In this document: one piece after another, positions 1-64,000 of the stretch
Layout of the letters: each line of letters begins with the position of its first letter
Position numbering within the stretch: the first letter of the stretch is position 1
Assembly (NCBI GenBank): GCA_949752745.1
Contig: OX457031.1
Location: forward strand, 2,519,741 to 2,583,740
Reading direction: 5' to 3'
DNA from: Protula sp. h YS-2021
Taxonomy: Eukaryota; Annelida; Polychaeta; Sabellida; Serpulidae
DNA length: 64,000 bases
Made by a program: the position numbers and the translations under genes
The notes under the pieces: model-generated
What the model was told of the DNA's origin: nothing
The model's input: only the letters and a program-made list of their open reading frames with translations
The model's database searches: none

Positions 1-2705
1 TCACATGTCGTTGTATCCTCAATATCAACAGATGACGGATATTTTTTAACTACAACGTCGCCAGATGAGTCATATATTGTTTTGTCTTCAGTGTCACCGG
101 ATGAGTCATACGTTGTGTCGTCAACCTCAAAAGAAGAATAATATGATGTGCCCTCAATGTCATCGGATGAGTCATATCTTGTTGTGCAATCAATATCACC
201 AGATGGATCAATTGTTGTTGTGTCCTCAACGTCACCGGATGACTCCTACGTTGTGTCTTCAACATCACTTGATGAGTCATTTGTCATTGTGTCGTCAACG
301 TCACCCGACTGTTCATATATTGTAGTGTCAACAATGTCACCGGATGAGCTGAGCGTTGTGTTTTCAACATCACCGAATGAGTCATGTGTCGTTGTGTCAT
401 TAACATTACCATGAGAATGTGCTGTTGTAACTGTTGTAAACTCAATGTCCCCAGAGGAGTCATATGTTGTCGTGCCCTCAAAGTAACCAAATGAGTCATA
501 TGTTGTTGTGCCGTCAAAGTCACCAGATGAGTCATATGCTGATGTGTTAAGAATGTCGACAAATGAGTCATATGTTGTTGTATCGTCATCACCGGATGAG
601 TCAGTTGTTTTGTCCTCACCGTCACCGGATGGCTCGTAGTTTTGTGTCTTCAGCATCACCGGATGAGTCATATGCCGTTGTGTCCTCAACGCCACCGGAA
701 GAATCATGTGTTGTTGTATCCACAATGTCACCAGAGGAGTCATACGTTGTGTCGAAACCCTTACCAGATGAGCAATATCTTGTGCCCTCATTGTCACCGG
801 ATGAGTCATATGTATCCTCAATATCACCAGATGACTGATATGTTGTTGTGTCCTCAATGTCACCCGAAAAGTCATATGGTGTTGTTTTCTCAACGTCACC
901 CGATCGGTCATATGCTGTTGTGTCCTCAATGTCGCCAGATGAGTCATATGTTGCTGTGTCCTTTATATCACCGGATGAATCAGATGCTGTTGTCACCTCA
1001 ATGTCACCCAAGGATTCATATGGTGCTGTGCCCACATTGTCACCAGAAGAGTCGTATGTTGTGTCCTCAGCATCTTCGGATGAGTCATATGTCGAAGCTC
1101 CCTCAATGTCACCGGATGACTCATATGTTGTGTCCCCAATGTCACTCGAAGAGTCAGATAGTGTTGTGTAGCCAACGTCACCCAACTGGTCATATGTTGT
1201 TGTGTCAACAATGTCAAGGGATGGTTTGTACGTTGTGCCTTCAACATAACTCAATGAATCATATGTCGCTGGGTCTTCGACGTCAACGGAAGAATCATGT
1301 GTTGTTGTATCCTCAATGTCACCAGTGGAGTTTATACGTTGTGTCGTCAACCTCCACAAATGAATAATATGTTGCGCCCTTAATGTCACCGGATGACTTA
1401 TATGTTGTTGTGTCCTCAGTGTCACCCGAAGAGTCATATAGTGTTGTGTACTCAACGTCACCCGACTATTCATATGTTATTGTGTCCTTAATGCCAACAG
1501 ATGAGTTATTTGTTGTTATGTGTATAATGTCACCGCATGACTCGTACGTTGTGTCTTCAGCATAACGGGATGAATCATATGCCGTTGTGTCCTCATTGTC
1601 ACCAGAGGAGTCATGTGTTGTTGTGTCCTGAATGTCATCAACTGAGTCATACGATGTGTTGAAAACCTCACCAGATGGGTAATATGTTGAGCCCTTAATG
1701 TCACCGGATGAGCCAGATGTTATTGTGCCCTCAGTATGGCGAGATGAGTCATGTGTCGTTGTATCCTCAGTATCACCAAATGATTGATATGTTGTGTCCT
1801 CAATGTCGCCAGATGAGCAATACGTTGTGTCGTCAACTTCTCCAGAGGAGTGATAAACTGTAATCACAATGTCGCCGGATGATTCATATGTTGTTGTGTC
1901 CTCAATGTCAACAGATGAGTCATGTGGTACTGTATGCTCAACGTCACCACAGGAGTCAAATGTTGTTGTGCCCTGAACGTCACCTGATGAGTGATATGTT
2001 GTTCTGTCATCAACGTAACTGGAAGAATCATGTCTTGTTGTGTCACCCGAAGAATCATATGTCCTCAACGCCACTGGATTGGTCATATGTTGCTGTGTCC
2101 GTATTATCGCCAGATGATTCATATATTGTTCAGTCGTCAACGTCGTCGGAAGAATCATGTGTTGTTGTGCACTTAATGTCACCAGGGGAGTCATATGTTG
2201 TTGTGCCCTGCATGTCACCGGATTAGTTATACGTTGTGTCTTCAACATCACCGGATGAGTTATATGCCGTTGTGTCCTCAATGTCACCAGATGAGTCATG
2301 CGTTGTTCCTTCAACATTAATGGATGGGTCATACGTCGTTATGTCCTCAGTGTCACCAGATGAGTCATACGTTGTTCCTTCAACATTACGGGATGAGTCA
2401 CATGTCGTTGTGTCCCTAATGTCACCTGAGGATTGATATGTTGTTGTGTACTCAATGTCACCGGATCAGTCCTACGTCGTTGTGTCCTCAATGTCACCGG
2501 ATGAGTCATACGCTGTATCTTCAACATTACCGGATCAGTCCTACGTCGTTGTGTCCTCAATGTCACCGGATGAGTCATACGCTGTGTGGTCAACCTCACC
2601 AGATGAGTCATATTTTGTGTCTCGATGTCATCGGACGAGTCATATGTTGTAGTCTCCTCAACGTCATCGGATGAGTTATACGTTGCCGCATTCAAGGGCG
2701 TTGCT
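1..2705 (-). pseudogene. Decayed tandem array related to the SGD-repeat secreted protein
   Basis: Read on the minus strand this stretch is a run of roughly 36-bp units encoding variants of GDIEDTTTYDSS, the same vocabulary as the intact repeat exon at 14671-17383. Unlike that exon, the phrase hops between all three minus frames at about 2330, 1470, 950 and 620, and stops interrupt it, so indels have broken the frame. Units are also more diverged from each other. Just upstream of the array (minus strand, near 2706) lies a TTTGCAG acceptor-like site, and one frame there reads a short hydrophobic stretch, which may be a relic of a signal peptide. I read it as a degenerate paralogue or old exon; a non-coding satellite derived from the gene is the alternative. 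The left end runs off the window. Confidence 0.6.
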
Positions 2706-2743
2706 GCAAAGTGCGATCGTTACTGTGTTAAACACCAGAAATA

Positions 2744-2830
2744 AGACCAGCTCTGGGACTGGTCTAGTGCGGTTTTAACTCCCCTTTAGAGCAGCTCTGG
2801 GACTGGTCTAGCGCGATTTTAACTCCGCTT
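2744..2830. repeat. Two 44-bp direct repeats, each with a GACCAG/CTGGTC palindrome
   Basis: The unit begins AGACCAGCTCTGGGACTGGT and is repeated once with few changes. Each copy can fold a 6-bp GACCAG/CTGGTC stem. No gene is associated with it. Confidence 0.7.
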
Positions 2831-3732
2831 ATTCCATGGTTGTTCTGTTTAATCTATAAATATCTAAATGGCAATTACAATGCGATATGGAGTAAATAGC
2901 GGACCTTGGCACTGGTTAATGGCATTGAGACTATGATGGTATTAATAACAAAAACAGCCTTGGCATTTTGAAGCTTGGATATATTTTAGTACTTTTATTA
3001 AATTATAATTCTATGTCTTCGGGCGTTAAAGAAAGGGCATAAAAGTAAATATAGTGTAGAAGTAAAAAGGCAAGTGGGGTGGGGGCGTGATGGGGAGGGT
3101 TGAAGGGGTGGAAGACTTTGGGAGGACTGACAAAATAGGCTTTTCACATATGACGTAATTGGGAAGTTGACATTGTAGAAGTAAAAATTTTCGAGAGGAA
3201 TTTATCTGTGCAAATGTTTGTTTTCGCAATTAAAGCCCATTAATGAAAACTACTTTTATGCAAATAGATCTAAATTTTAGAAACATTTGCAGACAATAAT
3301 AAAAACAGATCTACCATATTTATTTATTATTAACTATATATTTTTTTGTTTACTTATTATTTATTTGGTGATTTTATTGGGCAATAGAAGTCTTCCTGAC
3401 GAAAAATGCGTTGTTGCAAAACAACTGACCTCTGGCGAGATCGCGAAATGGGCATGACCTCTGTTTTGTACGAAACATAAAGACGATGTAGACATGTAAT
3501 AGTTTCAGCTCTTTCGGCGATTGGCGAGAGTAACAGGTCCAATATATAACAGATCCAACCGCCGTAGAGGTTGACTGGTGGAGAGCAACGCGAAAAACAC
3601 ATAAATCAATATATGCGTGATGTCGAAGGCTTTTCGTAGCGTAAATATTTTTGTCCTCAACTCTTATACGTTTAACGTATTACTTTTAGTTTTAACGCAA
3701 TACTCAGTATTTTGTAAATAATCCTTGCTATT
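2831..3732. other. AT-rich intergenic stretch
   Basis: No recognisable gene. A minus-strand 81-codon open frame at 3357-3602 has higher GC than its surroundings, but I recognise no domain in it. Confidence 0.5.
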
Positions 3733-3772
3733 TCGTTTAGTAGGGTAAAAGTGGGGCTTCTAAAACAGGAAG

Positions 3773-4425
3773 TGACGTCATAATGACGTACGAGGTGTTT
3801 TAAAAGCCCCATGGGATTTCTAAAAGAGTGACGTCATTGTTTTAGAAGCCGCATGGGGTTTCTAAAACAGTGACGTCATTGTTTTAGAACTCCCATGGGG
3901 ATAGTTAAACAGTGACGTCATATGAACGTCAGTTCTGGGCAAGGAATTGACGTCATACTGACGTCATAGGGTGTTCCAGAACTGTCATGACAGTTTTGGA
4001 CCAGATGGTGATTGATAGGAGCGCGCGCCCGTGCCAATGACGTCATCATGACGTCATTATGGCGATATAATGACGTCATCATCATAACGTTATCATGACG
4101 TCATCATGCAGTTATCATGACGTCATAATGACCGTATGACGTCATGACATAGTACTAAGACTCTCCTAAGCAGCATAACCCTAGGTCACCTGTCAATCAT
4201 CATGACGTTATCAGTCACGTGACGTGTCAATTATCGGTCATGTGACCCTAACCCTAACAAGAGTTCCAGACCACTTTTTGACGTCATAATAACGTCAGAT
4301 CCCTAGGAGACGTCCCTTCTACCATCTGTCTATCATGAGGAAACGAGAGTTCCACGCCACTATTTTTCTAAAACATTCTATTGGTCCAGAACCCCCATGG
4401 GTTTTCTACGCCACTTGTGACGTCA
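3773..4425. promoter_or_regulatory. Array of about 14 TGACGTCA (CRE/ATF-type) palindromes, left arm
   Basis: By eye I count 14 perfect TGACGTCA octamers in roughly 650 bp, plus near matches such as TGACGTTA. TGACGTCA is the consensus site of CREB/ATF bZIP factors. Here it could be a host-factor-responsive enhancer, a transposase or integrase binding array, or both. Confidence 0.6.
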
Positions 4426-4524
4426 TAATGACATCAGACCCCTAGGAGACGTCCCTTCTACCATCTGTCTATCATACCTTCATAATACACATTCATAATG
4501 CACTCTATGGTTTAGGGTTAGGCT

Positions 4525-4609
4525 GCCCATACCCGGGCTCGAACCACCAACCTTCCGAGCATGGGTCCGACCAGGAGTCCCACGCTCTAACAACTGAGCT
4601 ATTCCGGAC
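4525..4609 (-). other. tRNA-like unit in the left TIR
   Basis: The minus strand has an A-box-like TAGCTCAGTTGTTAGAGCG and a B-box-like GGTTCGAGCCC. The D stem GCTC/GAGC is good and the acceptor is imperfect (GTCCGGA against TATGGGC). The middle forms a 7-bp stem, GCGTGGG/CCCATGC, with a 13-nt loop instead of a normal anticodon arm, and the T stem is poor. It is more likely a tRNA-derived RNA polymerase III promoter or pseudo-tRNA than a functional tRNA. Confidence 0.5.
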
Positions 4610-5509
4610 TGAACCAGAATGTTTTGTGAAAACATGCCATATAAGGCTATAATGCACAATGCACGATAAATTTCAAAGTGCATTCGTTCAGAGCGTGGGA
4701 ACGATCGATAAAATTTCAAAGTGCACTCGTTCAGAGCGTGGGGGAAACCGATCGATAAATTTCAGAGTGCACTCGTTCAGAGCGTGGGAACGATCAATAA
4801 ATTTGAGAAGGAATGGGATTTTCCCTACGTTAAGTCTAATGTTATGTTTTATGTTATAGCAGTTGGAAAATGGTACTTCTAAAGCACATTTAACAAATGT
4901 ACTTTTTGGAAAACATATGATATATAAAATAAGTTTTAGCATTTTACCATGCTACTTATTCAAATGTTCTAAAGTCATAGTAGTTGGAAAATGTTGGTTC
5001 TAGATCAACTTTAGCAAATGTAGTTTTTGATAACATATGATGTATAAAATAAGTTTAAGCATTTTACCAAGCTACTTATTTGAATGTTCTAAAGTTATAG
5101 TAGTTGAAAAATGGTGGTTCTAGACAAACTTTAGCAAATTTAGTTTTTGACACCATATGATATATAAAATACGTTTGAACAGTTTAGCATGCTACTTATT
5201 TGAATGTTCTAAAGTCATAGTAGTAGGAAAATGGTGGTTCTAGACCAACTTTAACAAATTTTGTTTTTTTGACAACATATGATGTATAAAATAAGTTTGA
5301 ACATTTTACCATGTTGTAGAAGGGTCAAAATCAGGGTTCTAAACCAACTTTAACAAATATTGATTTTTAACAACATATGATGTATAAAATAAGTTAGTGA
5401 GAAGAGCACGTCATTCAAACATGTATTCAAATGACAAGCCCCATTCGAAACATGTGTTTGAATTATTTTTGGAACATATTACGTCATGGTATTGTGCAAT
5501 AATTTTTTT

Positions 5510-5660
5510 AACAAGTTCAACAATTGTTCAACAAGTTGTTCAACATGTTCAACATGTTCAATATGTTCAACATGTTCAACAAGTTGTTCAACATGTTCAA
5601 CATTTTTTATTTGTTCAACATGTTCAACACGTTCAACAAGTTGTTGTTCAACAAGTTGTA
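5510..5660. repeat. GTTCAACAT/GTTCAACAAGTT minisatellite, left arm
   Basis: Short 9-12-bp units of GTTCAACATGTTCAACAAGTT type. Each contains GTTGAAC/GTTCAAC half-sites, so neighbouring units are partly palindromic. They lie directly upstream of a TATA box. Confidence 0.8.
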
Positions 5661-5667
5661 TATAAAG
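5659..5667 (+). promoter_or_regulatory. TATA box TATATAAAG in the left TIR
   Basis: It lies about 53 bp before an ATG at 5720. In this arm that ATG opens only a short broken copy of the zinc-finger start. The mirror site in the right arm reads ACATAAAG (around 7745-7755) and should serve the intact zinc-finger gene. Confidence 0.45.
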
Positions 5668-5719
5668 CTATGTTTAAAGACTTTCTCATCATTTGAATAG
5701 TGTAGGTTGAACCGAAAGG

Positions 5720-5780
5720 ATGTATAAATGGAACATTTGTTCGAAATCTTACAATTGGCCACAAAGCCACATATTGTAAA
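5720..5780 (+). pseudogene. Truncated start of the zinc-finger gene in the left TIR
   Basis: Beginning at ATG 5720 the frame reads MYKWNICSKSYNWPQS and then stops soon after. It matches the first 16 residues of the gene at 7214-7693, but the Cys at position 4, the first zinc ligand, is Trp here. TIR homology ends within it, at about 5766. Confidence 0.7.
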
Positions 5781-5835
5781 GTTATTTCTAAACATATTAG
5801 GACATAGTGTGTCCAACCTCGAGTGTGACAATTCC

Positions 5836-5851
5836 CTATATAGCATAAAAG
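5836..5851 (+). promoter_or_regulatory. Likely core promoter of the PC4-like gene
   Basis: CTATATAGCATAAAAG lies about 55-70 bp before the ATG at 5906, outside the TIR homology. It is a plausible TATA element. Confidence 0.4.
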
Positions 5852-5905
5852 GCACCTTCCCTCAGACATAACGCACATTCTGTATCAAGATACTGAAGAG
5901 TGAAC

Positions 5906-6448
5906 ATGTCTGCAGTGAGTGAACAACAACTACCATCTATGGTAATGCCTGCAGAAAATTTTATAGCAAAGCCTGAGACAGTACCTACAGCAAAGTCTAA
6001 GGCAATGCCCATGGTAAAGTCTAAGGCGAAGTCATGTCAGCAGCGTCAAAAGCGACCACATTTTAGAAAGATAAAACGAGATGAGTTACGAGCTAAGACG
6101 GCGCCGTGTAAAATTCGAAAAATTAAGACAGAGCCTTATATGAAGTGAGAACCGGAGCGTAAAGCTGATACCACCATGAAGAAGATGCGTGTAGACGATT
6201 CACCGGTTATGATACCCATTAATAGAGAAACATATATTAAATTGGTGAAATATCAACAGAAAGTGATGGTTAACATTCGTAAATATATTACGAATCATGC
6301 ATCTTGAAGGTTATATCCTACCAAGAAGGGAATTTTGTTGTCATTGAAAGACTGGCACAAGCTGAAGAAGCAAATGACGTCAGTGGATCTCATGCTTCAG
6401 AAAATGGATGTATATAAATGTAGTGCCTGTCAGAAGATGGTTGAGTAG
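5906..6448 (+). pseudogene. PC4-like (transcriptional coactivator p15/SUB1 family) protein, interrupted by two TGA codons
   Basis: The frame opens at ATG 5906 (an in-frame GTG at 5900 is not needed) and stays continuous to TAG 6446-6448, about 180 codons, except for TGA at 6146-6148 and TGA at 6305-6307. The N-terminal half is Lys/Arg-rich and low complexity, as in PC4 proteins. The part from about 6215 to 6400 resembles the PC4 single-strand DNA-binding fold: a YIKLVKYQQKVMVNIRKY strand-turn-strand block, then a TKKGILLSLKDWHKLKKQ block like the family's KGISL..W..L segment. A CxxC (CSAC) sits near the end. PC4 proteins bind single-stranded DNA and modulate Pol II transcription. Two stops make this copy probably dead unless TGA is read through. 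AATAAA follows at 6647. Confidence 0.6.
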
Positions 6449-6646
6449 AAAGTCATATGTGACTGTGTGCAATTTTAACAGCATGACTATGAAATGAATT
6501 AACATTATCTATGTTGGTGTAAAGTTAGTTTTTATAACATTTGTAAACTTATCAATTTAAGTTCTTATGAGTGGGTAAATGTATTAGCATAATATGTATT
6601 TGAAATATTTTTGTTTTTATCATAATTGTAAATATTTGTAATATTT

Positions 6647-6652
6647 AATAAA
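6647..6652 (+). terminator. AATAAA polyadenylation signal after the PC4-like gene
   Basis: It lies about 200 bp past the terminal TAG, in AT-rich sequence. Confidence 0.5.
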
Positions 6653-6900
6653 AGAACGACATATGATGCTTTTCAACTTATTTATTTTTCTCATACAATA
6701 CTTGGATATAATACATAATAATAAAATACTTGAATATATTACATTATGATACAATACTTGAATATAATACAAAATTAATTATAATACATAATATATGATA
6801 TATGGTCTACGGGAGAATTCACACCAAACCAGAGACCTTAGCCTCTCGCCACTCCATATGTTGTAAAGCAAGATTTATATTAATACACAACTGTTAAGTT
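6653..6900. repeat. AT-rich spacer with about three units of AATACTTGRATATAATACAT
   Basis: The units lie at 6690-6790. This spacer separates the 3' ends of the two convergent genes, and no coding potential is seen. Confidence 0.5.
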
Positions 6901-6928
6901 AATAAAATATTACAACATTTACAAAGTC

Positions 6929-6934
6929 TTTATT
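6929..6934 (-). terminator. AATAAA polyadenylation signal after the zinc-finger gene
   Basis: The minus strand reads AATAAAG shortly after the last coding remnant, which ends at 6956. Confidence 0.5.
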
Positions 6935-6955
6935 ATAAAGTTTAGTCTAATAAGA

Positions 6956-7213
6956 CTATTCTTCTGCATCTGTTTCACTCTGTTGCACCTCACTTTCCAT
7001 GCCACTTTCTTCGTCACTGCTACCATCCTCCTCCTCCATATCTAGTAGCTCTTCAAAGAATGCATTATTTTTCCTTATAGCCGCCTTTAGTGCCTTTGAA
7101 TACTTATAATGTTTTGTCATCAACAAAGTAATTAAAGTCCTCTAAAATCTTTTGATAATGTTGGCTTTTTTCTAGACGCTGGGTATAGTGGAACAGTCTC
7201 ATAAACAGTTGTT
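6956..7213 (-). pseudogene. Out-of-frame C-terminal remnant of the zinc-finger/acidic protein
   Basis: Beyond the TAA that ends the 159-codon frame, other minus frames still look coding. One reads WTKTTVYETVPLYPASRKK; another reads HYKYSKALKAAIRKNNAFF and then a Glu/Asp/Ser-rich tail ending at TAG 6956-6958. This suggests the ancestral protein was about 80 residues longer and has lost frame at least twice. Confidence 0.5.
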
Positions 7214-7693
7214 TTAGTCCATGCTTATAAATGGGTCATGGTCATAACTTGCTATTTCACGCGCATCTTCAAGTCCTTGTTCTTCATATTCTGAAACCTT
7301 TTCTTGAAATATGCTTTCATAATCATCGTAGACTTCTTGAACCATATCATGCCAAACGGAGTCTATTTCTGACTCACTTTCAGAGTCTGCTTCTGACTCA
7401 CTTTCAGAACTCCTATCATCAGCATCCTCGCCACACTGCTCCATATGTTTGAGCAAAGCTTCTTCGCTGTTGTATAATGCACCACATTCTGTACAAGCAT
7501 GTACATTCTTTTCAGCCATGTTGACGCTTTGACTTTCCATAGAAGACTCATCTAAAGTTTCCGTGAAAGGTAGTTTTACAGGGTTTTCCATATCCGATTC
7601 TTCATCCACTTCTGAAGTGTGAGCAACCTTTAAGTGTCTTTTAAGACTTTGTGGCCAATTGTAAGATTTCGAACAAATGTTGCATTTACACAT
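7214..7693 (-). CDS. Transposon-encoded C2H2/C2HC zinc-finger protein with acidic region
   Basis: A 159-residue frame starts at ATG 7691-7693. Finger 1 is C4-x2-C7-x12-H20-x4-H25 (C2H2). Finger 2 is C67-x2-C70-x12-H83-x3-C87 (C2HC). Residues 89-112 are a Ser/Glu/Asp run, followed by an amphipathic WHDMVQEVYDDYESIFQEK block and another acidic segment. Its layout, DNA-binding fingers plus an acidic patch, suggests a nuclear regulator, perhaps binding the TIR arrays; that role is inference. The promoter and first residues lie in the right TIR. The C-terminus is probably shortened (see 6956-7213). The family is unrecognised by name. Confidence 0.65.
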   Translation of the reverse strand: MCKCNICSKSYNWPQSLKRHLKVAHTSEVDEESDMENPVKLPFTETLDESSMESQSVNMAEKNVHACTECGALYNSEEALLKHMEQCGEDADDRSSESESEADSESESEIDSVWHDMVQEVYDDYESIFQEKVSEYEEQGLEDAREIASYDHDPFISMD

Positions 7694-7749
7694 CCTTTCG
7701 GTTCAACCTAAACTATTCAAATGATGAGAAAGTCTTTAAACAAAGCTTT

Positions 7750-7935
7750 ATGTACAACTTGTTGAACATGTTGAACAACTTGTTGAACAACAACTTGTTG
7801 AACATGTTGAACATGTTGAACAACTTGTTGAACATGTTGAACATATTGAACATGTTAAACATGTTGAACATGTTGAACAACTTGTTGAACATGTTGAACA
7901 ACTTGTTGAACAATTGTTGAACTTGTAAAAAAAAT
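7750..7935. repeat. GTTCAAC minisatellite, right arm
   Basis: Inverted counterpart of 5510-5660, somewhat longer because it has more units. It lies immediately upstream (minus strand) of the zinc-finger gene start. Confidence 0.8.
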
Positions 7936-8770
7936 TATTGAACAATACCATGACGTAATATGTTCCAAAAATAATTCAAACACATGTTTCGAATGGGGCT
8001 TATCATTTGAATACATGTTTGAATGACGTGCTCTTCTCACTAACTTATTTTATACATCATATGTTGTCAAAAAACAAAATTTGTTAAAGTTGGTCTAGAA
8101 CCACCATTTTCCTACTACTATGACTTTAGAACATTCAAATAAGTAGCATGCTAAAATGTTCAAACTTATTTTATATATCATATGGTGTCAAAAACTAAAT
8201 TTGCTAAAGTTTGTCTAGAACCACCATTTTTCCACTACTATAACTTTAGAACATTCAAATAAGTACCTTGGTAAAATGCTAAAAGTTATTTTATACATCA
8301 TATGTTATCAAAAACTACATTTGTTAAAGTTGATCTAGAACCAACATTTTCCAACTACTATGACTTTAGAACATTTGAATAAGTAGCATGGTAAAATGCT
8401 AAAATTTATTTTATATATCATATGTTTTCCAAAAAGTACATTTGTTAAATGTGCTTTAGAAGTACCATTTTCCAACTGCTATAACATAAAACATAACATC
8501 AGACTTAACGTAGGGAAAATCCCATTCCTTCTCAAATTTATTGATTGTTCCCACGCTCTAAACGAGTGCCCTATGTAATGCATCGATCGTTCCCACGCTC
8601 TGAACGAGTGCACTCTGAAATTTATCGATCGGTTTCCCCCGCGCTCTGAACGAGTGCACTCTGAAATTTTATCGATCGTTCCCACGCTCTGAACGAATGC
8701 ACTTTGAAATTTATCGTGCATTGTGCATTATAGCCTTATATGGCATGTTTTCACAAAACATTCTGGTTCA

Positions 8771-8855
8771 GTCCGGAATAGCTCAGTTGTTAGAGCGTGG
8801 GACTCCTGGTCGGACCCATGCTCAGAAGGCCGTTGGTTCGAGCCCGGGTATGGGC
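8771..8855 (+). other. tRNA-like unit in the right TIR
   Basis: Inverted partner of 4525-4609, the same 85-nt length, with intact A- and B-box-like blocks. Both copies point inward-to-outward from the element core and could drive Pol III transcripts across the arm ends. Confidence 0.5.
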
Positions 8856-8939
8856 AGCCTAACCCTAAACCATAGAGTGCATTATGAATGTGTATTATGA
8901 AGGTATGATAGACAGATGGTAGAAGGGACGTCTCCTAAA

Positions 8940-9505
8940 GGTCTGACGTCATTATGACGTCAAAAAGTGGTCTGGAACTCTTGTTAGGGTTAGGGTCACA
9001 TGAGCGATAATTGACACGTCACGTGACTGATGACGTCATGATGATTGACAGGAGACTTAGGGCTATGCTGCTTAGGAGAGTCCTAGTATAATTTCATGAC
9101 GTCATACGGTCATTATAACGTCATGATAACGTCATGATGACGTCATGATAACGTTATGATGATGACGTCATTATATCGTCATGATGACGTCATTGGCACG
9201 GGCGCGCGCTCCTATCAATCACCATCTGGTCCAAAACTGTCATGACAGTTCTGAAACACCCTATGACGTCAGTATGACGTCACTTCCTGGCCCAGAACTG
9301 ACGTTCATATGACGTCACTGTTTTTCTATCCCCATGTTGGTTCTAAAACAATGACGTCACTGTTTTAGAAACCCCATGGCGCTTCTAAAACAATGACGGC
9401 ACTGTTTTAGAAACCCCATGGCGCTTCTAAAACAATGACGTCACTGTTTTAGAAACCCCATGGCGCTTCTAAAAAACCTCCTGACGTTATTATGACGTCA
9501 CTTCC
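8940..9505. promoter_or_regulatory. Array of about 13 TGACGTCA palindromes, right arm
   Basis: Mirror of the left-arm array, with about 13 perfect octamers. Spacing is similar but not identical, and the motif is retained while the sequence between octamers varies. Confidence 0.6.
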
Positions 9506-9800
9506 TGTTTTAGAAGCCCCACTTTTACCCTACTTCGTTTGCATTTTTACAAACTTCACTAAATTAAATTATCCTCAAATTACTTCCGGTGGCCAAATTG
9601 CTGCAAGTCTCCCTTCGCAAAAATTCCTACTTCTATCATTTTTTAAATATTTACACTGTTTCAGTTTAAATTTTGAGACAGATACAAAAAGTTTTACAAC
9701 ACATCTCCTGTAATTTAAATTTAAAAACTTATGGAAAATTGTCAGACACGCATTTGTCAGATTTTGAGCCTTTTTACTTCTACTGTCAAATAATTTGGGG

Positions 9801-10185
9801 GACTGGGTGGCCGAGTGGTTAAAGACGCTTGCCAACCATGCAGTTGTGCTTCTGTATCCCGGGTTCGAATCCCGCTCGTGGTCAGGAATCATGACAATTT
9901 GCAACCCCCCCCCCCTCCCCCTCCACAGGGATGTCTGTGGGTCTATATAGTCCTCTAATACCACGTTAGAGCTGCATTATTGTCAGGCACATGATAGGGA
10001 CTTCAGAGACACTATATGGGCACGTCGAAATTATAATAATGGTTTTAACAGAATTTGTAATCAATAATTACATAGATGTATGCGCATATTGTAAATCGGC
10101 TTGAGCAGGTTGTCTGAAGAATCGGTATATAAAAGCTCACTAAGTATTCTTAAACTCACTATTATATTAAATAAATAAATAAATA
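9801..10185 (+). mobile_element. tRNA-derived SINE
   Basis: The head (9801-9884) has an A-box-like GGTGGCCGAGTGGTTAAAG and a B-box GGTTCGAATCC, with 6 of 7 acceptor positions able to pair. A class-II tRNA (Ser/Leu type) is the likely ancestor. A non-tRNA body of about 300 bp follows, ending in an (AAAT)n tail near 10170-10185. The anticodon arm does not fold canonically, so it is not a working tRNA gene. Confidence 0.65.
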
Positions 10186-10840
10186 TGAATTGAAAGCAAT
10201 AAAGCAACACTGTATAGCAGCACTTTATATATGCTTATTCATGTATTTATTTATTTATGTATATGGCTAAATACAAACAAGCTGCTGGCTAATAGCGCAT
10301 CTACAAACTGGTTACCATGCGTATACATGGTTTTTAAAAAGGGACTCCTAATAGCAGATTGCCACGAGTTCGAAATAATACCCCTTTTGTAACCAATCCC
10401 TGAATGCCTTTCAGAAAGAACTCCCTCCCCCCCCCCTCAACCCCCGCCCCACCTTCTTTTTTATAGGAAACACAGAGTACTGACTCAAATTTGGCCCCCT
10501 TCCTCCTTTAACTCAACTCTGTGCGGACTTCGTCTGGCTTTAAAATCATCCCACCCCTTTCCCTTTTCACCACGTTGTTTTTTTTTTAATTTTTGAACAC
10601 GCATGGTAGCACATATGATACCAAGTGCCCCCCCTCCCCCTCCCCCCCTCCCCCTCCCCCCCCCCCACACACACACTGTCTCCTGTTCCGTACTGATAAT
10701 TTTCAGCTACTTATACAATGCTGTGAGGAGTAATTCAAGCAGAAGGGAGCGTTATTCTTTACAAGCCAATTCACATTCCATTGCAAAAAAGAAAGAAGAA
10801 GAAGGAGAAGAGAGAGAGAAGGATGGAGGAATGAAAGGAG

Positions 10841-10902
<62 letters not shown>

Positions 10903-11164
10903 CAGACAATATAGCGACTCCTGCGTACCGAATGATTTCCTAGAATAGGCCACCTCTGAATTTCCACTTCAGTATAAAAAGAACATCTAAAATGAGATCA
11001 TTTTTAAAAAATACTGAGCACTTGGGTTGATCTCTGTGCTGGTCGTCATTCAGACGTTTTCGGGGTATGTCTTCCATTCTGTCTTTGTGTTTGCATGAGA
11101 ACACGTTGCACACCTCCCGCCCACCACCCCCGCCCCCAACCCCCAGCCCCACTAATCTTGTGAC
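10186..11164. repeat. Low-complexity stretch: poly-C tracts and (GA)n
   Basis: C-rich runs lie at 10424-10450, 10628-10668 and 11118-11150, with a (GA)n microsatellite at about 10844-10899. No gene is seen. Confidence 0.7.
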
Positions 11165-11720
11165 CATGTCACAAACATTAATCAGTCACACACATCACTC
11201 AGTCACGCTCATCACTCAATCACACTCATAAATAAGTCAAAAATATTTCACTCATTGACGCACATCACTGGACGACACACACCACTCAGCCCCACGCATC
11301 ACTCAGTCACAAATATCACTCAGTGACACACATCACTCAGCCACACATCATTACTCAGTCACAAAATCACGAGTGATACATATCACTCAGCCACATACAT
11401 CACCCAATCACAAATATCACTTAGTCATCCCCACCACCCAGTCACAAATATCACACAGTAACACATATCACTCAGTCACACACATCATTCGTTGATAGAC
11501 ATCACTCAGCTACACACACACAATACTCAGTCACACACATCACTGAATCACATATATCACTCATATACAGATCTACACATCATAACACACATATCTTTCA
11601 GTTACACACACCAGTCATCCACATAATCAGTCAGTCACACACTCACACACATCACTCTCAGTTACATCTACCAGTCAGTCAGCCACACACATCACTCAGT
11701 CACATACATCACTCAGCAAG
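11165..11720. repeat. Degenerate CACACATCACTCAGTCA minisatellite
   Basis: Units of about 17-20 bp built on CACATCACTCAGTCACA run for about 550 bp with drift. No coding frame persists. Confidence 0.8.
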
Positions 11721-11793
11721 TTGTATATGCGGCGTAATCTCTAAAATAGTGAAATCTTCTTTATTTAAACTGGGTGGCTGTTAAATGCAAATA

Positions 11794-11846
11794 GTGCATA
11801 AAGTCAGTGTATTGACCTTTCGGCTCAATACACTGACTTTATGCAC
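11794..11846. repeat. Perfect 22-bp inverted repeat (hairpin)
   Basis: GTGCATAAAGTCAGTGTATT continues into GA, then a 9-nt loop CCTTTCGGC, then the exact complement. The perfect stem with a short loop is unusual in otherwise unstructured DNA. Confidence 0.85.
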
Positions 11847-11989
11847 ACCCCAAGTGCACTGCTCTCGTTAACCAACCTCAGTCTGCCGTGAACGTATTAT
11901 ATGCAACAAAAGAAAATGGTCCAGTTCTGGTTAAATATTTAATGTCCACTTCTTTTGTTTTCTCCGATGACTTATTTTGAAGAACGAGG

Positions 11990-12096
11990 CAAACAAAGAC
12001 GCACCTCCTTTGTGAGGCAGGGCATTCTCAAAAATAACGACCCGGTACACAGGTCATTCTTTTTGAGAATGCCCTGCAAGGTGTGACTTTGTTTTC
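11990..12096. repeat. Second hairpin, arms about 45 bp
   Basis: GCAGGGCATTCTCAAAAATA pairs with TCTTTTTGAGAATGCCCTGC around a short CGGTACACA loop. The stem extends outward with a small bulge through AAACAAAG-CACCT on both sides. Confidence 0.75.
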
Positions 12097-12563
12097 ATTG
12101 TTGTTTAAATTGAATCATTAAAAACAAAAGACATAGTCATTGATCAAATGGAATTTTAAAAGGAATCAAACATCAAGAATCTTCGCCTTGAAAAAAAATG
12201 ATTTATTCTAACTTAAAAACATATATCCCTTAACAAATATTCTAATGCCTAAATACCTGACGAATTCTTTAGTTTTTATTGGAGTTGGGGGGGAGGGTCT
12301 GATGAAAGAGATATATCGACACAGGCGTTCAACAGCCGTCGTGATTTAGTCGCGACGAAAATGACAAAACGCATCTCATTTTCTACGTTAAATATTCGTC
12401 GACAGACGTCGTGATCTCAAAAGACGTTTGATAGACGTCAGAATGATCACTTAATCGATTTTTTTTCTCTCGATTCAAATCTCGAGCAAAACGCTAGAAT
12501 TTTACGACGAGTAACATTAACTTAAACAGAAGAAAGTAGAAGCTCAAATAAATTACCTTGTAG
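12097..12563. other. AT-rich stretch, nothing recognised
   Basis: No gene, RNA or repeat could be supported. A CGTC-rich patch lies at 12310-12440. Confidence 0.4.
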
Positions 12564-12723
12564 CTAATGTCGGAATTCATTTTCAAAAATTATGTAAGGT
12601 CCATCCGGTTTTAACATGCTTGTGGTATCGATAGATCCGGCAGGCTCGTTAACATTATATACTTGAATAAATCCATCAATGTCCAATCCAATGTCAAAAT
12701 TCCCTCTGCAATTCAGAAGGAGT
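12564..12723 (-). CDS. Candidate terminal exon of the SGD-repeat gene or of an unrecognised gene
   Basis: On the minus strand a T-rich tract ending ACCCAG precedes an open frame containing CRGNFDIGLDIDGFIQVYNV and ending at TAG 12564-12566. It has balanced composition and reads like folded protein rather than repeat. It lies downstream of, and on the same strand as, the exon ending at 14671. It needs a phase-2 upstream partner whereas the repeat exon ends in phase 1, so at least one more exon would lie between if they belong together. Too short to assign a family. Confidence 0.35.
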
Positions 12724-13035
12724 CTGGGTAAAAAACATCATTTTCTGAATCGTCCTTATTATTAATTTTGTACCAAAAAAAAGCTCGTGTTGACTCTTGC
12801 ATTAACTAGGTAGTTATGAATGATCGTTCAGTTTTTTATACCCTGTCATGATTGTTATTCTTTATTTGTCACCTTAATCGCAGAACAATAGGGGGTGACG
12901 GGCCGAGGGAGGCGGGGCCAATTGGTCTGGTACATGGACATTAAGTATGAGAATGCCTTCCTTCTCGGTAAACTCTATTTTCATGGCCCTGTCTATTCAC
13001 ACCTCGGGCTGACGCCCTCGGTAATAAAATAAAAT

Positions 13036-13375
13036 CCAATGAGGCACATATTCATGTGGGGACATATTCATGGAGGACATATTCATAAGGCACATATTCA
13101 TGTGGGGACATATTCATGAAGGAAATATTCATGAGGCACATATTCATGAGGGACATGCATGAGGGACATAGTCATGAGGGACATAGTCATGAGGCACATA
13201 TTCATGAGAGACATATAATGAGGGACATATTCATGTGGGGACATATTCATGAGGGACATATGCATGAGGAGCATATGCATAAGGGACATATCCATGAGGG
13301 GCATATTCATGTGGGACATATTCATGAGAGACATATTTATGAGGGACATATTCATGTGGGGACATATTCATGACT
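13036..13375. repeat. GACATATTCATGAGG minisatellite
   Basis: About 20 units of 15-18 bp (GAGGGACATATTCATGA and variants). Both strands stay open in short frames only because the unit lacks stops. Confidence 0.85.
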
Positions 13376-13905
13376 GGTGTGGAATAAACGAGAAATACAA
13401 TTTCCTTGTGTTTTTCCCCCAAAGAACCTATTGAACTTTCAGTTCGAATAATTTTAATAGACCGTTATTTTCAAATACAAACAGAATTCTTTGTTTTTGT
13501 TTCCAATTCAATTGATCAGTCAGGTTAATTAAACTTCAAGATTCGCTGATGGGATTTAATGATGATGACCTTACAGAATGCTGGGAAACTGAATAGTGGG
13601 TAATCTTTACCCTTCTGTGCGAAATCGAGGGTAATACACAGAGGACCATTTTGGCAGGGAGGGGAGTGGGGTGGTGGATAGGATTGCCTGCATTACCAAC
13701 AATGATTTATTTATTAGATTTCTGCTTCATGAAAAGGTCACTTTTTTGCATGATTTTAAATTCGAGCTGCATTTTACTGACAAAATTCCAATTTAAAAAT
13801 ATTATATAATCATTATTATAGCTGTGTCAGTAAAAACGGGGACAAAAAAATGTAATCGTTTTCTGAAGCAGACTCCTAGACATTTCAAGCCGTTATTCCA
13901 TGAGT
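13376..13905. other. Non-coding stretch, nothing recognised
   Basis: Ordinary AT-rich sequence. If the repeat gene continues to 12564, this lies within its introns. Confidence 0.4.
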
Positions 13906-14111
13906 AATCCGGACACCTTGCTGACCCAGACACCTTGCTAACACGGACACCTTGCTTCTCGAGATACCTTGCTGACCCGGACACCTTGCTGAACTGGACA
14001 TCTTGCTAACACGGACACCTTGCTAACACGGACACCTTGCTTATTGAGACACCTTGCTGATACGGATACCTTGCTAACGCGGACACCTTGCTAACACGGA
14101 CAGATAGATAA

Positions 14112-14145
<34 letters not shown>

Positions 14146-14180
14146 GGATAGATAGATAGACAGATAGATAGACAGATAGG

Positions 14181-14236
<56 letters not shown>

Positions 14237-14238
14237 AC

Positions 14239-14324
<86 letters not shown>

Positions 14325-14640
14325 AAGACGGTAATATATATGTGAATTTATCCGTCAGCTTCTTTAGTTCACAACGGAGAGGAGGAGAGAACGAGAGAGA
14401 GAATCTGAGAGACAGAGAGAGAGATAGACAGATAGGCAGAGAGAATGGGACAGAGAGAGACAGAGAGAAAGAAAGAAAGTCTGAGATGATAGGTTGATAT
14501 AGAGATAGAAAGAGAGATATATAGATAGATATATAGATAGACAGATAGACAGAGACAGTGAAAGAGAGAGAGAGAGTGAGAAGAGAGAGAGAAAGAGAGA
14601 GACGGACGGGAAAAACGGTGGGGGGGGGGGCAAAAAGAGA
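13906..14640. repeat. ACACGGACACCTTGCTA minisatellite, (GATA)n and GA-rich microsatellites
   Basis: Three blocks lie in a row: a 17-18-bp minisatellite (13906-14100), a nearly pure (GATA)n tract (14101-14325) and GA-rich DNA (14382-14640). They sit immediately after the splice donor at 14670, so they should lie in the first intron of the minus-strand repeat gene. Confidence 0.8.
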
Positions 14641-14668
14641 AAGGAAAAAAATCAATAAGATAGGACTT

Positions 14669-14670
14669 AC
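14669..14670 (-). other. Splice donor (GT) ending the repeat exon
   Basis: The minus strand reads AAG|GTAAGTCC, a near-perfect consensus. Without splicing, the frame runs into the GA/GATA microsatellites and encodes implausible Ser/Leu/Tyr repeats. Confidence 0.75.
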
Positions 14671-17383
14671 CTTCCTCTTCCGTCACGTCTGGCAAGTTGA
14701 TTGTGGAAGGATAAACATCACTGGATGACGCAACCAACGCGGTAGTGTCAGTCACTGAGGTCTGGTCCATCTCTTCTGATGATTCAAACACGGTAGTATC
14801 CTCAATATCTCCAGAGAAATCCCCGGATGCTGTTGTAGCCTCAGTCTCTGCCGACGAATCATATATTGTAGTATCCTCAATATCTCCAGAGAAATCCCCG
14901 GATACTGTTGTAACCTCAGTCTCTCCAGAAGAATCATATATGGTAGTATCCTCAATATCGCCAGAAAAATATCCGGATGCTGTTGTAACCTCAGTCTCTT
15001 CGGAAGAATCATATATGGTAGTATCCTCAATATCTCCAGAGAAATCCCCGGATGTTGTTGTAACCTCAGTATCTCCCGAAGAATCATATATGGTAGTATC
15101 CTCAATATCTCCAGAGAAATCCCTGGATGTGGTTGTAACCTCAGTCTCTCCCAAAGAGTCATAGATTGTAGTATCGTCAATATCTCCAGAGAAATCCCCG
15201 GATGTGGTTGTAACCTCAGTCTCTCCTGAAGAGTCAAAAATGGTGGTATCCTCAATATCTCCAGAGAAATCCCCGGATGCTGTTGTAACCTCAGTATCTC
15301 CCGATGAATCATATATGGTAGTATCCTCAAAATCTCCAGAGAAATCCCCGGATGCTGTTGTAACCTCAGTATCTCCCGAAGAATCAAACACTGTGGTATC
15401 GTCAATATCTCCAGAGAAATCCCCGGATGTGGTTGTAACCTCAGTCTCTCCTGAAGATTCATATATTGTAGTATCCTCAATATCCCCAGAGAAATCCCCG
15501 GATGTTGTAACCTCAATATCTCCCGAAGAATCATATATTGTGCTATCCTCAATATCTCCTGAGAAATCCCCGGATGCTGTTGTAACCTCAGTATCTCCCG
15601 AAGATTCATATATTGTAGTATCCTCAATATCCCCAGAGAAATCCCCGGATGTTGTTGTAACCTCAGTCTCTCCCGAAGAATCATATATGGTAGTATCCTC
15701 AAAATCTCCAGAGAAATCCCCAGATGCTGTTGTAACCTCAGTATCTCCCGATGAATCATATATGGTAGTATCCTCAAAATCTCCAGAGAAATCCCCGGAT
15801 GCTGTTGTAACCTCAGTATCTCCCGAAGAATCATATATTGTAGTATCCTCAATATCCCCAGAGAAATCCCCGGATGTTGTTGTAACCTCAGTCTCTCCCG
15901 AAGAATCATATATGGTAGTATCCTCAAAATCTCCAGAGAAATCCCCGGATGCTGTTGTAACCTCAGTATCTCCCGATGAATCATATATGGTAGTATCCTC
16001 AAAATCTCCAGAGAAATCCCCGGATGCTGTTGTAACCTCAGTATCTCCCGATGAATCATATATGGTAGTATCCTCAATATCTCCAGAGAAATCCCCGGAT
16101 GCTGTTGTAACCTCAGTATCTCCCGAAGAATCAAACATTGTGGTATCCTCAAAATCTCCAGAGAAATCCCCGGATGCTGTTGTAACCTCAGTATCTCCCG
16201 AAGAATCATATATGGTAGTATCCTCAATATCTCCAGAGGAATCCCCGGATGCTGTTGTAACCTCAGACTCTCCCAAAGAGTCATAGATTGTAGAATCGTC
16301 AATATCTCCAGACAAATCCCCGGATGTCGTTGTAACCTCAGTATCTCCCGATGAATCATATATTGTGCTATCCTCAGTATCTCCTGAGAAATCCCCGGAT
16401 GTGGTTGTAACCTCAGCATCTCCCGAAGAATCATATATGGTAGTATCCTCAATATCTCCAGAGAAATCCCCGGATGCTGTTGTAACCTCAGTATCTCCCG
16501 ATGAATCATATATGGTAGTATCCTCAAAATCTCCAGAGAAATCCCCGGATGCTGTTGTAACCTCAGTATCTCCCGATGAATCATATATGGTAGTATCCCC
16601 AATATCTCCAGAGAAATCCCCGGATGCTGTTGTAACCTCAGTCTCGCCCGAAGAATCATATATGGTAGTATCCTCAATATCTCCAGAGAAATCCCCGGAT
16701 GCTGTTGTAACCTCAGTATCTCCCGAAGAATCAAACATTGTGGTATCCTCAAAATCTCCAGAGAAATCCCCGGATGCTGTTGTAACCTCAGTATCTCCCG
16801 AAGATTCAAACATTGTAGTGTCCTCAATATCTCCAGAGAAATCCCCGGATGTGGTTGTTGCCTCAGCATCTCCCGAAGAATCAAACATTGTGGTATCCTC
16901 AATATCTCCAGAGAAATCCCCGGATAAGGTTGTTGCCTCAGGATCTCCCGAAGAATCAAACATTGTGGTATCCTCAATATCTCCAGAGAAATCCCCGGAT
17001 GTGGTTGTTGCCTCAGGATCTCCCGAAGAATCAAACATTGTGGTATCCTCAATATCTCCAGAGAAATCCCCGGATGTGGTTGTTGCCTCAGGATCTCCCG
17101 AAGAATCAAACACTGTGGTATCCTCAAAATCTCCAGAGAAATCCCCGGATGCTGTTGTAACCTCAGTATCTCCCGAAGAATCAAACACTGTGGTATCCTC
17201 AAAATCTCCAGAGAAATCCCCGGATGCTGTTGTAACCTCAGTATCTCCCGAAGAATCAAACACTGTGGTATCCTCAAAATCTCCAGAAAAATCCCCGGAT
17301 GCGGTGGTAACTTCAGTCTCTACCGAGCAACGAAATATCGTGAACTGTAATGAGTACAGAAGTGCTAATATTTGCGGTCTCAT
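14671..17383 (-). CDS. Secreted Ser/Thr/Asp-rich protein with 34 SGD repeats; candidate proteoglycan core (large exon)
   Basis: The first ATG in frame is 17381-17383 (context GAAACATGA); upstream TTGCAG at about 17400 could be a splice acceptor. The start MRPQILALLYSLQFTIFRC looks like a signal peptide. Then come 34 tandem repeats of 25 residues (one of 24), consensus TEVTTASGDFSGDIEDTTIYDSSGD, and a short Ser/Thr/Asp tail. The exon ends at GAAGAGGAAG|GTAAGT, a consensus donor, after about 904 codons, in phase 1. The protein is highly acidic with almost no Lys, Arg or Cys. Ser-Gly pairs next to acidic and aromatic residues (DFSGD, DSSGD) fit glycosaminoglycan attachment sites, and the Thr runs fit O-glycosylation. 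A matrix, mucus or shell-associated proteoglycan is my inference; no named family is recognised. The C-terminus lies in further exons. Confidence 0.75.
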
Positions 17384-18395
17384 GTTTCCTATCTGTCTGC
17401 AATATATCAATCAATAGTTTAATAATTTTGAATATTTATTATTTGTTGAAAAAGCGATTCACAGTTTCGTTTATTTATTTATTTATTTTTTAGCAGAGGT
17501 GCAATGGAGAATGATATCAAAATCGCTTTGAAATAAGCGTAGAGCTTGTTCTAATAAAGTCATATTTTTTCTACACCCCAATAAATTTCTCTATTTATCC
17601 TAATTTGGTTGAAACGATAATATTTTGGGCAGATTTCAAGACTATATTCACTCTGTTGGCGGCGTGATTTGAACCAGATTTGGGGTGTAAAGTGTTGCGT
17701 TCGATGCGCCAAAGAAACCACCGAGCAGTTGATTTCAAATAATGTTTTCAGGTGTTCGTAACCTTGGGCAGCGCTCAACAGAATGTAGGATAATTTTACA
17801 AATAAAACTTCCAAGGTCGAAGGAAGGGGGATATTGACCTAATCGTATTGAAAGACAGAAAAGATTTACCTCGGAGGGGGGGCGGGGTGTTTTAATTTTT
17901 TAAGTGGTTTTGCATGACAAATATCCCTGGCCCTCCCACCACCACTAACCACCCCCCTCCCTCCCCACCCCTCTTTCACCAATGGAAAATAAATACACTG
18001 CGTGCACTTACCACCCCCCCCCCCCCACTCCCGCCATCAACCCATCCGCAAAAATAATAATAATAATAATAATTAACGTTTAATCGGATGTTTCTTTATT
18101 CATAATTTTAAGTTATCTAAATAATATTATGTGTGACAAATATTAAGTTTAAGTGTGATAAATAATTTCAAATCCTCAAAACAATTCATGTCAAAAATTA
18201 TCTTAAATTTACACTTTAACTTGGGACTTCTTAAGTCAATTGATAACTCTATTCAGAACTTATTCAGTCCATTTAGTCCACTGATAACGTTGATCAGAAT
18301 TTCTTTAATCCATTGATAACGCTAGTCATGAATGTAAGATTTTAAAAAAAACAGAACACAATTAATAATGTGCGATTTCCATTCATAACAACGAA
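17384..18395. other. Upstream flank of the repeat gene
   Basis: No further coding exon is recognised. It contains poly-C tracts (17940-18030) and (AAT)n at 18051-18075. The promoter or 5' exon of the minus-strand gene may lie here but cannot be pinpointed. Confidence 0.4.
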
Positions 18396-19165
18396 CCGTC
18401 CATAAGAATGGACCATCCATGAAGTAAGTGCGCAAGAGGGCCACCCGTAACAAGGGACCATCCATGAAGTACATGCACAGGAGGGCCACCCGTAACGATT
18501 AACCATTCATGTACGTGAGCATGGCCGTAACAAGGGACCATCCATGAAGTACGTAAGCCTGGGGTTTCCCGTAACTAGGGACCATCCATGAAATACATAC
18601 GCACTGGGAGCCAACCGTAACAAGGGTCCATCCTTGAAATACATACGCACTAGGAGCCAACCGTAACAAGGGTCCATCCTTGAAATACATACGCACTGGG
18701 AGCCAACCGTAACAAGGGACCATCCTTGAAATACATACGCACTGGGAGCCACCCGTAACAATGGGCCATCCTTGAAATATATACGCACTAGGAGCCAACC
18801 GTAACAAGGGTCCATCCTTGAAATACATACGCACTGGGAGCCACCCGTAACAATGGGCCATCCTTGAAATACATACGCAGTGGGGGCCTCGCGTAACAAG
18901 GGGCCATCCTTGAAGAACGTACGGCTGGAAGGCCACCCATCGGAAGGACCATCCATGAATTACGTACGCACTGGGTGCCACCCGTAACAAGAAGCCATCC
19001 ATGAAGAACGCACACAGGAGGGCCACCCATAGCAATGAGCCATCATTGAAGTGCACACACATGAGGGGCCACCCATAAACATGGGCTATCCCCAAAGTAT
19101 ATAAGCATGGAGGGGGGCGGGGGCACACGCAGCAAGGGACCACCCATGCAGTACGTGCGTAATGT
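18396..19165. repeat. 46-bp tandem minisatellite
   Basis: Units contain CCATCCTTGAAATACATACG and GCCACCCGTAACAAGGG; starts at 18628, 18674, 18720 and 18766 give a 46-bp period. Outer units are more diverged. Minus-strand open frames here repeat YFKDGPLLR-type phrases, which come from the repeat and not from a gene. Confidence 0.85.
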
Positions 19166-20216
19166 TTCCTTACATCAATGTCCCAAAAAGCTAGTGAGAA
19201 CTTTTTAGGGCACTGTACTACAGTTGGACTAATGGCTTTATCTATATAACATTGGTGTGACGTGTTGTAACTATCTTTGGTATTTGTTGTTATTTGTCCG
19301 CTGCACAAATAGGAAACATAAAATACAAACTCATAAAAAGAAAGCTTTATTCTCGATTCAGTTTGTTCTTATTCAGTTAAATAACAAATGTAAGAATTGT
19401 AACGAAAAGCTATTATGCAGGGAATAAGTGTAATCTGTTATTGCGCACAGAAAGCTAACAAGTACATTATATTTTTGGAATAATACGAATATTGTTAAGG
19501 AAAAACTTGGTTGGAATGAAAAATGCTTGGGGAAACGCTACGAATAAAAGTAAAAATCTTAGCCGTAAACCTGATCGATAAGTGAATAAAAAAATGCTTT
19601 TCGTCAACAAGGGAAAAGATTAATATTTTATCTTGACTTATGAAATTTTGAAAACAAAGAAGTCTTCGCTTTGCATTTAAATCGTTCCATTAGGTCTCCG
19701 ACCTGAGATTTACTACTGTAAGCATAAAAAGCATCATGGTTTTTTTTGTTGTTGCCGGCGTGACGTGAAAATACATTAAATAAACTAACGCACTTTAAAT
19801 CACAGTCTCGCAGCCATTTGTAAAAAAAAGAGTTGCTTTAGCTGGGTGAAAAAAAAACAGATGACTTTTTGGTGCAACGATACAACCCTTGAATAATAAT
19901 GAAACCGATTTATGCCCAATTCCGGGTGTAAACCAAATCCTGTTTTTGATATTTTGCCTTACAAGAAGTTTGTTTTCATATTTCGTAAAGGAACTGATGA
20001 TGCATGGAGCACAGCATCGATCTGCCCAGTTGTCACGAGATCAAACCCGTTCTTACGCTTTGATTTCAACTGATTTTTAAGATGGCGGTGCAAACTAAAA
20101 TAGATATATTCCGAGTAAAGTATGACTCGGTAAAGCATCAAAAACATTATTATTATGTTTCCAACAAAAGCGCAATCAGCTTTTATAGACTTGCAAAGTT
20201 ATCACACTTTAGACGG
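19166..20216. other. AT-rich stretch, nothing recognised
   Basis: No gene or clear repeat. Confidence 0.4.
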
Positions 20217-20345
20217 TTTATATATCTAGCTCAGTCGGTTAAATCGTTGCTAGATACCAGCTAGGGGTGGTAAACAGGGTACTGGCGTTTGCCCAATTGC
20301 CTTAGCTAAGCCATAGGTTACCTATCATCGAATTTAAAAGAAAAA
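20217..20345 (+). mobile_element. Partial tRNA-headed SINE
   Basis: It has TCTAGCTCAGTCGGTTAAAT (A-box-like) and a GGGGTGGTAAACAGGGTACT body that matches the copy at 25319 (GGGGTGGAAAGCAGGGAATT). The B-box region is eroded. Confidence 0.5.
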
Positions 20346-21159
20346 GATCCAATAAAATGCTCGATTTCACCCGCGAACACCATAAAAACGTAATTTGTAT
20401 ACCAGAAGTCTGTCATCAACGGTATCAAAGGCTTTTTTTAGGTTTTTCAATACGCCAACAGTACTTCAATAATCACAAAGAAGTTAAGTTCTCTAATTAT
20501 TCTAATAATGACAAAGAAGATGATCGTTTTGGTCGATATCTATTTTTTTCGGCGAGTCTGTTAATAAATTTATCAAGTGTTTTATAAAATCATTTTCTGT
20601 TTTCTTTGACAACTGGAGTATAACTGAGACTTGTAAGTGCAAAAATCTACACTTTCCTCCCGATTTGAATAAAGGAGAACCTTAAGTTTATTTCATTCTA
20701 TAAGAGAATTCCCCAACCCACATGAACCTTGGTATTTTAGAGCCTTTTTTGCTCGAACTTGTTTTAAAACATACCTTTTGGGGGGCGGCGGCGGGGGGGT
20801 GGGTGTATGCCAGCCATTTATAAAGGTTAGGTTGTTACCTGAGAACAATGCAGCAAGTCATGTATTGGCACTTGAGGCATGAGCCAAAAATAATAACATG
20901 CTGCATTGTTTGGATTTATAACTTTCTTATTAAAGAACACAGTTAAATGAAGACTTTTCAAACATCCTTTTATTATTACGCGTTTTCAGTGTTGCAAATT
21001 GAAAGTCTCACATTTGGGTAATCTACAGCCATTCTTGCAGCACTTAACTTTAATATGAAGCTTACTATTTTGCGACGTCCATTTATTCATGATTTAACAC
21101 GTGTTGTAATTTTAAGGAACTTGCTGTGCTTTATATCCAGGTGCCTAGTTCGTTTATAT
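20346..21159. other. Non-coding stretch, nothing recognised
   Basis: AT-rich, with a short poly-G tract at about 20780-20800. Confidence 0.4.
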
Positions 21160-21548
21160 TAATCGCATGTTTAATGTGTGTAATATGTGTACTAGATGTT
21201 ACGTGTGTAATGCTTGTAATATGACAAATGTGTGCAATGTGCGTGAAGTATGTAATGTCCATAATGGGCGCAATGTGTGTATTGAGTGTTATGTGTGGAT
21301 TGATTGTCATGTGTGTATTGCGTGTTATGTGTGCATTGATTGCCATGTGTGTATTTAGTGTTGTGTGTGTATTGAGTGTCATTTGTGCACTGAGTGCCAT
21401 GTGTGTATTGAGTGCCATGTGTACATTGAGTGTCATATGTGCATTGAGTGTCATGTGTGCATTGAGTGCCATGTATGTGTTGAGTGTCATGTATGTATTG
21501 AGTGTCATGTGTGTATTGAGTGTAATATATGTAAAGTGCGTCATTTAT
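21160..21548. repeat. 18-bp tandem repeat (TGTGTATTGAGTGTCATG)
   Basis: About 20 units with an 18-bp period. The plus frame reads CIECHV repeatedly and looks like a Cys/His protein, but all frames on both strands are open through the array, so it is most simply a satellite. Confidence 0.85.
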
Positions 21549-21729
21549 GTGTGTGTTCAATGCAGAGAATTAATATTCAATTAAGTAACAGCAACAATTC
21601 TTCATGGCGCTCCATAAACTTCTGGAGGGTGCACTGGCTGTACACAACTGATTGATTCAATTGGACGGGTTGTTGCCTACATAGGATGCCTATTTGCTGA
21701 CGCCAAAATTTTCCTGCTCCTGTCTGTCT

Positions 21730-21882
21730 TTCCGTTTTTCATCCGAGCTGTTTGTCTGTTTAGCCGTCTGACCGTTTCTCATCCGAGCTGTTTGTCTGTT
21801 TAACCGTCTGACCGTTTGTCATCCGAGCTGTTTGTCTGTTTAGCCGTCTGACCGTTTGTCATCCGAGCTGTTTGTCTGTTTA
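21730..21882. repeat. Four 40-bp units containing CATCCGAGCTGTTTGTCTGT
   Basis: Near-identical units of CATCCGAGCTGTTTGTCTGT followed by TTARCCGTCTGACCGTTT, period about 40 bp. Confidence 0.85.
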
Positions 21883-23215
21883 CCGTTGAGCCGTCCAGCC
21901 TTCCGTCTGTTCATCGCTGGCTATTATTCCCAACATTATAATCCGCTACTGTGGTATATGGTTCATATTTGGTCTCTAGTGGTGGAAAAATCATGTTGTT
22001 TATAATTTGACCTTGACCCGTTGCACACCCAATTTAGTTTCTTCATACGTTAAGCAGCACTAGTTACGGTTTTGGTGATCAAAAAAGCGACCAAAAAAAT
22101 GACATCTTTAATCAGTCACCTGAACATTTTTTTAGGAATTAGACAAAATTGCGGTAAAATAGGGACGAATTAGTTAAAGTTATGAGTAATTTTGAAAACT
22201 CATTTTGTATTTAAAGTTTTTTTCACATCGTCGTGAAATTATTTTGAAAAAGTTTTCTTGTGGAAATATTTGTCATTTTGAAAAGTTTAGTTTACCAGCT
22301 TCTCCTTGACGGCATTATGTTAAATAATACCATGGTTTGACAATGGCGCCAAAAAGAAAAATAAATAAATAAATAAGAACATGCTTCCTGCAAGATATTT
22401 GTCAAAATGATTCTAATTTATTTACCAGGATTGTCACAAATATCTCACATTCGTCAAAAATAAAAACTGAGCAGTGTTTATAAGTTAATAAGGAAATAAA
22501 GTAATAAATAAAAAATAAAAACAAAAATATAAAAAAGTTGTGCAGTGGTAATAAGGTGCAGATCTAGACTCTGTTTACCTCCCTGTTTGCGAAATTACTC
22601 CTGAGACAAAAAAGTACGATACTCAGAACTTAAAATATAGATTTCTATAGATCTTAATTAAAGTTTAAAGTAATCACACTGTGCCCAGTTAGCGTACCGT
22701 GCTTTTTATGGTAGTATAGAGAATAATGTGGATATGGTTGGTGAGATTGCTCGGAAACGCCTGAGGCTATGACAATGAAACCCGAACTGAAAATTTGAAA
22801 CTGAACAAGAGTGCAACGAAGTGAATTTTATATACAGAAAGCTATTAAGCTGCATTCACAAAATAAATGACTGTAGTTTAAATATATTTGGTTTTCAATG
22901 TCCCGCTTACCCTTATTTATTTATGTTTTTATTTACGTCCTTATCTTCCAAACAAAATATATTTCAAAATTTGAACTCCTTTGTTCTTTAGTTACGACTC
23001 TATACAACGTTGCATCAAAGACGTTGATAAAACGTCGAAGAAACTGTGATTTTGGTTGCTACCAAAAGCAACGTCAAAAGATATTAATTAAACACTACTC
23101 TATGCTTGCGACAAGTTACAATCAAATTAAAACTGCATTCAATGTTACAGTGTGGTCGGGACGACGCTGCAACCTCAAATCATACTGAGGGCCATTGGCC
23201 TGCCTATAAGCCCCA

Positions 23216-23218
<3 letters not shown>
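21883..23218. other. AT-rich stretch, nothing recognised
   Basis: No supported gene. A 96-codon plus frame at 22898-23188 lacks any recognised domain. Confidence 0.4.
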
Positions 23219-23262
<44 letters not shown>

Positions 23263-23313
23263 AACACACACAAACACACACAAACACTCACACACAAACA
23301 CACACACACACGG

Positions 23314-23345
<32 letters not shown>

Positions 23346-23410
23346 GGACACACACACACATACACACCCACACACACATACACACAAACACACACACACA
23401 AACACAAACT
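23219..23410. repeat. (CA)n microsatellite
   Basis: Interrupted (CA)n with AAACACACA variants over about 190 bp. Confidence 0.95.
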
Positions 23411-24006
23411 ATGATTACTCATTACCAGGAGATATGGAACGATCGATATGATTGCGCTGATGCTGCACAGAGAGTTATCATAGCAGATGCCTTGTAGATG
23501 GGTTTCAACGGCAAACTTCTAATGCCCACTTTTTAAATATAAAATCTAAATCTATTTTTAAACAAATTAAAGGAGGATAAACCAGTATGTCTTACCAAAT
23601 TTGTTAGTCTTAGCTCTAACCGTGTCACAAGGTTGCGTGACAAGATCATGGCTAAAGAAAACACACACCCATAAACTTACCGCACGAATTCAATAAACGA
23701 AGGGTATTGCAAAGGTTATTTACTAAACAGCAAATCTCTGTGGGTAACAATATGATATAGAACACATTTCACGCATTATTAACACGATTTGGTTGCACAA
23801 AGAAAGGGTTGCGTTATATTTTTATTATCAAGGTGAAACATCGGTGCATTTCGTATGGTGCACGCCCAGATATCATTCATTGTGATAATTTAGACCAACT
23901 TTGTGCATGGTTTGTCTGCACACTGTCGTAACGAAATGGAAAGGAACAGCGGTATTCCCTGTATATAGTCCCCTGCATTTGCAGGATGAAAATCAGACTA
24001 TGCGAG
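23411..24006. other. Non-coding stretch, nothing recognised
   Basis: No gene or repeat could be supported. Confidence 0.4.
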
Positions 24007-24048
24007 CTAGGAGAGAAAGAAGGGAGAGAGAGTGAGAGAGAGAGACAG

Positions 24049-24116
<68 letters not shown>

Positions 24117-24154
24117 AGGGAGAAAGAGAGAGAAGGAATGTGTATAGATGAGCT

Positions 24155-24191
<37 letters not shown>

Positions 24192-24240
24192 GAGAGAGAG
24201 AAAGCGAGACAGAGACAGGGAGAGAGACAGAGAGAGAATG
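24007..24240. repeat. (GA)n-rich microsatellite with (GATA)n core
   Basis: Mostly (GA)n with a short GATAGATA block at about 24050. Confidence 0.95.
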
Positions 24241-24601
24241 AATAAAAAATACAATACTGTGCTAAAAAATTGTGTTGATTTTCACGCTTTGTGAATGTTT
24301 TCGTCATAAACTTCTCACATAGTTCTTTTTTGCTGGTCTGGGCAAGCTGTAAAGAATGTACCAAAAAACCTCTATGGGCGTAACGACTGTATGGGGTTAC
24401 TTTTATTGGAAACGTTTACTTGTAGTCATTGCCCTTTTTTAGAAAAAAGATGGAAAAGAGAGCGAAAATAAATTGCACGAGGAAGGGGATGAGAGACAAG
24501 GCTGTATTATCGCACAGGTTACACGAGGCTCCGTTCAAACACCAATATTTTATACTAGATATAAAGCAGCTAAAACCGGCGCTACCTGGAGATCATTCGT
24601 C

Positions 24602-24690
24602 TGTTATTTCACAATGTTTCACAACTGTTTCACATATTGTTTCACAACTGTTTCACACTGGTTTCACAATGTTTCACATTCGTTTCACTT
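24602..24690. repeat. TTTCACAACTG-type short tandem repeat
   Basis: Seven or so copies of GTTTCACAA(C)TG, about 12 bp each. Confidence 0.75.
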
Positions 24691-24847
24691 ATAGCCAATC
24701 AGAGCACAGAGGTTGAACTTGCATCGGTGTGGGCTCGTACATAATCAGTAGCTATTCATAATGCACATTTCAGTCACAACCATTGATTTTTGACGGAGTG
24801 AAGCATTAATTCAGGTTTAAATAAATAAAATAAATATCCATTTAAGC

Positions 24848-25165
24848 TCAAATTAGTCAAGTCGTCGCCCTATCGTTCGATTTAAGACTGGATCGATTTT
24901 GTCGTCGGCTAGCATCGATTTAAGTCGAAATCATCTACATCGTCGTCATATCGTACAGTTTGAGACTAGATCGATTTTTAATCGTCGCCTAGCGTCGATT
25001 TAAGTTTAAATCAGTTATGTGGTCGCCATATTGCCCGTTTTGAGACTACATCGTTTTTCGTTGTCGTACATCTTTGATTTCAGTTTAAATTAGTTATGCC
25101 GTCACTATATCCACCGCGTTTACTTATCTAGTGATTGTCATCGTCGCCAAAAAATAGATTGAAGT
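24848..25165. repeat. Four diverged units of about 80 bp rich in CGTCG and ATCGATT
   Basis: The phrase [GT]CGTCGCCATATCG recurs at about 24863, 24940, 25022 and 25099 in a common ATCGATTTAAG framework. Confidence 0.7.
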
Positions 25166-25318
25166 TAAATAATTGGCGCCTCAGCTTGGGATCGAACTGG
25201 AGACTTCTCGCATGAAAATCGAAAATTTTACTACTCAGCCACCGCATTTCCCCCCATTGTTCCCCCTTCATTTTTTCCCCTTCTTCCCCATTCTTCCCCG
25301 CTCTGACAGACGAATGTT

Positions 25319-25490
25319 CCCCAGCTTTAGCTCAGTCGGTCGAGCGTTGGTCCTGTAATCCCAAGGTCCTTGGTTCAAAACTGGCCAGGGGTGGAAAGCA
25401 GGGAATTGGCCTTCTCACAAGCTGTACTGTACAAGATTATTCACCACTACGGAATTCAAAATTAGCGCAGATGAGTCTTCCGGCCATCCC
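25319..25490 (+). mobile_element. tRNA-headed SINE copy
   Basis: CAGCTTTAGCTCAGTCGGTC (A box) and CCTTGGTTCAAAACTGGCC (decayed B box) are followed by the same body as at 20217. The arm fold is non-canonical, so it is not a functional tRNA. Confidence 0.55.
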
Positions 25491-27329
25491 TTAAATAGAG
25501 TATTCATAAGAAAGGCTCCAAGTGGTGAAGAAACAACACGGCAATGGTTATCATAATCGCCGTCTTCAGGTGCAGTTTATGGCTTTGTTCGCAAATTATT
25601 TAGCAAGAATGCTCACACTAAGTTATGCTCAGTAGAGGGATTTAGTGACTGGAAAAACCGGTGTGTATTTGATCATAGAAAATGCTTGTTAGTGCGCACT
25701 ACTTACAAATCTAAACATGAACTAGGTGACAAACTGGCGAACAGATAGAGGAAGAGTATCACTACTGATGAAACGGACTGAAGGAAGTAATGGCCGTCAC
25801 GTGCAAACTTGCTTAGCGAGATCTGCAGCTCAGAGGTACTGGTGAGAAATCTGAGTCAGTAAACAATGGGAATTTCCTCGGAATAACTGAACTTTAACAG
25901 AATTTGACCCATTTCTTGCATATCACATTAAGAAGTAGGCGAACAAATGAAAAGATAACCCGTCACACCTGTCTAAGACAATGTATGAAGAATTATTCGA
26001 CGAATTGGCAACACAAGTGCGCGCGGCATATTTTAGATGAGGTCACAAGCTCTTTATATTTCTGTGTATCTCTTGATTCAATGCTGCGCTGATATTGACT
26101 AACTGAGCACAATACTGCACTGTGTATCACAGAACGGTACCCCCATTTTATTGGCTTTTTTAATATTCTAAGTCTGGGGAGGAAAATCTCGAGAATTGTC
26201 ACGGATTATTTCGAAACAATGTGTGGTTTATCAATAACAAAGTGTCGCAGCCAGTACATGCACTGAATAATATTACTTTAGATTCACAACAAAAAGTTAA
26301 CACTAGAATTTGCATTAATGCCTGTTTTCGAAAAAGAAACATATTAGCTAAATTCCACTAACCAGTCAATCGTTAAAAGCAGAACAAATAGATCTACAAA
26401 CATGTGCTAATTGATACACAATGCCGTCCCGCAGTATCAAGCGATTACGAGATAGTTTTGAGAAATTTGAAGGTGAGACTTAGTCTATATTGCCCAATTA
26501 TGATTATAAACAAGCTTCGACTCACATAAGAAAACGTAAACATGACGGTCCTACAAGCTACTTAATTTTATCACCATGTGATACGTTGCGTGGTATGCAC
26601 CTTCAGTGTTATAATTGATACCCTAGAAGCCAATATGAAACCGCGCAGTGAGGTATACAGAACCGTTTCGCAGGATTTCTACTATTATCTGGATGAGAAA
26701 CTGAGAGATAACCGTCAGATAAGTTAAAGTTCAAGTTAAATGAGCATTTCCAAATGTTGGCATATTTCTCTAATGATTAGTAAGAGTTCAGCTGGATACT
26801 CGTTCTCACAACTCAAAACAATCAAGAATCCAAACATAACAGCCATGACACAAGACAGATTAGATGCACTCTCTCTCTCTCTCTATTGTGCAAAGAAGAT
26901 GATATTTTTAGAAAAATTGTAGTCATGATTTGATTGAAGACTTTACAAGTATTTCGCAAAAAGTCATTATAAGTATTACTTTTAAATGTACTTGTAAAAA
27001 TTTAAAAAAATATTGATGGCGTGAAAATTTTTGCAGGGGTAAGGGGCCTACGTCACATGCACCGCCTAAGGCCTTACAATGTCCTAATATGGCGCTGGTG
27101 AGAGGTTTTATCTCCAGCCACATATAGGGACAATGTCACGCATAAATGAAGAATTTACAGGACAAAAATTTAATCAAACCGATGCCCCACTCCACATCTT
27201 TTTAAAAGGACGGTCGTGATGGGGAGGGATTGAAACGGTGTGACTGCTCTTTTCAGACCTCCACCATCTCCCCTCCCTCACCACCTGCTCTCGCTTTTAT
27301 CACATTATCCTATTCTCACACGCAATCAC
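25491..27329. other. Non-coding stretch, nothing recognised
   Basis: AT-rich with scattered short open frames and no domain or RNA signature. A GC-richer patch at 27030-27130 may be an old SINE. Confidence 0.4.
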
Positions 27330-27399
27330 AGTTCTGCCGCAATTTTTTCCGAATTACGAAAAAGAGCAACAACCAGGTGAGTATCAATGACCGTTATCT

Positions 27400-27870
27400 T
27401 TAACCAGAACTTGAAGAAAGTAAAACCGTTTCTCTGGCGAATCACAAAAATATTTTCACAGAAATGTAGATATAAATCAGCTGCCTTTACATACAATTGC
27501 AATTGAGTAAGGCTATTTTCCTGAAGATCGATAAGATTTTTTACCGAAAAAGTTTTGAAGACAATATGTTCTATTATTATTATATACAATTACAATTGAG
27601 TAAGGCAATTTTCTGAAGTTCGACAAGATTTTTTACCGAAACAAATTTTTTAAGACAATATGTCCTATTATTATTACATACAATTGCAAGTGCGTAAGGC
27701 TATTTTCATGAAGTTCGATCAGATTTTTTGTCGAAAAAAAAATTTGATGACAATATTTCCTATTATTATTACATACCATTGCACGTAAGTAAGGCTATTT
27801 ACCTGAAGGTCGATAAAAATTTTTACCGAAAAAATATTTATTGACCAATATGTCCTCCTATTTACGGCAT
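27400..27870. repeat. Four diverged tandem units of about 93 bp
   Basis: ACATACAATTGCAATTGAGTAAGGC recurs near 27491, 27584, 27677 and 27771, each time followed by CGATAAGATTTTTTACCGAA and a CCTATTATTATTA tract. Confidence 0.75.
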
Positions 27871-28194
27871 ATCGTCAAGAAAAAAAGTAATAATAGCCAA
27901 GCAAGTATGAATGTCCGTTTCCTTAATTCCAAATTTTAAAACGGTAAGATTATATAACTAGCGTTGCTTAAGATTTTTATAAGACGCTGTTTTTTTTCAC
28001 AATATTTTCTCCCATTTTTTCCAAATTGCAAAAAGTAGCAATATTCAGGTAAACACCAATGACAGTTCCCTTTAACAAAACTTTCAAGACAGTAAGTCTA
28101 TTTTCCTGGTGTGAAATAATTGTTTGCCAAAATTTCATTCAATTTTTGGCGGATCGCCAAAAATATAACAGCCAGGTGCATACTTTTGCCCGAT

Positions 28195-28800
28195 TTTCTT
28201 ACTCTCTCCCTCTTTCACTCCCACATACACATACTTTCTCTCTCTAGTTCCCAACCCACGCCAAGTCCCTCCCTGCCACTCTCTCTCCCTGCAACTCCCT
28301 CTCTGCAACGCTCTATCTACCTATCTACCACTCATTTCCTGCCATTCAATTCCTGCCATTCCCCCCTCAATATCACTAACGCCTTACCACTCCCTCTCTG
28401 CCACATCCTCCCTTGCACTTACTCCTTGCCAAATCCTCCCTGCCAAATCCTCTCTGCCATACCCTCCCTGTCACATCCTTCATTCGCCCCCACCCAATCA
28501 CACCCACCTTTCCACTCTTTCAATTACGCCCTCCCTGCCACTCCCTTTCTGCCCTTCATTTCCTTCCATCACCTCCGTAAAACTCCCTCCTTGCTGCTCT
28601 GTTCCAGCCATACCCTCCCTGCGACTTCATTCCTGCCGCCTCCTTAGCATCACTGCCTCCCTAACCCAACCTCCCTGTCACTCCTTCCTCGCCAGTCTGT
28701 TCCAGCCATACCCTCCCCGCCGCTCAATCTCTGCCACTGCCTCCTTACCATACACTCAATACGACTCACTCCCTGCCTTAGCCTATCAACTATAACTTCC
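28195..28800. repeat. C/T-rich degenerate repeat (CCCTCCCTGCCACTC)
   Basis: Pyrimidine-rich DNA with a loose 17-18-bp period. The long plus frame across it is a composition effect. Confidence 0.65.
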
Positions 28801-29439
28801 ATGCTACTCATCCAATCTCTCGCTGCCACTCCTTCAATGCTACTGCGGTTATCAAAAATTCCATCTTCCCTGTAAAACTAATACCATCCACACAAGGACA
28901 CCTCCTCCGAATAACTCCAGAGTGTTTACGAACTACTCCCTTTAGCGAAACTTGTCTCAAACTTGCCTTGTTTATTTATTTATTTCATTTTATTTCAGAT
29001 ATTATGGTTCCATTGATGATGTTGTCTGAACCAGTCTAATCTTTCGCGCTTCTACCTGATCGTCAAATCGGGAGTTTTTCTACACACAAAAAACTGGTTT
29101 TTTTAGATATCGATGTTGCTTTAGCTAATAAAGAGTTTCTGTGGTGCTTGCCTGTAGTCGTTTCCTTTCGGGACTTCTAGAGTCAATGTTGCTAAAACAA
29201 AACATTTCAGTAATCCTAACATTTAAGGTATTTGTAATCATCTTCATGTTTAGAAAGGTCTCAGATGTTTGTTTCACATTGAGATTCATTATTTCTGGCA
29301 TTGAAAGTATCTAAAACTTTGATGCATGTAATGGAAAACATTATCAAAAAATTTCATCTTCGCTTGTCCAAATAAGCCTCTGCAAAAATATTTCAGACTT
29401 TTTGCAGATGTTTATTTATCTTCTAAATCTTTATATCAA
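28801..29439. other. Non-coding stretch before the LINE
   Basis: Nothing recognised. It may include the 5' UTR of the LINE copy that follows. Confidence 0.35.
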
Positions 29440-32400
29440 GAAGATAAGAAATCTATGAACCTCTCCATAGATCGGTCAAATTTGATAAAACCACATTTGC
29501 ATCAGGTTCTTTATCCGTGTGCACTTACTTTTTTATTAACCTTGATATTGCATTCTCTACTGAGTATACTGAGTATGCCACCATCTTATCATTCCTTACC
29601 AGTTCGATATTATCTTTCCTTTTTGGCTATGAGTCATTTATACACGGATTACAAACATGGTGATTTTGAAAATTCCATTGACCCTGATAATAATTTTTTT
29701 AACACTCTAGAATGTAGTTGTGAGTATTGCACTAGTAACCAATTTTCATGTAAAATCAAGAAAGTTAAGGGAATTTCTATCGTCCATCTACATTGTAGAA
29801 GTATTAAGGCTAACGTTGAAGCCATGAAACTATATCTCGATAGCCTTGACAGCAAATTAAACGTTATATACTACGACGATGTCACTGAATTTGATATGGA
29901 AAATTTTACAAGTGTGAACATTAATCGGGAAAATAAGAAGGGAGGAGGAGTTATGTTGTATGTTTCAAATTCATTTGTTTTTAAGTCAATACAGTCTTTT
30001 TCCGTAGCAACGGATGACCTTTTCGAATCTGTTACTGTTGAACTGGTGGTACCTTCAGGCAAAAACATAGTAGTAAGTTGCATTTTAGAGTCCCGGGCAG
30101 CTGTATTGAAACTTTTGAGGAGTCTGTTAAGGAATTTTTACTTGAAAGAAGAAATAATAAAGCAATTATTATGTGTAGGGATTTTAACATAAATCTGATG
30201 AATTATAACCAGCACCTTGAAACAAAGTCATTCGTAGATATGTTATATAGTTTTGGTTTGTACCCAATGATTAATCAGCAAACAAGAGTTGCTCTAGATA
30301 GCGCAACAATAATTGATAACATTTTTACAAACATGTTAGACAAAAGTGAGAACGGCATCTTAATTGATGACACTATAAGTGATCACCTACCAATCTTAGC
30401 ATGTATTGATTGTAACAATTTACCTAAAAAAGTTACAAAAATGTTTCGTCAGAAAAGTTAACGATATTTATATAGCAAACCTGAATGATGAATTAGCTAA
30501 TCACAATTGGTCAAGTGTGTACTTTGATGATGTTAACACTTCCTACAATTACTTTATATCTCCTGTAAAATATCTTTATGATAAGCATTGCCCTTTAAGA
30601 AAGGTGGAAGTTGGTGGAAAGAAAGATATTAAACCGTGGTTAACTAAAGGTATTCTAAAATGAGTAAAAAGAAAAAATATTTTATCTAAAATGTTTATTA
30701 AAAACAGGACTGTAATTAATGAATCAAAGTTTAAGACATATCGCAACAAATTAACAAGTATTAAGCGCTTTAGTGAAAAAAGTACTACAGTGACTTATTA
30801 AATAAATTCAATTACAACATTAAAGAAATATGGCGCATTTTAAATGAAATCATTAAAAAGCGAAAGGTTCTTTTAGCACACCGGATTACTTCACTGACGA
30901 TAGCGGTGTACGGATTTCGAAAAAAAACAGGATATTGTAAATGGGTTTAATAAATGTTTTACTAATGTTGGCACTACCTTGGAAAATAATATAGAAAAAC
31001 CTCCTGGCAATTCTACTATTTTTGACTATCTCAGTGAATCGTCCAAGTGTCCAATGTTTATATCAGCAGTTGGCGAAAGGGAAATATTAGATCTCGCTAA
31101 ATGTTGTAAAGGTAAAACCTCTGTGGATCATATCAATCTAGACATACGTATTGTAAAGGAAATTATTCCTAGCGTAGTTAAATCGTTTACATATATCTGT
31201 AACTTGTCTTTTACGGCTGGCATATTCCCTGAACAAAATAAAATTGCGAAAATTGTACCCTTGTTTAAGTCTGTGATAAATCATTATTTACAAATTATAG
31301 GCCAGTTTCATTGTTGCCACAATTTTCAAAACTGTTAGAAAAATTATTTTACAAACGCATTAATGACTTCTTTGAAATTAATCATCTCCTTAGCGAAAGT
31401 CAATACGGCTTCAGAAATAAGCGATCAACTGCCCGTGCATTAATTCAGTTGTCAGAAGAAATTACATCAGCAGTCGATAAGAAAGAAGTTACTATTGGTA
31501 TTTTTATAGATCTTAAAAAGGTCTTCGACACAATTAAGCATTAATTATTGTTAAAGAAGTTAGAACATTATGGTACTAGGGGCCTAGCTATGAAATGGGT
31601 TGAAAGCTATCTATATCCAGAAAACAGTTTGTCAAACTAAATGATATTGAATCAGATATGCTGACAGTAGTGTGTGGTGTACCGCACGGTTCAATCCTAG
31701 GTCCTTTACTATTTATTTTATATATCAACGATATTGTTAATGTTTCTGATCTGCTTAAATTTGTATTGTTGATGATACAAATGTTTTCTCTTCAGGTGTT
31801 ACTGTAAGTGAGTTATGTGATAATGTCAACAAGGAATTAGAAAAGTTAAATATATGGTTCAGATTAAATAAGTTATCCCTGAATGTTAAAAAGACAAATT
31901 TTATAATTTTTTCAACTAAGTTTCTAAATAATGAGACTATATTACTCATTAACGAATGTGTTATTTATCGTGTTTATGTAATCAAGTTCTTAGGAGTAAT
32001 AGTTGATTTTAAATTCAGATGGTGTGACCACGTTTCAAATGTGAGACAAAAGCTTGCCAAGTGCACGTCAATTATATATAGGTGTAGTCATTTACTAGAT
32101 TCAAATGCTCTCCATGCCTTATATTCTACAATGTTTCTCCCGTATATAACATTGTGTCGAAGTAAGGGGTAATGCATATAAAAGTGTAACAGAGTGTATT
32201 TATAAAATGCAAAAAAGTCATACGAATAATAGGAAAAGTAAGTAAATATGAGCACACGAACACTCTTTTTCAGCAGTTGAATATTTTAAAATTTTATGAT
32301 TTGATAGATTTCAAAATTGCTGTGATAATGTTTGAGGCTTTTAACCGAGAGTTACCCGAAAATATTCAAAACCTTCTCTCTTTTCATGATTCCTTTTGTG

Positions 32401-32846
32401 CTTATAAGCTCAGAAGTGAGGGTAGATTCAAAAGTCAATACGCACGTACGTCAGTCAAAGCGAAATGTATCAGTGTTCATGGAATCAATTTATTTAATTC
32501 ACTACCTGTCAGCGTCATTAATGCACCTAATCTATCTACGCTCACAAGATCATATAAGACAATTGTGTTTGAAACATATAAATAAAACTGTGTATCTTTG
32601 GTTGTTTCAGAACATATTATAAAAAGTAAGGTATTAGTAAACGATTAATGCTTTTAATTTGCTTAACCTCAATGTTTTGTACTTTTATGAATCTCCTATT
32701 CTATCTGTCCAATGAAACTGTGAGTATTCAAGTATACGTTGCATTTATGTGTATTTTGTCCTCGTAGTGTGAATCCTTTTCTTTTATCGTGTCCATGTTC
32801 AGATGAATAAACCTAAATTGAATTGAATTGAATTGAATTGAATTGA
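29440..32846 (+). mobile_element. Decayed non-LTR retrotransposon (CR1/Jockey-like LINE), nearly full 3' part
   Basis: Successive plus frames encode one broken polyprotein. An AP-endonuclease domain (about 29760-30440) shows GGGVMLYV, a DFNINL block (the usual GDFN is RDFN here), TIIDNIFTN and SDHLPI. A linker with KPWLTKGILK follows, then reverse transcriptase with ESQYGFRNKRSTARAL, a catalytic block IDLKKVFDTIKH (31500-31542), GSILGPLLFILYINDI (31688-31735) and VDD near 31769. A C-terminal region lies at 32277-32585. Frameshifts and stops fall at about 30070, 30460, 30665, 31300, 31545 and 31760, so the copy is dead. It ends with a (GAATT)n tail at about 32817-32846, typical of LINE 3' ends in this group. 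Confidence 0.85.
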
Positions 32847-33693
32847 AATGAGCAGGTTTTGTTTGATCGTAAAATGTCAAATTATGCGCTTCCGTTATGC
32901 AGATAAGTGATGAAGAGATTTAGCTGAAATTAGCACACATAGACTTTACACGGAAAACCATGATATTTATATTTATGCATCCTATATTAATAAGTAAATG
33001 TTATTGTTCTATAATATTTTTAGATCTATAGGAAGTGATAACGATATATTGTACCAACTATAAGCAGTATTTAAAAATACCGAACGAACACATTAAATCC
33101 AAAGGTCTCTATTTGAACCTGCTCACAAAATGTTAACTTAGTTAAGTACTAGCTTATATACATTTTTCATATAGATCACTGTGTAGTACATATAAAACTG
33201 AATCGCAATGAATATTTAACCAATATATTCAAATTAACCCTGACTAATCGAATATATATAAAAGTAAAATGACAAAACTGTTATGAAATTACTGTTTTAT
33301 ATTGTTTTAAAAAAAGAGAACAAAATGTTTGACAGTAAAATTTGCTTAAAGTATTAGTCACTGTGTATCCTAATTAGTATCCTATATAGCACATTAACTC
33401 ATTTTTTTAAATCTATGCACTGTTATCAGTTGTATAGCACATTAACTCATTTTTTAAATCTATGCACTGTTATCAGTTGTCTGCTCTAGAAACAGCAGAG
33501 AAGACTAACTAGACTATGATTGTATTTTACATCCTACAAGATTTCAAAACTAAACTAAATTTTTATGTTATGAATAACAAATATAAAGTGCATTCACTCC
33601 TTAAGTAAGGCTCTTCTTTATATATAAATCTGTTTTTAATATCTCTTTTTCTTTAAAATTCCCAATAGCAACAAAACAGTATATTAAAGAGTT
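32847..33693. other. AT-rich stretch between two LINE copies
   Basis: A 45-bp direct duplication (ATAGCACATTAACTCATTTT...) lies at about 33387-33480. Otherwise nothing recognised. Confidence 0.5.
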
Positions 33694-34617
33694 TTGAACT
33701 GGAGGGCCATAGTTGGAAGAAGTTTATATGGAATTGCGAAAAGTATTTCAATTATGTACGAAGTTAAATATCTGTTAGACAAATCTGCTTTATACTCTTT
33801 ATACTGTCTGTTAATATTGCCGTACTTAAATTACTATTGCGAGGTATGGGCTAACAATTATTATTCGAATACAAGAAATATAGTTATTTTGCAAAAGAAA
33901 GCGGTAAGAATAATTGATCGTGCAGATAATAGGGCCCATTCTGGCATTACCTTAAAAAAATACAGATTACTGAGGTTCACTGAAATTGTTAATATGTGTA
34001 GCTGCATTATAATGTTCAAAGCAAAATTCAATATGTTACCTGTCAGGTTATCAAGATTATTTGATATAAATGTAGGGCGTACAAGGCAAGCTGGTAAATT
34101 TCTAGTTAAATACAAAAGAACAAAAAGAAAAGCATTTTGCATCTCATCAGTTGGTGTCACATTGTGGAACAGTTTGGACGAAAGTATTATAAACAGTCGA
34201 TCATTGAACGAATTCAAAAAGAAATACAAACAATCTGTTATCCAATCATATTAATAAAGCAATGTATCATTTACTCACGTTCCGATTAAAATGTAACTGT
34301 GGTGGTTATTTGAGCTTAGAGCACTTTAATTTCAATATCCAAACATATACTATATTAAATTCTACAAATTTAAAGTAAGTTATTAACTTTCACAAGTTTA
34401 TTGTAACTGATTTTTCTTTGATAGGACTTGGTTATTCAGCAGTAATTTGTTATATGTTTTTATTTTTAAAGGTTGGTCGAATTTATAAGTGTTAACTTTC
34501 ACGGCCGACCCTTTCCCTGTATTCTTCTGAAGATACCACATCGTGTTACCAAGCATTTAAAATGTCTGTGTTTTTATAAATATACTGGAAATAAAGAAAT
34601 GAAATGAAATGAAATGT
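33694..34617 (+). mobile_element. 5'-truncated LINE copy (3' part of the polyprotein plus tail)
   Basis: An intact 186-codon frame (33694-34254) reads SLYCLLILPYLNYYCEVWAN and ends with a FCISSVGVTLWNSL block, the region after the reverse transcriptase in CR1/Jockey-type LINEs. It ends in (GAAAT)n at 34595-34617. It belongs to a different subfamily from the 29440 copy, because the tail unit and residues differ. The clean frame suggests a younger insertion. Confidence 0.8.
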
Positions 34618-35823
34618 TTAAAGATCGCATCTCTTTCTCTCTAATGAAAATGGTGCATGTTTTGTTAACTAACAGCATTGTAAGCTAGATATAAAAACAA
34701 CAAAATAGAAAATGCAATATAAAAAGTTCTTAGTGTATACGATGAAGTGTAAGATTCTAAAGAAGATGTATTTTGCAATATTATATAATCAAGCCACTGA
34801 TAAAAATCAATTCTCAATTATATTCACTTACAGGATTCACTATAATTGACCACGTACTGAATACATTAATGGTTCTTCTTGTCAATGTCTTATTTTTTGT
34901 TCATTGCAATATTTACCAGTTCTTTAAGAACTCCCCAGAATAGACACTCATAATTTTATTCTCCGGACAACACTCTCAATACCTCGAACAACAGAAACCA
35001 AAAAACAGTTTAAGGAAGTGTTCAATCTTCATGTTGACTCTGCCGCAGAGTAAACAAAACAAAAAGTTTAAAGCTTTTGTAAGTAGTTATTTTCAACTTT
35101 AATATGATATTTGGGGCTACAGACTGATCTATATGGGAAGCAAATCAACACGAAGAGAATGCTCTCACATGCAATATTTTTAATGAACTGGCCACACGTT
35201 ACTTTGAATGCCATTTGGGCGATAATTGAATTTTTTGTAGTTTGAATTAGTGGGAGTAGCTCTAATTCAGATCCGCCCTACATTTACCCAGTAGTGAACC
35301 GCTTCTTGGAGCTGATTTAACCTGCAAGGAGCTAGGAAAATTATTAACACTTAACCGTGAAGTGATATGTGGAGAGCCCCCCCCCCCCCCCCCCCAACCA
35401 AGACAGAAAAGAAAATTCCTCTATTTTGCAATCTATTGGGAAAATCCACCTAAATATTTATCATGCATAGAACTAACATTCTTCAACAACAATATCACAC
35501 GCATCGATTGCGTTGATATGTTAAAAGTATTGTCTAGTGGAGAATCCCTGCAAAAAGGGTGTTGTCCTCTGTGAGTTCCGGCGGTTTAAATTCTCCTTAA
35601 ATAAGCCAATTCGCATTGTCGGGTCTTTCCGGTGGAGGTGTTGTTTCGACTGCAATTTTTTTGGGATAAATTATAAAGAAGTGATAAGGGGAAAACATCA
35701 AAATTCTAATTTTATTTCAACACGAACTTTATATCATTTCTTTATATCCTTACCCCAACTGAATTCAGCCGAAACGCAAAAACATTTCGGCAAAAGTCGA
35801 AGTGCGAATTGGCGTATTAGCTC
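34618..35823. other. Non-coding stretch
   Basis: AT-rich with a poly-C tract at 35378-35396. Nothing recognised. Confidence 0.4.
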
Positions 35824-35956
35824 CAGACATGAGAAATCTCCGCTTTTTCCGCTGTTTCCGCTTTTTTGGGCTTCAAATTTATGGTCTCCGAGATCAATCC
35901 CTTCGGCCCTTCAAAAAAATCTCCGCTTTTTTAGCCTCCGGCTGTTCTCATGTCTG
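35824..35956. mobile_element. Small MITE with perfect CAGACATGAGAA TIRs
   Basis: 133 bp bounded by CAGACATGAGAA and TTCTCATGTCTG. The interior has CTCCGCTTTTT repeats on both sides, mostly in direct order. The CAG start resembles hAT-type ends; no clear target duplication was found. Confidence 0.5.
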
Positions 35957-36632
35957 TAGGTCCGAGTCAGCTCTGGCTTAAGTAACGTATATTTCTCTGT
36001 CAAAGCTACGAAGCCTTACATTTTTCCGCTAATAGAGGTCACCTTCATATCTTCTGAGGCGCGAATCCTGCGTACCAGTCCCTGTTATTCAAACATTTAC
36101 TGTTCCATCATGCAGAAAATACCCCTTTTCAAAACAGGCACAATTTTTATGCTGTACACCCACAATATTTCACTTTTCGTTTCTTCCAGGCTTTTGGTAA
36201 TACTGATTAAGAAGTTTCTTGTGAATAATTACAATATTTACTGCCACTTTTTCACGTAATAAACCTGGATATAAACAAAGGTCAATTATTGCGGGAGATT
36301 TGTGTTTGTTTCCATATTTTTGTATTTTAAAGAAAGTGTAACACAGAAGTTGTGTTTCATTGCCGTTGTACTTTGAGATCCTTTAGCGAATGCCAATAAA
36401 GACTTGTTGGTCGTTGAATTATTTCGCACAACTTCGCCAGAAAGGTGCCTCAAGGCGAGTGTAGTTGACTTGCATATCGTTGTATAGCGATGATTTGAAG
36501 CGGGTACGCCGAACGTCAGTAGCGGGTCGCTTCTTGGAGCTGTCCTTAAATGTACTGTAGAATCCCTTTAAGTTTTGTTATTTACCAACCCTAGCCATTG
36601 CTAATCGCTAGTGCAGTTATGAAACACACAAA
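35957..36632. other. Non-coding stretch, nothing recognised
   Basis: No gene or repeat could be supported. Confidence 0.4.
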
Positions 36633-36897
36633 CAGGGTTGAGATTTCGCGGTTGAACATGGCGACCAACTTCAGGCTCGGGCGATCAACTTTTTCGCGTT
36701 TGTCGCCCGAGTAGCGACTAACTTTTTTATTTAGAATTTTCTTGTAAATACTGTTGATTATTTTAAACACCACTTTGCTGTTGTTTTTTCGTGTGAGGCA
36801 GGCCAGACAAATTTTGCAAAAATTGCGCCGGACGACTAACTTTTTAAAGTTGTTGGCCCGGAGGGCGACCAGAAGATTTTACGAAGTCTCAACCCTG
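36633..36897. mobile_element. MITE family A, copy 1 (CAGGGTTGAGA TIRs)
   Basis: Starts CAGGGTTGAGATTT and ends AGTCTCAACCCTG. The interior has repeated GCGACTAACTTTTT and GGAGGGCGACCAGAA phrases shared with copy 2 at 40269. CAGGG termini suggest a hAT-derived MITE. No 8-bp duplication could be confirmed. Confidence 0.65.
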
Positions 36898-37962
36898 CAA
36901 TGCTGTTTTCTGGTCTAATCAGCTCTCATCCCGATGACTGTAGCCCTTGTTAATCCCTCGTTTATTTGATCATTTCAGAAAATACTTTAGTGAGATGTAA
37001 ATAGTGGATATTATACAGGGGGGGGGGGGGGGATTTATTAACTGCATGACAAAAATCCCGGGGTGCAGGGTGGCCGTGGAAAAACCCACCCAGTAAAAAT
37101 ACTTTTAACAGCCGATTGTGAGAAATAAATGAAGGAAAAAAACGCAGACTATTTTCTGCATTTTCTCGCAGCAGACTACTCCTTATAAAACTAGTCATTT
37201 GACCTTCGATAGCAGAAGCTCTCTTTAGCAACATCATTCTGTTTATCACTGTTAAATTTGTTATTTATTTTTATACGAACGTTGTTTTCTTAAAGCGTTA
37301 TCGCAGTTTGTCTTTGGCATAGACGGTAGCCCGTCGCGTTTCAGTTTGTTAGTTGGAGTGAATGAGCACTGTTTATGTCAACCTTACAATTGTGCGCCAC
37401 AACGGACGGTGTGATATAAATCCACGCACCCATGTTTTGGCTCTCACTCACTCCCCAGATCATTTTTAATTGGTCAGATACTTAGTACTTAACAGCCACT
37501 AGCAGTTTTGATGGGTAAAAATACTTTCCTTTTTTTTGGTCATTTTTACTACTGTGTTTTCCGTATTGCCGTTTTTTTTACCATTTCTTCCACTGTCCTA
37601 GAAAAAAATAGGTTTAATCCGGGAAAAGGGCAAAGCCTGATGGCGGAGAGTGGAGGAGGGGGGGGGGGGGGCGGCGGAGGGGGGGGGGTGAGTTTCTCTG
37701 GGATTCCGGTTGAAGTTCATGCGAATGAATGTCATAAGTAAAAACTAGACAATAACTTATTTTTGCAAGTTTCTGGCAAGTGTAGAAATAGATGCACGCT
37801 CGCTGATACCGGTAACCCGCTTGACCTCACCGGATTCTGAGAATATAGTATTCAATATATGATTTGAATAGAGACTAGATTTGAGCAACTTCTGTATTTA
37901 CATCTGTGTTAGAGTTTGAAGTGTTGAGTGACTGTAGTCAATCGCTGTGGGCTTGTGTTGCG
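36898..37962. other. Non-coding stretch with poly-G tracts
   Basis: Poly-G runs at 37018-37032 and 37657-37688; otherwise nothing recognised. Confidence 0.45.
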
Positions 37963-38092
37963 GTTATTAGGCCCCAACCCTTCGGATTGGAGCCTATAGG
38001 TTTGGTGTGTCCGTCCGTCTGTCCGTCATCGCTTTATACCCCTATGAATTTGGGGGGGGGGGCGGTTGGGGCCTGATTGTGTTTCACAAATA
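37963..38092. repeat. Dispersed module M1, copy 1
   Basis: Begins GGTTATTAGGCCCCAACCC and runs through CCGTCATCGCTTTATACCCC to GTGTTTCACAAATA. It is almost the same as 38653-38773. Confidence 0.8.
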
Positions 38093-38545
38093 ACTAATTA
38101 TTATTAAATCAACTTTTTCTTAAAGCTGTATACTTAACATGAGAGACCCATTGTGTCAACTTTTTCTTATTGAGTCAACGTTTTCTTAAAGCTGTTTACT
38201 TCACATTACACTCCCATTTTTTTCACTCCTTTAGCTGTAAAAAAATTAAAACTAAATGGTACTGACGTGCGTGATAATTGCTGCTTATATATGTAAGTTT
38301 GGAGTATATGATGTGCGTGATATATGTGAGTATGTATGTAAGTATATATGTAAGTACATATGTATATATGTAAGTATATGTAGTATAATGTGCCCTGGAT
38401 GCTACCTGGCGATAATGGTAATAAAATGAACATCCGGTTATGATCCTGGATCTTGGATCACAAGGCCGCCATCTTGGATTCCGGTTGGACATATATGACA
38501 CTGTGGTATTCATAAAATCTTACCCGCGATCGTTATGGGCGAAAG

Positions 38546-38654
38546 AATTAGAGGGGGGGGGGGGGGGGGGTAAGGGAGGGGGGCATAGATTCGGGTCGTC
38601 ACCGCTTGCCAAACCCGAGAACTGATCCACGGTCGACAACTTTAATGCAGCAGT
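38546..38654. repeat. Dispersed module M2, copy 1
   Basis: Poly-G, then GTAAGGGAGG, GGGTCGTCACCGCTTGCCAA and ACCCGAGAACTGATCCAC, ending ATGCAGCAGT. Its second copy is 39161-39290. It abuts module M1 copy 2 directly. Confidence 0.75.
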
Positions 38655-38773
38655 TATTAGGCCCCAACCCCTCGGATTGGGGCCTATAGGTTTGGGGTGT
38701 CCGTCTGTCCGTCATCGCTTTATACCCCTATGAATTTGGGGGGCGGTTGGGGCCTGCTTGTGTTTCACAAATA
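38653..38773. repeat. Dispersed module M1, copy 2
   Basis: Second copy of 37963-38092 with few differences. Confidence 0.8.
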
Positions 38774-38802
38774 CTTACTTGTTATTATTACATCATTGTT
38801 AT

Positions 38803-38817
38803 ATCATCATCATCATT

Positions 38818-38880
<63 letters not shown>

Positions 38881-38881
38881 G
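38803..38881. repeat. (ATC)n microsatellite
   Basis: About 26 ATC units, one interruption. Confidence 0.95.
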
Positions 38882-39160
38882 AATTCTTTGTGAAGTTTGA
38901 GCCAAATGTGGGACTGTTGTTGTATCTTCCTTTTACGTGACAGCGCGTGGTTGGAAATTGTTAATAACTATAGGAGTATGCGAAAAAAAAAGCCTTGCAC
39001 GAAATTTTGTAGTGTAGTGGTCCTGTTTAATCAGAGCGTAATTATTTAGAAGTGAATATTGAGTTTTCTTTCCCTTTCTGTCTCTTTTTGAATGAGCTGA
39101 ATAATTCGCTGTTTGCCGAAAATTATTTTCTTATGACACCTCAGTGATATGTAGCTGGAC

Positions 39161-39290
39161 TATTAGAGGGGTGGGGGAGGGAGGGGGGGGGGTAAGGGAG
39201 GGTGGGGGGCATAGATTCTGGTCGTCACCGCTCACCAAACCCGAGAACTGATCCACCGACGACAATTTGAATGCAGCAGTACATTGTTAA
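39161..39290. repeat. Dispersed module M2, copy 2
   Basis: Copy of 38546-38654, followed here by unrelated sequence instead of M1. The modules are therefore separable. Confidence 0.75.
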
Positions 39291-39313
39291 TCCGGTTGCA
39301 TCAAATCGGTCCA

Positions 39314-39964
39314 CAGTGCTCTCGTACACGTAGTCATAAGGTACCCACGCAATAACGTACGTTAATAAGAAGTTCGCGTAATATGAAGTGATTTGCTTGG
39401 TCCCAATGTAAAATGCCTTGTTTTCTATGGACAGAAATTCACATAACATGAACACGTCTAATATGAAGTTCACGTCATATGAAGTCCAGCATAAGGTCCC
39501 ATGTGGGGCCACATTTATTACATAATCTGTTCGCTTAATATGAACTACATAAAAGGCCAAGAACAAAAACACAAAGAACAAAGAAAAAAAAAAAAAAAGA
39601 GTAAGTGTCAACATTGAATGCTGTTGTTTATAAGACATTTGGGGCGATCACAAAAGGGTCGCAATTGCACTTCGGCAGTCTTTAAACAGATAAAACAGTC
39701 GTTTGATTCACAAAGCCATTGCGTACCAATACCGTAATCAAACACTAGGCCTATGCAACAGACTCACTTTAGTCCGATTTTATATGACAGTAGCACAGAC
39801 AAGAAATAAACACAATACTCGTTCCAAAATAAGCAAGAAATCTATGCGTATTGATTGTATGGGTGATTGAAATTGTGATGTGTAAAGGTTCGTTTAATGT
39901 GAAGTTCGCGTAATATGAAGTATTTTGCTCGGTCCCGACGACTTCATATTACGCGGGTCCGACT
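39314..39964. mobile_element. Possible pogo/Tc1-like non-autonomous element
   Basis: The right end reads GTCCGACTG followed by TA, so its inverted start is CAGTCGGACCCGCG, a pogo/Tigger-style terminus. The phrase AAGTTCGCGTAATATGAAGT occurs near both ends and again inside. The left end (CAGTGCTCTCG) is a poor partner and lacks TA, so it may be truncated. Confidence 0.35.
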
Positions 39965-40020
39965 GTAGTGATGGTAGAGAAAACATTTCGGTAATGCGGA
40001 CATCACGGAATCGAGGCATT

Positions 40021-40190
40021 CTATATATTAGATGGAATAATCAAATACAACAGTCACCGTCGGGAGGGAGATGGGGGGTGGAGGGGGGGGGGCGTTGGTA
40101 GGGGGTCTATATATCAGAGGGAATAATCAACTACAACAGCCACCGTCGGGAGGGAGATCGGGGGGGGGGGGGGGGACGTTGGTAGGGGGC
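40021..40190. repeat. 86-bp tandem duplication
   Basis: CTATATATYAGAKGGAATAA through ACCGTCGGGAGGGAGAT, a poly-G tract and CGTTGGTAGGGGG, present twice. Confidence 0.85.
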
Positions 40191-40268
40191 TTCCCAACTG
40201 GCCTTGTTATGCAGTAATTGAAGCTGACGTTTTTTTTTGACTCCATAGACTCCGTTCCCATACAACCC

Positions 40269-40439
40269 CAGGGTTGAGATTGCCAACTTTTGGCACGGGC
40301 GACTAACTTTTTTTCTGAGTATGTTCAGGTAAATTTTGCAAAAATTGCGCCGGGCGACTAACTTTTGTGCCGGGCGATTAACTTTTTAAAGCTGGTCGCC
40401 TGGAGGGCGACCAGAAAATTTTACGAAGTATCAACCCTG
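40269..40439. mobile_element. MITE family A, copy 2
   Basis: CAGGGTTGAGATTGCC start and GAAGTATCAACCCTG end, 171 bp. It shares ATTTTGCAAAAATTGCGCCG and the GCGACTAACTTTT phrases with 36633-36897 but lacks about 95 bp. Confidence 0.65.
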
Positions 40440-41735
40440 CTACCCTCAATACAGTTTGATCTTTATGTCGTTATAACTGTTATGCCTGTGATAACTAATG
40501 CGTTGTTTACGAGTTGTGTTTGGAGAACCCGACTGGTGCGATTGTACTGTTGTCGCTGTAATCCTAATGTCGCTATAACCGTTATATCGATACAACTTTT
40601 ATGTCGCTGTAACCGGTATGGTTTACGAATTGCATCAGGGAAAGCCCGGTTAGTGTGATTGTACAATTCTTATGCCTAACATTTTATTCCCTATCGCTTT
40701 TTGGTGCGACATTTTAAACTTACTTTGCGAACTGGTTCGCTACCGTGTTGTAGAAGATGACTGGAATCGTAGGTACGTTTAAGAGCTATAGTCACATACC
40801 ATTTACATGTAACACCCCCCACCCCCACCCCGCTCCCCCCCCCCCCCCCCAGCCTTAGGGTTTTTTTTGTAATATCAAAGGTATTTTATGTCGTATTTGT
40901 AAGACCCTTGTCCCTGCCCTCCCCCCTCCCTCCTCCTCTCCACCTCTTCAGCTCACAACAAAGGCTTGCAATAATAACCCATTAATATCATGAAAAACCT
41001 CATTGAGACCTATTTATCATATAACTAAAACGCTCAAATAATACCTATAGCAATGATCACTGTATTTAAACAGCGGGTCAGCGGGGTGAAATAAACCCTT
41101 CACCAAAAAAAAAAAAAAAAACGACACTAAAATGAAGTGCGCAAAAAAGCTGTTTCATACGTGTATATTTTTCTTTTCTTTTTTTTGTATGGTACATAGG
41201 GGTCGCACTCTGTTTATACAGTTTAACAGCACAAATAATTGGTCCGTTATGTGTGACCAAATACTACTCGTGTTGAGCAGGATTCAGTGCGTTAATCTCA
41301 GTTCAGTGTACTAAGGAGATATATATATATATATAATTTTTTTCATTTTGTATTTAATATTTTAATGTCACCTAGAGGTAAGTGTGAGGGGGGGGGAGGG
41401 GGTGATTGGGTGGGTCGTGGTGAGTAATCGACGGGGTTATGGTGTGTAACCTTTGGCCAGTTTTACCGATATAAGCATAAAAAAACCCCGAAATTCAAAA
41501 TCGTGTTCAAAAATGTAATATAAGCAGCAATCTGTTGATGTGTTTATAAACCCAATGACAAAATAAATTAATCGACTGAAAAATTAATATAATAATTTAT
41601 GTTTCTTCAAGTATATAAGCTGTTAGGGCTTGTGACTTGCATTATGCGTAGATTTTCTTATTTTCGCTGGAGTTTATGGCTGCCCTTGAGGCATTAGAAG
41701 AACCCACTCACCAAGAAGGTAGACTTGGGTCGATA
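40440..41735. other. Non-coding stretch
   Basis: A diverged pair of about 100-bp repeats with GTTTACGARTTG and GYGATTGTAC lies at 40457-40665. Poly-C tracts lie near 40830 and 40920. No gene. Confidence 0.45.
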
Positions 41736-41940
41736 CAGTTCGACCTCGTTATCGAGATACCGGATCCAGGTCTTGTCTCGTATCCAGGTCAGTTGAGAAT
41801 TTTTTTCGCAAAAAAATTGCGAGCTTTAGTTTTATTGAAGTGTTATTGAACCGATACGCGCTTGATTGGCAATGAGTACTAAAATCGATATCTAATCACC
41901 TAGATCGATACGGCGAAATCGTGATATGGGAGGTGGACTG
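41736..41940. mobile_element. TA-flanked MITE (CAGTTCGACCTC...GGTGGACTG)
   Basis: 205 bp flanked by TA on both sides. Left CAGTTCGACCTCGTTATCGA pairs with the complement of the right end, CAGTCCACCTCCCATATCAC. TA duplication and CAGT termini fit the pogo/Tc1-mariner superfamily. No transposase. Confidence 0.6.
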
Positions 41941-42458
41941 TATATTGTGATATTTATATAAACCGAAGCGATAAATAGGTGGTGTTTTTGCATGTAGTGT
42001 AAAAGTATGCAGACTATCTTAAGAGGTAGCGCTTGTATATATCCTTCATAAATCGCTGTAAATATGCATGTCCCATTTCAAGCTACACATAGCAATCACT
42101 ATACCATACCTCTCCTCCTCTCCTCTCCCCCCCACCCCCCTCACCCCCCCCCCTCCCCCACCCGCCTGTATTATTTGGCACAGTTGTAATAATATGGGAT
42201 TCATTTGCACACATATTTAAGCGACATTTTATTGCATAGGGCAAATAAAAGTAAAACTTCGAAGATCTTGATCTTCCTTTTGAATCTCTTGAAAATGGAT
42301 TAACTTAGATGTAAGTGAAAAAGTGAGAAAATTAAAGGATTATTGTGTCTGATGGCAGCGAGAAAATTGCGTTTAAAAAATTAATAAAAAATATTTTTGC
42401 GCCTTTTGATATTTCGTCGTTAACACAGGATACCAAATTACAGGCAGGTGAGTACATA

Positions 42459-42477
42459 ATAATAATAATAATAATAA

Positions 42478-42508
<31 letters not shown>
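42459..42508. repeat. (AAT)n microsatellite
   Basis: About 16 units, one interruption. Confidence 0.95.
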
Positions 42509-42596
42509 GTAACTAGACTGGAAATTAGGAGGAGGCCGTAAATTGTCCAAAAAATAAAAATATAGGCATGTACCAAAAAGTGTGTAGAATTTAGTT

Positions 42597-42685
42597 GTTT
42601 AATCCGAGGTCTTAGTTAATCCGAGGTACTGGTTAATCCGGTATATTGACTAATCCGACATGTTGCATAATCCAATATCTTAACG
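42597..42685. repeat. Five 17-bp units (TTAATCCGAGGTCTTAG)
   Basis: Units begin TTAATCC or TAATCC every 17-18 bp and decay toward the right. Confidence 0.7.
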
Positions 42686-42815
42686 GATCCCTTTCGATAA
42701 ATGTCGCTTCAGCAGGCATATTATTAAACGGCATAAACATTGACCAACCAGCATATGGCTTCGTTCGACGCATTTTCCGTGTTCTCCGCGGTGATATCGG
42801 TACAACAAGGTTTTA

Positions 42816-42818
<3 letters not shown>

Positions 42819-42854
<36 letters not shown>
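42819..42854. repeat. (TA)n microsatellite
   Basis: About 18 TA units lying exactly at the left edge of a TA-targeting MITE. Confidence 0.95.
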
Positions 42855-42860
<6 letters not shown>

Positions 42861-43060
42861 AGCCTCAATATTGTGAACACTGTCTGAACCGAGCAGAATG
42901 TTCATTATATCGAGTATATACCACAGCAAGTGTTCACTGTTCAGACTATAGAGGTGTTCACCAACGAGAAATTACAATAAAATACCTATGGTTCCGCAAA
43001 CATTTGGGACCGAACAAAATCTTTGTTATATAGAGGTGTTCACGAACGGTGGTTTTACTG
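42855..43060. mobile_element. TA-flanked MITE inserted at a (TA)n tract
   Basis: The right end GAACGGTGGTTTTACTG is followed by TATATATA. Its complement CAGTAAAACCACCGTTCGTG aligns with the left end AGTTAAGCCTCAATATTGTG. GTGAACAC blocks lie inside both ends. Pogo/Tc1-mariner type. Confidence 0.5.
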
Positions 43061-43458
43061 TATATATATGTATATACACCAATGTTTCAATTCACGTCAG
43101 TCGTGTGTAATAACAGACCTCTGTTGTTGTGCGGGCAGACGATATTTGCCGCCTGTGTCATATCGTCTGCTTCATGCATATATATTAGAGATATTTGATT
43201 CGAATTTCGCATAACCGGTGTTGTTTGGAATGCACTAGATATTTAACTCGAAAATCTAAGGTGTACATATTCTTTTCCTTTTTGTTGTCATCTTCCATAA
43301 TGCACTTGTGTAGATATTACGCAATCGTTATGACGGTCATCGATTGGCTCTGGATTAAGATGTGGCAGTTTGAAATTAAAAATTAAGATTTTAAGTGCAA
43401 AGGGGGGAAGTGTCGTTTGTGTGTATGGGGGGGGGGGGTGGGGGGTGGAGGGGGGTTG

Positions 43459-43658
43459 NNNNNNNNNNNNNNNNNNNNNNNNNNNNNNNNNNNNNNNNNN
43501 NNNNNNNNNNNNNNNNNNNNNNNNNNNNNNNNNNNNNNNNNNNNNNNNNNNNNNNNNNNNNNNNNNNNNNNNNNNNNNNNNNNNNNNNNNNNNNNNNNNN
43601 NNNNNNNNNNNNNNNNNNNNNNNNNNNNNNNNNNNNNNNNNNNNNNNNNNNNNNNNNN
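43459..43658. other. Assembly gap (200 N)
   Basis: Exactly 200 N between a poly-G tract and a (CT)n tract. Round-number gaps usually mean unknown length; both flanks are low complexity. Confidence 0.98.
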
Positions 43659-43714
43659 TCTCTCTTCTCTCTCTCTTTCTCTCTTTCTCTCCCTGTCCCT
43701 CCCTCTGGTCTTTC

Positions 43715-43775
<61 letters not shown>

Positions 43776-43826
43776 CTCTCTTTCTCTCCCTGTCCCTCCC
43801 TCTCGTCTTTCCTCTCCTCTCTCTCT

Positions 43827-43921
<95 letters not shown>

Positions 43922-43922
43922 A
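43659..43922. repeat. (CT)n then (CA)n microsatellite
   Basis: CT-rich with two copies of a CCCTGTCCCTCCCTC spacer, ending in (CA)n. Confidence 0.95.
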
Positions 43923-44247
43923 CTTTAGGTAACAGATATAATAACAAATGATCCCTCCCCTGTACGACCCCGGATCTATTCTGACGTCAAAGATTCTCTT
44001 TGCCAATCTTATTTTATTTTTAGCACAGTTTTATGCTTGTTCTTGTTTATACTAAAATCCGTATGGCAGTGTGTTGTAGTCCTCAGTGATGATAGCACCC
44101 TGTTGACATCAGATGAGACAAAAGAATACACGATGGTTTTTAACAAGCATCCATCAGTGAAAGGGCAATCAAAACCATCAAGTCTAAGACATACCGGTAT
44201 TTCACCTACAAAAATGCCCTTCAAATACCTTGATCAGCTCCAGAATT

Positions 44248-44745
44248 TTGCCGATGGATATAAATGCAACAGTTCACAGTACCACAGACACTGCTCCCAA
44301 CGACGTGACAGACAATAATGAAGAAGATGTCTGCATAGCGACATATTTCTGTAGAACTGCACAACGCGAGCTGGGTGGCAAACATAAAACTAGAAGATAC
44401 AAATTCAAGCCCGGTGATCGCGTGCGCATTACACATCAAAGAAACAGGTTTACCCGTGAATACGACCAAAGATGGACAGGGGAGGTCTTCACCATAGCTC
44501 AGCGGTTCAGAAGAGGACAAGTGTCTATTTATAGACTCAAAGACCATAATAACGAGCCCATAAGAGCCAGTTTCTACCAATCAGAGCTACAGAAAGTGGA
44601 CTTGAAAGACAACGAATTGTTTAAGATTGAAGAAGTGTTTAAAGAAAGGGGCCGGGGACAAAATAAACAGTACTATGTAAAGTGGCTATATTGGCCTAAA
44701 GCATTTAACAGCTGGGTTAAAGCAAGTGACATTGAACTATTGTAA
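44248..44745 (+). pseudogene. C-terminal part of a Polinton/Maverick-type integrase (SH3-like and chromodomain)
   Basis: The plus frame contains APNDVTDNNEEDV, then YKFKPGDRVRITHQRNRFTR, RWTGEVFTIAQRF, YRLKDHNNEPI and FYQSELQKVDL (SH3-like C-terminal domain of retroviral-type integrases). It ends in a chromodomain: FKIEEVF...QYYVKWLYWPKAFNSWV, with the aromatic positions present. This arrangement matches integrases encoded by Polinton/Maverick elements and their transposon-derived relatives. The catalytic DDE core is missing upstream; 44037-44240 is non-matching sequence after the microsatellite. The C-terminus is complete (TAA 44743-44745). A Ty3/gypsy chromovirus integrase is the main alternative. 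Confidence 0.65.
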
Positions 44746-44884
44746 TTGTATATATAATGTGCATATTAATTGTAATTAGTATATAAATGGGGTTATTCTT
44801 CATATTTGTAAATATACCTTAAAGTAGAAAACACAGCAAACCAGGCATGCAAATGATCAGATTATAAAGTCAGGCCATTTGTGT

Positions 44885-45062
44885 CTTCAGGTCACTGGCG
44901 CCATGTTAATTTATCGTGAACCTCTCATTATAACCAATCGATTGTAATACCGGTCACTGGCGCGGTGTTAATTCGCCCCGTAAACCTATCAATCTAACCA
45001 ATTGATTGTAATACTGGTCGCTGGCGCGGTGTTAATTTACCCGTAAACCGTTCATTACAAGC
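44885..45062. repeat. Three units of about 62 bp (GGTCACTGGCGCGGTGTTAA)
   Basis: Phrases GGTCRCTGGCGC and CAATYGATTGTAATACYGG recur three times, shortly after the integrase fragment. Confidence 0.8.
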
Positions 45063-45884
45063 ATATTCATGCAATTGGCTGGGCCAAAGAGTCAGGTCAT
45101 TTGTGTGTTTGCAAAAAATATGCTGCCAAAATACTCTGCTTTTTGGTATAAAACGCAAATGTGATTAACAATGGACGGGATGGGTTATGGGTGCGTGTAT
45201 ATTATGTATAGATTGTAAATATGTTGTATTTATGTGTCAATAAAATAATAATAATAATAATAAAGAAAATGTGTTTTTCTTGCTTTCCCTTATGAACCTT
45301 ATTCGCGTCCGAGGTCATTGAACAGTTCTAGCTATCTCACAGTTTACATTCAAAACTCACCTCTCTTTGAACAGTGCGCTATTGTTCAATTGTACCCTCC
45401 AAGTGCTTACAAAACCCCTCTCCACCTCTCCATTTTACCCACACCAATACGTAAGCCAAGTCAGATAACAAATAGTGCAATATGAGGATAGACATTTTTA
45501 TGGATAATTCTTTCTATGAAAATACCGGTACGCTGTCAAAAATCAGTAGCGTATACGAATAACGACAAAGTGATCAGGTAAGCACATATTAATGATTTTT
45601 AACACCACATAAGCCACTATACACCTATGAGGGAACATATTAGTACACTGTTACATTGCAAGCAATACCTCCTCCCCCTCTCCAAATGCTTACTGATTAT
45701 ATGTTTCAATGCATTTAAATACCAAGACTTTGCTCCTTACCCACTACGCACACCCCGTCAGCATAAATTCAGGTATGTGCTATTATAAATAGATCATGAC
45801 GTCACTGTATTGCGTCAGCCATATTCCCACCACATAAACCCCACTCATTAACTATGGGGCCTATCGGCCCATGTTAATGCCCGT
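45063..45884. other. Non-coding stretch
   Basis: (AAT)n at 45245-45265; otherwise nothing recognised. Confidence 0.4.
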
Positions 45885-46483
45885 ACTACTAAACAACCGA
45901 CGTCTTTTTTGGTTGAAAAAAGGTTGTATTTTGTCGCGATGACTTCACAACCATATTCTGACCTAATACCCCAAAACCCGACTTTATTTCGACGTCGAGG
46001 CGACGTCGGTTTTCTGACGTCATTCCGACGTTGCAAAAAAGATCAAAAAGCGATGAACATTATTATCGCTCACCGGAAATGGAAGTCATTTTGAAAAAGA
46101 GGAAGCAAGAACGTAATTTTTACATGAAAATTTTAGAATTTTGATGGCGCGTCGGTATTTTTCTTTCTAGATTGTATAAATGTACATGGAAAATGCTTTC
46201 GTATGTATTTCACAACAGCAGGTGAATGATTAGTTATCTATTAATTATATAACTCTAGTCAGTTTCAGGTCGGAATCCAACGTCGGTGCCAATTTCATAT
46301 GCAACCTAAAACCGACTTAATTCCGACGTCGGATTTAGGTCGGAACCCGACGTCCTTCTGACGTTGAAAACCCGACGTCGGTTCCATTTCATATACAATC
46401 AAAACCGGCACGTCAGTCCGACGTCGGAAACGTCGGGTCACGACGTCGACCCGACGTCATTCTGACGTCTTAATGTTTGCTAG
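45885..46483 (-). mobile_element. MITE family B, copy 1 (CCGACGTCGG-rich, 599 bp)
   Basis: Inverted relative to 53804-54402 and of the same length. The right end reads GACGTCTTAATGTTTGCTAGG and the left ACTACTAAACAACCGACGTC. Palindromic CCGACGTCGG and GACGTC words are repeated throughout. No transposase is seen. Confidence 0.8.
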
Positions 46484-46539
46484 GACGTGAGTCCTGGGGG
46501 GGGGGGGGTTGATGATGGAGGGGGCGGCATTCGTCGTCT

Positions 46540-46784
46540 ATGTACATATGTAAACTTTTACTTAAAACAGTTCTTGTCCCTCAATTTTGATCGGATTCCT
46601 TTCAAATTTTGGAGCATGCTTCCTAGGTGGTTTTGAATTCCATTCCATTCCATTCGTTCAAAAATGGTGAAAGGCGCCCTTTTTTGTTACACAATTTTCA
46701 AAATGTTGCCTCTCTCACAAGTTCGACCGGATTTCTTTCAAATGCTGTCCCACTGTTCCTTAGATGGTTCTCTCTAAAAACACA
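46540..46784. repeat. Diverged tandem units (about 145 bp) left of the DIRS-like element
   Basis: Units with TTTTCAAAATG, a GATYGGATTCCTTTCAAAT block and AATGCT. The same family resumes at 50010 in the same orientation. Confidence 0.55.
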
Positions 46785-46962
46785 ATTTACTTCGAAAAAG
46801 CTCCGAATTCGCTTATCTCCACTTTTATACGGGTTTTCTCGCAAAAATCTAAGACTCATGCACTTAGGAAATAAAAATGTCTTCTAGTGACTCAAATAGT
46901 CCCGTCCTTGGTCCCAGCCAATCAGCACTCTTAGTAACTGTTACCAAGCCTCATTCTCGTAT
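46785..46962 (+). repeat. Left inverted terminal repeat of the DIRS-like element
   Basis: It pairs with 49803-50008 in inverted order with perhaps 80 percent identity by eye. Confidence 0.7.
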
Positions 46963-47763
46963 TGTGTTCGGTAACCAACCACACGCGTTTCTAGCCTGGG
47001 AAAATTTTTGTTTTATCCTACCGTCAGTTCAGGGTGAATTTCTCCAAAAATTCTTTTTTAGTTGCTTTTTAAGTTCATTCATGCATGCTTAGAGACGAAG
47101 GCTCGTCAGTTCGTGTTGTTTTGAGATTTTTGCCTTCGTACGCTACTGCGAGTATTCTGAGTTTGCATCATGGGGGTTTCGAATGTTTTTTTCCCGAAAA
47201 GTGTTACTCGTAAGTCTCCATCGTTTACTAGCACGGGCCTACGCCCTTTTGACCCTTAGAGGAGCACGGATCATTTCAGTTTGCTGAGTTCTGTTCTGAT
47301 CCCTAGCTACTTGCCACACCTTGATCATCGGCAGTGGATGCTTCCTAGCAGGCCGCCAGCATCTCCAGAGCAGCACGGAGTTGCTTGGAACTGCCTAGCG
47401 CAGAGGGGTTGTATTTCAGCCTCTGAGTCGCCTTTTTGCTCTACAGAACGTCAGTACTTTCGCTCTACTTAGGACGTTCTGCGTTCTAGGTTATTTGGAG
47501 TACGGAGTACGATCTCGGTGCTCGGTTCTGAGCAAAGGCTTCCAGGTACCAACGGGCTACCAAACCTTAGTGAGGCACCTAGGTTGGTGGGTCAGGGTCA
47601 GAACACCGAGGCCCAAGCACCATCAGGGTTCTTGGTTCTTGGTACATGACCAAGCTTGGTACGTCTTGCGCAATGCGTCACCCCTGCGATCCTATGCGCT
47701 CGGTGCGCCTATTTATTAACTTGAGTGGTTGGCTTGGTTCAGTACATTTTTTCAGCTCTGGAA

Positions 47764-49153
47764 TGGAGAAGGTACGCGCCAAGAACATTCAGCAGACAGT
47801 ACGTCGTAAAGTGCAGTCCCTGTCTCTGGATATGCCCAGAGCTGGTTCCCTAGTGGATGAATAGGTGTCTTCGCCTGTGCGGGCGGACAGGGATGTGGAG
47901 TCTGACTTTGACTTAACCCGGATGAAGAAGAAAGTCAAATCTTCAACAACTTCTCGAATAGTGGCGGAGCTGGACTTACCTGGGACTAGTGAGAGAGTTG
48001 TACTGGGTAATGCCTGGCCGCTCCCTCACAAAGGGACGGAAAAAGCCATTTCGGAGGATTCTATCCTCGCTTCACCCCATCCGCCCCCCCCCCCCGTGAA
48101 TGAGAGCGTGACGGTCACGCACGCAAAGTCGGGGGCGTGTTTTACCAGCCGTGTGGGAGAGTTTGGCATTCCTCCACGCCCGGGCTCTACTCCGACACAA
48201 ATCGTGGATACCCTCCACTTCCTCAGGCTGCGACATTGAACATTTCTTCGTTCCTGGCTATGCAATCCCAACTCCAGCGGCAAATCCAGGACCTTCAAGA
48301 AGCTCTGCTCTCAAGACCAGAACCGAGACGAAGGCACGCACCCACTGCGACTGTCTCCCGTCCATCAGACGATCCCCCGGTGCTGTCAGTATCTGGACCC
48401 CCTCAGTGTCTACCCCCGCTCCCGCTCACCAGCAGCAGGAGTTAGACGCTAAGGATGCCTTGGAAACTATCACCCTCAGTGAGAGTGAGTCTGGAGATCT
48501 CCCCCATCGGGCCAAATCTCAATTACACAGCACGCGGAAGAGGATGAAGAGCTCGCACCGCTTGATACCTCACCTCTGGAGGCGGTCCCCAAGAACAGGG
48601 AGAGGGCTATTTATATCCCAGTCTCAGGCACAGTCATGAAGGAAGAGCCTGGGTTATCGGGTCATGAAGATAGGAGCTCTGGAGCGGAAGGCGACGCCGA
48701 AGATGACTCTCCAAGCAGTTTTTCCCGTCAGTTCAGTTCCCTCTCCGCTCAACAGACCCAATTCTTTCCCCGGGCAAAGGGAAACGTCTGTGGAAGGACC
48801 CAGCAGGAGATCGCCAGGCTTGCAGGTATAGAGTGCGGGCGCCCAGTGTCGGACAGAGAGGCCCGCCCATCCGGATGACTTCGCAGGCATCCCTCCCCCA
48901 ACCTGAGGCGTTCGTGGCCCTAACGACCAGCGAGGCAGTGGCCAACGCCTTTTCGGTGCGCTGCCGGGAGTTCAAACGTCTGGACGCAGCCGAGGGACGA
49001 GTGCTGTCACGTCTCCATCCCTCCAAGCACTGCACAGTGAAGCATACCGTTCCTCGGATGACCTCATACCCCTGGAAGCCTTGGAACAGCCCACCAAGCG
49101 TACGGTTTGGATGCCCTCGGTCCGACAGGACTCAGATTTTATTGTGTCCATAA
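47764..49153 (+). pseudogene. Gag-like ORF1 remnant of the DIRS-like element
   Basis: From ATG 47764 the frame reads EKVRAKNIQQTVRRKVQSLS, hits TAG at 47862, then continues in the same frame to 48239. Coding-like sequence goes on in other frames: a coiled-coil-like LAMQSQLQRQIQDLQEALL (about 48255-48310), Pro/Ser-rich segments and later ASLPQPEAFVALTTSEAVAN (48885 onward). The high GC and weak, charged, Pro/Ser-rich character fit DIRS ORF1 (putative gag). Several frame breaks make it inactive. I recognise no zinc knuckle. Confidence 0.5.
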
Positions 49154-49636
49154 TTATGAACCTTTTAAGGTGCGGTTTGTGAGTGACCAGGCTCGGTGAG
49201 CAATTGCTTGGTCATGAAGTTGGGTACGCGGACTTGGTTTCGCGATCGCGTTTGTAAAGAGTTCAAAGAAAAGGGATTGTTATATGTGCATTTAAATTGA
49301 CCTTGCGATTAGGTTGGGCTACCATCTTGTGGGAGGATGGAGGGAGATGGTGTTAGCAAGGGTGAAAGCGGGGAGGGGCGTGGTCATCGGTACGTCTTCT
49401 CCACGTCTTGGTTTCTTGGTTCGTTCGTCCTTCCGTGTGCTAGAGTTGTTCACCAACTCGATTATATTTTATTCCAAGGCACATTAAACACATTAACTAT
49501 TCTCTACAGTTTTTTATTTTACGCCTTTCGCCCTCTCACGGAAGACAGCACGTTCTTTGGAGTAAGAGCTAATACTTGGGAAAATTTTTCTAGATTTGAC
49601 TCGCAACGCAGGTCACCCCGACTCCTGTGTTAGTCC

Positions 49637-49752
49637 CGTATAAAACTGGAGATAAGCGAATTTATAATTTTTATGAAGTAAAACTGACGTTTTATTTTCG
49701 TGAAACGCTCTTTTTCGAGTAAAAGCGTAATTCGGGTTCTCCACTTTTATCG
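49637..49752. repeat. Internal complementary region (ICR) of the DIRS-like element
   Basis: First part (49637-49682) complements the left outer end 46786-46833. Second part (49683-49752) complements the right outer end 49937-50006. The junction between them mimics a circularised element, as expected from the rolling-circle-like replication model of DIRS elements. Confidence 0.7.
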
Positions 49753-49802
49753 TAGCGTCCCACCCATCCACCCCGCGGACCTGGGTGTCGTTGGTGCAGT
49801 AG

Positions 49803-50008
49803 AGCAATACTCGAATAAGGCTTGGTAACAGTTACCAAGGATACTGATTGGCTGGGACCAAGGACGGGACTATTCGAGTCACTAGAAGAAATTGTTAGTT
49901 CCTAAGTGCGTGATGCTTAGAGTTTTACTAGAAAACCCGTATAAAATTGGAGAACGCGAATTACGCTTTTACTCGTAAAAGAGCATTTTATGAAAATAAA
50001 ACGTCAGT
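49803..50008 (-). repeat. Right inverted terminal repeat of the DIRS-like element
   Basis: Inverted partner of 46785-46962. Confidence 0.7.
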
Positions 50009-50009
50009 T

Positions 50010-50652
50010 ATATTGGCAATTTGTCAAAACGTGGTCCAATAGCGTCGTTTTGAATTTGGTTGTTAACCAATTTTCAAAACGCTTCTTTTCCTTAATTTTG
50101 ATTGGACTTTCACATTTCGCACGAATGTTTTCTGGGAAGTTCTCCCTGGGAAAAGATTTTTTTCTTATTACCGTTCACAAAAAATTTGGCAAAATGGCGC
50201 CATTTTGAAACTTTTGTTAGCCAACTTTCAAAATGCTTCTTGTCAAACCCAGTTGGGATCTGATTCCTTTCAGATTTAGTACTAATGCTTCGCCAAAAAC
50301 TGGCCAATCGGTGGCATTTTTTTAATCGTTTTGTGACGCGTTCTCCAAAATACGTTGCTGGTTGCAGTTTGATTGGAGTTATTCTAAATTTTAGAATAAC
50401 ACTCTTTGTGTGCTCTTTTCTTACAAACGTACTTTTGTTGGCTCACCTTGAAAACCCATTTCGTTTTGTTGATCAAGTCTTTCAAAATAGCTTTTCTTCT
50501 GCAAGTAATTTTAGTCAGTTCACTTTCATCTTTTTAGGCGTAGTCCAAGATTTTTTAGGGATTTTTTGAAATTTACTTTTGGGGATGCCCGGATATTAGG
50601 TAAATGCCTCTCTTTGAAAAATTTTCAGTAACCAGTTTTTAAAATGCTGCTT

Positions 50653-50687
<35 letters not shown>

Positions 50688-50690
50688 GCG
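50010..50690. repeat. Diverged tandem units right of the DIRS-like element, ending in poly-T
   Basis: Units with TTTCAAAAYGCTTCTT and GATTGGA/GATTCCTTTCAGATT blocks at about 50072, 50223 and 50340, then a 32-base poly-T at 50657-50688. Confidence 0.55.
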
Positions 50691-51179
50691 GCGCTTCAAG
50701 TTATTTGATACTTGATTCGCGAGATCTGGGCTGATCTTAATGTCCCTGGACATTCTTGGTTTTTTATACGTCACGATGAATTTGACATAGGGCGGCGGTT
50801 ATTATCACGTGACACTTCAAAGCAGAATTCATCTTGGTCTGAAATAAATACCATAATTATCGTTCCAAAATTATCGACTATCACAATTTTCTTCTCACAC
50901 TTAAAATGTTAATGATTAGAAAAGGCCACACCAAATGTCTGCTACACGATTCACCCCTTTTTTACCAGTGTGAACTAATTAAAGGTGAGGAGGGGGAGGG
51001 GTTGGGGGAGAGGGGGTGGGGGTGGGGGGGAAGGGGGGGTGTTTGGATGGGTGTAACAAAAACACAAACCTGTCCAATGCAGAATGCAGGGGAAAAATTG
51101 CCACAATTGAAAACGTTGCCATTGAATAATTCACATGGTTGCTTTCACCAGAAGCTGTCGACATTTCTCACACAAGAGT
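50691..51179. other. Non-coding stretch, poly-G tract
   Basis: G-rich run 50984-51040; nothing else recognised. Confidence 0.4.
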
Positions 51180-52142
51180 GATCATCGAGAAGCCATGCGT
51201 GCAGGTCTATGCATTTATTATAAGGCTGTTCACAAGACCGGATACATGGTTGGATGCGTTATTTTTATTTTAATATTTGATTTACATCTTCTTGGGCAAA
51301 TATTCCTACAAAGAAATAACTTTATTTTAGCCTACTAAAGTGATCCTTCATAAAATAACATAAAAATATTGAGGTTCAACGTTAGCTACAAAGTCATTTG
51401 ATGGGACATAAGTGATATTTAACAAAATAAAACTATTAATAGGACAACATCAATACAGGATAGACATTTGTGGTGCAGCCGGCAAGACTGAACTTTTAAA
51501 AGGATAGCCGAAAGCAATAATTTTGACAATACTTAACGGACACTAATGTTTAATTCTGTGACAAGACATATATCCTGCCGATAGAATTTTACATTTTTAG
51601 ATACGAAAAAAAAAAAACTTTTAAAACAGTGAAAATGCGACGTTGGATAGATGCTGTGACCAGAAGTTGGATCAGTATCGGGATATGAATTGCATATGAA
51701 AGTTGAAACAAAGTGGAATCGACGCTGAATCAACTTCGGTTAGACATCGGGAAAAGTCGTTTTATAGATATTGGAAAATCGATCTCGTAGGTCAGCTTTG
51801 TTTCGACATACGTTTATACAACCGAACCTTGACGTTTGTCCAAACTTTCTGCATTGAACACACGTTGCGATTTTGTCACGAAAAAGATAAAAAAAAAAAA
51901 CACACACACACCACAATTTTTTAGAAAGGTTAGAAACGTCTAGACAGACTTTGATAGACTTCGTGACTTCCAGTAAATGCTTCACAGCTATAGCTACACT
52001 TACCACACCTTGGCATAAGGAACAAATAATACTGATATTGGATTTACTATTTTATTCAGATTGAAGTTTGCAGACGTCATAAATTTAATTTCGGATAAAA
52101 AATTTAAAAAAAAATAAAAAGACAGAACAAGGCAAAGAGAAG

Positions 52143-53009
52143 ATGGGCAATTTCGTCGGGCATGCAATTCCGGGATCTTTCTTCTTCCTTATATCCATCT
52201 GGTGGCTGATCCAGATTCTGCGGCGCTACCACCAGTCCGTGACGTCACGCCGGACGTTCGTCACTTCGGTCTCGTGGCCTATCCACATAGGCAAGCGATT
52301 GGTTGATGTGGAAGCTTATACCATCGTGGCCGCGTGTTTGTGCGGTATTTTCGTGGAGCTAATAGGCGGACCACTTCACTATGGCTTTGAGAACTATTCG
52401 CTCGGCGCCAAGGTCGTCCAACACGCCACTATGTATTTCTTCTTTGGATTGACAGCAGCTGTTAGTCTGCTTCAAAAGTGCTTAGTCATACCGGAAGCGG
52501 ATTCCATTGGCCATATATGCCTATTTATAGCATATACTGTAGAAGGATTGTTGTTCCAGTTCCACCTATCGGGTCACGAGGGACTGGAATACAACCTGCA
52601 CGTGTTGCTTGTGTATACAATCTTTGCCACGTCACTTGTCGTCCTGTGTGAATTACGTTACAGAAACAACCCAATCTTTCCGATGGCCCGCACTGGCCTC
52701 ACGTGTCTCCAGGGGACATGGTTTTGGCAAATTGCCATGACGCTCTTTCCTCCGCTGTCCAACCCGTGGAACAAACACCATGACATTGTGGATGCTAGAT
52801 ATAATCACCACCATAAGCATTACAATATGATGATTATATGCTATTTCACCTGGCATGTTGCTTCTATTTTGATCGTCATGTTGGTCATTAGCGCATGCGT
52901 TGCGCGCAGGTACCAAAACGGCACGGTACAGCGTAACTGCGACAACACCGACCAATATTCGGTGTTGCTAAACGACAACAGCGACATCTGCGAAGACGAC
53001 GCGCACTAA
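52143..53009 (+). CDS. TMEM45B: TMEM45-like membrane protein (DUF716), copy 1
   Basis: A 288-residue intronless frame from ATG 52143. The N-terminus MGNFVGHAIPGSFF, QHATMYFFFG (93-102), the His-rich FHLSGHEGLEYNLH (140-153) and LQGTWFWQIAM..LFPP (189-204) are hallmarks of the TMEM45 family (DUF716), whose members are multi-pass proteins of about 275 residues. Hydrophobic segments lie near 8-25, 56-73, 93-112, 122-140, 153-170, 190-205 and 229-253, about seven in all. The acidic tail (YSVLLNDNSDICEDD) matches the family's cytosolic end. Vertebrate TMEM45B is found in internal membranes; the biochemical role is unclear. It differs from copies 2 and 3 at roughly 30 residues, including the last few. 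AATAAA lies at 53243. Confidence 0.9.
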   Translation: MGNFVGHAIPGSFFFLISIWWLIQILRRYHQSVTSRRTFVTSVSWPIHIGKRLVDVEAYTIVAACLCGIFVELIGGPLHYGFENYSLGAKVVQHATMYFFFGLTAAVSLLQKCLVIPEADSIGHICLFIAYTVEGLLFQFHLSGHEGLEYNLHVLLVYTIFATSLVVLCELRYRNNPIFPMARTGLTCLQGTWFWQIAMTLFPPLSNPWNKHHDIVDARYNHHHKHYNMMIICYFTWHVASILIVMLVISACVARRYQNGTVQRNCDNTDQYSVLLNDNSDICEDDAH

Positions 53010-53242
53010 CTCCTGCTTAATCAACACCCCCTCCCCCTCCCCCTCGCCCCCCCCCCCTCGTAGGAACCCCGGCGGAGGCACATTTTGTTATACATTAGGC
53101 CTGTATGTTTCTCCGAGCTACTCCGAAAATAGTACTCTTATTGATTGACTGGAACTACTTTATTTTATATCAAATTGTTTAGTATTTATACATGACAGAT
53201 TGATTTGTCCAGAGGTCAGCTGCTGTATAAAAACGTGATTAC

Positions 53243-53248
53243 AATAAA
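53243..53248 (+). terminator. AATAAA after TMEM45 copy 1
   Basis: 234 bp past the stop, conserved in all three units within ACGTGATTACAATAAAAAC. Confidence 0.65.
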
Positions 53249-53803
53249 AACTAAAACATAAACACACGTACTTCGAAATAATTACTCGGCGGACCTGTTC
53301 GCTTGGCCTGATGGCATCTGTCAGATCAGATCCAATCAGATTAGACAAAATTTTGTCTTGTGCCTGCTGATTGGCTTACACTTGATCTCACCAAATCAAA
53401 ACGAAGTAGCTTTAAATATTGTCTTAATCCAAAAGACGAGAATGTAAGGACGTGTTCTGTTCGGATGATGGCAACAGGTGCTGTCCAATCAGAATGCCCG
53501 AGACAAAAGTTTATGAAATCCGATTGGCCAGCACTTGTTGCTGTCACCCAATAGGAACCGTTCCTCTCTGTTTGAAGTAGAACCGACGTTGGGGTCGAAA
53601 TGACGTCATATTCAAAGCTCTTTTAAAGTTTCTGTGTTAGGTCTGTCTAACTTTATTTATAGTTATGAATTGTTATTTTTATGTTTCATACTCATATTTA
53701 GAAAGTAAAAAAGTCAAATATTGTTAAACGGCTATTGCTCAAATAGGCGATATATTTAAATTCTCCATTCTGTATAAATGTTTGTTATACAAGTGTTATA
53801 TAA

Positions 53804-54402
53804 CCCAGCAAACATTAAGACGTCAGAATGACGTCGGGTCGACGTCGTGACTCGACGTTTCCGACGTTGGACTGATGCCGGTTTTGGTTTTATATGAAAT
53901 GGAACCGACGTCGGGTTTTCAACGTCAGAATGACGCCGGGTTCCGACCTAAATCCGACGTCGGAATTAAGTCGGTTTTAGGTTGTATATGAAATTGGAAC
54001 CGACGTCGGATTCCGACCTGAAACTGACCAGAGCTATATAATTAATAGATAATTAATTATTCAACTGCTGTTGTGAAATACATACGAAAGCATTTTCTAC
54101 GTACATTTTTACAGTCTAGGAAGAAAAATACCGACGCGCCATCAAAATTCTAAAATTTTTATGTAAAAATTACGTTTTTTCTTCCTCTTTTTCAAAATGA
54201 CTTCCATTTCCGGTGAGCGATAATAATGTTCATCGCTCTTTGGTCGTTAATGCAACGTCGGAATGACGTCAGAAAACCGACGTCGCGTCGACGTCGGAAT
54301 AAAGTCGGGTTTTGGGGTAATAGGTCAGAATATGGTTGTGAAGTCGTCGCGACCAAAATACAACCTTTTTTCAACCCAAAAAGACGTCGGTTGTTTGCTG
54401 GG
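53804..54402 (+). mobile_element. MITE family B, copy 2 (599 bp) with an exact empty site in units 2 and 3
   Basis: Ends CCCAGCAAACATTAAGACGT and ACGTCGGTTGTTTGCTGGG give a 10-bp perfect TIR, CCCAGCAAAC. In unit 2 the site reads TATATAACGGTGT without the insert (around 59381-59392), so the element added 599 bp plus a 2-bp AA duplication. The interior is dense in GACGTC and CCGACGTCGG palindromes. No coding capacity. Confidence 0.85.
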
Positions 54403-56043
54403 AACGGTGTATGATTTGTTGTTGCTATTGGTCCGCGTTTAGTTAATTGGCCAATCAAAATTATTTATATTAGGTCAATGCTACCAAAATATACAAAAAT
54501 TAAAATAAACAAAGCTTTCCACCTCTGTAACCCTAGGGGGGCGGGGGAGGGGGGGGGGGGCTTGGTATCATATGTATCACCATATGTGTGAAAAAACCGC
54601 AGGGAGTTCCGACGTGCCAATTTCGTTTAAAAAAGGGGGAATATCTTCATTCTGTTTACCAAAAAAAGTGGAGGGGGGGGGGGGCTCTTTCGGAACGCGT
54701 TTGGTTAAAAAGGGGGGGGGGGGTTATTTCAAACTTATCACTCCAAATCCAGGCGTCTTTTGGAAAAGGTCATGGGCACGCACGGTAACCAGTGGGCACG
54801 TGTGTGGACCCTCGGGGTGCATTTGAATAAGTCACAAGTCACAAATGGTGACCTGATAGGTCAACATTACCCACTGTTGACTATACGTCTATTAGTGGAC
54901 ATATTCTAATGCACACACTTTTATGTATATAAAATTTCAGTAAATGGAACTTATTTTGACCGATGTTGCGCAATTGTTTTTCTGTGAGCTTTATATAAAC
55001 TGAATGTCATAACTATAAACGTATCGTTTCTTATTCGATTTAGCAGCTTGTTGCTACATAGCCACTCTCCTCGAATAAATATTCAAATTTCTTGTCTTCT
55101 TAACCCCGGAATTTGTTTGATATTAACGCCGGACTTAAAGTTATCTTGAAACACCCGTATATGGTTATGGGGAGGGTAAGGGGGTCGGAGGGGGGGGGGG
55201 GAGGGGCTTTGCCATGCTCTTGGTTTTTCCCGGATATACAGGTGACTCGGTTTTGACGGGTATTCGGTCTCCATGGCATATTTAATGGAAGGTTTGTGCG
55301 TTATTCGTTCTGCTGATCGGGGCCTTAGGGTGTGTCAGCTATCCTCAATCTCCCCCCCCCCACCCCCACCCCGCTCCCCTCCACCACTACCACCGTCAGA
55401 TCTGCAAACGAACATTGAGCTTGTCATACCTCCATCCTCACCCCATTGTGTGGTGTTTCATTAAGTCTTCCTTCCTAAGCCGAGGCGAAATCACATGCGC
55501 ACAAAAGTGTATGTTTCTCTTGTTTGCACGAAAAATCACTCTAGTTTCACACAGCACACTTTTACATGTGTATTAGTTCTGATTCAGCTGTAAAAAAAAA
55601 CGTGTCCGAACGTGGTGCATTTTATAGCTCCAGATATATCAAATTCATGATCCATGAACAAAGAAATCCTTGCAAGCAAGTACATTCCCACTCCTGGTTA
55701 TTCAAAGGATGCCCTTGGAACATTCACAGTCACGCGAACTGGAGGCCAAACGAACAATATTTCTACTGAGCTGAAATGAATAACTTATTCAAGCAAATTG
55801 GCAGGCTATAAATTAATCGGTAGGTCGTTTATCAGTTAATGAAGCCCTTTTATTTATTTATTTATTTATTTATGATACAAACCTTGAGTAATGTTGTCAA
55901 CTGTTTTGACTACCGATTCCACAAAACAACTTTAAGGACTTCATCCACTTTTCATTTAATACTTTTTGGTCGCCACAATTTAGAATTAGTACAAAAAAAC
56001 ATCAGTGATATAAAAAGTCAATCTTTTGTCAACTGTATTGGTC
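54403..56043. other. Intergenic part of unit 1
   Basis: Homologous to 59390-61063. It holds poly-G and poly-C tracts, a (TTTA)n run at 55848-55872 and no gene. Confidence 0.6.
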
Positions 56044-56467
56044 ATCATCGAGAAGCCATGCGTGCAGACCTATGCGTTTATTATAACACTGTTCACAAGA
56101 ACGGATGCATGGTTAGATGCGTTATTGTTTTTATATTTCATTTACATTTACGGGGGCAAATATTCCTGCAAAGAAATAACTTTATTTTAGCAAACTAAAA
56201 TGATCCTTCATAAAGTAACATAAAAATATTGAGCTTCAACGGTAGCTACAAAGTCATTTGATGGGAGAAAAGTGATATTTAATAAAATAAAATAAAGCAA
56301 TTAATAGGATAACATTAATACACGATATGTATCTGAGAAGATGTCGGTAAAGATTTTGAACTTTTGAAGGCATAGCCGAAAGCAATAATTTTGACAACAA
56401 TAATTGGACAATAATTTTGAATTCCGTGACAGGAGATACATCTTACTGAAAGAATTTTCAATGTTTT

Positions 56468-57356
56468 CTATGGAATGCTGTTTTAACATTTAATGCTTAT
56501 TTTTGATATCAAAATATAATTAAAGATATCAAGAAATCAATGTAGATCTCAATAATTTATATTTTGCTATCAGTAATTGAATTTTAGATGGCAAAAATTT
56601 GTTTTTGAGATCAAAAAATCAAATTTACAAACTTAAAAAATCTTAAGGGAGACACACATTCACATAAAATTTAACGAATCGTCAATTAAATTTTTGAGAT
56701 GAAAACGTGAATTGTTGAGATCAATAATAACAACACAATTTTTGATCTCAGGAATTGCTTCTTTTTTGTACAGTAAAAAATTTAAAGAAAGATCCTGTAT
56801 ACAACGACCAGTCATTATTAATTTACAGATGTGTGCCTCTGAATTTTTTATTTAAAAATTAGACTAATATTTTGATATCAAAAATAAATTTTTGAGATCA
56901 AAAAATCTTTTCTAGATTTCAAAATACAAATTTAAAAAGTTTCATTCTGAAATAATGATATCTGAAATAAATTCTTGATATCATTAAAAGGAAAATGAAT
57001 TATTAAGCTCAAAATTAATATTTTGCTCTCAAATATTTCATTTTTGCTATCAAGAATTGAATTTTTGATCTCAAAAATTCAATTTTAGATATCATTAAAT
57101 CATTTTTGATATCAATAAATATTTCTTGATATCTCTAAATATTTAATGATATCAAAAAATATTTTTTGAGATCAAGAATACATTTAAAGATATCAAAAAT
57201 ACAATTACAGATAGCAAAACTTAATTCTTGATATCAAAATATGGATTTTTTTAGATCATAAATTAATTCTTGATATCAAGAAATCAATTTTTGAGATCAA
57301 AAATTAATTCTTGATATCAATAAGTCTCTAATAAATGTGAAAATGGCATTCCATAG
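56468..57356. mobile_element. 889-bp MITE of GATATC/GAGATC palindromes, unit 2 copy
   Basis: Bounded by CTATGGAATGCTGTTTT and AAAATGGCATTCCATAG, an imperfect TIR of about 20 bp, with a TTTT duplication at 57357-57360. The interior is a dense field of TTTTTGATATCAAAA and TTTTTGAGATCAAAA words. Unit 1 has no insert at the matching place (about 51590-51612). Confidence 0.85.
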
Positions 57357-57780
57357 TTTTCAGGCTTTAAAAAAACTTTTAAAACAGTGAAAATGCGACG
57401 TTAGATAGATGCTGTGACCAGAAGTTGGATCAGTGTCGGGATATGAATTGCATATGGAAGTTGAAACAAAGTGGAATCGACGCTGAATCAACTTCGCTTA
57501 GACATCGGGAAAAGTCGTTTTTATAGATATTGGAAAATCGATCTCGTAGGTCAGCTTTTTAGAAAGGTTAGAAACGTCTCGACAGACTTCGATAGACTTC
57601 GTGACTTCCAGTAAATGTTGAACAGCTATAGCTACGCTTACCACACCTTGGCATAAGGAACAAATAATACTGGCCTGGATTTACGATTTTATCCAGGCTG
57701 AAGTTTGCAGACGTCATAAATTTAATTTCGGATAAAAATTTAAAAAAAAAATAAAAAAGACAAAACAAGTGGAAGATAAG

Positions 57781-58653
57781 ATGGGCAATTTCGTCGGGCA
57801 TGCCATTCCGGGAGCTTTTTTCTTCCTTATATCCATCTGGTGGCTGATCCAGATTCTGCGGCGCTTCCACCAGTCTGTGACGTCACGCCGGGCGTTCGTC
57901 ACGACGGTCACGTGGCCTATCCACATAGGCAAGCGATTGGTTGATGTGGAAGCGTATACCATCGTGGCCGCGTGTCTGTGCGGCATTTTCGTGGAGGTGC
58001 TAGGCGGACCGCTCCACTATGGCATTGATCACTATTCACTTGGCGCCAAGGTTGTCCAACACGCCACTATGTATTTCTTCTTTGGATTGACAGCAGCTGT
58101 TAGTCTCCTTCAAAAGTGCTTAGTCATACCGGAAGCGGACTCCATTGGCCACATATGCCTATTTCTAGCATATACTGTGGAAGGATTGCTGTTCAAATTC
58201 CACCTATCGGGTCACGAGGGACTGGAATACAACCTGCACGTATTGCTTGTGTATACGACTTTTGCCACGTCACTTGTCGTCCTGGGTGAATTACGTTACA
58301 GAAACAACCCCCTCTTTCCGATGGCCCGCACTGGCCTCACGTGCCTCCAGGGAACATGGTTTTGGCAAATTGCCATGACGCTCTTCCCTCCGCTGTCCAA
58401 CCCATGGAACAACCACCATGACATTGTGGATGCTAGATATAATAAGAACCACAAGCATTACGCTTTGCTAATTACGTGCTATTTCACATGGCATGTCGCT
58501 TGTATTTTGATCATCATGTTGGTCATTTGGGCATGCGTTGCGCGCAGGTACCACAACGGCACGGTACAGCGTAACTGCGACAACACCGGCCAATATTCTG
58601 TGCTGCTGAACGACAATAGCGACATCTGCGAAGACGATGCGCCTCCTGCTTAA
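57781..58653 (+). CDS. TMEM45B: TMEM45-like membrane protein (DUF716), copy 2
   Basis: A 290-residue intronless frame; the real start is ATG 57781 (an in-frame GTG 12 bp upstream is not a plausible start). It has the same motifs as copy 1. Substitutions include RRYHQ to RRFHQ, GFENYS to GIDHYS, FQFH to FKFH and HHHKHYNMM to KNHKHYALL. The C-terminus ends DDAPPA instead of DDAH. Protein identical to copy 3. Upstream sequence from about 57360 (AAAACAGTGAAAATGCGACG onward) is shared with copy 1, so the proximal promoter was duplicated with the gene. Confidence 0.9.
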   Translation: MGNFVGHAIPGAFFFLISIWWLIQILRRFHQSVTSRRAFVTTVTWPIHIGKRLVDVEAYTIVAACLCGIFVEVLGGPLHYGIDHYSLGAKVVQHATMYFFFGLTAAVSLLQKCLVIPEADSIGHICLFLAYTVEGLLFKFHLSGHEGLEYNLHVLLVYTTFATSLVVLGELRYRNNPLFPMARTGLTCLQGTWFWQIAMTLFPPLSNPWNNHHDIVDARYNKNHKHYALLITCYFTWHVACILIIMLVIWACVARRYHNGTVQRNCDNTGQYSVLLNDNSDICEDDAPPA

Positions 58654-58886
58654 TCACACCTCCACCCAGCCACCATCCCCAACCCGTTCCTTTCCTCCTT
58701 CAACCAGCCAACCTGTGCGGCGGTACATACTGTTATGTATTAGACCTGCATGTTTCTCCCTGAGCCACTCCGAAAATAGTACTCTTATTGATTGTCTGGA
58801 ACTACTTTTTATATCAAATTGTTTAGTATTTATACACGATAGATTGATTTGTACAGAGGTCAGCTGCCGTATAAAAACGTGATTAC

Positions 58887-58892
58887 AATAAA
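58887..58892 (+). terminator. AATAAA after TMEM45 copy 2
   Basis: Same context as copy 1. Confidence 0.65.
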
Positions 58893-60861
58893 AACTAAAA
58901 CAAAAACACACGTACTTCGAAATAATCACTCGGCGGACCTGTTCGTTTGGTCTGATTGCATCTGTCAGATCAGATCCAATCAGATTAGAGAAAATTTTGT
59001 CTTGTGCCTGCTGATTGGCTTACACTTGATCTCACCATACCATGAAAGGACGTGTTCTTTTTGGTGCTGTCCAATCAGAATGCCCGAGACAAAAGCTTAT
59101 GAAATCTGATTGCCCAGCACTTGTTGCTATCACGAAATAGAACCGGTCCTCTCTATTTGAAGTAGAACCGACGTTGGGGTCGAAGTGACGCCATATTCAA
59201 AGCTCTTTTAAAGTTTCTGTGTAGGTCTATCTAACTTTATTAATATTGATGATTTGTTATTTTTATGTTTCATACTCATATTTGAAAGTAAAAAAGTCAA
59301 TTATTGTTAAACGGTTATTGCTCAAATAGGCGCCATATTTAAATTCTCCATTCTGTTTAAATGTTTGTTATACAAGTGTTATATAACGGTGTACGATTTG
59401 TTGTTGCTATTGGTCCGTGTTTAGTTAATTGGCCAATCAAAATTATTTATATTAGGTCAATGCTACCAAAATATATCAAAATTAAAATAAAAAAGCTTTC
59501 TACCTCTGTGACCCCAGGGGGGCGGAGGGGGAGGGCTTGGTATCATATGTATCACCATATGTGTGAAAAAAGGAACCGCAGGGAGAGAGGGGTAATTCTG
59601 ATTTCCGACGTGCCAATTTCGTTTAAAAAGGGGGATATCTTCATTCTGTTTACCAAAAAGGGGGTCTTTCGGAGCTGCTCTACGCGTTTGGTTAAAAAAC
59701 TGGCCATTTTTTTCAAACTTATCACTCCAAATCCAGGTGCCTTTTGGAAAAAGGTCATGGACACGCACGGTAAGCAGTGGGCACGTGTGTGGACCCTCGG
59801 GGTGCATTTGAATAAGTCACAAGGGACAAATGGTGACCTGATAGGTCAACATTACCCACTGTTGACTATAGGCCTATTAGTGGACATATTCTAATGCACA
59901 CACTTTTATGTATATATAATTTCATTAAAATGGAACAAATTTTGCCCGATGTTGCGCAATTGTTTTTCTGTGAGCTTTATATAAACTGAATGTCATAGGT
60001 AAACCTATCGTTTTTTATTCCATTTAGCAGCTTGTTACTACAGAGCTACTCTCCTCGAATGAATATTCAAATTTCTTGTCGTCTTAACCCCGGAATTTGT
60101 TTGATATTAACGCCGGACTTAAAGTTATCTTGAAACACCCGTATATGGTTATGGGGAGGGGAAGGTGGGAGGGGGTTGAGAGGAGAGGGTTGGGGAGGGT
60201 AAGGGGGTCGGAGGGGGGAGGGGCTTTGTCATGCTCTTGGTTTTTCCGGGATATGCAGGTGACTCGGTTTTGAGGGGTATTCGGTCTCCATGGCATATTT
60301 AATTGAAGGTTTGTGCGTTATTCGTTCTGCTGATCGGGGCCTTAGGGTGTGTCAGCTATCCTCAATCTCCCCCCCCCCCCACCCCGCTCCCCTCCACCAC
60401 CACCACCGTCAGATCTGCAAACGAACATTGAGCTTGTCATACCTCCATCCTCACCCCATTGTGTGGTGTTTCATTAAGTCTTCCTTCCTAAGCCGAGGCG
60501 AAATCACATGCGCACAAAAGTGTATGTTTCTCTTGTTTGCACGAAAAATCACTCTAGTTTCACACAGCACACTTTTACATGTGTATTAGTTCTGATTCAG
60601 CTGTAAAAAAAACGTGTCCGAACGTGGTGCATTTTATAGCTCCAGATATATCAAATTCATGATCCATGAACAAAGAAATCCTTGCAAGCAAGTACATTCC
60701 CACTCCTGGTTATTCAAAGGATGCCCTTGGAACATTCACAGTCACGCGAACTGGAGGCCATACGAACAATATTTCTACTGAGCTGAAATGAATAACTTAT
60801 TCAAGCAAATTGGCAGGCTATAAATTAATCGGTAGGTCGTTTATCAGTTAATGAAGCCCTT

Positions 60862-60892
<31 letters not shown>

Positions 60893-61063
60893 TGATACAA
60901 ACCTTGAGTAATGTTGTCAACTGTTTTGACTACCGATTCCACAAAACAACTTTAAGGACTTCATCCACTTTTCATTTAATACTTTTTGGTCGCCACAATT
61001 TAGAATTAGTACAAAAAAACACCAGTGATATAAAAAGTCAATCTTTTGTCAACTGTATTGGTC
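58893..61063. other. Intergenic part of unit 2
   Basis: Contains the empty site for MITE B (about 59387), G-rich and C-rich tracts and a (TTTA)n run at 60860-60892; no gene. Confidence 0.6.
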
Positions 61064-61487
61064 ATCATCGAGAAGCCATGCGTGCAGACCTATGCGTTTA
61101 TTATAACACTGTTCACAAGAACGGATACATGGTTAGATGCGTTATTGTTTTTATATTTCATTTACATTTACGGGGGCAAATATTCCTGCAAAGAAATAAC
61201 TTTATTTTAGCAAACTAAAGTGATCCTTCATAAAGTAACATAAAAATATTGAGCTTCAACGGTAGCTACAAAGTCATTTGATGGGAGAAAAGTGATATTT
61301 AATAAAATAAAATAAAGCAATTAATAGGATAACATTAATACACGATATGTATCTGAGAAGATGTCGGTAAAGATTTTGAACTTTTGAAGGCATAGCCGAA
61401 AGCAATAATTTTGACAACAATAATTGGACAATAATTTTGAATTCCGTGACAGGAGATACATCTTACTGAAAGAATTTTCAATGTTTT

Positions 61488-62376
61488 CTATGGAATGCTG
61501 TTTTAACATTTAATGCTTATTTTTGATATCAAAATATAATTAAAGATATCAAGAAATCAATGTAGATCTCAATAATTTATATTTTGCTATCAGTAATTGA
61601 ATTTTAGATGGCAAAAATTTGTTTTTGAGATCAAAAAATCAAATTTACAAACTTAAAAAATCTTAAGGGAGACACACATTCACATAAAATTTAACGAATC
61701 GTCAATTAAATTTTTGAGATGAAAACGTGAATTGTTGAGATCAATAATAACAACACAATTTTTGATCTCAGGAATTGCTTCTTTTTTGTACAGTAAAAAA
61801 TTTAAAGAAAGATCCTGTATACAACGACCAGTCATTATTAATTTACAGATGTGTGCCTCTGAATTTTTTATTTAAAAATTAGACTAATATTTTGATATCA
61901 AAAATAAATTTTTGAGATCAAAAAATCTTTTCTAGATTTCAAAATACAAATTTAAAAAGTTTCATTCTGAAATAATGATATCTGAAATAAATTCTTGATA
62001 TCATTAAAAGGAAAATGAATTATTAAGCTCAAAATTAATATTTTGCTCTCAAATATTTCATTTTTGCTATCAAGAATTGAATTTTTGATCTCAAAAATTC
62101 AATTTTAGATATCATTAAATCATTTTTGATATCAATAAATATTTCTTGATATCTCTAAATATTTAATGATATCAAAAAATATTTTTTGAGATCAAGAATA
62201 CATTTAAAGATATCAAAAATACAATTACAGATAGCAAAACTTAATTCTTGATATCAAAATATGGATTTTTTTAGATCATAAATTAATTCTTGATATCAAG
62301 AAATCAATTTTTGAGATCAAAAATTAATTCTTGATATCAATAAGTCTCTAATAAATGTGAAAATGGCATTCCATAG
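61488..62376. mobile_element. 889-bp MITE, unit 3 copy
   Basis: The same element and position as 56468-57356, inherited by tandem duplication and not by a new insertion: identical flanks and length. Confidence 0.85.
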
Positions 62377-62799
62377 TTTTCAGGCTTTAAAAAAACTTTT
62401 AAAACAGTGAAAATGCGACGTTAGATAGATGCTGTGACCAGAAGTTGGATCAGTGTCGGGATATGAATTGCATATGGAAGTTGAAACAAAGTGGAATCGA
62501 CGCTGAATCAACTTCGCTTAGACATCGGGAAAAGTCGTTTTTATAGATATTGGAAAATCGATCTTGTAGGTCAGCTTTTTAGAAAGGTTAGAAACGTCTC
62601 GACAGACTTCGATAGACTTCGTGACTTCCAGTAAATGTTGAACAGCTATAGCTACGCTTACCACACCTTGGCATAAGGAACAAATAATACTGGCCTGGAT
62701 TTACGATTTTATCCAGGCTGAAGTTTGCAGACGTCATAAATTTAATTTCGGATAAAAATTAAAAAAAAAATAAAAAAGACAAAACAAGTGGAAGATAAG

Positions 62800-63672
62800 A
62801 TGGGCAATTTCGTCGGGCATGCCATTCCGGGAGCTTTTTTCTTCCTTATATCCATCTGGTGGCTGATCCAGATTCTGCGGCGCTTCCACCAGTCTGTGAC
62901 GTCACGCCGGGCGTTCGTCACGACGGTCACGTGGCCTATCCACATAGGCAAGCGATTGGTTGATGTGGAAGCGTATACCATCGTGGCCGCGTGTCTGTGC
63001 GGCATTTTCGTGGAGGTGCTAGGCGGACCGCTCCACTATGGCATTGATCACTATTCACTTGGCGCCAAGGTTGTCCAACACGCCACTATGTATTTCTTCT
63101 TTGGATTGACAGCAGCTGTTAGTCTCCTTCAAAAGTGCTTAGTCATACCGGAAGCGGACTCCATTGGCCACATATGCCTATTTCTAGCATATACTGTGGA
63201 AGGATTGCTGTTCAAATTCCACCTATCGGGTCACGAGGGACTGGAATACAACCTGCACGTGTTGCTTGTGTATACGACTTTTGCCACGTCACTTGTCGTC
63301 CTGGGTGAATTACGTTACAGAAACAACCCCCTCTTTCCGATGGCCCGCACTGGCCTCACGTGCCTCCAGGGAACATGGTTTTGGCAAATTGCCATGACGC
63401 TCTTCCCTCCGCTGTCCAACCCATGGAACAACCACCATGACATTGTGGATGCTAGATATAATAAGAACCACAAGCATTACGCTTTGCTAATTACGTGCTA
63501 TTTCACATGGCATGTCGCTTGTATTTTGATCATCATGTTGGTCATTTGGGCATGCGTTGCGCGCAGGTACCACAACGGCACGGTACAGCGTAACTGCGAC
63601 AACACCGGCCAATATTCTGTGCTGCTGAACGACAATAGCGACATCTGCGAAGACGATGCGCCTCCTGCTTAA
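62800..63672 (+). CDS. TMEM45B: TMEM45-like membrane protein (DUF716), copy 3
   Basis: A 290-residue intronless frame from ATG 62800. The translation is identical to copy 2; I saw one silent difference (CACGTG against CACGTA at about 63258). All family motifs are present: GHAIPG, QHATMYFFFG, FHLSGHEGLEY, LQGTWFWQI. Either a very recent duplication or gene conversion explains the identity; an assembly artefact (retained haplotype) is possible. AATAAA at 63906. Confidence 0.9.
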   Translation: MGNFVGHAIPGAFFFLISIWWLIQILRRFHQSVTSRRAFVTTVTWPIHIGKRLVDVEAYTIVAACLCGIFVEVLGGPLHYGIDHYSLGAKVVQHATMYFFFGLTAAVSLLQKCLVIPEADSIGHICLFLAYTVEGLLFKFHLSGHEGLEYNLHVLLVYTTFATSLVVLGELRYRNNPLFPMARTGLTCLQGTWFWQIAMTLFPPLSNPWNNHHDIVDARYNKNHKHYALLITCYFTWHVACILIIMLVIWACVARRYHNGTVQRNCDNTGQYSVLLNDNSDICEDDAPPA

Positions 63673-63905
63673 TCACACCTCCACCCAGCCACCATCCCCA
63701 ACCCGTTCCTTTCCTCCTTCAACCAGCCAACCTGTGCGGCGGTACATACTGTTATGTATTAGACCTGCATGTTTCTCCCTGAGCCACTCCGAAAATAGTA
63801 CTCTTATTGATTGTCTGGAACTACTTTTTATATCAAATTGTTTAGTATTTATACACGATAGATTGATTTGTACAGAGGTCAGCTGCCGTATAAAAACGTG
63901 ATTAC

Positions 63906-63911
63906 AATAAA
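63906..63911 (+). terminator. AATAAA after TMEM45 copy 3
   Basis: Conserved position relative to the stop. Confidence 0.65.
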
Positions 63912-64000
63912 AACAAAAACAAAAACACACGTACTTCGAAATAATCACTCGGCGGACCTGTTCGTTTGGTCTGATTGCATCTGTCAGATCAGATCCAATC

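Follow-up and report, generated by a model that had tools for sequence, protein, structure and literature searches.

A complete 5.8-kb transposon with long inverted arms, near-Maverick ends and genes for PC4-domain and zinc-finger proteins

Cargo-carrying Mavericks of nematodes hold non-core genes between Maverick ends and retain core genes of their own. According to the passages of a vertebrate survey on which we draw (PMC8097293), intact Mavericks are 12.7-24.6 kb long, are flanked by 6-bp duplications, have terminal inverted repeats (TIRs) of 46-1,447 bp and most commonly end in (AGT)2//(ACT)2; convergent gene modules are their usual layout, and in most of them varied ORFs also lie in accessory regions separate from the core modules. 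The relevant passages of one mollusc survey report Mavericks in all of its genomes (PMC10294476). Ginger2, whose integrase-type transposase is related to that of Polinton, has TGTNR ends and prefers 6-bp AT-rich targets (PMC2836005). Among foldback elements, as far as the sections cited here describe them, Tetris has long arms with internal repeats, is flanked by duplications of 8-10 bp and lacks conserved ORFs (PMC4079207), and Galileo likewise has long, internally repeated arms (PMC3573991).

Within the 64-kb stretch of DNA analysed here (the window), probably from an animal, positions 3739-9534 are one complete transposon of 5.8 kb, with a target-site duplication and inverted arms. The 6-bp duplication, TCGTTT, is identical in its left (3733-3738) and right (9535-9540) copies, which directly abut AGTAGGG (from 3739) and CCCTACT (to 9534); within the window, these heptamers are unique to the element ends. 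An earlier note on this DNA had proposed a complete element on the grounds of a perfect 6-bp duplication and AGTAGGG//CCCTACT (AG//CT) ends, and the sequence supports this with coordinates exact. By local alignment, the left arm spans 3739-5766 on the plus strand (2028 bp) and the right arm 7647-9534 on the minus strand (1888 bp), with ~1.9 kb between them, in agreement with the sizes that the note had given. The terminal 46 bases are the same in both arms, and 1716 of the 1773 ungapped columns in the arm-versus-arm alignment are identical, ruling out a chance inverted repeat. The 12 gaps in this alignment are 1-124 bp each; those of 41 and 42 bp match a tandem unit in size. A retrotransposon is ruled out by the inverted arms together with the lack of a reverse-transcriptase match in the tested segments.

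The element resembles Polinton/Maverick, as portrayed in the vertebrate survey's passages (PMC8097293), in its 6-bp duplication (seen in one copy here), AG//CT ends, inverted arms and genes pointing towards the centre, and its arms of 2028 and 1888 bp are long TIRs of the kind expected of that group. Its AGTAGG//CCTACT ends agree with the (AGT)2//(ACT)2 reported in those passages at 5 of 6 bases, a comparison with a vertebrate motif that may not be this host's; 38 of the 4096 hexamers come as close to (AGT)2 or (AG)3 as AGTAGG does. Compared with the vertebrate Mavericks in the same passages, the element is shorter (5.8 kb versus 12.7-24.6 kb) and its arms are longer (~2 kb versus 46-1,447 bp). 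In place of the Polinton/Maverick core genes, none of which was found, it has genes for a PC4-domain protein and a zinc-finger protein. Non-core genes between Maverick ends are a feature shared with the nematode cargo Mavericks, which, unlike this element, keep their core genes. The 6-bp AT-rich target is also like that of Ginger2, which is ruled out by the element's AGTAG ends, as opposed to TGTNR; no transposase was found in the element.

Gene 1 (5906-6448, plus strand) has a basic N-terminus followed by a PC4 domain. Translated with X placed at two stops, it matches the Pfam PC4 profile over positions 5-51 of 52 (E 1.5e-9), and its 37.6 bits pass the gathering score of 25, assigning it to the PC4 (SUB1) domain family; among solved structures, the domain matches PC4 chains with a best E of 7.7e-6. 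A TATA-like sequence lies at 5837 and AATAAA at 6647. Gene 2 (6956-7693, minus strand) comprises two C2H2 fingers, an acidic linker and a helical C-terminal domain, and AATAAA occurs on its strand at 6934; in its open part the fingers score above the Pfam gathering score (best E 1.6e-7). Pfam thereby confirms the two convergent genes that the note had recognized, a PC4-like gene and a C2H2 zinc-finger gene. By homology both genes are real, and, as read from the sequence, both are broken in this copy: gene 1 has in-frame TGA codons at 6146-6148 and 6305-6307, and gene 2 changes frame near 7235 and near 7110, with its stop at 6958-6956. This decay had escaped the first note, and because of it, the note's description of an element that carries nuclear regulators can apply to the lineage and does not hold for this copy.

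Among the open segments tested, none had a Pfam domain of a transposase, integrase, polymerase or capsid protein, consistent with the note's view that the element lacks a mobilisation enzyme of its own. The scan covered segments of at least 70 aa other than those of low complexity. Ten further open segments of at least 70 aa touch the element, including the beginning of gene 1 and a segment that overruns the right end, and these 10 had no Pfam match at E 0.01; of the genes that an autonomous Polinton/Maverick would have of its own, for a protein-primed polymerase, an integrase, an ATPase, a protease and capsid proteins, none was found in the tested segments. Because near-Maverick ends and a 6-bp duplication are combined with no enzyme gene found in the element, mobilisation by Polinton/Maverick enzymes is likely. 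At slightly better than even confidence, and judging by the ends of one copy, we therefore interpret the element as a gene-carrying Polinton/Maverick satellite: a transposon that is complete but by now decayed and non-autonomous, and was probably copied and inserted by such enzymes.

Most of the arm sequence is in tandem arrays, with units of 42, 11/22, 42-43, 120 and 9 bp and copy numbers that are unequal between the two sides. Tandem Repeats Finder places an array of the 120-bp unit at 4856-5313 (3.8 copies) and its mirror in the right arm at 8042-8485 (3.7 copies). At the left arm's inner end, GTTCAACAT-type 9-bp repeats (5510-5659) lead into a TATA-like sequence at 5659; the mirror array in the right arm (7754-7944) has no match to the latter (TACATAA). 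The palindrome TGACGTCA, which we take to be an ATF/CREB-type site, occurs 14 times in the left arm (3773-4425), partly within the 42-bp and 11/22-bp tandem repeats, and 13 times in the right arm (8944-9500). These 27 palindromes, absent from the first note, compare with a mean of 0.08 and a maximum of 2 in 500 first-order Markov sequences; since they lie partly inside tandem units, they are not 27 independent events.

Arms built mostly of tandem arrays that differ in copy number between the two sides are also what a foldback-type origin would predict: a cut-and-paste transposon (Mutator, P or another superfamily), its transposase supplied from elsewhere, with two captured genes and with arms enlarged through internal tandem repeats. 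We regard this origin as unlikely, though deserving of real weight. The arms of Tetris (PMC4079207) and Galileo (PMC3573991) are, in the sections cited, also long and internally repeated, and the element shares with Tetris very long inverted arms, internal tandem arrays and the lack of a transposase found. Against the 8-10 bp duplications (Tetris-like, Mutator) and absence of conserved ORFs described for Tetris in those sections, however, the element has a 6-bp duplication and two genes for which relatives or known domains exist, and its ends fit the vertebrate Maverick motif, as far as that motif is described in the passages used, at 5 of 6 bases.

The inverted repeat reaches into the zinc-finger gene, taking in its start codon and ~16 codons, a feature absent from the first note. 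An orphan copy of that gene's first 16 codons sits at the left arm's inner end (5720-5767, plus strand; tblastn of P0001), with an E value of 0.051 by itself, yet in a position that agrees with the arm alignment. Separately, Rfam returned 44 matches at E up to 1 across 3600-9700, none reaching its gathering score; located on the arm repeat arrays, they are microRNA-type hairpins except for snR82, and we read them as chance. By eye, the regions near 4540-4625 and 8760-8860 have a tRNA-like appearance; ARAGORN (bacterial code setting) reported no tRNA in the window, and the list of Rfam matches contained no tRNA family.

The zinc-finger protein has 28 relatives in a protein database, none on a contig longer than 3,022 bases. 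Twenty-two of them, aligned with the window copy, have the fingers, acidic linker and helical domain, at 36-99% pairwise identity. The helical domain (residues 101-200) has pLDDT block means of 80-95 in the predicted structure, no Pfam name is common to it in most family members, only the fingers being named, and Foldseek gave no match at E 0.001 for the zinc-finger/helical protein in BFVD and PDB. Such a conserved family, with a C-terminal domain of this kind, would suit a self-sufficient two-gene transposon of a new type, in which the zinc-finger/helical protein is the recombinase or its essential subunit; we consider this improbable. Distinctly unlikely, in our estimate, is that the element is a deletion product of one larger, linear virus-like element (adintovirus or Maverick), which lost its core genes, kept two accessory genes and is not a lineage of its own. 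Varied accessory ORFs outside the core modules in most vertebrate Mavericks, as the passages of that survey report (PMC8097293), favour such an origin, whereas no core-gene remnant was found in the tested segments and many diverged members make up the zinc-finger family. This origin is nevertheless little weakened, because the relatives' short contigs do not reveal whether each lies in a similar element. A protein-database search for relatives of gene 1 gave nine candidates, none at E 0.001, so the pairing of PC4 and zinc-finger genes is seen only in this copy.

If Polinton/Maverick enzymes did move the element, its ends would be origins for the protein-primed polymerase of a partner Maverick, whose integrase would join them to the target with a 6-bp stagger. 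PC4 binds single-stranded DNA, and the PC4-domain protein could coat single strands during strand-displacement copying or aid transcription; the zinc-finger protein may bind sites in the arms. The inner arm ends could be promoters, one duplicated promoter driving both genes, an idea weakened by the TATA-like sequence at 5659 being unmatched in the right arm and by gene 1 having its own at 5837. Copying across the inverted repeat might maintain the likeness of the arms, and would likewise account for the extension of the repeat into the zinc-finger gene. A fuller version of this reading, speculative and rather unlikely, is a long-lived, linear, two-gene Maverick satellite with many diverged lineages, borrowing polymerase and integrase and supplying its own single-stranded-DNA-binding and zinc-finger proteins, a chromosomal analogue of satellite viruses.

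Full-text searching in an open-licence library turned up no description of such an element. With defined ends, a duplication and no enzyme gene found, it makes Maverick mobilisation of other elements in trans directly testable. Confirmation would extend the Maverick world to gene-bearing satellites and would provide a zinc-finger/helical family, of which Pfam names only the fingers, with a home and a probable role; with its dense TGACGTCA arrays, of ATF/CREB-type sites, the element would also bring regulatory sites into its host. Against IMG/VR, the 18-base terminus and the zinc-finger ORF had no matches; pattern matches to the gene 1 protein (3), P0001 (18), the 23-row zinc-finger family alignment (290) and an ORF at 44 kb (4) included none confirmed as a relative. 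Elsewhere in the window, a chromodomain, its sole support, points to a possible integrase remnant at 44254-44742.

The element (3739–9534) is flanked by the target-site duplication TCGTTT at 3733–3738 and 9535–9540, and its terminal heptamers, AGTAGGG and CCCTACT, have no further occurrence in the window. The left arm (3739–5766, forward) and right arm (7647–9534, reverse) align from base 1 of each over 2028 bp and 1888 bp, respectively, and enclose an interior of 1,880 bp; their terminal 46 bases are the same, and they are identical at 1716 of 1773 ungapped columns, with 12 gaps of 1–124 bp each. Sequence and arm alignment confirm in full the observation, made in an earlier note, of a complete element with a 6-bp duplication, AGTAGGG//CCCTACT ends and long arms.

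The two convergent genes that the same note had placed inside the element, one PC4-like and one zinc-finger, are also borne out. The product of gene 1 (5906–6448, forward strand) matches Pfam PC4 (E 1.5e-9, exceeding the gathering score) as well as three different PC4 sequences of solved structure, with E 7.7e-6 for the best; none of 9 candidates in the protein database was a relative at E 0.001. Two in-frame TGA codons break this gene in the window copy. In gene 2 (7693–6956, reverse strand), the first part is open and encodes two C2H2 fingers (Pfam). As a query, this part yielded one relative from 36 candidates, the database protein P0001 (E 1.1e-15), and the two aligned together yielded 28 proteins, P0001 included, from 1,361 candidates. 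By tblastn, 27 of the 28 match the window, every match starting inside the element; the contigs that carry the relatives are no longer than 3,022 bases. Pairwise identity is 36–99% (median 61%) among the 22 relatives aligned with the window copy (P0020, P0023 and P0025–P0028 were omitted). Members of the family share an acidic linker and, in the structure model, a C-terminal domain that is helical (pLDDT block means 80–95 for residues 101–200; overall mean 72.1, pTM 0.38); of the 23 members scanned, 19 match zf-C2H2, and the 15 families listed give the C-terminal domain no name common to most. The match of P0001 to the window runs in a single frame from 7693 to 7067, with stops interrupting after about 7217; residues 140–193 fit another frame (7235–7074), before the match ends in the first frame once more. 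Because the match switches frame and then returns, we read two frame changes in gene 2 of this copy. With both genes broken and 57 substitutions in 1773 columns between the arms, the window copy looks dead.

The inverted repeat extends over the gene 2 start codon and about 16 codons, so that the left arm carries an orphan gene 2 start, ahead of gene 1. Sequence scans placed TATA-like sequences at 5659, 5723 and 5837 (forward) and AATAAA, among other matches, at 6647 (forward) and 6934 (reverse). Growth of the inverted repeat may have duplicated the promoter region, and copying across the repeat would keep the arms alike. At the place matching 5659, the right arm reads TACATAA, which is no TATA-like match, the sole match in the scanned stretch being at 8054; this speaks against the two promoters being equivalent at present.

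From outer to inner, the arms carry 42-bp units, then 11/22-bp units in which TGACGTCA is frequent, 42–43-bp units, units of 120 bp (3.8 copies in one arm, 3.7 in the other) and 9-bp GTTCAACAT units. The palindrome TGACGTCA, the ATF/CREB site, occurs 36 times in the window, 28 of them in the element. The arms hold 27, which are partly due to the repeated units and do not represent 27 independent events; in 500 sequences drawn from a first-order Markov model of the arms, the mean count was 0.08 and the highest 2. By eye, both arms also contain a tRNA-like stretch (4540–4625 and 8760–8860, with GGTTCGAGCCC in the right-arm copy), for which there was no ARAGORN call and none among the Rfam matches.

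Intact vertebrate Mavericks have 6-bp duplications and most commonly 5′-(AGT)2//(ACT)2-3′ ends; (AG)3//(CT)3 ends also occur, and one fish has ends of yet another kind (PMC8097293). AGTAGG//CCTACT shares five of six bases with (AGT)2//(ACT)2, a motif of vertebrate Mavericks that may not be the host's; 38 of 4096 hexamers match either common motif at at least five bases. Ginger2 also has a 6-bp target, but its ends are TGTNR (PMC2836005) rather than AGTAG, and the foldback element Tetris has 8–10 bp duplications and lacks conserved ORFs (PMC4079207), in contrast to the 6 bp and two genes here. The gene 2 protein family and the combination with near-Maverick ends make this more than an ordinary foldback element. 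Because Pfam identified no Maverick core genes in the open segments tested, the element is not an autonomous Maverick, and at most a non-autonomous one. The earlier interpretation, a non-autonomous lineage mobilised by a Polinton-type integrase, is plausible and unproven. In the open-licence full-text literature, we found no Polinton linked with transcriptional coactivator p15, and wording for non-autonomous Polintons or Mavericks, or for elements derived from either, matched solely as 'Polinton-derived'. Among the matches listed, PC4 did not occur, and 'PC4-like' was met together with transposon only in work on the human PURA protein. A description of the element in subscription papers or Repbase reports is possible.

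Beyond the observed anatomy and protein families, each step of movement is our inference. Most likely, polymerase and integrase would come from a partner Maverick, with the AGT-type ends serving as both origin and substrate. Of the element's own products, the one with the PC4 domain would attach to single strands as they become exposed, or else assist transcription, whereas arm sites would be the targets of the zinc-finger protein. An ORF with a C-terminal chromodomain (44254–44742, forward; Pfam 3.2e-6), which matches solved chromodomains from E 0.0017, may resemble the terminal part of an integrase of Polinton or Gypsy type. Its longer reading holds chromodomain and Tudor-knot only and its structure model is poor; the IMG/VR scan confirmed no relatives, NCBIfam gave no match, and no further integrase parts were recognised adjoining it. 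As a remnant of a partner Polinton integrase, this ORF is a lead only.

Elsewhere in the window, a 200-base N run adjoining simple repeats (43459–43658) marks an assembly gap. An inverted pair of about 595 bp at 94% identity (45891–46484 and 53804–54396) is a putative interspersed repeat in two oppositely oriented copies. A 1,004-aa ORF (14369–17383, reverse), in which further frames are open too, consists of a repeated serine/threonine/aspartate-rich unit, and similar-looking repeats lie at 246–2332. TMEM45-like membrane protein genes stand in tandem at 52143–53009, 57781–58653 and 62800–63672 (forward), the first and third, which were tested, matching Pfam DUF716. No difference is apparent between the 290-aa translations from 57781 and 62800, pointing either to an assembly duplicate or to a recent duplication that spans about 5 kb.
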